From Deltaproteobacteria bacterium (GTDB lineage Bacteria; Desulfobacterota; Desulfobacteria; Desulfobacterales; Desulfosarcinaceae): a DNA stretch of 37,804 bases. The position numbers were made by a program, and so were the translations under genes. The first letter of the stretch is position 1; every line of letters starts with the position of its first letter. The stretch lies in the NCBI GenBank assembly GCA_020444075.1, contig JAHLLR010000051.1, forward strand, positions 1 through 37,804, given 5' to 3'. The notes below the pieces were generated by a model. It was given only the letters and a program-made list of their open reading frames with translations, did not search any database and was not told the DNA's origin. This document shows positions 1 through 37,804 of the stretch, one piece after another.

Positions 1-371
1 TTTTCGGTCTCATCGACATCGCTGTCAATATTTTCAGCGATGAAATCCTGGAACAGTTTTCCTCCGCCAAGATCATGCCGGGTGGTGAATTCCGTACCGC
101 AGACCCAACCCGATTTGAAGAAGAGACGCTTGCCGGGCGGGTTGAACTGGGAAATGTGTCGAGGGATACCGGCCACCTGCACAGGTATATTGCCGTTTAT
201 GGTCATTGGCTTGATTTCGTTATTGATTTCAATCTCTTCCGGCGAATCGATCAAAAAACCCACCCCGTATTCGTTGATATTGAAAATGCGGTAGGTTTTT
301 CCGTTTATGGATATGGTCAGATCCTTGACGGCAAATCGGCGTTTCTTCCTGTTCCCCAAAACCTGATCCAT
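1..371 (-). CDS. PilZ-like domain protein, 3' end cut by window edge
   Basis: The reverse strand reads open from an ATG at 371 through the window edge, 123 codons without a stop. An AGGAGG Shine-Dalgarno lies about 6 bases upstream of the ATG, which fixes the start. The N-terminus is basic (RKKRRF near residues 8-13) and is followed by beta-strand-like segments, an NINEYGVGF stretch near residues 33-41 and a later SGWVCGTEF. This pattern resembles a PilZ c-di-GMP-binding fold: a basic RxxxR region, then a D/NxSxxG-like turn, then a GxEF strand. The canonical DxSxxG is not intact, so ligand binding is uncertain. The gene diverges from the cNMP-HDOD gene that begins near 748. The forward-strand frames over this region look like shadows of it. 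Confidence 0.7.
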   Translation of the reverse strand, partial: MDQVLGNRKKRRFAVKDLTISINGKTYRIFNINEYGVGFLIDSPEEIEINNEIKPMTINGNIPVQVAGIPRHISQFNPPGKRLFFKSGWVCGTEFTTRHDLGGGKLFQDFIAENIDSDVDETE

Positions 372-747
372 ACCTTCCTCCTGTTGTCCCTGAATTTGAC
401 CTGTGTGTTTAGTGGTCAATCCATTGGGATGATGTTCAATGACATATTTATTGTATCGGATCAAGCGGCCTTTCCCATTAGCTGAATATGGAGCCTGGGT
501 GGCAGAGGGTGGACAGTTGAAAATGTATCCTAAATATTCATATAATAAAAACGGATTATCGATCCTGGCGAAAGCGGCAACCTGCTGCTGAAACCAGTTT
601 TGCGAGTGGACCTTATGAAATCCGATAACCGGCCGATAATATGGTATTACGGAAGGCATTGAAAAAAACGTGTGTTGAAATGAAAACGGATGCGGTGAAT
701 CAATTGATACAGACCGCCGGTTGCTCTCCGGGGCAAAGGAACCTATT
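372..747. other. Divergent intergenic region (376 bp)
   Basis: This gap separates the divergent PilZ-like and cNMP-HDOD genes. I see no convincing coding sequence in it. It holds one good sigma70-like promoter on the plus strand (listed separately) and a roughly 190-base leader before the HDOD gene. The leader contains GAAA and GGCAACC pieces that superficially recall a GEMM c-di-GMP riboswitch, but the conserved core is absent. Confidence 0.5.
517..546 (+). promoter_or_regulatory. Candidate sigma70 promoter for the cNMP-HDOD gene
   Basis: A TTGAAA (-35) at 517-522 and a perfect TATAAT (-10) at 541-546 are separated by 18 bases. Transcription would begin near 553 and leave a leader of about 195 bases before the GTG start at 748. 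This is a sequence match only. Confidence 0.5.
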
Positions 748-2136
748 GTGAGCACGCCTGTAGAGATACTGCCGATAGTCAATCGACTTGGATTTTTTAA
801 TTCGTTTACCGCGGAAGAGAAGCGGCAGATGGTGTCGGACGATGCCCACTTCAGGGTATACCATCCAGGAGAAATGCTCATCCGCCAAGGCCGCAGCGAC
901 CAGAGCCTGTTTATCATTCTGACCGGCACGGTCAACATCACGGAAGGTGCCGGCGGAACCATTTTAGCCGTTCTAAAGGCCGGGGATATCTTCGGGGAGA
1001 TGGCCTTTTTAACCGACACCCGGCGCACCGCCAATGTTGTCGCCAGAGAATCGGTAATTGCTCTGAAGCTGGATCGGGTGCTGTTCGAACAGCTCTCTCC
1101 GGAGATCCGAGAGAAGTTCAAGGACAAAATCATCGAGAAGATGGTGGCCCGATTGGATGCGGCCAACAAAGAGATGGCCCGGCTCAATGCCGCGATGAAC
1201 ACAGGGTCCCCTGAACTATTCAAATCAATGGGAACGTCCGTTGGCCCGTCTGTTAATGATTCTCCTGCACCGGTGTTTATCTCCGGCCGGGAACTGATCC
1301 GCAAGATCATCTCCAATACCTCGTCCCTGCCGGCCATGCCGGAGGTGATGCTCAAAGTCCAGCAGATGATCAAGCACCCGGGAACCAGTCCCGCCCAACT
1401 GTCAAAAATAATCGAAATCGATCCCGCCATGGTGACCGGCATTCTCAAGGTGGCCAATTCCGCTTACTACGGATTTCGAGGGAAAGTCGCCACCATCCAG
1501 CACGCCTCTGCCCTGTTCGGGACCAGGCGGCTGGCTGAACTGATTACCGCCATGAGCGCGGGTGGAGTGTTGGGAAAAGCCATGGATGGCTATGGGCTCA
1601 ATGCCGGCGACATGTGGCGCCATTCCATTGCGGTGGCCTGCACGGCCGGTGAAATTGCCGCCGCTATAGGGTCCGACGTTCCCGAAAGCGCATATATGGC
1701 AGGGCTGCTTCACGATGTGGGGAAAATCATCCTCGACCCTTATGTCCGCGAGCGGAAAGTTTTGTTCGACCACTACTTCGCCACTCAACCGCAAAAGACC
1801 GTTCAGGATGCGGAACGCGATATCTTAGGGTTTGATCATGCCGTCATTGCGGCCATCCTTTGTGAGAACTGGAGTCTGCCGCGATCCATATCCTTTGGTA
1901 TTCGACACCACCACCAGCCTTCGTCTGCAGGCGACCACCAGCTATCCCATATCGTGCATCTGGCGGACTATTTTACCATCCAGGCAGGGGTGGGGGGAGG
2001 CGGTATGGCCTCCTGCCAGGAACTGGATGAAAACAGCCGGTCCCTGGTGGCCCTGGCCCCGGACACCTTGGACGCGGCGACCGCAAAGGCGCGCCAGTAC
2101 GTCGAAAGCCTGACCGGTAGTCTGCTCAGTTCATGA
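748..2136 (+). CDS. Cyclic-nucleotide-binding domain + HDOD domain signalling protein
   Basis: The protein is about 462 residues. The first 130 or so form a Crp/cNMP-binding fold, with YHPGEMLIRQG, a GDIFGEMAFLTD phosphate-binding-cassette-like loop and RRTANVVA. After a short coiled or charged linker (near residues 125-150) an HDOD domain follows from about residue 185 to 430, including LPAMPEVMLKVQQMI and LLHDVGKIILD. HDOD proteins are degenerate HD-superfamily signalling proteins, so a regulatory cytoplasmic role is likely; the ligand cannot be told from sequence. I prefer the GTG at 748, because AAAGGA lies 7 bases upstream. A TTG at 721 is the only other common in-frame start and lacks a clear ribosome-binding site. 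It diverges from the PilZ-like gene. Confidence 0.88.
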   Translation: MSTPVEILPIVNRLGFFNSFTAEEKRQMVSDDAHFRVYHPGEMLIRQGRSDQSLFIILTGTVNITEGAGGTILAVLKAGDIFGEMAFLTDTRRTANVVARESVIALKLDRVLFEQLSPEIREKFKDKIIEKMVARLDAANKEMARLNAAMNTGSPELFKSMGTSVGPSVNDSPAPVFISGRELIRKIISNTSSLPAMPEVMLKVQQMIKHPGTSPAQLSKIIEIDPAMVTGILKVANSAYYGFRGKVATIQHASALFGTRRLAELITAMSAGGVLGKAMDGYGLNAGDMWRHSIAVACTAGEIAAAIGSDVPESAYMAGLLHDVGKIILDPYVRERKVLFDHYFATQPQKTVQDAERDILGFDHAVIAAILCENWSLPRSISFGIRHHHQPSSAGDHQLSHIVHLADYFTIQAGVGGGGMASCQELDENSRSLVALAPDTLDAATAKARQYVESLTGSLLSS

Positions 2137-2186
2137 CCCCCACCGTCAATTTAACGCAATCGTCCCGTCTCCGGGTAGATTAGTCC

Positions 2187-2211
2187 TTGAAATCGGACGT
2201 GGCGGTATAAT
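2187..2211 (+). promoter_or_regulatory. Possible promoter upstream of the DUF1992 gene
   Basis: A perfect TATAAT sits at 2206-2211. The nearest -35-like hexamer, TTGAAA at 2187-2192, is only 13 bases away, which is shorter than usual, so the -35 assignment is weak. Confidence 0.3.
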
Positions 2212-2274
2212 ATAGTTACCTTGTCCCATGACGGGATGGCTAACCCGGCCACAGTGCCCTGAGAGATCAATCGA

Positions 2275-2655
2275 ATGTTTCCCGGCTTCGAAAAACTGAT
2301 TGAGTCCAGAATAAAAAAGGCCCAACAAGAAGGTGCTTTCGAAAATCTTCCAGGCACCGGCCAACCTCTTCCCTTCGAGGATGACCGGCATATTCCCGAG
2401 GACCTGCGTATGGCGTACAAGGTTCTGAAAAATGCAGACTGTCTGCCGCCGGAGGTGCAACTGCGCAAAGAAATCCGCACAACCGAAGATCTGCTGGCCG
2501 GCATGACCGACACGGTGCAAAAATATCGCACCCTGAAAAAACTCAATTTTCTGATCCTGAAACTGAATGCCTTGAGAGACGGCAACGCGGCTTACGACAT
2601 CCCCCAGCGCTATTACGGCGAGGTGGTTGAACGCCTCGGAGCCGATAAATCATAA
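2275..2655 (+). CDS. DUF1992 (DnaJC28-like conserved domain) protein
   Basis: This 126-residue protein is almost entirely one DUF1992 domain, the conserved part shared with eukaryotic DnaJC28. The family signatures are visible: an N-terminal IESRIKKAQQEGAFENLPGTG (near residues 9-29), then QPLPFEDD, then an AYKVLKNADCLPPEVQLRKE helix. It has no J domain, no signal peptide and no membrane segment, so it is expected to be cytoplasmic. The molecular function of the family is not established. It lies 138 bases after the HDOD gene and 12 bases before the SHOCT membrane protein gene, so those two are probably co-transcribed. The start is the ATG after GAGAG. Confidence 0.85.
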   Translation: MFPGFEKLIESRIKKAQQEGAFENLPGTGQPLPFEDDRHIPEDLRMAYKVLKNADCLPPEVQLRKEIRTTEDLLAGMTDTVQKYRTLKKLNFLILKLNALRDGNAAYDIPQRYYGEVVERLGADKS

Positions 2656-2667
2656 TCGGGTGCAATC

Positions 2668-3159
2668 ATGTTCGGTAAAAAAAAAGAGGACGACGGCCTG
2701 GTCAGAAGTGTGCTGCTCGCCTACTTCATCCTGGCCCTTCATGTACTCCTTATCGCCGGCGTGGCGATCCTGGTTCTTTTTTTCCGGGGCGTGGTCAACT
2801 ATATGCTCTGGATTTTTCTCGGTGGGATTGCCCTGATCGGTTTTTCCGGATTCTATTTTATCAGGCGGATGCGAGCCGAAGGCAGATCCCTGGGTGAGAC
2901 GTTAAGCAATCCCATGTTCAGCGGACGATCCGTGGAGGTGAGCCTCCTTGGCGGAATGGCCACCGTTAAACTGGGCCAGGCGTCACCATCGTCGGCTATC
3001 GGCGAGAAAGCGGCCATCGGCATTCCTCGCCTGGAAGACCCGGATGCCTCCCGCAGGCGGGGCGTAACGGAACTTTCAGAACTGGCGCGTATGCTTGAAA
3101 AAGATCTTATTACCGTCGACGAGTTCAACAAAGCCAAGCGCCAGCTGTTGAACGGTTAA
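2668..3159 (+). CDS. Two-helix membrane protein with C-terminal SHOCT domain
   Basis: The protein has 163 residues. Two hydrophobic segments, about residues 13-35 and 38-62, form a membrane hairpin. A polar, probably disordered linker rich in Ser, Gly and Glu follows. The last 30 or so residues (ELARMLEKDLITVDEFNKAK) match the SHOCT short C-terminal domain, in which a helix is followed by a conserved 'G/D-x-I-T-x-x-E-F/Y' turn and a second helix. SHOCT domains are thought to support oligomerisation and occur on many unrelated proteins. No enzymatic motif is seen and the function is unknown. The gene follows the DUF1992 gene by 12 bases. Confidence 0.8.
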   Translation: MFGKKKEDDGLVRSVLLAYFILALHVLLIAGVAILVLFFRGVVNYMLWIFLGGIALIGFSGFYFIRRMRAEGRSLGETLSNPMFSGRSVEVSLLGGMATVKLGQASPSSAIGEKAAIGIPRLEDPDASRRRGVTELSELARMLEKDLITVDEFNKAKRQLLNG

Positions 3160-3311
3160 ATCGGCCTGCCGCACAAAATGCCGCATTTTAAACCGTTGAA
3201 GCCGCCATATTAAGGACCTGGAAGTGGTTGCAGGCATCCGGGCTTCCCGTCAGGGACACCTTGGCGGAATAACGGTTCTCAATCGTAAAACCGCAAAAGA
3301 GGCGCTTCATC

Positions 3312-4265
3312 ATGAAAAAGAAAACCATCGCCCTGATCTCCGGTGGCATCTCGTCGGAAAGAGAAGTATCCCTCAACAGCGGCAAACAGGTATATGACGC
3401 CCTGGACAAGGACAGGTACGACATTCTGACTTACGACCCCAAGACAGACATCCCTCGGCTGGTCTCCGATGCCGGCAGAATTGACTGTGCGCTGATTATT
3501 CTGCACGGGCCCTATGGCGAAGACGGAACGGTTCAGGGATTGCTGGATCTGTTGGATATTCCCTATCAGGGAGCCGGTGTGCTGGGCAGCGCAGTCTCCA
3601 TGAACAAGCTGCTGTCCAAACATCTTTACGAAAGAGCCGGTTTGGCCGTCCCGCCTTATGCAGCCGTGCGGCGAGGGGAATCGATCGACGTGAACCGGAT
3701 TGTCTCCCAACTGGGCCTCCCGCTGGTGGTCAAGCCGGTGGAAACCGGATCCAGCGTGGGAATGTCCATCGTCCGCGCCGAATCAACGCTGGCCGCTGCA
3801 GTGGAAAAGGCATTGGAATTTGGCGCCACTGCAATGATCGAAGCCTATATCACCGGCACGGAGATCACTTGCGGGGTGTTAGGCAACCAGGATCTTGAAG
3901 CGCTGCCGCTCATCGAGATTATTCCGGGGGCAGACCACGAATTTTTCGATTACGAGGCCAAATACCAGCCCGGTGCCACCCAGGAGATCTGCCCGGCACG
4001 CATTGACGCGCAACTGACCCAAAAGGCGCAGGCATGTGCCCTGTCCGCCCACACGGCCCTTTACTGTCAAGGCTACAGCCGAACCGATATGATTCTAAAA
4101 GACGGTACCTGCTTTGTATTGGAAACAAACACCATCCCCGGTATGACCGCCACCAGCCTTTTCCCGCAGTCGGCGCAAGCCGCCGGCCTGTCTTTCGGTC
4201 AACTGCTCGACCGCCTCATCGAACTGGGAATGGAGGCCCGGCGTCGTCAGACGACACGGGGGTAG
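3312..4265 (+). CDS. ddl: D-alanine--D-alanine ligase
   Basis: This ATP-grasp ligase of 317 residues joins two D-alanines for peptidoglycan synthesis in the cytoplasm. The N-terminal Ddl signature ALISGGISSEREVSLNSG (near residues 7-24) and HGPYGEDGTVQGLLD (about 65-79) are clear. The ATP-grasp core has PLVVKPVETGSSVGMS, and the metal-binding end of the domain has VLETNTIPGMTATSLFPQSA. The length is normal for the bacterial family. The ATG has a GAGG-type site 9-13 bases upstream. The gene precedes purDE by 61 bases on the same strand. Bacterial Ddl enzymes vary only slightly in the active-site loop, and nothing here suggests D-Ala-D-Lac specificity. Confidence 0.95.
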   Translation: MKKKTIALISGGISSEREVSLNSGKQVYDALDKDRYDILTYDPKTDIPRLVSDAGRIDCALIILHGPYGEDGTVQGLLDLLDIPYQGAGVLGSAVSMNKLLSKHLYERAGLAVPPYAAVRRGESIDVNRIVSQLGLPLVVKPVETGSSVGMSIVRAESTLAAAVEKALEFGATAMIEAYITGTEITCGVLGNQDLEALPLIEIIPGADHEFFDYEAKYQPGATQEICPARIDAQLTQKAQACALSAHTALYCQGYSRTDMILKDGTCFVLETNTIPGMTATSLFPQSAQAAGLSFGQLLDRLIELGMEARRRQTTRG

Positions 4266-4326
4266 CCAAGCGTCACCACAAGCGTCCGCGGCGTTCCCGC
4301 TGGCCCAGAAAAGAGGGAGGAATCTT

Positions 4327-6099
4327 ATGAACGTGTTGGTTGTCGGCGGCGGCGGAAGAGAGCACGCCCTGGTTTGGAAAATTGCCCAGAGTCCACATGT
4401 GAAAAAAATTTTTTGTGCGCCCGGAAATGCAGGCATGGATAAACTAGCCAGTTGCGTTCCCATCGGTGCTGCCGAAATTGACAAACTGCTGGCCTTTGCC
4501 CGGGATGAGAAGATCGACCTCACCGTTGTCGGCCCGGAAGATCCCTTGTCCAAAGGCATCGTCGATCAGTTCGAGAGGGCGGGGATGCGAATTTTCGGCG
4601 CCAGTCAGAAAGCGGCCCGGATTGAATCCAGCAAGTCCTTTGCCAAGGCAATCATGGAAAAATACGGCATCCCGACTGCCAAAGGGCAGACCTTTTCCCG
4701 CTTCGCCCAGGCGCAGGCCTATGTGAAAAAGATGGGGGCGCCTCTGGTGGTCAAAGCGGACGGCCTGGCCGCCGGAAAAGGAGTTATCGTCTGCAGCACC
4801 GAAAAAATGGCCATGGATGCCCTGAAACAGATTATGGTGGACCGTGAATTCGGCGATGCCGGTGATCAGGTGGTGGTGGAAGAGTGCCTGGTGGGGGAAG
4901 AAGCCTCCTTTCTGGCATTTACCGACGGGAAAACCGTGCTGCCCCTGCCGTCTTCACAGGATCACAAGCCTGTTTTCGATGATGACAAGGGACTCAATAC
5001 CGGCGGCATGGGGGCCTATTCGCCCGCACCGGTGGTTGACGGGTATCTTCACCAACGAATCATGAACGAAGTGATGATCCCCATGGTCAGGGGCATGGCT
5101 GCCGAGGGATGCCCCTACAAAGGCGTCCTGTATGCCGGCCTGATGATCGACCGGGACACGATCAAAGTGCTGGAGTTCAATGGCCGGTTCGGCGATCCGG
5201 AGGCCCAACCCCTGCTGGTTCGTCTGCAAAACGACATCATTCCGGTAATCGAGGCCATCATCGACGAGCGCCTGGATACCTGCCGCCTGGAGATCGACCC
5301 CAGGGCGTCGGTCTGCGTGGTCATGGCTTCCGGGAATTATCCGGGAAAATACAAGAAGGGGCTGGAGATCACCGGCATCGACGCCGCCAACCGCATGCGG
5401 GACGTGGTGGTCTTTCATGCAGGGACCCGTTTGGACGGCAAGAAGATCCTTTCCGATGGCGGCCGGGTGCTGGGGGTCACGGCCCTGGGCGATACGGTGG
5501 AACTGGCCATCAAGAAAGCCTACCAGGCCGTGGCCAAAATCAGCTGGAAGGATGTCCACTACCGCTCTGACATTGGCAAAAAGGCGTTGGTGCGGATGCA
5601 GGCGTTACCCCGTGTGGGCATTGTCATGGGCAGTGATTCGGATCTTAAGGTGATGGAATCGGCCCTGGGGATATTCAAAAAATTCGAAATTCCCATTGAG
5701 ATGACCGTGGCTTCGGCCCACCGCAGCCCGGAGCGGGCCGCCGCCTATGCTGCTTCTGCCAGGCAGCGCGGGTTAAAGGTTATCATCGCCGGTGCCGGCC
5801 ATGCCGCCCATCTGGCCGGTGTGCTGGCGGCACACACCACCCTCCCGGTGATCGGTGTTCCCATCGACTCTTCCTGCCTCCAGGGGATCGATGCGTTGCT
5901 TTCCACGGTGCAGATGCCGCCGGGAATCCCTGTGGCCACCGTGTCCATCGGAAAGCCGGGGGCGAAAAACGCGGCCATCCTGGCCGTTCAGATCATGGCG
6001 GCATCCAACGATGTGCTGGCTGCCCAATTGGATGTATTTAAAAAGGAAATGGCTGCCCAGGTTGAAAAAAAGGCTGAGACACTCAGGGAATACCGCTAA
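4327..6099 (+). CDS. purDE: Fused phosphoribosylamine-glycine ligase (PurD) and N5-CAIR mutase (PurE)
   Basis: One uninterrupted 590-residue frame carries two purine-pathway enzymes. Residues 1 to about 425 are a full-length PurD (GAR synthetase), with VVGGGGREHALVWK at the N-terminus, the ATP-grasp segment PLVVKADGLAAGKGV, and the metal-site region VLEFNGRFGDPEAQPLL. From about residue 428 a complete class I-like PurE follows, with GIVMGSDSDLKVM, SAHRSPERA carrying the catalytic His, AGAGHAAHLAG, and QMPPGIPVATVSIGKPGAKN. The two parts are joined by only a few residues (RMQAL). A GGGAGGA site precedes the ATG. No purK is present in the window; the class I-like features fit the N5-CAIR mutase reaction. 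The tail ends in a charged helix. The next gene overlaps its end. Confidence 0.94.
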   Translation: MNVLVVGGGGREHALVWKIAQSPHVKKIFCAPGNAGMDKLASCVPIGAAEIDKLLAFARDEKIDLTVVGPEDPLSKGIVDQFERAGMRIFGASQKAARIESSKSFAKAIMEKYGIPTAKGQTFSRFAQAQAYVKKMGAPLVVKADGLAAGKGVIVCSTEKMAMDALKQIMVDREFGDAGDQVVVEECLVGEEASFLAFTDGKTVLPLPSSQDHKPVFDDDKGLNTGGMGAYSPAPVVDGYLHQRIMNEVMIPMVRGMAAEGCPYKGVLYAGLMIDRDTIKVLEFNGRFGDPEAQPLLVRLQNDIIPVIEAIIDERLDTCRLEIDPRASVCVVMASGNYPGKYKKGLEITGIDAANRMRDVVVFHAGTRLDGKKILSDGGRVLGVTALGDTVELAIKKAYQAVAKISWKDVHYRSDIGKKALVRMQALPRVGIVMGSDSDLKVMESALGIFKKFEIPIEMTVASAHRSPERAAAYAASARQRGLKVIIAGAGHAAHLAGVLAAHTTLPVIGVPIDSSCLQGIDALLSTVQMPPGIPVATVSIGKPGAKNAAILAVQIMAASNDVLAAQLDVFKKEMAAQVEKKAETLREYR

Positions 6100-6736
6100 C
6101 GTCGTCCATGTCGATTCAGTTGATCCCGATCCGAATGATATCCGGACGGCGACGGATATTCTAGGACAAAAAGGGGTGCTGGTATTTCCCACCTCCGGGC
6201 TTTACGGCCTCGGGGCGGACGCGTTCTGTGCCGAGGCCGTTCGCCGGGTGTTTTCCATCAAGCGCCGGCCGGCCAACAAACCGTTGCTGCTGCTGCTGTC
6301 CGGCATTCCGGATATGGCGAAGGTGGTGGGAGCGGTTCCCGATTATGCCGACCTTTTGTTGGAACTGTGGCCTGGCGGAATCACATTTATTTTTAAGGCC
6401 GGGGCCCGGGTGCCGGTGTACCTTACCGGCGGAACGGGAAAAATCGGCGTACGCCTGCCGGCCCATCCGGTGGCCAAGGCGCTTGTCGAAGGTTTCGGCG
6501 GTCCCATCACCGGGACCAGCGCCAACCTGTCCGGCTTTCCGGCTGTGGCCAGTGTGACGGACCTCGACCCTGAAATCGGTCGTCAGGTGGACATGGTTTT
6601 GGATGCCGGCCCCCTTGCCGGCGGTTGCGGTTCTACCATTGTGGACGTGACCTGTTGGCCTGTTAAAGTGATCCGGGAAGGGGTGGTGCCCCGGCGGGCG
6701 ATCGATGACGCTCTGAAAAAGGGTGGCGCAATTTGA
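6062..6736 (+). CDS. L-threonylcarbamoyladenylate synthase family (TsaC/YrdC/Sua5)
   Basis: The product of about 224 residues is a YrdC-fold protein. It shows the N-terminal VLVFPTSGLYGLGADAF motif, the KRRPANKPLLLLLS substrate-binding stretch, a WPGGITFIF segment, VRLPAHPVA, and ITGTSANLSG. TsaC makes threonylcarbamoyl-AMP for the t6A modification of tRNA, and tsaD lies at 33209 in this window. There is no C-terminal Sua5 extension. The start is uncertain. A TTG at 6062 (chosen, by family N-terminal length) overlaps purDE by 38 bases, and an in-frame ATG at 6032 is the alternative; neither has a strong Shine-Dalgarno. The overlap implies translation coupled to purDE. Paralogues in the YrdC family also exist, so the exact role is inferred. 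Confidence 0.85.
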   Translation: MKKRLRHSGNTANVVHVDSVDPDPNDIRTATDILGQKGVLVFPTSGLYGLGADAFCAEAVRRVFSIKRRPANKPLLLLLSGIPDMAKVVGAVPDYADLLLELWPGGITFIFKAGARVPVYLTGGTGKIGVRLPAHPVAKALVEGFGGPITGTSANLSGFPAVASVTDLDPEIGRQVDMVLDAGPLAGGCGSTIVDVTCWPVKVIREGVVPRRAIDDALKKGGAI

Positions 6737-6765
6737 TTGACAATCTTTAGGGTTTTTCCTATATA
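6737..6765 (+). promoter_or_regulatory. sigma70-type promoter for tRNA-Leu
   Basis: A perfect TTGACA at 6737-6742 and TATATA at 6760-6765 are spaced by 17 bases. The predicted start near 6772 is just 5 bases before the mature tRNA. The promoter begins directly at the stop of the tsaC-like gene. Confidence 0.75.
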
Positions 6766-6776
6766 AGCGAACCCAT

Positions 6777-6863
6777 GCCGGAGTGGTGAAATTGGTAGAC
6801 GCAGTGGACTCAAAATCCACCGATCGCAAGGTCGTGACGGTTCGATTCCGTCCTCCGGCACCA
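6777..6863 (+). tRNA. tRNA-Leu (anticodon CAA)
   Basis: This 87-base class II tRNA has a perfect 7-bp acceptor stem (GCCGGAG with CTCCGGC), discriminator A and an encoded CCA end. The anticodon stem GTGGA/TCCAC encloses the loop CTCAAAA, so the anticodon is CAA and it reads TTG. A long variable arm, typical of tRNA-Leu, precedes the GGTTCGATTCC T-arm. It has its own promoter and a terminator just downstream. Confidence 0.97.
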
Positions 6864-6873
6864 ATCAGTATAG

Positions 6874-6911
6874 AAACGGCGACCGGCGTTCAACGGGTCG
6901 CCGTTTTGTTT
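6874..6911 (+). terminator. Intrinsic terminator after tRNA-Leu
   Basis: An inverted repeat with arms AAACGGCGACC and GGTCGCCGTTT encloses a loop of about 11 bases and runs into TTTTGTTT. It lies 10 bases after the tRNA CCA end. Confidence 0.85.
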
Positions 6912-7001
6912 AAGAACCACCGTGAACCTTTTTTGTCAGGTGCCATTTTATTGCAGACAGCAGCAGACGAATAAGAAAAGCACTCCCAAGGAGGTCTGTT
7001 T

Positions 7002-7295
7002 ATGTGGGGACAGATTAAAAAATACATCCTCATCGGCCTTGTTGCCGCCGCCGGATACTATGTGCTGGGTCATCACTTCATTTATTATAAGAAAACCTTT
7101 TCTATTCTGCCCAAGGAGGAACTGACCCTTAAATACACCTTTTACAGCCTGATGAGCAAACGACCGGAGACGATTTTAAAAGTGGATGAACTGCGCTGGG
7201 CCGGAATCGGCGATATCCTGGTGGAAAAGGGGATTGTCCCCGCGAGCAAAATTCGCATGCTGGAGGACAAGGCGGAGATGGAATCGGAAAACTGA
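7002..7295 (+). CDS. Small single-span membrane protein, unknown function
   Basis: The 97-residue protein follows a strong AAGGAGG site 9 bases before its ATG. Residues about 7-27 form one hydrophobic helix after a short basic N-terminus (MWGQIKKY), consistent with an N-in anchor. The remaining 70 residues are soluble and charged, with a predicted helical region around [18 protein letters not shown] and a glutamate-rich end. I do not recognise a named family. The good ribosome-binding site and the coding-like composition support it as a real gene. It stands alone between the tRNA terminator and a convergent cNMP-binding gene. Confidence 0.75.
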
Positions 7296-7355
7296 TCTCC
7301 GCGAAACCGTTTAGTGGTCCTTATGGCAGACGAACGCCGGCGAAAGGGTCGGCGC

Positions 7356-7859
7356 TCATCCCATGGGGAGCATGTTGTCAGCCAGACGGCTGGAGGCTTT
7401 CTTCAGGTTGATGCTGAGCAGGTTAGCCAGCCCCTTCAGTATGTTGACGCCAAGATTTACCTTTTTCGACAAAATATCGTCGAAGGCAGCACGTTGGAAA
7501 ACCGCCAGCCTGACCTTTGATCGGGCGATAACCGTCGACGACCTCGGAAAATTGTTAATGATGGACATCTCCCCGATGGATCGGCCACGTTTCAGGGTGG
7601 CCATCACGTCGCTGCTGTGGGGGCCGGTTTTTTTGGTCACATCCAGTTCGCCGCTTTCAACGAAACAGACGAAATCGGCTTTGTCCCATTCATTGAACAG
7701 GACTTCCCCGGGATCAAGGTTTTTAAAATCCATCCGTGCGGCCACCTCATAGAGGTCTTCTCTTTCCAGAAATTCAAACAGCGGCAGGTTGAGGATAAAA
7801 TCAACCAGGTCCTCGTCTTTGTCCGGCCCGTTCGGCTCCAATGGTTTTTCGCTCATCAT
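7356..7859 (-). CDS. Cyclic-nucleotide-binding domain protein
   Basis: The 167-residue protein is essentially one Crp-like cNMP-binding domain. After an acidic N-terminal 20 residues come LPLFEFLEREDLYEVA, a LDPGEVLFNEWDKADFVCFVESGEL stretch (the typical beta-roll) and a GRSIGEMSIINNFPRSSTVIA loop corresponding to the phosphate-binding cassette. There is no DNA-binding helix-turn-helix and no effector domain, so it is probably a stand-alone sensor or regulatory subunit. Family members of this type often bind or no longer bind cyclic nucleotides, and this cannot be decided here. Two adjacent ATGs (7859 and 7856) follow AGGAAAAGG, so either could be used. It converges with the 7002 gene and diverges from the DMT transporter. 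Confidence 0.87.
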   Translation of the reverse strand: MMSEKPLEPNGPDKDEDLVDFILNLPLFEFLEREDLYEVAARMDFKNLDPGEVLFNEWDKADFVCFVESGELDVTKKTGPHSSDVMATLKRGRSIGEMSIINNFPRSSTVIARSKVRLAVFQRAAFDDILSKKVNLGVNILKGLANLLSINLKKASSRLADNMLPMG

Positions 7860-7993
7860 CCTTTTCCTATCGGTCGTCTGATTTCACCCCCGGCATCTCG
7901 TAAAACATCCGCTGCGAGGACACAAATCTCTGGTGATTTGACCTGAAAACAGCTACAACGATTTCTCGGTAAATTTTCTATCGGCACCTGAAA

Positions 7994-8983
7994 ATGGGGA
8001 CTTTAATGCAAGAATTCAAAACCCTTTTTCAGCCCGAATGTCAAGTCTTGAAAAATATGGGCTCAATCCAGATGTTGATGACCTACTTTAAATTGCTGCT
8101 GACCGCCATTTTCTGGGGAGGAACCTTTATCTCCGGCAGAATGCTGGCACATTCCGTCCCTCCATTTTCCGCCGCCTTTTTTCGATTCCTTTTTGCTGCG
8201 GTGTGTCTCTATGTTCTTGTTTTGCGTCGGGAAGGAAAAATCCCCCGGCTGGAGAGGCAACAGATCCTGCCCGTGGCGCTGCTGGGATTGACCGGCGTGT
8301 TTGCCTATAATGTTTTTTTCTTCAATGGGTTAAAATTTATAACCGCTGGTCGGGCATCCATCATTATTGCCAACAACCCGATTATTATTTCTGTTTTCGC
8401 GGCCCTGCTATTTAGAGAATCTCTCTCTCCGATCAAGCTCGTCGGCATTCTGATTTCCGTTACCGGGGCAGTTGTTGCCATTTCCGGAGGAGATCCGAGG
8501 GTTCTTTTTGCAGGCGGCATCGGGATAGGAGATCTGCTTATTTTCGGTTGCGTACTCAGTTGGTCGGCCTATTCCCTGATGGGAAAGCGGGTGATGCGTG
8601 ACCTTTCCCCTTTAGCAGCGGTATCTCATTCAGCGGCCGTTGGGGTGTTGGCCCTGCTGATTCCTGCCTGCATGGAAGGCATGCCCGCGGCAGTGCCGGG
8701 ATATTCACTGGTGGATTGGGGAAATCTGGCCTATCTCGGATTGTTCGGCACGGTGCTGGGGTTTGTTTGGTATTATGAGGGTATCCGGGTGATCGGGCCG
8801 TCCCGAGCCAGCCTGTTCATCAATTTTGTGCCTATCAGCGCGATTTGTCTGGCACACATTATCCTGAAGGAGCCATTGACCGTTTCGCTTCTGGTGGGTG
8901 CCATCCTGGTGATAACCGGCGTCACCTTAAACCACCTTCCGGTCTCAGGCTTGCGCTTGTCCAAATTACAGGTGCGTCCTTGA
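7994..8983 (+). CDS. DMT-superfamily (EamA) transporter
   Basis: The frame encodes 329 residues with about ten hydrophobic helices arranged as two EamA repeats. The first begins near LLLTAIFWGGTFISGRML and the second near GDLLIFGCVLSWSAYSLMGKRV. Family marks include PPFSAAFFRFLFAA, the AYNVFFFNGLKFITAGRASII segment and RASLFINFVPISAICLA near the end. These proteins export small metabolites or amino acids at the inner membrane; the substrate is not predictable. The start is uncertain. ATGs at 7994, 8006 (with GGGGA upstream), 8057 and 8078 are all in frame, and 8078 gives the most typical N-terminus directly before helix 1. Confidence 0.88.
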   Translation: MGTLMQEFKTLFQPECQVLKNMGSIQMLMTYFKLLLTAIFWGGTFISGRMLAHSVPPFSAAFFRFLFAAVCLYVLVLRREGKIPRLERQQILPVALLGLTGVFAYNVFFFNGLKFITAGRASIIIANNPIIISVFAALLFRESLSPIKLVGILISVTGAVVAISGGDPRVLFAGGIGIGDLLIFGCVLSWSAYSLMGKRVMRDLSPLAAVSHSAAVGVLALLIPACMEGMPAAVPGYSLVDWGNLAYLGLFGTVLGFVWYYEGIRVIGPSRASLFINFVPISAICLAHIILKEPLTVSLLVGAILVITGVTLNHLPVSGLRLSKLQVRP

Positions 8984-9002
8984 ACCGCCTGGCGATTGCA
9001 TT

Positions 9003-9022
9003 CCCCGCCGCTTGCCGCGGGG
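9003..9022. repeat. Short GC-rich palindrome downstream of the DMT gene
   Basis: CCCCGC and GCGGGG arms enclose an 8-base interior, 20 bases after the transporter stop codon. No T-tract follows on either strand, so it is a weak terminator candidate. It resembles the REP-like GC hairpins common between genes in this lineage (recollection, not checked). Confidence 0.4.
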
Positions 9023-9158
9023 AGGCTTCGATAAAGACGGGATAACCATGGATCACCAGTCAGCAGCAATTATCGATGCCGATCAGCCTTATTTTATCGA
9101 ATCGGCCGACAGACCTTTTCAGGCAATTGCTCTGACCCTGCAAAAATAGGAGAACGAC

Positions 9159-9629
9159 ATGCTGTCCACACAGGTTCCCGGTTTTGGCACGCTGACCCTC
9201 GAGCATCTGGTGCTTGACTATAACGGCACCCTGGCCGTGGACGGCCTGCTGCTTCCCGGTGTCAAAGCTGCCCTCAATACCCTTGCCGCAGAGTTGGCAA
9301 TTTATGTGGTCACTGCCGATACCTTCGGTAAGGCGGCCGACGGCCTTGCCGGTGTCAACTGCCGGTTGACGGTTCTTGGAGCCGGACGTCAGGACCAGGC
9401 CAAAGTCGACTTCGTCAATCGATTGGGGGCGCAACGGACGGCCAGTATCGGCAACGGCCGCAATGATGCGCTGATGCTGTCGGCCTCCGCCCTGGGTATC
9501 GCCGTCATTTTAGGAGAAGGGGCTTCCCTGGTGAGTCTGAACGCGGCAGACATCGTCTGTACGGATATCGTTTCCGCACTTGAACTGCTGATGCATCCGT
9601 TGCGGCTAACGGCAACATTGCGATCCTGA
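9159..9629 (+). CDS. HAD-superfamily hydrolase, soluble P-type-ATPase-like (COG4087 type)
   Basis: This compact 156-residue protein has HAD motif I as LVLDYNGTLAVDG (Asp20 is the expected nucleophile), motif II as VVTADTFG, a Lys at DQAKVDF, and motif III as IGNGRNDALML. The second Asp of the usual DxDGT is Asn here, as in P-type-ATPase-like HAD proteins, where that acid is also replaced. There is no cap domain and no membrane segment, so it should be cytoplasmic. The substrate is unknown. An AGGAG site lies 8 bases before the ATG. A 33-codon frame at 9048-9149 lies just upstream but has no convincing ribosome-binding site. Confidence 0.87.
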   Translation: MLSTQVPGFGTLTLEHLVLDYNGTLAVDGLLLPGVKAALNTLAAELAIYVVTADTFGKAADGLAGVNCRLTVLGAGRQDQAKVDFVNRLGAQRTASIGNGRNDALMLSASALGIAVILGEGASLVSLNAADIVCTDIVSALELLMHPLRLTATLRS

Positions 9630-9909
9630 GAAGGTCGCATCGAAGCAGTGAAACTGCTGAACCATCGCCACGTTGACTATTTTATAGGGTGGTGTTAGAT
9701 GAACCGCGACAGTAAGGGCTGTCTCTGCTGCTTGCGGCCGGTGGAGTCAATGGATTGAAGCATATTGTTCTCTTCGCGGCAACATTCCATGCGGCCTGCA
9801 GAGGCTTCAACGGCCACTTTTGGTTGTCCAATGAAAGCAATTGCCAATAGCCGGTATTTCAAAGTACCGAAGAAAAATTTTCGATGCGTTTTCGAGAAAA
9901 CAGATCGTC

Positions 9910-10746
9910 ATGGATTCGATAGGGATTGTGGATCGGGGTATGAAAAAAAATAAATATCTCATGGAAAATGGTGATGAGGCTAACCGCCTTGAGATGAAAA
10001 TAGATGTTGAAAGCGTAACCGCCCAGGCCCGGTGGTCTGGCCTGAAACCCGGTATGCGCGTTGCGGATGTCGGGTGCGGCCCCGGGAAAATCACGGCGCT
10101 TCTCCATCGTATGGTAGGCCCGGACGGAACCGCTGTGGGCATCGACAGCTCTTCAGATCGCATTCAGCATGCAATGGACCATTATGGAAATTCAGGGATT
10201 TCATTTCAACAAAGGAATATTCTGGACCCGTTGGATGACTTAGGCTCGTTCGATTATGTCTGGATTCGTTTCGTTCTCGAGTATTATCGGTCCCAGGCGT
10301 TCGATATAGTCAGCAATATAACCCGCATCGTCAAACCCGGGGGTATCTTGTGCCTGATTGATTTAGACCATAACTGCTTGAATCAATATGGTATTCCTTC
10401 CAGATTAAAAAAGGTTATTAATTCGATCATGGCCAAACTGGGAAGTGATGCTGATTTTGATCCCCATATGGGGATCAAACTTTACTCCATGCTTTACGAC
10501 CTGGATTATCAATCCATCGACGTCACTATGAATGCACACCACCTTATATTTGGTGAACTGGATCACGTTCAGGATTACGACTGGACAAAGAAGGTGGAAG
10601 TGGCTGCTCAAAATTGCGGGTATGGATTTGAGGAATACGAAGATGGGTATGACGGATTCTATGCAGAATTTAAATCGTCATTTGCCGATCCGCGACGATT
10701 CATCTATACGCCGGTAATTTGCTGCCGGGGTGTTCGCGTTGCGTGA
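9910..10746 (+). CDS. Class I SAM-dependent methyltransferase
   Basis: About 278 residues. The SAM-binding core is clear: motif I is VADVGCGPGKIT, the acidic end of strand 2 is VGIDSSSDRI, and motif II/III is FDYVWIRFVLEY followed by IVKPGGILCLIDLD. The region before motif I (YLMENGDEANRLE) resembles other UbiE-like stand-alone methyltransferases. The target is unknown; the C-terminal third, with acidic GYGFEEYEDGYDG, is divergent. The start is unclear. ATG 9910 and ATG 9940 (MKKNKYLMENG) are both plausible and neither has a good Shine-Dalgarno. A TTG at 9841 is unlikely. The 280 bases upstream (9630-9909) contain only weak promoter-like sequences. Confidence 0.85.
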   Translation: MDSIGIVDRGMKKNKYLMENGDEANRLEMKIDVESVTAQARWSGLKPGMRVADVGCGPGKITALLHRMVGPDGTAVGIDSSSDRIQHAMDHYGNSGISFQQRNILDPLDDLGSFDYVWIRFVLEYYRSQAFDIVSNITRIVKPGGILCLIDLDHNCLNQYGIPSRLKKVINSIMAKLGSDADFDPHMGIKLYSMLYDLDYQSIDVTMNAHHLIFGELDHVQDYDWTKKVEVAAQNCGYGFEEYEDGYDGFYAEFKSSFADPRRFIYTPVICCRGVRVA

Positions 10747-10809
10747 ACGTCAAAGGTGAATATATTTTCTTTTGTTTGAGGATGGGCTTTGATTGGATAG
10801 GATCAAGTT

Positions 10810-12798
10810 TCAGGAAACCCATTTCATCCGAATGATATTTTCCGCCTCAATTGTTTCGGTTTCAAGTACTTCCCTTTCATAGTACTGGACGAATGCATCG
10901 ACGACCTTCTCGTCGAAGTGAATACCGCGTCCCTTTTCCAATAAGCGGAACGCGTAGCTCATGGGAAGCGGATCCCGGTAATGGCGTTTAGCGGTGACAG
11001 CCTCGAAAAAATCTGCTACGGCAATGATTCTCGCCCCCAGTGGAATTTCTTCTCCGATAAGGCCATTGGGATACCCACTTCCGTCTATCTTCTCATGATG
11101 GGAGCCGGCAATTTCCGGAACTTGACTGAATATGCCTTCGAAGTTTATCTGCTCTAAAATGCTTTGCGTTTTCTGGGCGTGTGTCTTTACTTTCTCGTAC
11201 TCTTCTTTGGTCAGACGGCCCGGTTTTTTCAATATAGAATCGGGGACGCCAATTTTACCGTAATCATGCAGAAGGGATGCAACGCGTATCATCTCTCTGT
11301 AATTGTTTGATAAGTTCAGTTCATCACAGATTCCCAGCGCATATTCGGTGACCTTGGCTGAATGGCCGGCGGTTAGGGGATCTCGGGCGTCGATGCTTGC
11401 CGCCAGCACCTGGAGAATGGAACCAAACTGTCGTTGTCGGGCTTCCAACAGATCAGCGTTGCGTATGCTGATGCCGATTACTGATGCAATGCCCATGAGA
11501 AGGCTGAGATCGCTTTGAACAAGCGGCCGTTTGGTCCGCAAATTGTCCACGGCAAGTATGCCGATAGACTGCCCGTCGCAGATAATGGGGCAACAGATAA
11601 AAGATTGGGTGCCCATCTGATGGGCAAACGCTAGACTTCTTCTAGAGAGGTTCGGGCTTATTTCTTCGATATCGTTGATTAGAAAAGGTTTTTGCTCGTG
11701 AAAAGAAACGACAAAAACACCTTTTGATCCCGCTTTATTCAAATGGAAGGCTGACTTTTTTATGAATTCAAGTTTCTTTCGGTCGTATCCGAATCCCGCA
11801 CGAAATTCTAAGAGTGACTTGTTCTCATTGGCAAGCAGAATGAATCCACGGTCATAGTCCAAGCGCTTTTCAAACAGACGGACTACCGTTTCCATCACAT
11901 CTTTGATGTTGGTGTATTTACTAATGATCTGTCCAATTTCGTTGGTTAATAGAGTGTTATTGTAGTTGATTTGTGTTTCTTTAATTAGCCGGTCGGCCGA
12001 ATCGCTGAGGATGTTTAAACTTGTTTTAAGCTCTCTTTTCTCAATCAGCAGGTGGACGCTTCCTAAAATCAAAATTGTAAATAGGGAAAAGGGAAGAAAA
12101 AAGGAAATGGTCTCCTCAGGTTTGAAAAAAGCCAATAGAATGCAAACAGAAATCAGAAACAAGGTGAGGTAATTCCGAAAGGCTCGGAAGACTTCGGCTC
12201 TGGACATCTCCCATGATATTATATATTTACAAGCTGAATCGCCTTTAAAAATGCATTGGGGATGTTCAATTTTAGGAAGTTTATTGGTAAAGCCCATTGC
12301 AATTGCTTCGAATAGACCCGTCCTATTCTCACATTGATATGGCTTTTCGGTTACCCCTGGTTTTGGCGTTACCGTTATTTCTACCTTATTGGATGAAATA
12401 CTTGTCGTTTGATAATTAGATGATCTCGCATAATTTTCTGATGCATGGCCGATGATCTGGTAGACTTTTCCCGGTCCTAATTGACCGAAAATAAATTGAC
12501 CTAGTGCCGGCACTAATGAGGGCGATGCCGCAAAACGACCTGCTTCTCTTGCAATGTTTTTATTTCCGGTAAGTTGTGCTACCTTTTCATAAAAACGATC
12601 AATCTGAGACTGCGTAAACCAGTGACCTTGGTCGGCAATTTCGTACGGTTCCATTCCTGCATACTGCAATACCTCGTCGGTATTCACATAGCTGTATTTC
12701 TCTTTTAACAGCCTTATCCAGACATTAAGTCCCCTGCTGTTATACAAGGCGCTATCATCAGTGAAATTTACTTTATTGGAATCCGGCGATGATCGCAT
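10810..12798 (-). CDS. V4R-like sensor / two-TM / GAF / HD-GYP c-di-GMP phosphodiesterase
   Basis: The 662-residue membrane protein has several parts. An N-terminal sensor region (residues about 50-200) ends with Cys156, His179, Cys182 and Cys190 in a CENRTG...HPQCIFKGDSACKY pattern, like the V4R/4-vinyl-reductase-type small-molecule-binding domains. Two hydrophobic helices follow at about 208-225 and 231-252. A GAF domain covers about 285-450. An HD-GYP domain covers about 460-640 with His479, HD 511-512 (LLHDYGKIGVPD), His540, HHEK (567-570), DGSGYP (572-577) and VADFFEA. All key HD-GYP metal-site positions look intact, so it probably hydrolyses c-di-GMP to pGpG or GMP at the inner membrane. 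It starts 9 bases after the PilZ gene, so the two form one operon. Confidence 0.92.
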   Translation of the reverse strand: MRSSPDSNKVNFTDDSALYNSRGLNVWIRLLKEKYSYVNTDEVLQYAGMEPYEIADQGHWFTQSQIDRFYEKVAQLTGNKNIAREAGRFAASPSLVPALGQFIFGQLGPGKVYQIIGHASENYARSSNYQTTSISSNKVEITVTPKPGVTEKPYQCENRTGLFEAIAMGFTNKLPKIEHPQCIFKGDSACKYIISWEMSRAEVFRAFRNYLTLFLISVCILLAFFKPEETISFFLPFSLFTILILGSVHLLIEKRELKTSLNILSDSADRLIKETQINYNNTLLTNEIGQIISKYTNIKDVMETVVRLFEKRLDYDRGFILLANENKSLLEFRAGFGYDRKKLEFIKKSAFHLNKAGSKGVFVVSFHEQKPFLINDIEEISPNLSRRSLAFAHQMGTQSFICCPIICDGQSIGILAVDNLRTKRPLVQSDLSLLMGIASVIGISIRNADLLEARQRQFGSILQVLAASIDARDPLTAGHSAKVTEYALGICDELNLSNNYREMIRVASLLHDYGKIGVPDSILKKPGRLTKEEYEKVKTHAQKTQSILEQINFEGIFSQVPEIAGSHHEKIDGSGYPNGLIGEEIPLGARIIAVADFFEAVTAKRHYRDPLPMSYAFRLLEKGRGIHFDEKVVDAFVQYYEREVLETETIEAENIIRMKWVS

Positions 12799-12807
12799 AT
12801 TTACCCT

Positions 12808-14913
12808 TTAATGCTTATAAAATTTCAATAAGCGTTTTAAATATCTGAAATAATCATCTGTATGATTGAGGTCAAAAATCCACAGATTGTATGTCTTTTC
12901 AGTGGGGATTTCCATTGCCGTTGCACTTTGCACAGGGTAAATAAGGACTGGCATTTCGTCTATCTGAAGTCCGCCGAATAGATTTAACAAACTGGACCGA
13001 ATGATTTGATATTTCAGGTTCTCGTGTTTCAGGATGATGATTTTTACGGAGTTGGTTAGATCGGACATATTCAGACCGATATCTGCAATGTTGATTATTA
13101 TCAATGCCTTTAGCTCGTCTAACATTTTGAGCGAAAAGAGGTGGCGGGATCGGAGCAGCCCGATTTTCGAAAACTCTGATTCCGTTGCCGTCATATCATG
13201 ATTGTTGGCACCCAGATCCAAGGCATCAATCATCAATCCACCGGATTGTTCCTCGTAATGGCACTCAAGATCACGAAGGTCGTTGTCTGTAGCGGATTCG
13301 ATGTGCCAACCTCCGGGCAACGGGCAGTCACCTTGTCCATTTCTCCGAAAATGGAAGTAGGCAAATTGGTCAATGGAGCATTTTTTTGGATTCAGAATGT
13401 TTTTTGCCGCACCACCAAACACATGATTGGGAAATTTGTTTTCCGGCCGGTAGTAGCAGAATGCATAACTCATTTTTATGGAGTTGAGCCGGTGTGAGTC
13501 ATTGATGAAACTGCCGATCTGGTTAAATACTGCCAGGCCACCACGGTGGTTTGACGATCGAATGGCCGCGAGGTGATGCATCAGCCATGATTTTTCGTAA
13601 AAGCGAACCATGGACATGTGTGCTAAAATCATACCGTTGCGCTGATGGATGAAGTGCCTGGCGATATTTGGACTTTCAGTGTACAGCTTTTTATAGGTTT
13701 CTTTGATACGGGCTTTGTTTTTCTCGATAAATTCATATTTTTGGGGGTAAATGAACCCGGTTTCAAAGAAAAAATTCCACAGGTCATCCAAGTTGACTCT
13801 ACGGCAGATGTAGGCATTCTTGTCACTGGTCTGTTGAATGAGAGAAAGCACTTTGATATGCTCATCTGCGGGCATATCCAGAATGGCAATCCCACAGCGA
13901 AGCAACCCTGTTTCTCCCTTATCTTCGATCTGTTGGCTATAAACCACCTGGGCGGCGCAAGTCACATGGGCTCCGTCACCAAAGCAAATTTGAAGGTTCG
14001 GGATGATCAACCCCGGCAGCAGCACCGCATGCTTTACTTCTTCCCGGACAGCCAGGCCTGATCCGGACAGATCACGCACCTCCAGTTGGACGCGTTTTTT
14101 AGAGAAGGGATGAACGAAACTGATCGTGGGTAGGGGGACCATTTGCTGACGAGTGCTTCTAAACTCCTTTGGCCTAAATCGCCGGATATGCCTTCTAACT
14201 GGTGTTAAGATCCAGTCTTGATTTTTATGGCCGTGGGTTTGTTTGCCGATTCGGCATTCCCCGGAATAGAGCGTTTTGCTGCCGTCGAAGATGATGACAT
14301 TCACGGCCAGGTCGGTATTCATCCAGTCGAAGGTCTGAGGGGATGTGGTCTGGACCTTGACGCGGAATGAGAAGGCGGAAAAATCGATCATCGATCCGTA
14401 AAACAGGGCTCCATTCTGGGTCACATATACGTTAATGCTCCGGCACGAATGGCGCCTGGTGCTTCTGGCATCTTCAGCACTGCAGGTTTCCGGCAAAATG
14501 AAACGGATGGCTTCTCTGCTTATTTCAACTACGTCCGGTTCAGCCACTATAAACCGATTGCCGTCGGGTATGAGAATGTTTTGGAAATAAAAACAATCCG
14601 GTTGGTCGACAATGGTTCCGGCATCCTGCTGCCACAGGCAGATCAGCCGGTTGTCCTGGCAGGGTTGCGGTTTGGCCTTGATGGATAGGACTCGGTGGTA
14701 GTGCTTGTGGCGATAATTAACGTAAAGGGGTTTGTCGAGAAAGTTTAGATAGTTCAGCTTGTTGATCAGGTGGCCCATGCTGATCTTTTTGGACGAGCAA
14801 ACGGCCTCTACCGCAGGCGTTGGGGTGGGGTTGGCTGATATGAGGCGTTTTTCGTTGGAACTGACTGCTGTGTCTGTTTGTTCAACATCCGTGTGAAGTT
14901 TTGCCCGTTCCAT
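12808..14913 (-). CDS. Double PilZ-domain protein with large C-terminal GNAT-like region
   Basis: The 701-residue protein is probably cytoplasmic, as no hydrophobic helix is seen. An N-terminal region (43-145) may be a YcgR-N-like beta domain. A first PilZ-like domain (about 150-235) has RRHSCR but a degraded DFSAFS in place of DxSxxG. A second (about 238-355) has RRHIR and an intact DLSGSGLAV, so this one is the likelier c-di-GMP site. The remaining 340 residues are mixed alpha/beta, with GMILAHMSMVRFYEKSW followed by HHLAAIRSSNHRGGL, which recalls an N-acyltransferase (GNAT) fold; this is a tentative inference. GAGG precedes the ATG by 7 bases. It is the first gene of a pair with the downstream HD-GYP phosphodiesterase. 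Confidence 0.85.
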   Translation of the reverse strand: MERAKLHTDVEQTDTAVSSNEKRLISANPTPTPAVEAVCSSKKISMGHLINKLNYLNFLDKPLYVNYRHKHYHRVLSIKAKPQPCQDNRLICLWQQDAGTIVDQPDCFYFQNILIPDGNRFIVAEPDVVEISREAIRFILPETCSAEDARSTRRHSCRSINVYVTQNGALFYGSMIDFSAFSFRVKVQTTSPQTFDWMNTDLAVNVIIFDGSKTLYSGECRIGKQTHGHKNQDWILTPVRRHIRRFRPKEFRSTRQQMVPLPTISFVHPFSKKRVQLEVRDLSGSGLAVREEVKHAVLLPGLIIPNLQICFGDGAHVTCAAQVVYSQQIEDKGETGLLRCGIAILDMPADEHIKVLSLIQQTSDKNAYICRRVNLDDLWNFFFETGFIYPQKYEFIEKNKARIKETYKKLYTESPNIARHFIHQRNGMILAHMSMVRFYEKSWLMHHLAAIRSSNHRGGLAVFNQIGSFINDSHRLNSIKMSYAFCYYRPENKFPNHVFGGAAKNILNPKKCSIDQFAYFHFRRNGQGDCPLPGGWHIESATDNDLRDLECHYEEQSGGLMIDALDLGANNHDMTATESEFSKIGLLRSRHLFSLKMLDELKALIIINIADIGLNMSDLTNSVKIIILKHENLKYQIIRSSLLNLFGGLQIDEMPVLIYPVQSATAMEIPTEKTYNLWIFDLNHTDDYFRYLKRLLKFYKH

Positions 14914-15133
14914 GGTTGAGCCTCAGTATCGACGTACCAGATCAGTGCAAGAAAAACAGATGAATTACTGTTCAGAACCAAGGTGCCTGGGTGGGCAGGT
15001 TGTATTTTCCTGCACTCATCCATAGAAACGACTATCATAAATTCCCTTTTGATGCAAGGGGTTATATAGGGATTGGCGTTAGGTCGACGAGAGAAGTCAA
15101 AAGGGTGGGGAACCATCAAGGGGTTGTGGCCGG

Positions 15134-16144
15134 TCATCCACCGATACCCTGCATCTGGTCTTTGACGGTGGTTACACCATTGGGGCAAAGTTGGTGCTTT
15201 GCCGCTTTTTGTCGCACGGCGGTTCGGAAAATCTCTGCCAGCTGCTCATCGGATCCCCCCCTTCTTAACAGCTCCTTGAGGGGTTCGTGGCGATCGGACA
15301 GCAGGCAGGCGCGAAGTTTGCCGTCAGCCGTCAGGCGCAGACGGTTGCAGTGGCTGCAGAAATGTTGGCTCAGGGCGCTGATGAAGCCGACTTCTCCTTG
15401 TGCCCCCGCTATGCGATAGCGCCTGGCCGGTCCGTCATTCTGGTCGTTTCCCACCGGGGTCAACACCCCGATCGTGGCAATCATCTCCTGGATTTCCGGT
15501 GTAAGAATCTGATCCCGGGAATGGGTCCGACTGTTGCCGATGGGCATATATTCGATAAAGCGGACATGGAAGGGGTGGTCCAGTGAAAGCCTTCCGAATT
15601 TTATGATTTCATTGTCGTTGATCCCCCGCATGGCCACGACGTTGATTTTGATGGGGTTAAACCCGATTTCCCGGGCCCGCTGGATGCCTGCCCACACCTG
15701 ATTGAACTGATCGTAACCGGTGATCTGGGCATACTTTCCGGGGTCCAGCGAATCCAGGCTGATATTGATGCGGCGGATGCCGGCATCGAATATGTCCTGG
15801 GCGTTGGCGGCAAGGAGAACCCCATTGGTAGTCAAAGAAACATCTTCCAGTTCTCTAATCCGGGTCAGCCGGCCCAGCAATTCAACCACTCCTTTTCTGA
15901 CCAGGGGTTCGCCACCGGTGATGCGCACCTTGCGGATGCCGAGCTGTATACCGATTTTTACCAGGCGCAGGATCTCTTCGTAGCTGAGGATGTCTTCATG
16001 ATCGAGTTTGGGAATGCGGCCTTCAGGTACACAGTAAAGGCACCTGAGGTTGCACCGGTCGGTGATGGAAATCCGCAGGTAGTTCAGATGGCGCTTTTCC
16101 TGATCAACCAACTTGCCGCCATCTGTGGTTACCCCTATATCCAT
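15134..16144 (-). CDS. moaA: GTP 3',8-cyclase (molybdenum cofactor synthesis)
   Basis: This radical-SAM enzyme of 336 residues makes 3',8-cH2GTP from GTP, the first step of molybdopterin synthesis. The N-terminal 4Fe-4S site is Cys31, Cys35 and Cys38 in TDRCNLRCLYCVPEG. The SAM region is KVRITGGEPLVRKG, then LTTNGVLL and RRINISLDSL. The C-terminal GTP-binding cluster has CSHCNRLRLTADGKLRACL. The frame extends to 16171, but the ATG at 16144 has AGGGGA 6-7 bases upstream and is preferred. It is the last gene of the fmdB-hemC-cobA/hemD run, about 60 bases after the fusion gene. No other moa genes are in view. The C-terminus ends in GIGG rather than the textbook GG after G. Confidence 0.95.
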   Translation of the reverse strand: MDIGVTTDGGKLVDQEKRHLNYLRISITDRCNLRCLYCVPEGRIPKLDHEDILSYEEILRLVKIGIQLGIRKVRITGGEPLVRKGVVELLGRLTRIRELEDVSLTTNGVLLAANAQDIFDAGIRRINISLDSLDPGKYAQITGYDQFNQVWAGIQRAREIGFNPIKINVVAMRGINDNEIIKFGRLSLDHPFHVRFIEYMPIGNSRTHSRDQILTPEIQEMIATIGVLTPVGNDQNDGPARRYRIAGAQGEVGFISALSQHFCSHCNRLRLTADGKLRACLLSDRHEPLKELLRRGGSDEQLAEIFRTAVRQKAAKHQLCPNGVTTVKDQMQGIGG

Positions 16145-16206
16145 GTGGTTTCCCCTTGCCATTTCCGGCACCCTCTGCGGCTATCACGCGTTGTTCTCAA
16201 CGAGAG

Positions 16207-17736
16207 CTACGACTGATGGTTCAGGATCGCCTGAATCAGGCCGGGAATCGTGTAGGTATCGGCCTCGATGGTCACTGAAAAGCCCAGTTCCCGGGCCGTC
16301 TGAGAAGTAATGGGACCGATGCTGGCCACGGTGACCCCTTCCATCAGTCGATCGACGCGGTCATGAGGCAGCAATCGATGAAAGTTCTTCACCGTGGACG
16401 AACTGGTGAAGGTGACCATGTCGATGGTTTTGGACGTCAGGCGGGTGATCAGATCCGCGGCGCTGTCTGCCACCTGCCGGGTTTCATAGGCCGTCACTTC
16501 ATCCACCGCTGCGCCCATGCGGCGCAATTCCACGGGAAGCACGCTGCGCGCTTCCCTGGCGCGTGGAAGCAGGATCCTGCTGCCTGTTACCGGCGTCGCG
16601 GAAAATGCTTCAATCACGGATTCGGCGCGGTAGCTTTCCGGGATGATGTCGCTGTTTAATCCCCAGGTCCTGAGCCGGTCCGCCGTGGAAGGGCCGATGG
16701 TGGCGGTTTTAATGTGCCCCAGGGCCCGTAGATCCAGTCCATTTTCAAACAGGCGCCGGAAAAAATAATCCACCCCGTTGACGCTGGTGAAGACGATCCA
16801 GTTATACCGGTTTAATATCCCGATAGCTTTGTCCATGGCCGCCCAGTCCTGTGGGGGCCCCACCTGAATGGTTGGGCACTGGATGCATTCAGCACCATAT
16901 TCCATCAACTGGTGAACCAGGTCGCTGGCTTGCTCGCGGGCACGGGTCACAACGATGCGGCAGCCCATCAGCGGCCGGTTTTCAAACCACTGCATGGTTT
17001 TTCGCAGGTTGACCACCCCACCGACGATGATGATGGCCGGCGCTTTGATACCGGCCCTTTGGGTCTCTTCAACGATTGAGCCCAGGGACCCGGTAACGGT
17101 CTTCTGTTTAGGTGTGGTCCCCCACCGGATTACCGCCACCGGGGTGTCTGCCGGCCGGCCATTGGCTACCAGCTTGGCGGCGATGGTCGGCAGGTTTTTG
17201 ACTCCCATGAAGAAGACCAGCGTACCGATTCCGGTGGCCAGCGCCTTCCAGTCGACGCTGGATTCCGCCTTGGTGGGGTCCTCGTGGCCGGTGACAAAGG
17301 CCACGTCGGAGGTGTAGTCCCGATGGGTCAGCGGAATGCCTGCATAGGCTGATGCGCCGATAGCGGCCGTGACGCCCGGGACGACTTCGAACGGGATGCC
17401 TGCGGCAATGAGGACTTCCGCTTCTTCACCGCCGCGGCCGAAAATAAAAGGGTCGCCCCCTTTGAGTCGGGCCACCACGTTTCCCTGCCTGGCTTTCTCC
17501 ACGATCAGGGCGTTGATGCCATCCTGGGGCAGGGTGTGATCGCCGCCTTTTTTTCCCACGTAGATCATTTCCGCATCGGGGTTGGCATGGGCCAGCAGGG
17601 TCGGCGATGCCAGATAGTCGTAGACCACCACATCGGCCCTGGCAATGCAATTGGCACCCTTGACCGTGATCAGGCCGGGGTCGCCGGGTCCGGCCCCCAC
17701 CAGAAACACTTTACCGGTTTTGTTAGTATTGTGCAT
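16207..17736 (-). CDS. cobA-hemD: Fused uroporphyrinogen-III C-methyltransferase (CobA) and uroporphyrinogen-III synthase (HemD)
   Basis: The 509-residue protein links two consecutive steps. Residues 1 to about 245 are a [70 protein letters not shown], and the [11 protein letters not shown] region. From about 258 to 505 comes Hem[62 protein letters not shown] and a final [18 protein letters not shown]. It cyclises hydroxymethylbilane to uroporphyrinogen III and then methylates it to precorrin-2, feeding siroheme, heme d1/alternative heme and cobalamin. It overlaps the hemC end by 14 bases, which favours translational coupling. The fused form is common in this part of the bacterial tree. Confidence 0.96.
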
Positions 17737-18661
17737 CGGCGTTCAGTCTTTCCAGGATTTCTCCAGCACCCATAGCCAGCAGTGCTTCGGCCAGTTCCAG
17801 GCCGATCTGTTCGCTTCGGGTTTCGGGGCCGGTTCGTGATTGTTTGATTTGATGGGATCCATCCACATCGCAGACCAGGCCGGTGAGGGTGTATCCGTTT
17901 CCGTCGATACGTCCGTGGCCGGCAATGGGAACCTGGCAACCCCCTTCCAGCCGCTTTAAAAACGCCCGCTCACCCATCACCACCCGGCGGGTGGATAAAT
18001 CGTCCAGAAGGGCCACCACCGGCGCAATGCGCGGGTCATTTTCCCTGATCTCGATGCACAGGGCGCCCTGGCCAACGGCGGGAAGCATGACCGATTCATC
18101 CAGGGTCTGGGTGATGCGATCGCCCAGTCCCAGGCGGAGAACACCGGCAGCCGCCAGCACGATGGCATCCAGCGACTCGCTTTCCAGTTTTTTCAGGCGG
18201 GTATCCAGGTTTCCCCGCAAGGGAACAATGGTGATGTCGGGGCGCATATGAAGCAACTGGGCGGAACGGCGAAGGCTGCTGGTCCCCATCCGGGCCCCGG
18301 GCTTCAGCTGCTCAAACGGCATCCGGTTTCGGGTGATGAGGACGTCGCGGGGCTCTTCGCGCCGGGGGATCGCGCCGACACACAGACCGTCGGGGATATC
18401 GGCGGGCATGTCTTTCATGCTGTGTACCGCCAGGTCGATGCGTCCATCCAGCAGCGCCTCTTCAATTTCCTTGACGAACAGTCCCTTCCCTCCCACTTTT
18501 GCCAGCGGGACGTCGAGGATCTTGTCTCCCTTGGTTTTGATGATGGTCAGTTCGACGGTGAGATCCGGATGGCAGCCGCGGATGGCATCTTTGACCCAGT
18601 TGGCCTGCCACAGGGCCAACTGACTGCCCCGGGTGCCGATGGTAAGGGTGCCGCCGGCCAT
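17723..18661 (-). CDS. hemC: Hydroxymethylbilane synthase (porphobilinogen deaminase)
   Basis: The 312-residue enzyme polymerises four porphobilinogens. Visible marks are the N-terminal LTIGTRGSQLALWQA, KGLFVKEIEEAL, DLAVHSMKDMP, GTSSLRRSAQL, RGNLDTRLKKL and the dipyrromethane-cofactor Cys242 in RLEGGCQVPIAGHG, at the same number as in the E. coli enzyme. The frame could extend to 18706, but the ATG at 18661 gives the standard N-terminus, and its A overlaps the last base of the upstream FmdB-like gene's TGA (TGATG). That arrangement indicates termination-reinitiation. Its end overlaps cobA-hemD by 14 bases. Confidence 0.96.
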   Translation of the reverse strand: MAGGTLTIGTRGSQLALWQANWVKDAIRGCHPDLTVELTIIKTKGDKILDVPLAKVGGKGLFVKEIEEALLDGRIDLAVHSMKDMPADIPDGLCVGAIPRREEPRDVLITRNRMPFEQLKPGARMGTSSLRRSAQLLHMRPDITIVPLRGNLDTRLKKLESESLDAIVLAAAGVLRLGLGDRITQTLDESVMLPAVGQGALCIEIRENDPRIAPVVALLDDLSTRRVVMGERAFLKRLEGGCQVPIAGHGRIDGNGYTLTGLVCDVDGSHQIKQSRTGPETRSEQIGLELAEALLAMGAGEILERLNADAQY

Positions 18662-18894
18662 CAGTGGCCGCACCCGGCACAGCTGGATGCGCTGCACCCG
18701 GAGCATGACGAGGATGATGCCGACGAACTCACGGTCTGGCCACCGCTGCCTTTGCTGACGAATCCGCAGGTGGACATGAGCCGGCAGACCTCGCCGGTAT
18801 TACAGGCGGGACACTGGTCCGGCTCGCTGCCGCCCAGCACCAGGTATTCGAAATCGTGACCGCATCCGTTGCAGTGGTACTCATAGATGGGCAT
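18661..18894 (-). CDS. FmdB-family zinc-ribbon protein
   Basis: The 77-residue protein begins MPIYEYHCNGCGHDFEYLV, the standard FmdB/CxxC zinc-ribbon start. The first knuckle is CNGC and the second is CPAC. The rest is a low-complexity Ser/Gly/Cys tail ending in SCAGCGH, which adds five more cysteines and may bind metal. FmdB proteins are often called regulatory, but their role is not firmly known. AAGGAG lies about 9 bases before the ATG. It is the first gene of the run with hemC, cobA-hemD and moaA, and its stop codon overlaps the hemC start. Longer in-frame starts up to 19014 would add residues that do not fit the family. Confidence 0.9.
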   Translation of the reverse strand: MPIYEYHCNGCGHDFEYLVLGGSEPDQCPACNTGEVCRLMSTCGFVSKGSGGQTVSSSASSSSCSGCSASSCAGCGH

Positions 18895-19192
18895 GGAACG
18901 TTTACTCCTTTTTAATGATCGTGAAAAATTTTTATTGACCTCTATCCGCAGGAAGCCACGGTGAAGCGTAACCGCCACGCGCATGGGTTCCCAAGGGATT
19001 CGATCGAGCAACATGGCTTGGCCACCCGCACGCTTTCCACAATTTCAGGTAGCGGGCAATGATCCTGCTATCGCAGGGCGATTGATCCGGCGGACGTTTA
19101 AAAATAAGCACGGAAGTATCCTTCACAACCTCCAGCAGCCAAGCTTGATAATATCATCACCATTTGGCAGCGGCGGTGTTTCGACCATCTTC
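18895..19192. other. Intergenic region before the fmdB-hemC operon
   Basis: About 298 bases between two minus-strand genes. Apart from the Shine-Dalgarno and an A/T-rich stretch at 18905-18940 that could hold the fmdB promoter, I see no gene, RNA or clear terminator. Confidence 0.4.
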
Positions 19193-20548
19193 TCAGGAGG
19201 CTTTGGATGCCATCATACGGTCCTGAGTCTCTTCGATCTGCGACTGGCTGTCATGGCCTAAGGCTGCGGCCAGTTCAAACTCGGCCAGCGCATGGTCCAG
19301 CCTCCCCTGGTTCAGGTAAACGTGGCCCAGACGGTGTCTGAACAGACCGTTGTCCGGGGATAATCGGACACTTTGTTCGCACAGCACCGAAGCCACATCC
19401 AGGCTCTCCCGCCGCTCGATATAGAGCCGGCCCAGAAGCGACAGCGATTCCGCATCGCCCGGGTTGATTTTTACAGCGCTCTTGTATGCCTGGATGGCTT
19501 CCCTGGTCAACCCCAGTTTATCCAGGCAGGCCCCGAAGCTTTTAAAAGCGGCGCCGGATCGGTTGTTTGCCCGGGTGGCGGCTTCCAGGTAGGGTCGGGC
19601 TTTTGTAGCTTCACCCATCTCAATATACACCTGGCCGATGTGAAAGATTACTTCGAAAACGTCTGGCTCCCGGGCATCGGCCTCCAGAAAGCATGCCAGC
19701 GCTGCCTCCCGATTTCCTGTGAGCAGAAGGATATAGCCTTTGTTGTAGATGGCCATCACTTCCTCCGGGGCCAGCCATATTGCATTCTCAAAGGCGGACA
19801 GGGCATTGCTGTAATCCTTCAATACGCCATGGCATACCCCCAGGCTGTTATGCAGGTTCACGTCCGCCGGATCGAGCAGCAATCCTTTTTTGTATTCTTC
19901 GATGGCACCGGTGATGTCTCCTGCCTGATAGTGGCGGTCACCGCTGATGTTCAGACTCACCGCATCGAAGACGGTAATGGTGCCGGGGCCGAAAAAACCG
20001 GCATGTTCGAGTGCTTTTTCCGCATTTTCGACAATTTGAGTGCGGGCGTAGTTTATGGTTGGATAAGCGGCGACACCGAAGGTAAATGGCGGGCTATTCT
20101 CCTCGGGGAAAGCGTCCAACAGCTCTTGGGCCAGCACTTGACCGTCACCGGCGGTGTGGTGAGGAAACACGCCGATGAATCGATCAGGAGCTATCTTTGC
20201 CCAGGTTCCCTTATGTGTCCGGCAATGTGCGGCAATGGATATCACTGCATCTTCCGGAATGCCTGGTTCTTGAGGGTTGTCCGTTTTTACCCCGGCCGCC
20301 CGGTCAATCCTGACTGCGATAGCGCACAGCGAGGAAGCGGATGCCATGCAGGTGTCGATGGCGTGAATCAACCCCTGTCGGTCCAGCATGTCGGAGAAGT
20401 GGGCATCGGCGTGGGGGGCGGCGGCATCGTCCCGGCTGGTCAATGCGTTAGGTGTATTGCCGGAATCGATGACGCCATCGGAAGGAGAGAAGAGGAATTC
20501 TTGTGTCGTGCTTCGATTTTTAAATAAATCCGAGGAGTGTCTTGCCAT
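19193..20548 (-). CDS. Degenerate GGDEF-like domain + TPR-repeat protein
   Basis: The protein is about 451 residues. The region around residues 65-215 is laid out like a GGDEF domain, with an IDTCMASASSLCAIAVRID strand, WAKIAPDRFIGVFP where GGDEF would be, FTFGVAAYP, and NAEKALEHAGFFGPGTITVFD near its end. The catalytic GGDEF itself is missing, so diguanylate cyclase activity is unlikely and it may instead be a binding or scaffold domain. Residues about 218-440 are at least six TPR repeats, such as YQAGDITGAIEEYKKGLLLDPADV and later copies. There is no signal peptide. The start at 20548 has GGAAGG 7 bases upstream and lies 4 bases after the selA stop, so it is coupled to selA. A longer start at 20602 would overlap selA. 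Confidence 0.82.
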   Translation of the reverse strand: MARHSSDLFKNRSTTQEFLFSPSDGVIDSGNTPNALTSRDDAAAPHADAHFSDMLDRQGLIHAIDTCMASASSLCAIAVRIDRAAGVKTDNPQEPGIPEDAVISIAAHCRTHKGTWAKIAPDRFIGVFPHHTAGDGQVLAQELLDAFPEENSPPFTFGVAAYPTINYARTQIVENAEKALEHAGFFGPGTITVFDAVSLNISGDRHYQAGDITGAIEEYKKGLLLDPADVNLHNSLGVCHGVLKDYSNALSAFENAIWLAPEEVMAIYNKGYILLLTGNREAALACFLEADAREPDVFEVIFHIGQVYIEMGEATKARPYLEAATRANNRSGAAFKSFGACLDKLGLTREAIQAYKSAVKINPGDAESLSLLGRLYIERRESLDVASVLCEQSVRLSPDNGLFRHRLGHVYLNQGRLDHALAEFELAAALGHDSQSQIEETQDRMMASKAS

Positions 20549-20552
20549 CCAT

Positions 20553-21980
20553 TCACCTTCCCTGGGTGCGGTCGGCCAGCATGTCTGCAAAGGCCTTTTC
20601 AATAATATCCGACTCTTCTTCCTGCAGGGTCCGGGGGTCCATGATGAACCGGTCGTTTTCGATTCTGCCGATAATGGGCGGATTGCTGTTGCGCATCCAC
20701 CGTTCTATGGCATTGGCGGAAATGCCGCCTACTGTAATTCCCAGGCAGCGACTGGGCAGGTCCAGCATCGGCAGGGAACCGCCTCCGGCTTTTGAGGAAA
20801 AATCCAGCAGTTCCACCGTGAGCCGTTCGCCGGATACCCGCTCAAGACGGGATTTTAATTCCGCGGCCCGTGCCTGGATGACGGTCAGCGGCAGCGTGAG
20901 CATCCTCAGGGTGGGGATCTGGTGCACTGCCTGCTGTTCGTCGCGGTACAGCTGCAAGGTGGCTTCAAGGGCGGCCAGGGTCATTTTGTCGATGCGCAGG
21001 GCCCGGGTCAGCGGATTGGCTTTGATCCGGTCGATGTGCGGCTTGCCGCCCAGAATGATACCTGCCTGGGGACCACCCAGCAGCTTATCCCCGCTGAAGG
21101 TGACTACATCCACGCCGGCGGCCAGGGATTCCTGGACGGTGGGTTCCCTGGTCAGGCCGTATTTGGAAAGATCCACCAGGGTGCCGCTTCCCAGGTCTTC
21201 CATGACAGGAATGCCATGGCGCCGACCGATCGACACAAGGTCGGGCAGGGAGACGGCGGCAGTGAATCCCACGATACTGTAGTTGCTGGTGTGGGCCTTG
21301 AGCAGCAACCCCGTCTGTTCGCCGATGGCGTTCTCGTAGTCCCGGGGGTGGGTTCGGTTGGTCGCCCCGACCTCCTTTAGAATGGCGCCGCTTTTGGCCA
21401 TGACCTCCGGAATTCGAAATGCCCCGCCGATCTCCACCAGTTCTCCTCGGGAAACAATCACCTCGCGGCCCGTAGCCAGGGTGTCCAGGCACAACAGAAC
21501 GGCTGCGGCATTGTTGTTCACGACCATGGCTGCGCGGGCTCCGCTCAACTCGCAGAGGATACCTTCCACGGCGCTGTAGCGGGAGCCGCGCCGTCCGGCT
21601 TCGAGGTCAAATTCCAGATTGGAATAGCGACTGGAGATGGCGGTCAAGTGCTCCAGCACCGAGGGTGAGAGCAGGGAGCGGCCCAGGTTGGTGTGTACCA
21701 CGACGCCGGTGGCATTGACGGTGCGTTTCAGCTTCAGGGCCATGATTCGACCGGCCCGCGCTTTTACCTCCCGCACCAGGAGGCTGCGTGAAAAGCAGCT
21801 GCTGTCCAGCGGGATTTCCGATTGTAAAATCTGGCTTCGCAGGGCATCGATGGCCGCTCGGATGGCCGGAATCAATACCGATTTAGGGATAGGGTCGAAG
21901 TGGCCGCCATCCGCTCCATATTCGAGAATGCGGTCCACGCCGGGAAGCATTTTCAACTGGGCCTGTTTGTTTTCATCCAT
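20553..21980 (-). CDS. selA: L-seryl-tRNA(Sec) selenium transferase
   Basis: The 475-residue PLP enzyme converts seryl-tRNA(Sec) to selenocysteyl-tRNA(Sec) using selenophosphate. It has the SelA N-terminal domain (KMLPGVDRILEYG), NATGVVVHTNLGRSLLS, VVNNNAAAVLLCL, SRGELVEIGGAFRIPEVM, GATNRTHPRDYE, and the PLP-lysine motif TFSGDKLLGGPQAG with Lys299. Length is normal. It implies the organism makes selenoproteins, although I find no selenoprotein gene with an internal TGA in this window. It overlaps the preceding CheD-HDOD gene by 8 bases and is followed 4 bases later by the GGDEF-TPR gene, so the three are almost surely one transcript. Confidence 0.97.
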   Translation of the reverse strand: MDENKQAQLKMLPGVDRILEYGADGGHFDPIPKSVLIPAIRAAIDALRSQILQSEIPLDSSCFSRSLLVREVKARAGRIMALKLKRTVNATGVVVHTNLGRSLLSPSVLEHLTAISSRYSNLEFDLEAGRRGSRYSAVEGILCELSGARAAMVVNNNAAAVLLCLDTLATGREVIVSRGELVEIGGAFRIPEVMAKSGAILKEVGATNRTHPRDYENAIGEQTGLLLKAHTSNYSIVGFTAAVSLPDLVSIGRRHGIPVMEDLGSGTLVDLSKYGLTREPTVQESLAAGVDVVTFSGDKLLGGPQAGIILGGKPHIDRIKANPLTRALRIDKMTLAALEATLQLYRDEQQAVHQIPTLRMLTLPLTVIQARAAELKSRLERVSGERLTVELLDFSSKAGGGSLPMLDLPSRCLGITVGGISANAIERWMRNSNPPIIGRIENDRFIMDPRTLQEEESDIIEKAFADMLADRTQGR

Positions 21981-23337
21981 GGATAGGGGGTTCCGTCGTT
22001 TCCATGGCCGGTTCGAAGACGCTTCCCGGAATCAGGTCCACGAGGTCGCATAATTGTCCGGGGGCCAGATCCAACCGAGCCAATTGGCCGGCCAGGTGGT
22101 CTGTGCCCATGCGTTCCAGTTCGAGGCCGGGGTGAAATCTGGACATGAGCAGGTCCGCCAGATAGACGATGGTGGTCAGGGGGTCGTTGTTTCTGCTCTC
22201 TTCCGGCCAGTGGTGGAATCGGATCGCATCGGTAAGGGAGACGGGCAACGACCATTTCTTTGCCAGTAATTCGCCCACACGGGCGTGATCCATGCCCAGG
22301 ACCCGGGTCTCCACATCGATAATTTCTGACTGGCGGTCCTGAAATTCACGATAGAGCATCGGGTAGACACCGGCGATATACTGGTCCAGCACCACCTTGC
22401 CGATATCGTGCAGGAGCCCGGCCGTGTAGGCGATGCCTGGGATGGCCTTGTCCGTCATGCCGGCAATCTTTTCCGCGATCATGGCTGTTCCGACGGCGTG
22501 GTGGTAAAGGCCCCCCTTGCACAGGCTATAACCGTTTCCGCTCTGGCTGTAGTAGCTTTGCACGGCGGCGGAGATGACCAGCTTGATGAACAGTTCCTGG
22601 CCGAGGAACACCAGCGCATGATCCAGCGATACCACGTCGCGGCGTTTGGTGAACATTGCCGAATTGCACAACTGAATAGTTCTGGCGCTGATGACCTGGT
22701 CTTTTTTCACCTCTTCGGCCAATTTATCGATACGGTAGGATTCATCCTTGATGATCCGCAGCACCTTCAGGGCCACCTGGGGAATGGGCCGGATGGATTC
22801 GATGGCTTGTTGGACGTCCGGAAATACCGGTGACGATTCGCCGGCATCCCTATCCACCTTATCGAATCCGGCCGGCCGGATGCGGCATTGCCAGCGTTGC
22901 ATGTTCAGCTCAATGCAGCAGGTGAAAAAACCGCCGGTTTCCGACTGCACCACGGTAATGCCTTCCGCAGTCAGTGCCGCCAGAGCTTTTTCCGCGGTTC
23001 TGCCACCGATATCCAGGTTCATGTCCTGGGAGGTCAGTGGACCCACCAGGGCGCCGCCGGCGATAACCGCCTGCATGTTTTCACGGGTGGCGCCCTGATC
23101 GAACAACTGCTTCAAAAACAAGGGAGTACAGGTGGTCGCATATTTTTCAGGCTGATCCACGCTCCAGGGACTGACCGGTTCCGGCAGCAGCAGGTGGATC
23201 AGTCCCCCGACACCGGCATTCGCATCGAACACGGCCACTCCGACGCAGGTACCTAAAAAAGCCTGAAGCAGCCTAGGTTGCGTGTGGCCGACTTCGAAAG
23301 AGCCCGAGGCCACGTGATATTTTTTTAATATTCCCAT
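21973..23337 (-). CDS. CheD-HDOD fusion protein
   Basis: The 454-residue protein begins with a CheD domain (about 1-160). Its catalytic Cys31 is in LLQAFLGTCVGVAVFD and His48 is in GVGGLIHLLLP, followed by LDIGGRTAEKAL. CheD is a chemoreceptor glutamine deamidase. From about residue 190 to 400 an HDOD domain follows, with PIPQVALKVLRIIKDES, the LDHALVFLGQELFIKLVI segment and LLHDIGKVVLDQYI. The fusion suggests a signalling regulator whose CheD part may deamidate a partner or act as a protein-interaction module. AAGGAA precedes the ATG by about 7 bases. The stop overlaps selA by 8 bases. A candidate promoter, TTGAAA-18-GACATA-like on the minus strand, lies near 23377-23406. Confidence 0.92.
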   Translation of the reverse strand: MGILKKYHVASGSFEVGHTQPRLLQAFLGTCVGVAVFDANAGVGGLIHLLLPEPVSPWSVDQPEKYATTCTPLFLKQLFDQGATRENMQAVIAGGALVGPLTSQDMNLDIGGRTAEKALAALTAEGITVVQSETGGFFTCCIELNMQRWQCRIRPAGFDKVDRDAGESSPVFPDVQQAIESIRPIPQVALKVLRIIKDESYRIDKLAEEVKKDQVISARTIQLCNSAMFTKRRDVVSLDHALVFLGQELFIKLVISAAVQSYYSQSGNGYSLCKGGLYHHAVGTAMIAEKIAGMTDKAIPGIAYTAGLLHDIGKVVLDQYIAGVYPMLYREFQDRQSEIIDVETRVLGMDHARVGELLAKKWSLPVSLTDAIRFHHWPEESRNNDPLTTIVYLADLLMSRFHPGLELERMGTDHLAGQLARLDLAPGQLCDLVDLIPGSVFEPAMETTEPPIHG

Positions 23338-23376
23338 TACGGGTTTCCTTCTGTTTGATCTAATTTCTAACCGTAA

Positions 23377-23406
23377 GACATACCATTATTATTGTGCTGT
23401 TTTCAA
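23377..23406 (-). promoter_or_regulatory. Possible promoter for the CheD-HDOD/selA operon
   Basis: On the minus strand TTGAAA (23406-23401) is followed after 18 bases by TATGTC (23382-23377). The -10 is poor, so this is a tentative call. Confidence 0.3.
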
Positions 23407-23503
23407 CCATGGGATCACCTTTTTCCAACTCGGCCTGCCCGCAATCCGATATACGGGAAGGCCTTGCCGCGGAAGGGCCTTTTGAGGGTAAGGGCTTTGG
23501 GCA

Positions 23504-23532
23504 TTGACAGGGCAAAGGATTTAACCTACAAG
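23504..23532 (+). promoter_or_regulatory. Promoter of the cobalamin operon
   Basis: A perfect TTGACA at 23504-23509 is followed after 17 bases by TACAAG at 23527-23532. The predicted start at about 23540 coincides with the first bases of the cobalamin riboswitch, which supports the call despite the imperfect -10. Confidence 0.6.
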
Positions 23533-23540
23533 CGGGGATA

Positions 23541-23718
23541 AAGGTGCGTTTCGCTTAATAGGGAATCCCGTGAAAACCGGGAGCGGTCCCGCCGCTGTAA
23601 CCCCTGTCCCTTTCAACTGATCGAAGGGAGTCCGTCGAGCCATAGGCCACTGTTCCGGGATACCGGTGTGGGAAGGCGCTCAACGGATCGGGGAAGCCAG
23701 AAGACCTGCCTTGCACGG
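23541..23718 (+). ncRNA. Cobalamin (B12) riboswitch
   Basis: This is the adenosylcobalamin/cobalamin-element aptamer. It shows the 5' segment with AATAGGGAATCCCGTGAAA, the AGCGGTCCCGCCGCTGTAA junction, a GCCACTG segment, GGGAAGGCG, and the B12 box AGCCAGAAGACCTGCC at 23695-23710. The 5' GTGC (23544-23547) pairs with GCAC (23713-23716) to close it. It lies upstream of cbiK and the uptake/biosynthesis genes and is followed by an intrinsic terminator, so high cobalamin should reduce read-through into the operon. Confidence 0.97.
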
Positions 23719-23788
23719 GTGCCGGAGAACCCTTCTTGGAAAAGCGTTCTCGGCCATTCACATATTGAGGGCCAAGTAAACTGGGTGC

Positions 23789-23831
23789 AACCCTTCAAAC
23801 CGACGGACAGGTTTGAAGGGTTTTTGTTTTT
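23789..23831 (+). terminator. Intrinsic terminator of the cobalamin riboswitch
   Basis: A perfect 13-bp stem, AACCCTTCAAACC with GGTTTGAAGGGTT, around an 8-base loop is followed by a T-rich tract (TTTTTGTTTTT). It sits about 70 bases after the aptamer and about 175 bases before cbiK, which fits transcriptional control by the riboswitch. A possible competing GGGTGCAACCC hairpin at 23783-23793 overlaps its left arm. Confidence 0.9.
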
Positions 23832-24005
23832 GGACTCGATATGGCCGGGCGGTTGCCTGCGGAACGGCGGGCATACGGAGACTTCGCCAGATGGCAGCGG
23901 CAGGGAAAGTCAGGTCGAACCGGCAGCGGGCGCACGTTCCGCTCACAGGGAGCGGACCCTTGGTTGGAAATTCATGGAAGATAAGGGGTTGAAAGGAGAA
24001 AGACG

Positions 24006-24995
24006 ATGTTCCAGCGTGCAGCCTTCGTTATGTTGATCAATGTGCTTTTTGTCCTTGTGGCGCCCTTTCCGGTTTGGGCCGGTGGCGGCGGCACCGCTGC
24101 CCGGGAGGGCGCGGCCATTGTCCTGGCCAGTTTCGGGACCACCGTACCCGAGGCTGTCGGTTCGATCATCAATATTAAAAAACGGGTGGAACATGCCTTT
24201 CCGGATACCCCTGTGAAAATAACCTTTACCTCCAACATTGTCCGTTCGGTGTGGCGGAAACGACAGGTGGACGCGCAAAAATGGCTGGATCAGGGCATCC
24301 CCAAAGAGGTGCTTTATGTGAAAAACATCGTCGCCACCATCGGCGATCTCCTGGAGTCGGGCTATAAGGACATCATCGTCCAGCCCACCCATATGTTTTA
24401 CATGGAACAGTCCTATGATTTAGAACAGTATGTCAATGCGTTGAGCGGCATCCGCACCATGAAGGCCAAGTGGCAGCCATTCGGCAGGCTGGTGATGGGA
24501 CGCCCGGCACTGGGCCGGCCGGGATCCGTTCACGATTATTGCCAGGACCTGGAAAAAGCCGTTGCCATTTTAGAGGGTGATGTGCGTCTGGCCCGCAGGG
24601 AAGCCGCCATGCTGGTCTATATGGGCCACGGGAACGAACATTGGCCCACGGGTATTTACGCGGAGTTCGCCCATCAGATGCACCAACTATATCCGGATGT
24701 CGTCACCTGTGTGGGGGTGGTGGAGGGATTCCCGGGGATCGACCAGGTGTCAGACTGCCTGAAGGCTTTTAAAAAGGGGAAAGTGGTTCTTAAGCCCTTT
24801 ATGATCGTCGCCGGCGACCATGCCATGAACGATATGGCCGGCGATGAGGCGGACTCCTGGAAAAGTGTCCTCACCCGGGCGGGTTTCGACGTGATGCCGG
24901 TGCTCGAAGGCCTGGGCTCCAACGATGCCTTTGCGGACATCTTCGTGTCCCACATCAAGGATGCGGCCAATGATGCCGGCATCGCGTTGAAATAG
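24006..24995 (+). CDS. cbiK: Exported sirohydrochlorin cobaltochelatase (CbiK, periplasmic type)
   Basis: The 329-residue protein inserts cobalt (or iron) into sirohydrochlorin. A signal peptide is visible: basic start, hydrophobic VMLINVLFVLVAP, and a likely cleavage after VWA near residue 25. The mature protein shows LASFGTTVPEA, QPTHMFYMEQ, the first catalytic His208 in VYMGHGNEHWP, and the second His272 in VAGDHAMNDMAGDEADSW. These match class II chelatases (CbiK). The exported form is known from Desulfovibrio vulgaris (CbiKP), where it also neighbours an ABC importer. AAAGGAG precedes the ATG. It is the first gene after the cobalamin riboswitch. I could not verify whether the additional heme-binding His of the D. 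vulgaris protein is conserved. Confidence 0.95.
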   Translation: MFQRAAFVMLINVLFVLVAPFPVWAGGGGTAAREGAAIVLASFGTTVPEAVGSIINIKKRVEHAFPDTPVKITFTSNIVRSVWRKRQVDAQKWLDQGIPKEVLYVKNIVATIGDLLESGYKDIIVQPTHMFYMEQSYDLEQYVNALSGIRTMKAKWQPFGRLVMGRPALGRPGSVHDYCQDLEKAVAILEGDVRLARREAAMLVYMGHGNEHWPTGIYAEFAHQMHQLYPDVVTCVGVVEGFPGIDQVSDCLKAFKKGKVVLKPFMIVAGDHAMNDMAGDEADSWKSVLTRAGFDVMPVLEGLGSNDAFADIFVSHIKDAANDAGIALK

Positions 24996-25077
24996 GACCG
25001 ACCTGATAAAACAGCCGACCCGATGCGTTCCGGGGACCGGGCGCAGGGGGAAAGCACGGGTAAAAGTTTAAACCACC

Positions 25078-26142
25078 ATGTTAAATGCCTCTTCCAATAA
25101 TTCTTCCCATCGTCTGCAGAACCACAGCCTTCTCATGGCCGGTCTGTTGGCCCTGGCATTGCTGATGACCGTCAGCCTGTCGGCGGGAATGGGATATATG
25201 AAGATCGCCTGGGCGGATGTGCTGCGGGTGGTGGGCGGCAGCCTGACGGGAAATGCGGGGCTGATCGGCGACGTGGACGAGTTGACCCGGGTCATCGTCA
25301 TGGAGGTTCGTCTGCCGCGCATCCTCACTGCCGCCGCCGTGGGCGGCGGGCTGGCCCTGTGCGGAGTGGTTTTCCAGGGCATTCTACTCAACCCCCTGGC
25401 CGATCCTTACACCTTGGGGGTTTCTGCCGGCGCCGCCTTTGGCGCCGCCCTGGCATTGCTGTTCAATCTGACCGTGGCGGGGATCTACAGTGTGCCGGTA
25501 TGTGCATTTATCGGGGCGGCCGCCACGCTGGTCCTGGTCGTCTACCTATCCTCTTCTGCAGGTGGCGCCAATGCCAACAACCTGATCCTTTCGGGCATCA
25601 TCGTGGCGGCCATCCTTTCCGCCGGCATCAGTTTCCTGAAGTTCGTGGCCGATGAGCAGGTGTCGGTGATCATTTTCTGGCTCATGGGCAGTTTTGCTTC
25701 GAAAACCTGGATCGATGCGGGCCTGTCCGGCACCTTTCTCCTCGTCGGCCTGTTGGTGTTCCTTTTTTACGCCCGCGATCTGAACCTGCTGTGTCTGGGG
25801 CGGCGGACAGCTGCATCACTGGGCGTGGACGCCCGTCGGGTTCCGTGGATCCTTCTCGTTACGGCCTCGCTGGTGGCGGCAGCCTGCGTGTCCGTTTCGG
25901 GCATCATCGGTTTCGTGGGCCTTCTGGTGCCCCACATGATGCGTGCCCTGGTCGGGCCGGACAACCGTCGCCTGCTGCCCCTGTCCCTTTTCAGCGGGGC
26001 GATCCTGCTCCTGTGCGCCGATACGGTTACCCGAGCCGTGCTGCCCCATGAAATACCCATCGGGGTGCTCACGGCGCTGATCGGCGGCCCCTTTTTCTGC
26101 TACCTTTTCCGCAAACGCCAGACCGGCGGAAGGGGTTTCTGA
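25078..26142 (+). CDS. FecCD/BtuC-type ABC transporter permease
   Basis: The 354-residue protein has about nine to ten hydrophobic helices. Family motifs are VMEVRLPRILTAAAVGGGLALCGVVFQGILLNPLADPYTLGVSAGAAFG in the first half, the LGVDARRVPWILLVTASL region, and GFVGLLVPHMMRALVGPDNRRLLP near the end, the last contacting the ATPase. It forms the channel of an importer for corrinoids, heme or ferric siderophores. The riboswitch and the B12 genes around it favour a corrinoid or metal-tetrapyrrole. No good Shine-Dalgarno is seen before the ATG. The ATPase gene starts 2 bases after the stop. Confidence 0.93.
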   Translation: MLNASSNNSSHRLQNHSLLMAGLLALALLMTVSLSAGMGYMKIAWADVLRVVGGSLTGNAGLIGDVDELTRVIVMEVRLPRILTAAAVGGGLALCGVVFQGILLNPLADPYTLGVSAGAAFGAALALLFNLTVAGIYSVPVCAFIGAAATLVLVVYLSSSAGGANANNLILSGIIVAAILSAGISFLKFVADEQVSVIIFWLMGSFASKTWIDAGLSGTFLLVGLLVFLFYARDLNLLCLGRRTAASLGVDARRVPWILLVTASLVAAACVSVSGIIGFVGLLVPHMMRALVGPDNRRLLPLSLFSGAILLLCADTVTRAVLPHEIPIGVLTALIGGPFFCYLFRKRQTGGRGF

Positions 26143-26144
26143 CC

Positions 26145-26921
26145 GTGGGCTTTGCACTTCAGGGAATCGGTTTCGCCCACCCGGGCAAGACCATTTTCGA
26201 GGGGCTGGACCTGGAGCTGCCTGCCGGCCGTTTTACCGGAATCGTCGGCCCCAACGGCTGCGGCAAGACCACGCTGCTGGACCTGATCTGCCGGCATATA
26301 AAGCCTCATCAAGGCCACATCCACTACGGGGGCAGGCCTCTGGACGAATATGGCAAACGGGCTCTGGCCCGAGAGATCGCGCTGGTGCCCCAGGATTACG
26401 GTATCAATTTCCCCTTTACCGTCGAAGAGGTGGTTTTTATGGGGCGATACCCCCATACGCCCCGATTCGGCGCACCGTCCTCCGAAGACGTGGATCGGGT
26501 GACCCGGACCATGGCCGATTGCGATGTGCTGGCATTCAAGGATCGCCCTATCACGTCGCTGAGCGGGGGCGAGCGCCAGCGGGTGGTTTTTGCGCGAGCC
26601 CTGGCCCAGGACACCCCGGTGCTGGTTCTGGACGAGGCCACGGCCAACCTGGACGTCCGCCACACCCTGACACTGCTGGATTGGGTGGCCGGTCTGGTTC
26701 AGACCGAACGACGGACGGTGATTGCGGTGTTTCAGGACCTGAATCTGGCATCGGCTTACAGCCAGGACATCGTCATGGTTAAAGCGGGCCGGGTGGTGGC
26801 AGCCGGCCCTACGGAAAAGGTGTTTACCCCGCAGAATCTGAAAGAGGTTTTTGACGTTCAGGCCCGGGTGGCAGTTGACGATTTTACCGGACGGCTGCAA
26901 GTCCGATACAAAAGATCCTGA
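26145..26921 (+). CDS. ABC transporter ATPase (BtuD/FecE type)
   Basis: The 258-residue ATPase pairs with the FecCD permease. Walker A is IVGPNGCGKTTLLD, the Q-loop is LVPQDYG, the signature is SLSGGERQRVVFARAL, Walker B is PVLVLDEATANLDVRHTL, and the switch region is VIAVFQDLNLASAYS. In that switch segment a Gln sits where most ABC ATPases have the catalytic His (LHDLN becomes FQDLN), which is a notable substitution. Start is GTG at 26145, 2 bases after the permease stop; AAGGGG lies about 9-14 bases upstream. Confidence 0.94.
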   Translation: MGFALQGIGFAHPGKTIFEGLDLELPAGRFTGIVGPNGCGKTTLLDLICRHIKPHQGHIHYGGRPLDEYGKRALAREIALVPQDYGINFPFTVEEVVFMGRYPHTPRFGAPSSEDVDRVTRTMADCDVLAFKDRPITSLSGGERQRVVFARALAQDTPVLVLDEATANLDVRHTLTLLDWVAGLVQTERRTVIAVFQDLNLASAYSQDIVMVKAGRVVAAGPTEKVFTPQNLKEVFDVQARVAVDDFTGRLQVRYKRS

Positions 26922-26953
26922 TTGGGAAATTCAGGGATCGAGGTAGAGAAGCA

Positions 26954-27904
26954 TTGAAGGGAAAAACGTTCCTGCTCAGCGTTCTGATCGCATGGCAGTT
27001 GTGGGGGAGTGCAGGCCTTGCCGCTGATTTCCCGATGGATAAAGCCGTGCGCGACAACGCCCCCTATGCCCGCATCATCTCCCTTTACGGTGCGCATACG
27101 GAAAACTTGCTGACGATGGGTGCGGCCGCCCAGCTTCTTGGCATCGATGGTCAGTCGGCCCGCCTGCCCGGAGCCGAAGGAAAAGCGATCTTTTCCTATC
27201 ATGACGACCCGGAGCGGTTTCTGGCCGCCCGTCCGGACCTGGTGCTGATCCGTCCCATGATCGACCGCGGGTACCCTCGATTGGTGGAACGCCTGAAGCA
27301 AAGCGGGATCCGGGTGGTGTCGGTGCAGCCTACTACCGTGGACCAGTTGGAGGGATACTGGCGTCTGTTGGGGCAGCTCAGCGGAAGAGCGGCGCAAGCC
27401 GACGGCATGCATCGCGCCTTTAAGATGGCGGTGCATGACTTCAAGCGGCTGTCCGCGAAGGTGGAAAACCGCCGGCGGGTCTACTTCGAGGCCATCCACC
27501 CCAAAATGAAAACGTTTACGCCCCGGGCCATGGCCATTTTTGCCCTGGAAACCGCCGGCGGCATCAATGTGGCCGCCGACGCCCCGGTGCGGGCTGACAA
27601 CAACATCGCCGTTTATGGCAAGGAGCGGCTGCTCTCCCATGCCGCCGGGATTGATGTTTTCCTTTTCCAACAAGGCGCCATGAATCAGACCTCCGTGGAG
27701 GCGATCATGGCGGAGCCGGGATTTGGCGCCATCAAGGCCATCAAAACGGGGCAGGTGTTCCAGGTGGACGAAATGATCGTTTCGCGTCCTACCCTGGGGC
27801 TGTTGAAAGGGATTTACCGGATCGGCTGTTTGCTCTATCCGGACGTGTACTGTGCGGCGGGGTTGGACATATTGGCCGCCGCCGGCATGGATGGCGCGCA
27901 TTGA
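26954..27904 (+). CDS. Periplasmic substrate-binding protein of the FecCD/BtuCDF importer
   Basis: The 316-residue protein begins with a signal peptide (MKGKTFLLSVLIAWQLWG, cleavage near GLAA). The mature part has the TroA/BtuF helical-hinge layout: RIISLYGAHTENLLTMGAAAQLLGID, RFLAARPDLVLIRP, RLKQSGIRVVSVQPTTVDQL, and a C-terminal FQVDEMIVSRPTLGLLKG. No lipobox Cys is seen, so it is probably soluble in the periplasm. It is the third gene of the importer. The start is TTG at 26954, preceded by GAGG; no ATG is available that would keep the signal peptide. The ligand is inferred to be a corrinoid or cobalt-tetrapyrrole. Confidence 0.92.
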   Translation: MKGKTFLLSVLIAWQLWGSAGLAADFPMDKAVRDNAPYARIISLYGAHTENLLTMGAAAQLLGIDGQSARLPGAEGKAIFSYHDDPERFLAARPDLVLIRPMIDRGYPRLVERLKQSGIRVVSVQPTTVDQLEGYWRLLGQLSGRAAQADGMHRAFKMAVHDFKRLSAKVENRRRVYFEAIHPKMKTFTPRAMAIFALETAGGINVAADAPVRADNNIAVYGKERLLSHAAGIDVFLFQQGAMNQTSVEAIMAEPGFGAIKAIKTGQVFQVDEMIVSRPTLGLLKGIYRIGCLLYPDVYCAAGLDILAAAGMDGAH

Positions 27905-27970
27905 TTAATCAAAAGCAGGGTCAACCGTTGGTTTGGGTCCTTATTTGAGATCTGGATATTGTAATTTGTG

Positions 27971-28112
27971 GAGCCAATTTCAAAACGCCCCATTTCGGCC
28001 AATATCGGCGTTGGGCTCACATTTCAATCCTCAACGTAGCGCGGCTACGCCTGCGGTTGAAATGATCGCCCGCCTTGATCTTGACCGAACTGAAACGTTT
28101 TGAAACAGGCTC
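27971..28112. repeat. 142-bp imperfect palindromic element in the B12 operon
   Basis: The outer arms 27971-27998 and 28085-28112 are 28-base imperfect inverted repeats sharing GAGCC, TTTCAAAACG and TTCGG. Inside them, ATTTCAA (28021-28027) and TTGAAAT (28057-28063) also pair, and the centre is CGTAGC-GCG-GCTACG (28035-28049). The whole segment can fold on itself. It lies between the binding-protein gene and cobB. It has no open reading frame of note and looks like a REP/MITE-like element. Confidence 0.7.
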
Positions 28113-28136
28113 TGTGGTTTTCAGTTTTTCCGGGTT

Positions 28137-28142
28137 AGGAGG
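28137..28142 (+). promoter_or_regulatory. Shine-Dalgarno that fixes an ATC start for cobB/cbiA
   Basis: A perfect AGGAGG lies 5 bases before ATC 28148. It overlaps an in-frame TAG (28136-28138), so translation in this frame cannot begin further upstream. Confidence 0.7.
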
Positions 28143-28147
28143 TCGTC

Positions 28148-29533
28148 ATCAAAGGCATCGTTATCGCCGGTACCCACAGCGGGTCAGGCAAAACCACCAT
28201 TACCCTCGGTTTGATGGCTGCGCTCGCCGCCAGGGGTTACGCCGTTGCGCCTTTCAAGGTGGGGCCGGATTTCATCGATCCCGGCCACCACAGCCGGGTT
28301 GCCGGACGGGTCAGCCGCAACCTGGACGGCTGGATGCTCTCACGGGCCTACAACCTGGAGACCTTTGCCAGGCACACCATCGACGCCGATATCGCTGTGG
28401 TGGAGGGGGTGATGGGTCTGTATGACGGCTACGACGGGCGCAGCGAAGCCGGATCCACCGCCCAGATGGCCAAGTGGCTGGGCCTGCCGGTGGTGCTGGT
28501 GGTGGGCGCACGTTCCATGGCCCGCAGCGCCGCCGCCCTGGTGAAGGGTTTTGAAGGCTTTGATGACGCGCTGTCCTTTGCCGGAGTGATGTTCAATCAT
28601 CTGGGCAGCGACCGCCATCTGGGTTACCTGAAAGAAGCCATGGACGGCCATGTGCGCATGCCGGTGCTGGGCGGTCTGGTGCGCGATGCGGCCATCGCCA
28701 TTCCCGAACGGCATCTGGGGCTGGTGACCCGCGACGATCACGATCTTTCCGCGGAGCATCGCAGGCGTCTGGCCGGGTTGATTGAGAGCCGGATAAACCT
28801 TGACGAACTGATTCGGATACTCCCGGAGATCGATCGTCGGGGGGGGGCGTCAATAGCCTCCAACGGGATGAATTCGGCTGATGTGCGCATCGGCGTGGCC
28901 CGGGATGCCGCCTTCTGCTTCTATTACCCAGACAACCTCGAGCTGCTGGAGGCGGCCGGAGCCCGTCTGGTTTATTTCTCGCCCCTGACGGACAGCCGGC
29001 TGCCGGAAGGCCTGGACGGGCTTTATTTCGGCGGGGGCTATCCGGAGCTGCACGCCGGGACCCTGTCTGATAACCGTTCGCTGCGGCAGGAAATCCGGCA
29101 TTTGAGCCGAATGAACATGCCCATATACGGCGAGTGTGGGGGATTCATGTACCTGTGCCGGGAGATGGGGGACGCCGAGGGCAACGCTTTTCCCATGACC
29201 GGTTGCCTGCCCTTGGACACCCGCATGCTCGGTCGGCTCAAGGCCCTGGGATACCGGGAAATCACGCAGGCACAGGCAACGGTGCTGGGACCGGCCGGGC
29301 AGACCATGCGGGGACATGAATTTCACTATTCCACCATTTCAGGTGGGGCTGTGGATGCGTCCGGAGCCTACCGGATGACCGACCGGGCCGGTATGGACAA
29401 GGCAGCTGAAGGTTTTGTGGCCCGCCAGACCCTGGGCAGTTATGTGCACCTGCATTTCGGAAGCTGCCCGCAGGCAGCCCGGCACTTCGTATGCGCATGT
29501 GGCCGGTGGGCTGCGGAACATAAAAAAGATTAA
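28148..29533 (+). CDS. cbiA: Cobyrinate a,c-diamide synthase (CobB/CbiA), apparent ATC start
   Basis: The frame encodes about 461 residues, the usual length. It amidates the a and c side chains of cob(II)yrinate (CbiA) or hydrogenobyrinate (CobB) using glutamine and ATP. The P-loop is IVIAGTHSGSGKTTITLG at the very N-terminus, then VAPFKVGPDFIDPGHHSRVAGR and VVEGVMGLYDGYDG. The C-terminal glutaminase has YFGGGYPELHAG, the nucleophile Cys in PIYGECGGFMYL, and MRGHEFHYS. An in-frame TAG lies at 28136, and no ATG, GTG or TTG occurs until 28211, which is past the P-loop. AGGAGG at 28137-28142 is 5 bases before ATC 28148, the likely start. A sequencing error of ATG is the alternative. Confidence 0.93.
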   Translation: MKGIVIAGTHSGSGKTTITLGLMAALAARGYAVAPFKVGPDFIDPGHHSRVAGRVSRNLDGWMLSRAYNLETFARHTIDADIAVVEGVMGLYDGYDGRSEAGSTAQMAKWLGLPVVLVVGARSMARSAAALVKGFEGFDDALSFAGVMFNHLGSDRHLGYLKEAMDGHVRMPVLGGLVRDAAIAIPERHLGLVTRDDHDLSAEHRRRLAGLIESRINLDELIRILPEIDRRGGASIASNGMNSADVRIGVARDAAFCFYYPDNLELLEAAGARLVYFSPLTDSRLPEGLDGLYFGGGYPELHAGTLSDNRSLRQEIRHLSRMNMPIYGECGGFMYLCREMGDAEGNAFPMTGCLPLDTRMLGRLKALGYREITQAQATVLGPAGQTMRGHEFHYSTISGGAVDASGAYRMTDRAGMDKAAEGFVARQTLGSYVHLHFGSCPQAARHFVCACGRWAAEHKKD

Positions 29534-29543
29534 GGAACCGTTC

Positions 29544-30161
29544 ATGAAACCCCATGAGATCGAACGATTGAGTTTTCAGATCATCGACAGCGAGGCCGGT
29601 GTCCACGACTTCCCGCCGGATCACTGGTCGGTGGTGCGCCGGGTGATTCATACCAGCGCTGATTTTGAATGGCAGGAGATGATCCGTCTGCATCCGCAGG
29701 CCATTTCCTCCGGCGTGGCTGCGATACGCCGCGGGTGCCCTATCATCACCGATACCAATATGGCGCGGGCGGGAATCCGTCAGCGGGATCTGGTTCCCTT
29801 TGGCGCCACGGTGCACTGCTATATGACCGATGAACGGGTGGCCGGGATCGCCGCGAGCACGGGCTTGACAAGGGCCAGGGCGGCCGTAGACCTTGCCGCA
29901 CCGGATCTTGCCGGGGGCATTTACGTGGTGGGCAACGCCCCCACGGCCCTGCTGCGGCTGATTGAGCTCATGGACCAGGGCCAGGCGCGTCCGGCCCTGG
30001 TGGTCGGGTTGCCGGTGGGGTTTGTCAATGCCGCCGAATCCAAAGCCCTGCTGCTGGAATGCGATATCCCCTATATTACCAATGTGGGCCGCAAGGGCGG
30101 CTCCAATGTGGCTGCCGCCGTGGTCAATGCGTTGATCATCATGGCCGGTGAAAAACAATAG
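29544..30161 (+). CDS. cbiC: Cobalt-precorrin-8 methylmutase
   Basis: The 205-residue enzyme moves a methyl group from C-11 to C-12 to form cobyrinate in the anaerobic B12 pathway. It shows the CbiC/CobH marks IERLSFQIIDSEAG, VVRRVIHTSADFEW with the catalytic His, GCPIITDTNMARAGI, the NAPTALLRLIEL segment and the RPALVVGLPVGFVNAAESK signature. The frame runs upstream to 29415, but the ATG at 29544 has AAGGA about 8 bases before it and lies 10 bases after the cbiA stop, so it is the start. It is cytoplasmic. Confidence 0.95.
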   Translation: MKPHEIERLSFQIIDSEAGVHDFPPDHWSVVRRVIHTSADFEWQEMIRLHPQAISSGVAAIRRGCPIITDTNMARAGIRQRDLVPFGATVHCYMTDERVAGIAASTGLTRARAAVDLAAPDLAGGIYVVGNAPTALLRLIELMDQGQARPALVVGLPVGFVNAAESKALLLECDIPYITNVGRKGGSNVAAAVVNALIIMAGEKQ

Positions 30162-30258
30162 ACCGGGATCGTTTTTGCCAACCGGCGATGCGGCCATTGA
30201 ACCGACTATCGACGCTGAACAGCTTCAACCGGAAAACCTTTTTAGAACAGGCGACGCC

Positions 30259-30993
30259 ATGAATACGTTAACCTACGGAACGCTTTTCGGCATCGGGGTG
30301 GGGCCCGGTGACCCGGATCTGATCCCCCTCAAATCGGTCAAGATCATCAAGCGGGTTGATGTGATCTTCGCGGCATCTTCCACGAAAAATGCCCACAGCC
30401 AGGCGGTCACGATCGCCGCACCGCATATTCCCGAAACCAGCGACGTGCGGTTGCTGCCCTTTCCCATGACCAAGGACCGGGCCGAAAAAGAGGCATGCTG
30501 GCAAGCCCATGCCCGCACCATCATCACCGAATTGGAAAAGGGCCGCGATGTGGCTTTTCTCACTTTGGGAGATTCGCTGACGTATGCCACCTACGGATAT
30601 GTGTTGAAGTACGTGCTGGCCCTGGCGCCCGGAGCGCCGGTGGTGACCGTCCCCGGCATTACCGCCTATCAGGCCGCCGCCGCCCGGGTGAACCGCCCCC
30701 TGGTGGAGGGGGAGGAGTCGCTGCTGGTGTTGTCCGGCGTGGAGGGGGGGCAACGCCTGCGCCAGTTCTCGGAAATAGTGGATAACGTGGTTTTCATGAA
30801 GGCGTATCGCAACGCCGGGGATATCACGGATGCCCTGGAAGAAAAGCACATGCTTGAAAACAGTGTGGCTGTGGCCAACTGCTGCCTGACAAACGAAGAG
30901 GTGATTGAAGATATAAAAACATTGAAGCAGCGCAAGCCGGGATACTGGACCCTGATCCTTGCCAAGAGAAACCACAACCATGAGGAACACTGA
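30259..30993 (+). CDS. cbiL: Cobalt-precorrin-2 C20-methyltransferase
   Basis: The 244-residue SAM-dependent methylase belongs to the tetrapyrrole methylase family. Marks are TLFGIGVGPGDPDLIPLKSVK, LTLGDSLTYATYGYVL, VTVPGITAYQAAAARVNRPL and FMKAYRNAGDITDAL. It methylates C-20 of cobalt-factor II or precorrin-2, the step after cobalt insertion by CbiK. An in-frame GTG at 30148 would overlap cbiC by 14 bases, but the ATG at 30259 gives the standard N-terminus; the 97 bases between cbiC and this start have no other gene. It overlaps the following membrane-protein gene by 14 bases. Confidence 0.94.
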   Translation: MNTLTYGTLFGIGVGPGDPDLIPLKSVKIIKRVDVIFAASSTKNAHSQAVTIAAPHIPETSDVRLLPFPMTKDRAEKEACWQAHARTIITELEKGRDVAFLTLGDSLTYATYGYVLKYVLALAPGAPVVTVPGITAYQAAAARVNRPLVEGEESLLVLSGVEGGQRLRQFSEIVDNVVFMKAYRNAGDITDALEEKHMLENSVAVANCCLTNEEVIEDIKTLKQRKPGYWTLILAKRNHNHEEH

Positions 30994-32038
30994 GTCCCGG
31001 CTGCCCTATAAGGCCCTGGCGGTTTCCACGGTTCTCTCCCTTCTGGTGGTCGGCTGGGGATGGCTCAACCTGGAGACGCTGACCGTCCATCGGCTGGTTG
31101 TGAGTTTGTTCTGGCCGCTGGTCCGCCTGCTCGTTTTCATTGCCCTGGGACTGGTGGTGGGGCAGACCATCGAAGCCACCGGATGGACCCGGAAATTGGC
31201 CGTGGTGGCGGCCCCCCTGTTCCGTTTCAGCAACCTGGGGGATCGCTGTTCGGCCGCTTTCACGACATCTTTTTTTTCCGGAGTGGCCGCCAACGCCATG
31301 CTGTGGGAGTTTTTCAAGGATGAGAAGATTACCCGCCGGCAATTGTTCCTGGGCAACCTCATGAACCAATTTTCGGCCTATTTCCTCCACCTGCCGACCA
31401 CCTTTTTCATTGTCATCCCCCTTACCGGATGGGCCGGGACGCTCTACTTTTTACTCACCTTCATCGCCCTGGTGGCCAGAACTTTGCTGGTGATGCTCTA
31501 TGGCCGCTCTTTCTGCCGGCCGGAGAGGGACTCGCAGGAGGCTGCTGACCGGATGGACACCCCATTGGAAACCGGCCGAGGGAAAAAGGATGTTTTCAAG
31601 GCGGTTAAAAAGCGTCTGCCCGGGCGGATCGTTGGTATCGCCGTATATGTGGTGCCGATCTACGCCCTGGTTTTCATGGTCAGCGCCATGGGTGGGTTCG
31701 ATGCGGCCCGGGAGTGGCTGGCCCATTTCGTGGTTACCAGTGTGCTGCCCGTGGAATCGCTGTCGGTGATCATCTTAAGCTTCGCCGCTGAATTCACTTC
31801 CGGTTTCGCCGCTGCCGGTGCCCTGATGGAGGCCGGTGTATTGACCGTCAAGCAGACCGTGATCGCTCTGCTGGCGGGAAACATCGTGGCTTTTCCCATC
31901 CGCGCGCTGCGCCACCAGCTGCCCCGGTACATGGGCATCTTCTCGCCGGCCATGGGGCTCCAGCTGCTGCTTCTCGGCCAGGGACTGCGGGTAATCAGCC
32001 TGGTGGTGGTCGGGGTGATTTATTACTGGTTTTTTTAA
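30980..32038 (+). CDS. Nucleoside-recognition (Gate) domain membrane protein
   Basis: The 352-residue protein has about eight or nine hydrophobic helices in two Gate-domain repeats. The first is around LGLVVGQTIEATGWTRKLAVVAAPLFRF and TSFFSGVAANAMLWEFF; the second is around VGIAVYVVPIYALVFMVSAM and FAAEFTSGFAAAGALMEAG. The Gate/nucleoside-recognition family is shared with CNT-like transporters and spore maturation proteins. No biochemical role is known for this branch. Its overlap with cbiL by 14 bases places it in the B12 operon, suggesting transport of a B12 intermediate, a lower-ligand precursor or cobalt. The ATG at 30980 is chosen; a TTG at 30959 is the only other in-frame upstream option. 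Confidence 0.85.
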   Translation: MRNTESRLPYKALAVSTVLSLLVVGWGWLNLETLTVHRLVVSLFWPLVRLLVFIALGLVVGQTIEATGWTRKLAVVAAPLFRFSNLGDRCSAAFTTSFFSGVAANAMLWEFFKDEKITRRQLFLGNLMNQFSAYFLHLPTTFFIVIPLTGWAGTLYFLLTFIALVARTLLVMLYGRSFCRPERDSQEAADRMDTPLETGRGKKDVFKAVKKRLPGRIVGIAVYVVPIYALVFMVSAMGGFDAAREWLAHFVVTSVLPVESLSVIILSFAAEFTSGFAAAGALMEAGVLTVKQTVIALLAGNIVAFPIRALRHQLPRYMGIFSPAMGLQLLLLGQGLRVISLVVVGVIYYWFF

Positions 32039-32071
32039 CGGGTCCAAAAATACTATCTGGAAAAGAGAACC

Positions 32072-33094
32072 ATGCATCCATCCGAAAATGAATTTATGGC
32101 CGGCCAGCGCCTGATGGCGGGTTTCGATGGAACCGTCTTCAACGACGACCTGGAAGTTCTCATCGGCACCTTGCGGGTGGGGGGGCTGATCCTTTTTTCG
32201 CGCAACCTGGACACCCCGGCGCAGATCCGACGGTTGTGCCGTGACTGTCAGGAATGCGCGGGCCGGCATGGATTGCCCCCGCTGTTCATCGCCATCGATC
32301 AGGAGGGGGGGACGGTGGCCCGGCTAAAACCCCCCTTTACCCAGTTTCCGGGAAATCCGGCCATGCAGCATCCCGAGGACGCCGCCCGCTTTGCCCGGAT
32401 AACGGCCATGGAACTCAAACCCTTGGGGATCAACATGAATATGGCGCCGGTACTGGACGTCGCCCCGGAAGGGGGCGACAGCATCATGGCCGGCCGCGTC
32501 TTCGGCAGTGATCCGGGGTGGGTCGCAAAAATGGGCATGACGGTGATCGACCACCTTCAACGGCGCGGGATCATGGCGGTGGCCAAGCATTTTCCCGGCA
32601 TCGGCCGTACCGTGCTGGACAGCCACTTGGCGCTGCCGGACCTGGAGATCGATCCAAAGATGCTGGCCGATTTCGACCTGATCCCCTTCGAATCCGCCAT
32701 CCGGGGAAACGTAGCCGGCATCATGCTCTCCCATATCCGTTACACCGGCATCGATCCGGTGTGGCCGGCCAGCCTGAGCCCGGCCATTACGGCAGACCTG
32801 CTGCGGCGAAAGATGGGATACAACGGGGTCGTGATGACCGACGATCTGGACATGGGAGCGATCAAGCCCAGCCACGATATCGACACCGCCATCAGCCAGA
32901 TCCTGAGCGCCGATGTGGACATTGCCCTGATCTGCCACAAAGGCCCGGATATCCAGGCGGCCTGCGAGAAAATTCGCAAGTCCCTCATTGACGACAAGGA
33001 TCTCCGGCAGATGGGACGGCAGTCGGTGGAGCGGATTCTGCGGTTGAAACGGGGATACCTGGGCGGGGCCTGGGCGTCGAGAATTAAAGGGTAG
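32072..33094 (+). CDS. nagZ: Beta-N-acetylhexosaminidase (NagZ, GH3 family)
   Basis: The 340-residue GH3 enzyme cleaves GlcNAc from GlcNAc-anhydroMurNAc-peptides in peptidoglycan recycling. Family marks are LIGTLRVGGLILFSRNL, PPLFIAIDQEGGTVARL, the MNMAPVLDV motif, AVAKHFPGIGRTVLDSHLALP with the catalytic His loop, and VVMTDDLDMGAI containing the Asp nucleophile. There is no signal peptide, consistent with the cytoplasmic NagZ of Gram-negative bacteria. It starts 33 bases after the Gate-protein stop and may extend that operon, although its function does not concern cobalamin. It converges with tsaD. Confidence 0.94.
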   Translation: MHPSENEFMAGQRLMAGFDGTVFNDDLEVLIGTLRVGGLILFSRNLDTPAQIRRLCRDCQECAGRHGLPPLFIAIDQEGGTVARLKPPFTQFPGNPAMQHPEDAARFARITAMELKPLGINMNMAPVLDVAPEGGDSIMAGRVFGSDPGWVAKMGMTVIDHLQRRGIMAVAKHFPGIGRTVLDSHLALPDLEIDPKMLADFDLIPFESAIRGNVAGIMLSHIRYTGIDPVWPASLSPAITADLLRRKMGYNGVVMTDDLDMGAIKPSHDIDTAISQILSADVDIALICHKGPDIQAACEKIRKSLIDDKDLRQMGRQSVERILRLKRGYLGGAWASRIKG

Positions 33095-33208
33095 GGGATC
33101 GGGATGTCGAGGCTCGAAGACAAGGGACGGATGCCTGAAGCCGGGTTGAGGACTATTCTTTCAGTGGATACCGGTGGTCGACAGGTTCGACGAATTCAAC
33201 ATTTCCCT

Positions 33209-34222
33209 TTATCCGCTGATCGGTCTGAATTTCACCCGTGAGTAGACATCGTCCTCCATGCCGGAACATTCGCCGGCCTTAAGCCGGTAATAGCCCACTG
33301 CAGCGACCATGGCGGCGTTATCGCCGCACAGGTCGGCGGACGGGATGTGAACGGTCATGCCGGCTTCGTCCGCATCTAGGGTGACGGCTTGCCGCAGCCC
33401 CCGGTTGGCCGCCACACCCCCCACTACGGCCAGATGGCGGCAGCCTTTTTCCCTTGCCGCGTGGATGATCTTGTATGACAGCACCTCAACCACTGCCGCC
33501 TGAAAGCCCGCGGCGATGTGGGCCTGATCATCCCGGTAAGTCTCCTTGTGGGTCTGGATATACCGGCTGACCGCAGACTTGATTCCACTGAAGGAAAAAT
33601 CGAACTGGTCCTTGTCGAGAAACGGCCGGGTGAAAAAAACCTTGTCCGGGTCGCCCTGGGCTGCCAGTCGATCGATCACCACCCCCCCGGGATAGCCCAA
33701 TCCCATCATCTTGGCCACTTTGTCGTAGGCTTCACCGGCCGCGTCATCCCGGGTCTGTCCCATGGGGTGAAACTCCCGGTGGGAGGTGACATGGTAGATG
33801 CTGGTGTGACCCCCGGAAACCAGCAGCGCCACGAAGGGGAAGGGGGGCGGCTCCGGCTCAAGGAACACGGAATTGATATGTCCCTCCAGGTGGTCCACGC
33901 CGATCCATGGGATTCCATGTCCGTAGGCAAAGCCCTTGGCAAAGGAGAAGCCGACCAGCAGCGACCCGACCAGACCGGGACCCTGAGTAACGGCCACGCC
34001 GTCGATTTGGTCTGCCGTGAGGCCTGCCCTGGCAACGGCGCCGGTGACAACGGGAACGATGGCCTCGATGTGTTTTCGGGAGGCCAATTCCGGCACCACG
34101 CCGCCATATGGGTGGTGGATGGCCACCTGGGAGGCCACCACCGAAGAGAGTACCTGGTGTCCGTCGCGCACCAGGGCGGCCGCCGTTTCGTCGCAGGATG
34201 ATTCTATGCCAAGCACAATCAT
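33209..34222 (-). CDS. tsaD: tRNA N6-adenosine threonylcarbamoyltransferase
   Basis: The 337-residue ASKHA-fold protein transfers the threonylcarbamoyl group to A37 of ANN-decoding tRNAs, using the product of a TsaC-type enzyme such as that at 6062. It has MIVLGIESSCDETAAALV, GGVVPELASRKH, QGPGLVGSLLVG, the metal-binding pair His111 and His115 in VDHLEGHINS, LLVSGGHTSIYHV, and the FSFSGIKSAV and VVGGVAANRGLR segments. AGGAA lies about 8 bases before the ATG. A terminator for the upstream gene lies 47 bases before the start, so it is probably transcribed from its own promoter. Confidence 0.97.
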   Translation of the reverse strand: MIVLGIESSCDETAAALVRDGHQVLSSVVASQVAIHHPYGGVVPELASRKHIEAIVPVVTGAVARAGLTADQIDGVAVTQGPGLVGSLLVGFSFAKGFAYGHGIPWIGVDHLEGHINSVFLEPEPPPFPFVALLVSGGHTSIYHVTSHREFHPMGQTRDDAAGEAYDKVAKMMGLGYPGGVVIDRLAAQGDPDKVFFTRPFLDKDQFDFSFSGIKSAVSRYIQTHKETYRDDQAHIAAGFQAAVVEVLSYKIIHAAREKGCRHLAVVGGVAANRGLRQAVTLDADEAGMTVHIPSADLCGDNAAMVAAVGYYRLKAGECSGMEDDVYSRVKFRPISG

Positions 34223-34268
34223 GGGTGTGTTCCTGATCGTTTCATCGTTGCCGATAGCCGGCTTTCAA

Positions 34269-34310
34269 TAAAAAAACCGAAACGGCGGCCATCTGGACCG
34301 GCCGTTCCGG
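34269..34310 (-). terminator. Intrinsic terminator after purM / small ORF
   Basis: Read on the minus strand, CCGGAACGG pairs with CCGTTTCGG and is followed by a run of seven T (complement of 34270-34276). It ends transcription from purM and the small ORF about 47 bases ahead of tsaD. Confidence 0.75.
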
Positions 34311-34399
34311 CTTAAGCGGTTATGTCAGCCGCTGATGGGCTATCGCTGATCTTTCTTCCGCCTGTATTGCTCCGAACCGGAGCGACGCGCACCGGGTGC

Positions 34400-34486
34400 T
34401 CAGGTATTGCAGACCGGTTGTTTTTTCTGACCCTCGGCGATCCATTCGAACAGACGGGAGATGGACGCCATTATTTTTTTTACCAT
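34400..34486 (-). CDS. Candidate 28-residue peptide between purM and tsaD
   Basis: An ATG at 34486 with GGGAG 6 bases upstream opens a 28-codon frame ending at 34400. The peptide begins MVKKIMASISRLFEWIAEG and continues QKKQPVCNT. It would be an amphipathic, basic helix with a single Cys near the C-terminus. It sits after purM and before that transcript's intrinsic terminator. I recognise no named family. The good ribosome-binding site and the position support it; its size makes chance possible. Confidence 0.45.
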   Translation of the reverse strand: MVKKIMASISRLFEWIAEGQKKQPVCNT

Positions 34487-34563
34487 GGATACTCCCATCA
34501 AATGCGGTCCGATGTCGGAAATCCGATCTCCGGCTTCCGTCCTCGGTCTTCCGATGCCGGGCT

Positions 34564-35610
34564 TTATACCAACTGCACCCGGGTCCGGGCGTTCTTACGG
34601 ATTTTGGTCACTTCGCCGATGGCCCAGGCTGTTTCGCCGCTGCCGGTCAGGCGGTTGAGCACCTCCTGAACATTTTCTTCGGGAACCACCGCCACCAGCC
34701 CGACCCCGTTATTGAAGGTGCGCATCATCTCCTTTTCATCCACATTGCCCGCTTCCTGCAAAAACGGAAAAATGGGCGGGATGTCCCAGGAGCCTTTTTT
34801 TATGGCGATGCCGCAGGCCTGGGGAATGACCCGGATGATATTATCCATCATGCCGCCGCCGGTGATGTGCGCCAGCCCCTGGATGGGCAGGTCCCTGACC
34901 AGCGACTGGATGGTTTCCGAGTAAATCCGGGTTGGAGTGATCAATTCTTCTCCTATGGTTTTACCCAGTTCGGGAACATGGCTGTCCACCTTCAGCCCCA
35001 ACACGTCGAAGCAGATTTTGCGCACCAGCGAATAGCCGTTGCTGTGCAGCCCGCTTGAGGCGATGCCGATGATCTGGTGGCCGGGTCGGATCTCAGAGCC
35101 GTCGACGATTTTGCTGTTGTCCACGATGCCTACGGCGAAACCGGCCAGATCATATTCGTTGTCCTGGTAAAAACCCGGCATTTCGGCGGTCTCTCCGCCG
35201 ATGAGTGCGCAATCGGCCTGGATGCACCCCTCGCCGACGCCCTTGATAATGTCGGTGACCGTCCCGGTCTTCAGCTTTCCCGTGGCCAGGTAGTCCAGGA
35301 AAAACAGGGGTCTTGCCCCCTGCACGGCAATGTCGTTCACGCACATGGCCACCAGGTCGATGCCCACTGTGTCATGGCGGTTCATGAGAAAGGCGATCTT
35401 CAGCTTGGTGCCCACCCCGTCCGTGGAGCTGACCAGTACGGGGCTTTTCATGTTGGCGGTATTCAGGGAGAACAGGCCGCCGAATCCGCCGATCTCACCC
35501 ATGACACCGGTTCTTCGGGTTTTCCTGGCAATTTTCTTTATCGTATCGACAAGGTGATCCGCCTTGTCGATGTCGACGCCGGCATCGGCGTAGGTCAGCT
35601 TTTTTTTCAT
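34564..35610 (-). CDS. purM: Phosphoribosylformylglycinamidine cyclo-ligase
   Basis: The 348-residue enzyme closes the imidazole ring of FGAM to give AIR, an intermediate upstream of the PurE step and consistent with the purDE fusion elsewhere in the window. Marks are LTYADAGVDIDKAD at the N-terminus, GGFGGLFSLN, VLVSSTDGVGTKLKIAF, VAMCVNDIAVQGARPLFFLDYLATG, GGETAEMPGFY, GIASSGLHSNGYSLVRK and LAHITGGGMMDNIIRV. CAGGAG precedes the ATG by about 8 bases. It diverges from the aminotransferase gene at 35890. Length is standard. Confidence 0.97.
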   Translation of the reverse strand: MKKKLTYADAGVDIDKADHLVDTIKKIARKTRRTGVMGEIGGFGGLFSLNTANMKSPVLVSSTDGVGTKLKIAFLMNRHDTVGIDLVAMCVNDIAVQGARPLFFLDYLATGKLKTGTVTDIIKGVGEGCIQADCALIGGETAEMPGFYQDNEYDLAGFAVGIVDNSKIVDGSEIRPGHQIIGIASSGLHSNGYSLVRKICFDVLGLKVDSHVPELGKTIGEELITPTRIYSETIQSLVRDLPIQGLAHITGGGMMDNIIRVIPQACGIAIKKGSWDIPPIFPFLQEAGNVDEKEMMRTFNNGVGLVAVVPEENVQEVLNRLTGSGETAWAIGEVTKIRKNARTRVQLV

Positions 35611-35808
35611 TCAAGCGCTCCTGGCTTATTTCTGGCTGGTTAAAAATACCCGTAAAACTAATCTGAACCCGCCGAAAAGTCAAACCCAATCGAAGATGCC
35701 GGCGGGTAAAAGTCCCTTGAAAACGGGCCGTCTGGACCCCGGTCCAGTGGGAGCCGAAAGGCAGATGGCCTTGTCCTCGGAGCTCCTGCCCATACCTCCA
35801 ATAATTTT

Positions 35809-35835
35809 TTGACAATTTCGACCGACTATTATACT
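35809..35835 (+). promoter_or_regulatory. Promoter of the aminotransferase gene
   Basis: TTGACA at 35809-35814 and TATACT at 35830-35835 are 15 bases apart, a short but usable spacing. It lies 54 bases before the ATG at 35890. Confidence 0.6.
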
Positions 35836-35889
35836 TATCCTCTAAATTCAGGGACTTTCTAACAGGCAGTTGAAAATAAGGAATGAATC

Positions 35890-37056
35890 ATGACTCGATT
35901 TGCCCGGTTGGACCGTTTGCCACCCTATGTGTTTGCCACCGTCAACCAGATCAAAATGGAAGCCCGTCGCGCCGGAGAAGACATCATCGACCTGGGCATG
36001 GGCAATCCGGATATCGGCACGCCTCAGCACATTGTGGACAAACTCACCGAAGCGTCCCAGAACCCCCGGAACCATCGTTATTCGGCCTCCATGGGCATTA
36101 CCAAGCTGCGCATGGCCATCAGCGACTGGTACAAGCGCCGCTATGATGTGGACATCGATCCGGATAATGAGGCCATTGTCACCATCGGTGTGAAGGAGGG
36201 GATGTCCCACCTGATCCTGGTGACCATCCGGCCCGGTGATGTGGTGTTTGCCCCCAACCCCACCTATCCCATCCATCCTTACTCCTCCATAATATCCGGC
36301 GGAGACGTTCGGGGAATTCCGGCGGGGCCCGATCAGGATTTTTTTGAAAACCTGATCCAGGCCACCAAGCAGACCTGGCCCCGGCCCAAGGTGCTGGTGC
36401 TCAGCTACCCCCACAACCCCACCACCGAGGTGGTGGATCTGGATTTCTTCCAGCGGGTGGTGGATTTCGCCAAGGCCAACGACATCATGGTAATCCATGA
36501 TTTTGCATATGCCGATCTGACCTATGACGGATACCAGGCCCCCAGTTTTCTTCAGGCCAAGGGAGCCAAGGATGTGGGTGTGGAATTTTTTTCCATGTCC
36601 AAAAGCTACTCCATGGCCGGCTGGCGGGTGGGGTTCTGCGTGGGAAACCCTGAAACCATCTTTGCATTGAAACGGATCAAGAGCTACCTGGATTACGGGA
36701 TTTTTCAGCCCATCCAGATTGCCTCCATCATTGCCTTGAATGGCCCGCAGGACTGCGTGGCCGAGATTCGCGATACCTATCAATCCCGACGCGACGCCCT
36801 GATTTCAGGACTGTCCCGGGTCGGTTGGGAGATTGAAAGCCCCAAGGGAACCATGTTCGTCTGGGCCAGGATCCCCGAGCAGTACCGCAAGATGGGATCC
36901 GTTGAGTTTTCCAAGTTTCTGATCCGCGAGGCCCAGGTGGCCGTGTCGCCGGGCCTCGGCTTCGGTGAATACGGCGACGATTTCGTGCGTTTCGCCCTCA
37001 TCGAAAACAACATGCGCATTAATCAGGCGGTGAGAGGCATCCGCAAAGTACTATAG
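35890..37056 (+). CDS. AlaC-like PLP aminotransferase (class I/II)
   Basis: The 388-residue enzyme is a fold-type I aminotransferase of the AlaC/alanine aminotransferase-like branch. Marks are an N-terminal [81 protein letters not shown], the PLP-lysine Lys238 in [17 protein letters not shown], and the substrate-binding Arg near [13 protein letters not shown]. The family mostly transaminates pyruvate and glutamate; LL-diaminopimelate aminotransferases are relatives, so the exact substrate is inferred. It has its own promoter and ends just 2 bases into a palindromic element region. Confidence 0.92.
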
Positions 37057-37157
37057 GTTCCAAGACAAGGATCGTGGACTGCGTTATCGGTCGTCGCGGT
37101 ATGCGCCTGATACAGCTTCCTCCCTCTGGCCTTGCCACAATCCTTATCTTGAAACCT
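37055..37157. repeat. Palindromic element with 23-bp terminal inverted repeats
   Basis: Arms 37055-37077 and 37135-37157 are inverted repeats with three mismatches across 23 bases (AGGTT/TCCAAGACAAGG against its complement). The interior carries copy 1 of a direct repeat also found at 37344. The left arm overlaps the last two bases of the aminotransferase stop codon. It could act as a transcription stop or be a mobile palindrome. Confidence 0.7.
37080..37105. repeat. 26-bp direct repeat, copy 1
   Basis: This segment, starting TGCGTTATCGGTCGTCGCGG, matches 37344-37369 at 24 of 26 positions. It lies inside the 37055-37157 palindrome. Confidence 0.7.
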
Positions 37158-37413
37158 ATGCTTCTGGGGGTTGAGTCAGCAGGACAAGATATGCCAGTTT
37201 GGCGTTCTCGCTCGGTTTAAATCCTCGACGGTGCGCTGCTATCCCGCCAACGGAGGGATGGTTTCAACCTCGCTGTGGTCTTGCCCTGAACAGAAATCAA
37301 CCAGTTAAGGGCAGGCTCCGCACCCAAGCCAATGACTTTGGGATGCGTTAACGGTCGTCGCGGCATGCGTAACTGTGCGAATTCAGTGTTCGCGCAATGC
37401 TTCGCGCCGGCGA
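37158..37413. other. Non-coding region with repeat-like structure
   Basis: About 256 bases between the palindrome and the amphi-Trp gene. It holds an imperfect hairpin (37281-37291 with 37304-37314), copy 2 of the 26-bp repeat at 37344-37369, and no convincing gene. A minus-strand frame at 37217-37426 overlaps the amphi-Trp gene and reads like repeat-derived sequence. Confidence 0.45.
37344..37369. repeat. 26-bp direct repeat, copy 2
   Basis: Starts TGCGTTAACGGTCGTCGCGG and differs from the copy at 37080-37105 at two positions. It is not enclosed in a similar long palindrome. Confidence 0.7.
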
Positions 37414-37635
37414 TCAATTGGTCCATTTGAACTGAAAATCGAGTTCCTCTTCCCGACCTTCCCGTTCGTGCTCGACATTGAAGACCGCCGTGGCCGGTAC
37501 GCGGATGCGTTCGCCGGCCACCTGGATCGTAAACGGTTTGTCCGATTCCAGGCAGTCGGTCAGGCGTCGCAGCTTGGCCACGGTCTGCTTCACGGAATAG
37601 GTTTTCTCCAGGTCACGGTCGGTTTCTTTTGACAT
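37414..37635 (-). CDS. Amphi-Trp domain protein
   Basis: The 73-residue protein belongs to the small amphi-Trp family. It has an N-terminal charged helix, a VKQTVAKLRRLTDCLESDKPF segment, a predicted beta region IQVAGERIRVPATAVFNVEHE, and the family's closing EELDFQFKWTN with the conserved Trp. No signal peptide or membrane segment is seen. The biological role of the domain is not established. AAGGAG lies about 8 bases before the ATG. It is a single gene at the end of the window. Confidence 0.85.
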   Translation of the reverse strand: MSKETDRDLEKTYSVKQTVAKLRRLTDCLESDKPFTIQVAGERIRVPATAVFNVEHEREGREEELDFQFKWTN

Positions 37636-37804
37636 AGGGGTCTCCTTGATAAAGGCATGGATGGCCTAATGGCCCGAAACACCATATCACCGTTGGAAAT
37701 CACGAAAAAGCCATCCATTGGCAGACGACTGGTTCCTTCTCGCCGTGCTTTGTGGATACGCCGAGGATAGTCGGAAACCGTTGCAGTTCAGGAATGAAGC
37801 TATT
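37636..37804. other. Window-end region without an assigned gene
   Basis: The last 169 bases include the Shine-Dalgarno of the amphi-Trp gene. On the minus strand two frames are open to the edge (one ends at 37700, 34 codons), but neither has a recognisable motif, so I assign nothing. Confidence 0.35.

Follow-up and report, generated by a model that had tools for sequence, protein, structure and literature searches.

To our knowledge, conserved AUH start codons (AUU, AUC or AUA) have been documented in few bacterial genes besides infC, the gene for IF3. Both infC, which begins with ATT or ATC and is autoregulated through IF3, and Streptomyces sigR, which begins with GTC, are described as being under IF3 control, and for sigR repression by IF3 at the non-canonical start has been demonstrated (PMC5472188). 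In Staphylococcus aureus, infC (AUA), ccpN (AUA) and cvfC1 (AUU) are reported to carry extended Shine-Dalgarno sequences (SDs), with non-canonical starts giving about 10% of the output of AUG reporters in poor medium (PMC13009471). A metabolic enzyme of Borrelia, pncA/BBE22, is described as too short in databases owing to its AUU start (PMC13398362).

The cobB gene studied here, from a member of the Desulfosarcinaceae, appears to begin at AUC behind a strong SD. It resembles infC in having a near-cognate AUH start, which in the infC of this genus appears to be ATA behind AGGAGGTG, but infC senses its own product, whereas cobB encodes a metabolic enzyme in which ATC and ATT prevail over ATA. 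With ccpN and cvfC1 it shares a conserved non-canonical start and a strong SD, the SDs of those genes being extended and their output lowered; their starts, however, were found by initiation profiling and reporters, and that of cobB by comparison alone (PMC13009471). In addition, the product of ccpN is a repressor, that of cobB an enzyme. Like sigR, cobB has a non-canonical start that is conserved in one taxon, accompanied by a strong SD and misannotated automatically, but the sigR codon is GTC rather than AUH and its repression by IF3 was proven by mutants (PMC5472188). The likeness to pncA/BBE22 lies in a metabolic enzyme shortened by annotation; there, genetics and a crystal structure reportedly stand behind the start, in a single organism (PMC13398362). 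Among the matches listed in our literature search (titles and abstract openings), there were no earlier reports of an AUC or AUU start for cobB, or of AUH starts in Desulfobacterales.

The window (the whole stretch of 37,804 nucleotides analysed, contig C67 of genome G000) belongs to a draft genome of 5.59 Mb in 173 contigs. The genes around cobB form a B12 cluster with the following elements.

23525 to 23724, plus strand: cobalamin riboswitch (Rfam RF00174, 75.9 bits, gathering score 31.5), 5' of the cluster.
24006 to 24995, plus strand: CbiK-like cobaltochelatase gene, the first open reading frame past the riboswitch (NF047852, 144.8 bits, below the cut-off of 400).
25078 to 26142, plus strand: BtuC-like permease gene (NF007081, 274.7 bits, below cut-off).
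26145 to 26921, plus strand: corrinoid-type ABC ATPase gene (NF007082, 259.6 bits, below cut-off).
26954 to 27904, plus strand: BtuF-like substrate-binding protein gene (matches to TIGR04281 and NF002894, both below cut-off).
28148 to 29533, plus strand: cobB/cbiA, 461 codons plus stop (NF002204, 523.5 bits, cut-off 254).
29544 to 30161, plus strand: cobH/cbiC-like gene with an ATG start (NF004057, 220.3 bits, below the cut-off of 311).
30148 to 30993, plus strand: cbiL (TIGR01467, 211.4 bits, above the cut-off of 163.25).

Only cobB and cbiL exceed curated cut-offs in this cluster. The cobB frame also scored above the cut-off of TIGR00379 (471.8 bits, cut-off 261.4) and below that of the CfbB model NF033195 (460.7 bits, cut-off 560), and a phmmer search of PDB sequences gave no match at E 0.001. 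Based on the curated models, the P-loop and the B12 gene context, the gene is assigned as CobB/CbiA, cobyrinate a,c-diamide synthase, with amidation as its predicted activity. The riboswitch would presumably act on cobB as well.

The 243 bases between the end of the BtuF-like gene and the cobB start contain an intergenic repeat of 142 bases (27971-28112), located between that gene and the cobB SD. Its 17-base inverted ends match at 15 of 17 positions, and it resembles a non-autonomous transposon (MITE). The source genome has at least 41 matches to the repeat, 18 of them full-length among the matches listed, and matches are present in 12 of 13 genomes of the genus. All six copies inspected are flanked by duplications of 4-5 bases, which in the window copy read TGTG.

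The region in which cobB begins contains four elements.

28136 to 28138, plus strand: in-frame TAG, which excludes a longer cobB frame.
28137 to 28142, plus strand: SD AGGAGG, with a duplex energy of -11.4 kcal/mol against the standard anti-SD tail.
28148 to 28150, plus strand: proposed AUC start codon of cobB, based on reading frame, SD and relatives.
28166 to 28198, plus strand: P-loop AGTHSGSGKTT, which is lost if cobB is started at TTG 28211.

A first-pass annotation had proposed an ATC start from the letters of this region, and its description is accurate throughout: the TAG, the AGGAGG, the five-base spacer (28143-28147) and ATC 28148 are all in place. It was exact, too, in stating that no canonical codon lies between the TAG and TTG 28211, hence none (ATG, GTG or TTG) before the P-loop. 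The A of AGTHSGSGKTT is codon 7 (GTHSGSGKT follows from 28169). The codons after ATC 28148 are AAA GGC ATC GTT ATC GCC, and then comes the P-loop; the first canonical codons of the frame, TTG 28211 and ATG 28214, are both 3' of it. The truncation expected from automatic callers was indeed seen, with the mechanical list of open reading frames shortening cobB to 28211-29533 (440 amino acids) and removing the P-loop. RNA structure at the start was left out of the explanation, given folding z-scores of -0.14, -1.81, -0.70 and -0.77 for four genus sequences.

Comparison with close relatives, which the first-pass annotation had recommended, revealed that the odd start is kept. A search of 13 genomes of the genus found cobB orthologues in 10, with 57-82% identity, and the arrangement of ATC and SD recurs at the same codon (the site). 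In nine of the 10, no canonical start is present within 120 bases, and an SD precedes ATC or ATT instead. Eight of the orthologues, seven with ATC at the site (L001, L003, L004, L005, L006, L009 and L011) and one with ATT (L007), have no in-frame canonical start within 120 bases of the P-loop. The start region is offset by a few codons in L008 and L010, where GGGAGG is followed after five bases by ATT; L010 has no canonical codon, its ATT lying a few codons earlier than the site, and in L008 an ATG that lacks a clear SD lies another 27 bases upstream. By eye, nothing beyond the SD is conserved upstream of the site in the genus orthologues. Judged by its recurrence at the same codon in these orthologues and in further families, the arrangement exceeds chance.

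We then compiled 132 distinct cobB starts from 80 named loci, from the family and from 194 genomes drawn evenly across the order, the majority of genomes being metagenome assemblies. The order draw yielded 89 places, of which 88 were examined after G065, which begins inside the gene, was dropped; removing 11 GPDYI-type paralogues and 2 unresolved places left 75 cobB genes. Over all 132 loci, the site codon was ATC in 47, ATT in 26, ATA in 3, ATG in 19, TTG in 3, GTG in 2 and another codon in 32. We defined a strict class, with ATC, ATT or ATA (ATH) at the site and no canonical start as far as the upstream stop or for 120 bases, and it held 33 of the 132 loci. In a further 21, ATH was the sole codon with a good SD, by limits of our own choosing. 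A canonical codon (ATG, GTG or TTG) stood at the site in 24 loci and a canonical start elsewhere in 29; some relatives have an ATG a few codons upstream of the site, for example L189, L209 and L237. The remaining loci had ATH at the site together with a possible canonical start (22, class E) or fell outside all five classes (3, L010 among them). In the order draw alone, the same six classes held 19, 18, 15, 10, 12 and 1 of the 75 genes. The possibility raised in the first-pass annotation, that relatives use a longer start, thus stands for the 22 class E loci and fails for the 33 strict loci. With canonical starts in so many relatives (24 at the site, 29 elsewhere and 22 possible), the trait is not essential. 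On this survey, the probable AUH start of cobB is a recurrent feature of the order Desulfobacterales.

The signals around the site suggest that the odd codon is used. All SD energies were calculated with an anti-SD tail that we take to be the standard one and that may differ from the host's. The SD at the site was -7 kcal/mol or stronger in 33 of 33 strict loci, with a median of -10.9 kcal/mol compared to -3.3 at other in-frame positions (Wilcoxon p = 2.7e-7). It was also stronger before strict ATH codons than before canonical codons at the site (median -6.2, n = 24; p = 4.5e-5), as it was when all 76 ATH loci were considered (median -9.5; p = 0.0015). ATA occupied the site in 1 of 33 strict genes versus 10 of 29 at the Ile codon five codons further on in the same genes (p = 0.0017); all of these p-values treat kindred genes as independent. 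Where orthologues carry ATG, GTG or TTG at the site, this is exactly where they begin. This comparison lends strong support to AUC 28148, which is very probably the initiation codon of cobB.

Neighbouring genes do not share the feature. In the same clusters, a canonical start was found in 68 of 68 distinct cobH loci and 57 of 57 cbiL loci, compared to an in-frame canonical codon in 96 of 132 cobB loci; this control was anchored on motifs, and a canonical codon counted for the neighbours if it lay no more than 36 or 45 codons before the anchor, the limit for cobB being 40 codons. In a first neighbour control, run on closed stop-to-stop reading frames of at least 120 codons from the window and from those named loci that exceed 4 kb, a canonical start was missing before the estimated conserved block in 22 of 78 cobB frames and 90 of 312 others, that is, without contrast. 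It was discarded because antisense and shadow frames had been included and because the edge of the block, for example in cobH, often preceded a visible ATG. Outside the order, all 56 resolved cobB loci of a phylum draw had a canonical codon in frame. That draw gave 85 places, 3 already in the set and 15 left out; of the 67 examined, 7 were unresolved and 4 of the 60 resolved belonged to the same order. One locus outside the order, L283, whose N-terminal stretch equals that of L101, may be an odd-start user, because it has ATC at the site and its canonical codons lie far upstream without an SD.

Initiation at AUH may not be confined to cobB in these bacteria. In 13 of 13 genomes of the genus (L244-L256), infC apparently starts with ATA, with AGGAGGTG about six bases upstream (SD energies of -14.2 to -16.2). 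The N-terminus is shared, reading IAG in 12 genomes and IAA in the remaining one. The SD of the following ATG is weak in all of the 13 but L252, where it reaches -7.2, and canonical codons occur in frame further upstream in 7 of the 13, two of them with SD energies of -8.6 and -7.9. Given this apparent ATA start, AUH initiation and IF3 autoregulation are plausible here. The infC matches L246 (G009) and L250 (G010) each contain one stop codon. As for the tRNAs, ordinary genes were found at all 45 places listed for G001, a complete genome, and at 30 of 32 places in G000, including three and two CAT tRNAs, respectively; among them there was no sign of an odd initiator tRNA in these incomplete lists, from both of which tRNA-Ile(GAT) and tRNA-Ala(TGC) are missing.

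Searching the source genome with the CobB protein found one other family member, of 39% identity (L002, C12). Its position after dsrB and a 79-amino-acid reading frame, which occupies the dsrD position, makes this paralogue very likely to be the siroheme amidase DsrN. DsrN was also considered as the identity of the window gene and rejected, as that gene sits among B12 genes and not beside dsrAB. The apparent TTG start of dsrN (L002 1459-1475, TTGAAACAGGCTC) has 13 bases identical to the end of the 142-base repeat (window 28100-28112); the first codons of dsrN may derive from the repeat end or the identity may be due to chance. In another genome of the genus, a cobB-family paralogue (L025/L027, G002:C4:72661-73999) is recovered as a pair of overlapping matches, one of which contains an internal TGA and TAA; either the gene is broken or the assembly is at fault.

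Several other explanations of the missing ATG were considered. The first-pass annotation had offered a base error for ATG, and an error of sequencing or assembly, or a recent mutation, is conceivable in a genome of 173 contigs; yet the same codon occurs in independent assemblies of relatives, including the complete isolate genome of Desulfosarcina alkanivorans PL12 (L006/L031), and ATC or ATT in many families. We therefore reject it, leaving it a negligible chance. Translation might instead use a different sense codon, or it might enter from an upstream start in one of the other frames and shift frame close to the SD. The other candidate codons 5' of the P-loop are ATC 28157 and ATC 28163, and 24 canonical-start frames cross the site in another frame in the 33 strict genes; one such frame in the window begins at 28075. 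However, the SD suits the first ATC only, the others being 14 and 20 bases from AGGAGG, and L009 has no second ATC between the site and the P-loop. The codon preceding the site varies among genus orthologues (GTC, GCG, CAT, CGT), and the crossing frames have scattered starts in either frame and no common pattern, for which reason a frameshift was rejected. A start elsewhere is thus very unlikely. More improbable still is a dedicated or modified initiator tRNA that reads AUC and AUU efficiently: the apparent AUH start of infC shows that such initiation would not be peculiar to cobB, as that explanation would expect, but the tRNA genes of G001 and G000 are ordinary as far as the incomplete lists go, and cobH and cbiL lack AUH starts.

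A more serious alternative accepts the AUC start but sees no regulation in it: the weak codon arose by drift, a strong SD and a low need for CobB make it tolerable, and turnover is nearly neutral. The quick tree (106 proteins, from the P-loop onward, start region excluded) is in line with this, as it requires no fewer than 20 switches between ATH and canonical states, a count that omits 5 rows (4 of them ambiguous and 1 lacking a start altogether), uses label limits slightly unlike those of the 132-locus classification, leaves 37 of 103 inner branches open and cannot distinguish gain from loss. ATH users are scattered across the larger part of the tree, interspersed with canonical users; L055, with a strict ATT, groups with canonical-start loci. 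Close relatives also differ (L163 with ATG vs L181 with ATC; L086 and L090 with TTG vs L092, L095 and L097 with ATC), and a strong SD accompanies the odd codon. Arguing against drift, the strict form persists in 15 of the 39 family codes of the order draw although ATG is one base change away, and cobH and cbiL in the same clusters show no odd starts. On balance we consider drift rather unlikely.

The reading that we favor, with some but not great confidence, is an AUC-initiated CobB that is translationally throttled and probably IF3-sensitive. The ordinary fMet initiator tRNA would read AUC 28148 despite a mismatch at the third position, the near-perfect SD holding initiation at this codon. 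The mechanism is likely that of infC, ccpN and cvfC1, in which a near-cognate codon is accepted through a strong SD. The predicted product, Met-Lys-Gly-Ile-Val-Ile-Ala-Gly..., would be consistent with orthologues bearing ATG at this codon. The near-cognate codon would keep CobB output well under the AUG level; the lowered expression suggested in the first-pass annotation is likely, judging by work on other bacteria (PMC13009471). By analogy, low CobB output may also be linked to IF3, to which it would be sensitive, the IF3 gene itself being apparently AUA-started in the genus. CobB could then be under dual control, responding to B12 via the riboswitch of the cluster and, for CobB alone, to the initiation machinery. 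More tentatively, and as a possibility that we hold to be somewhat less than even, an IF3-sensed start may have been kept in many families of Desulfobacterales, such that CobB synthesis tracks the initiation machinery (growth rate, IF3:ribosome ratio) without involving the B12 riboswitch.

Why CobB should be throttled can be guessed at from its relatives. CobB, CfbB and DsrN are described as related tetrapyrrole side-chain amidases, with DsrN acting as the siroheme amidase (PMC10504309). Sulfate reducers would need siroheme amide for Dsr, and surplus CobB might act on the wrong tetrapyrrole. An excess of CobB is possibly costly, because it belongs to the same amidase family as DsrN, which makes siroheme amide and is also carried by these sulfate reducers.

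By sequence criteria, cobB is a candidate for the small known class of genes with conserved IF3-sensitive near-cognate starts (infC, pcnB, sigR and ccpN): it has no usable canonical start, its odd codon is conserved where others have ATG, and a strong SD lies at start distance. Its probable AUH start occurs in many family codes of one order, belongs to a metabolic enzyme and has natural counterparts with ATG, GTG or TTG at the same codon; these variants constitute a ready comparative experiment on the purpose of a weak start codon. In these genomes, automatic annotation can remove the P-loop of CobB and thereby give a false sign of a broken B12 pathway. If true, an IF3-sensed cobB start would connect growth with tetrapyrrole amidation at the level of translation.
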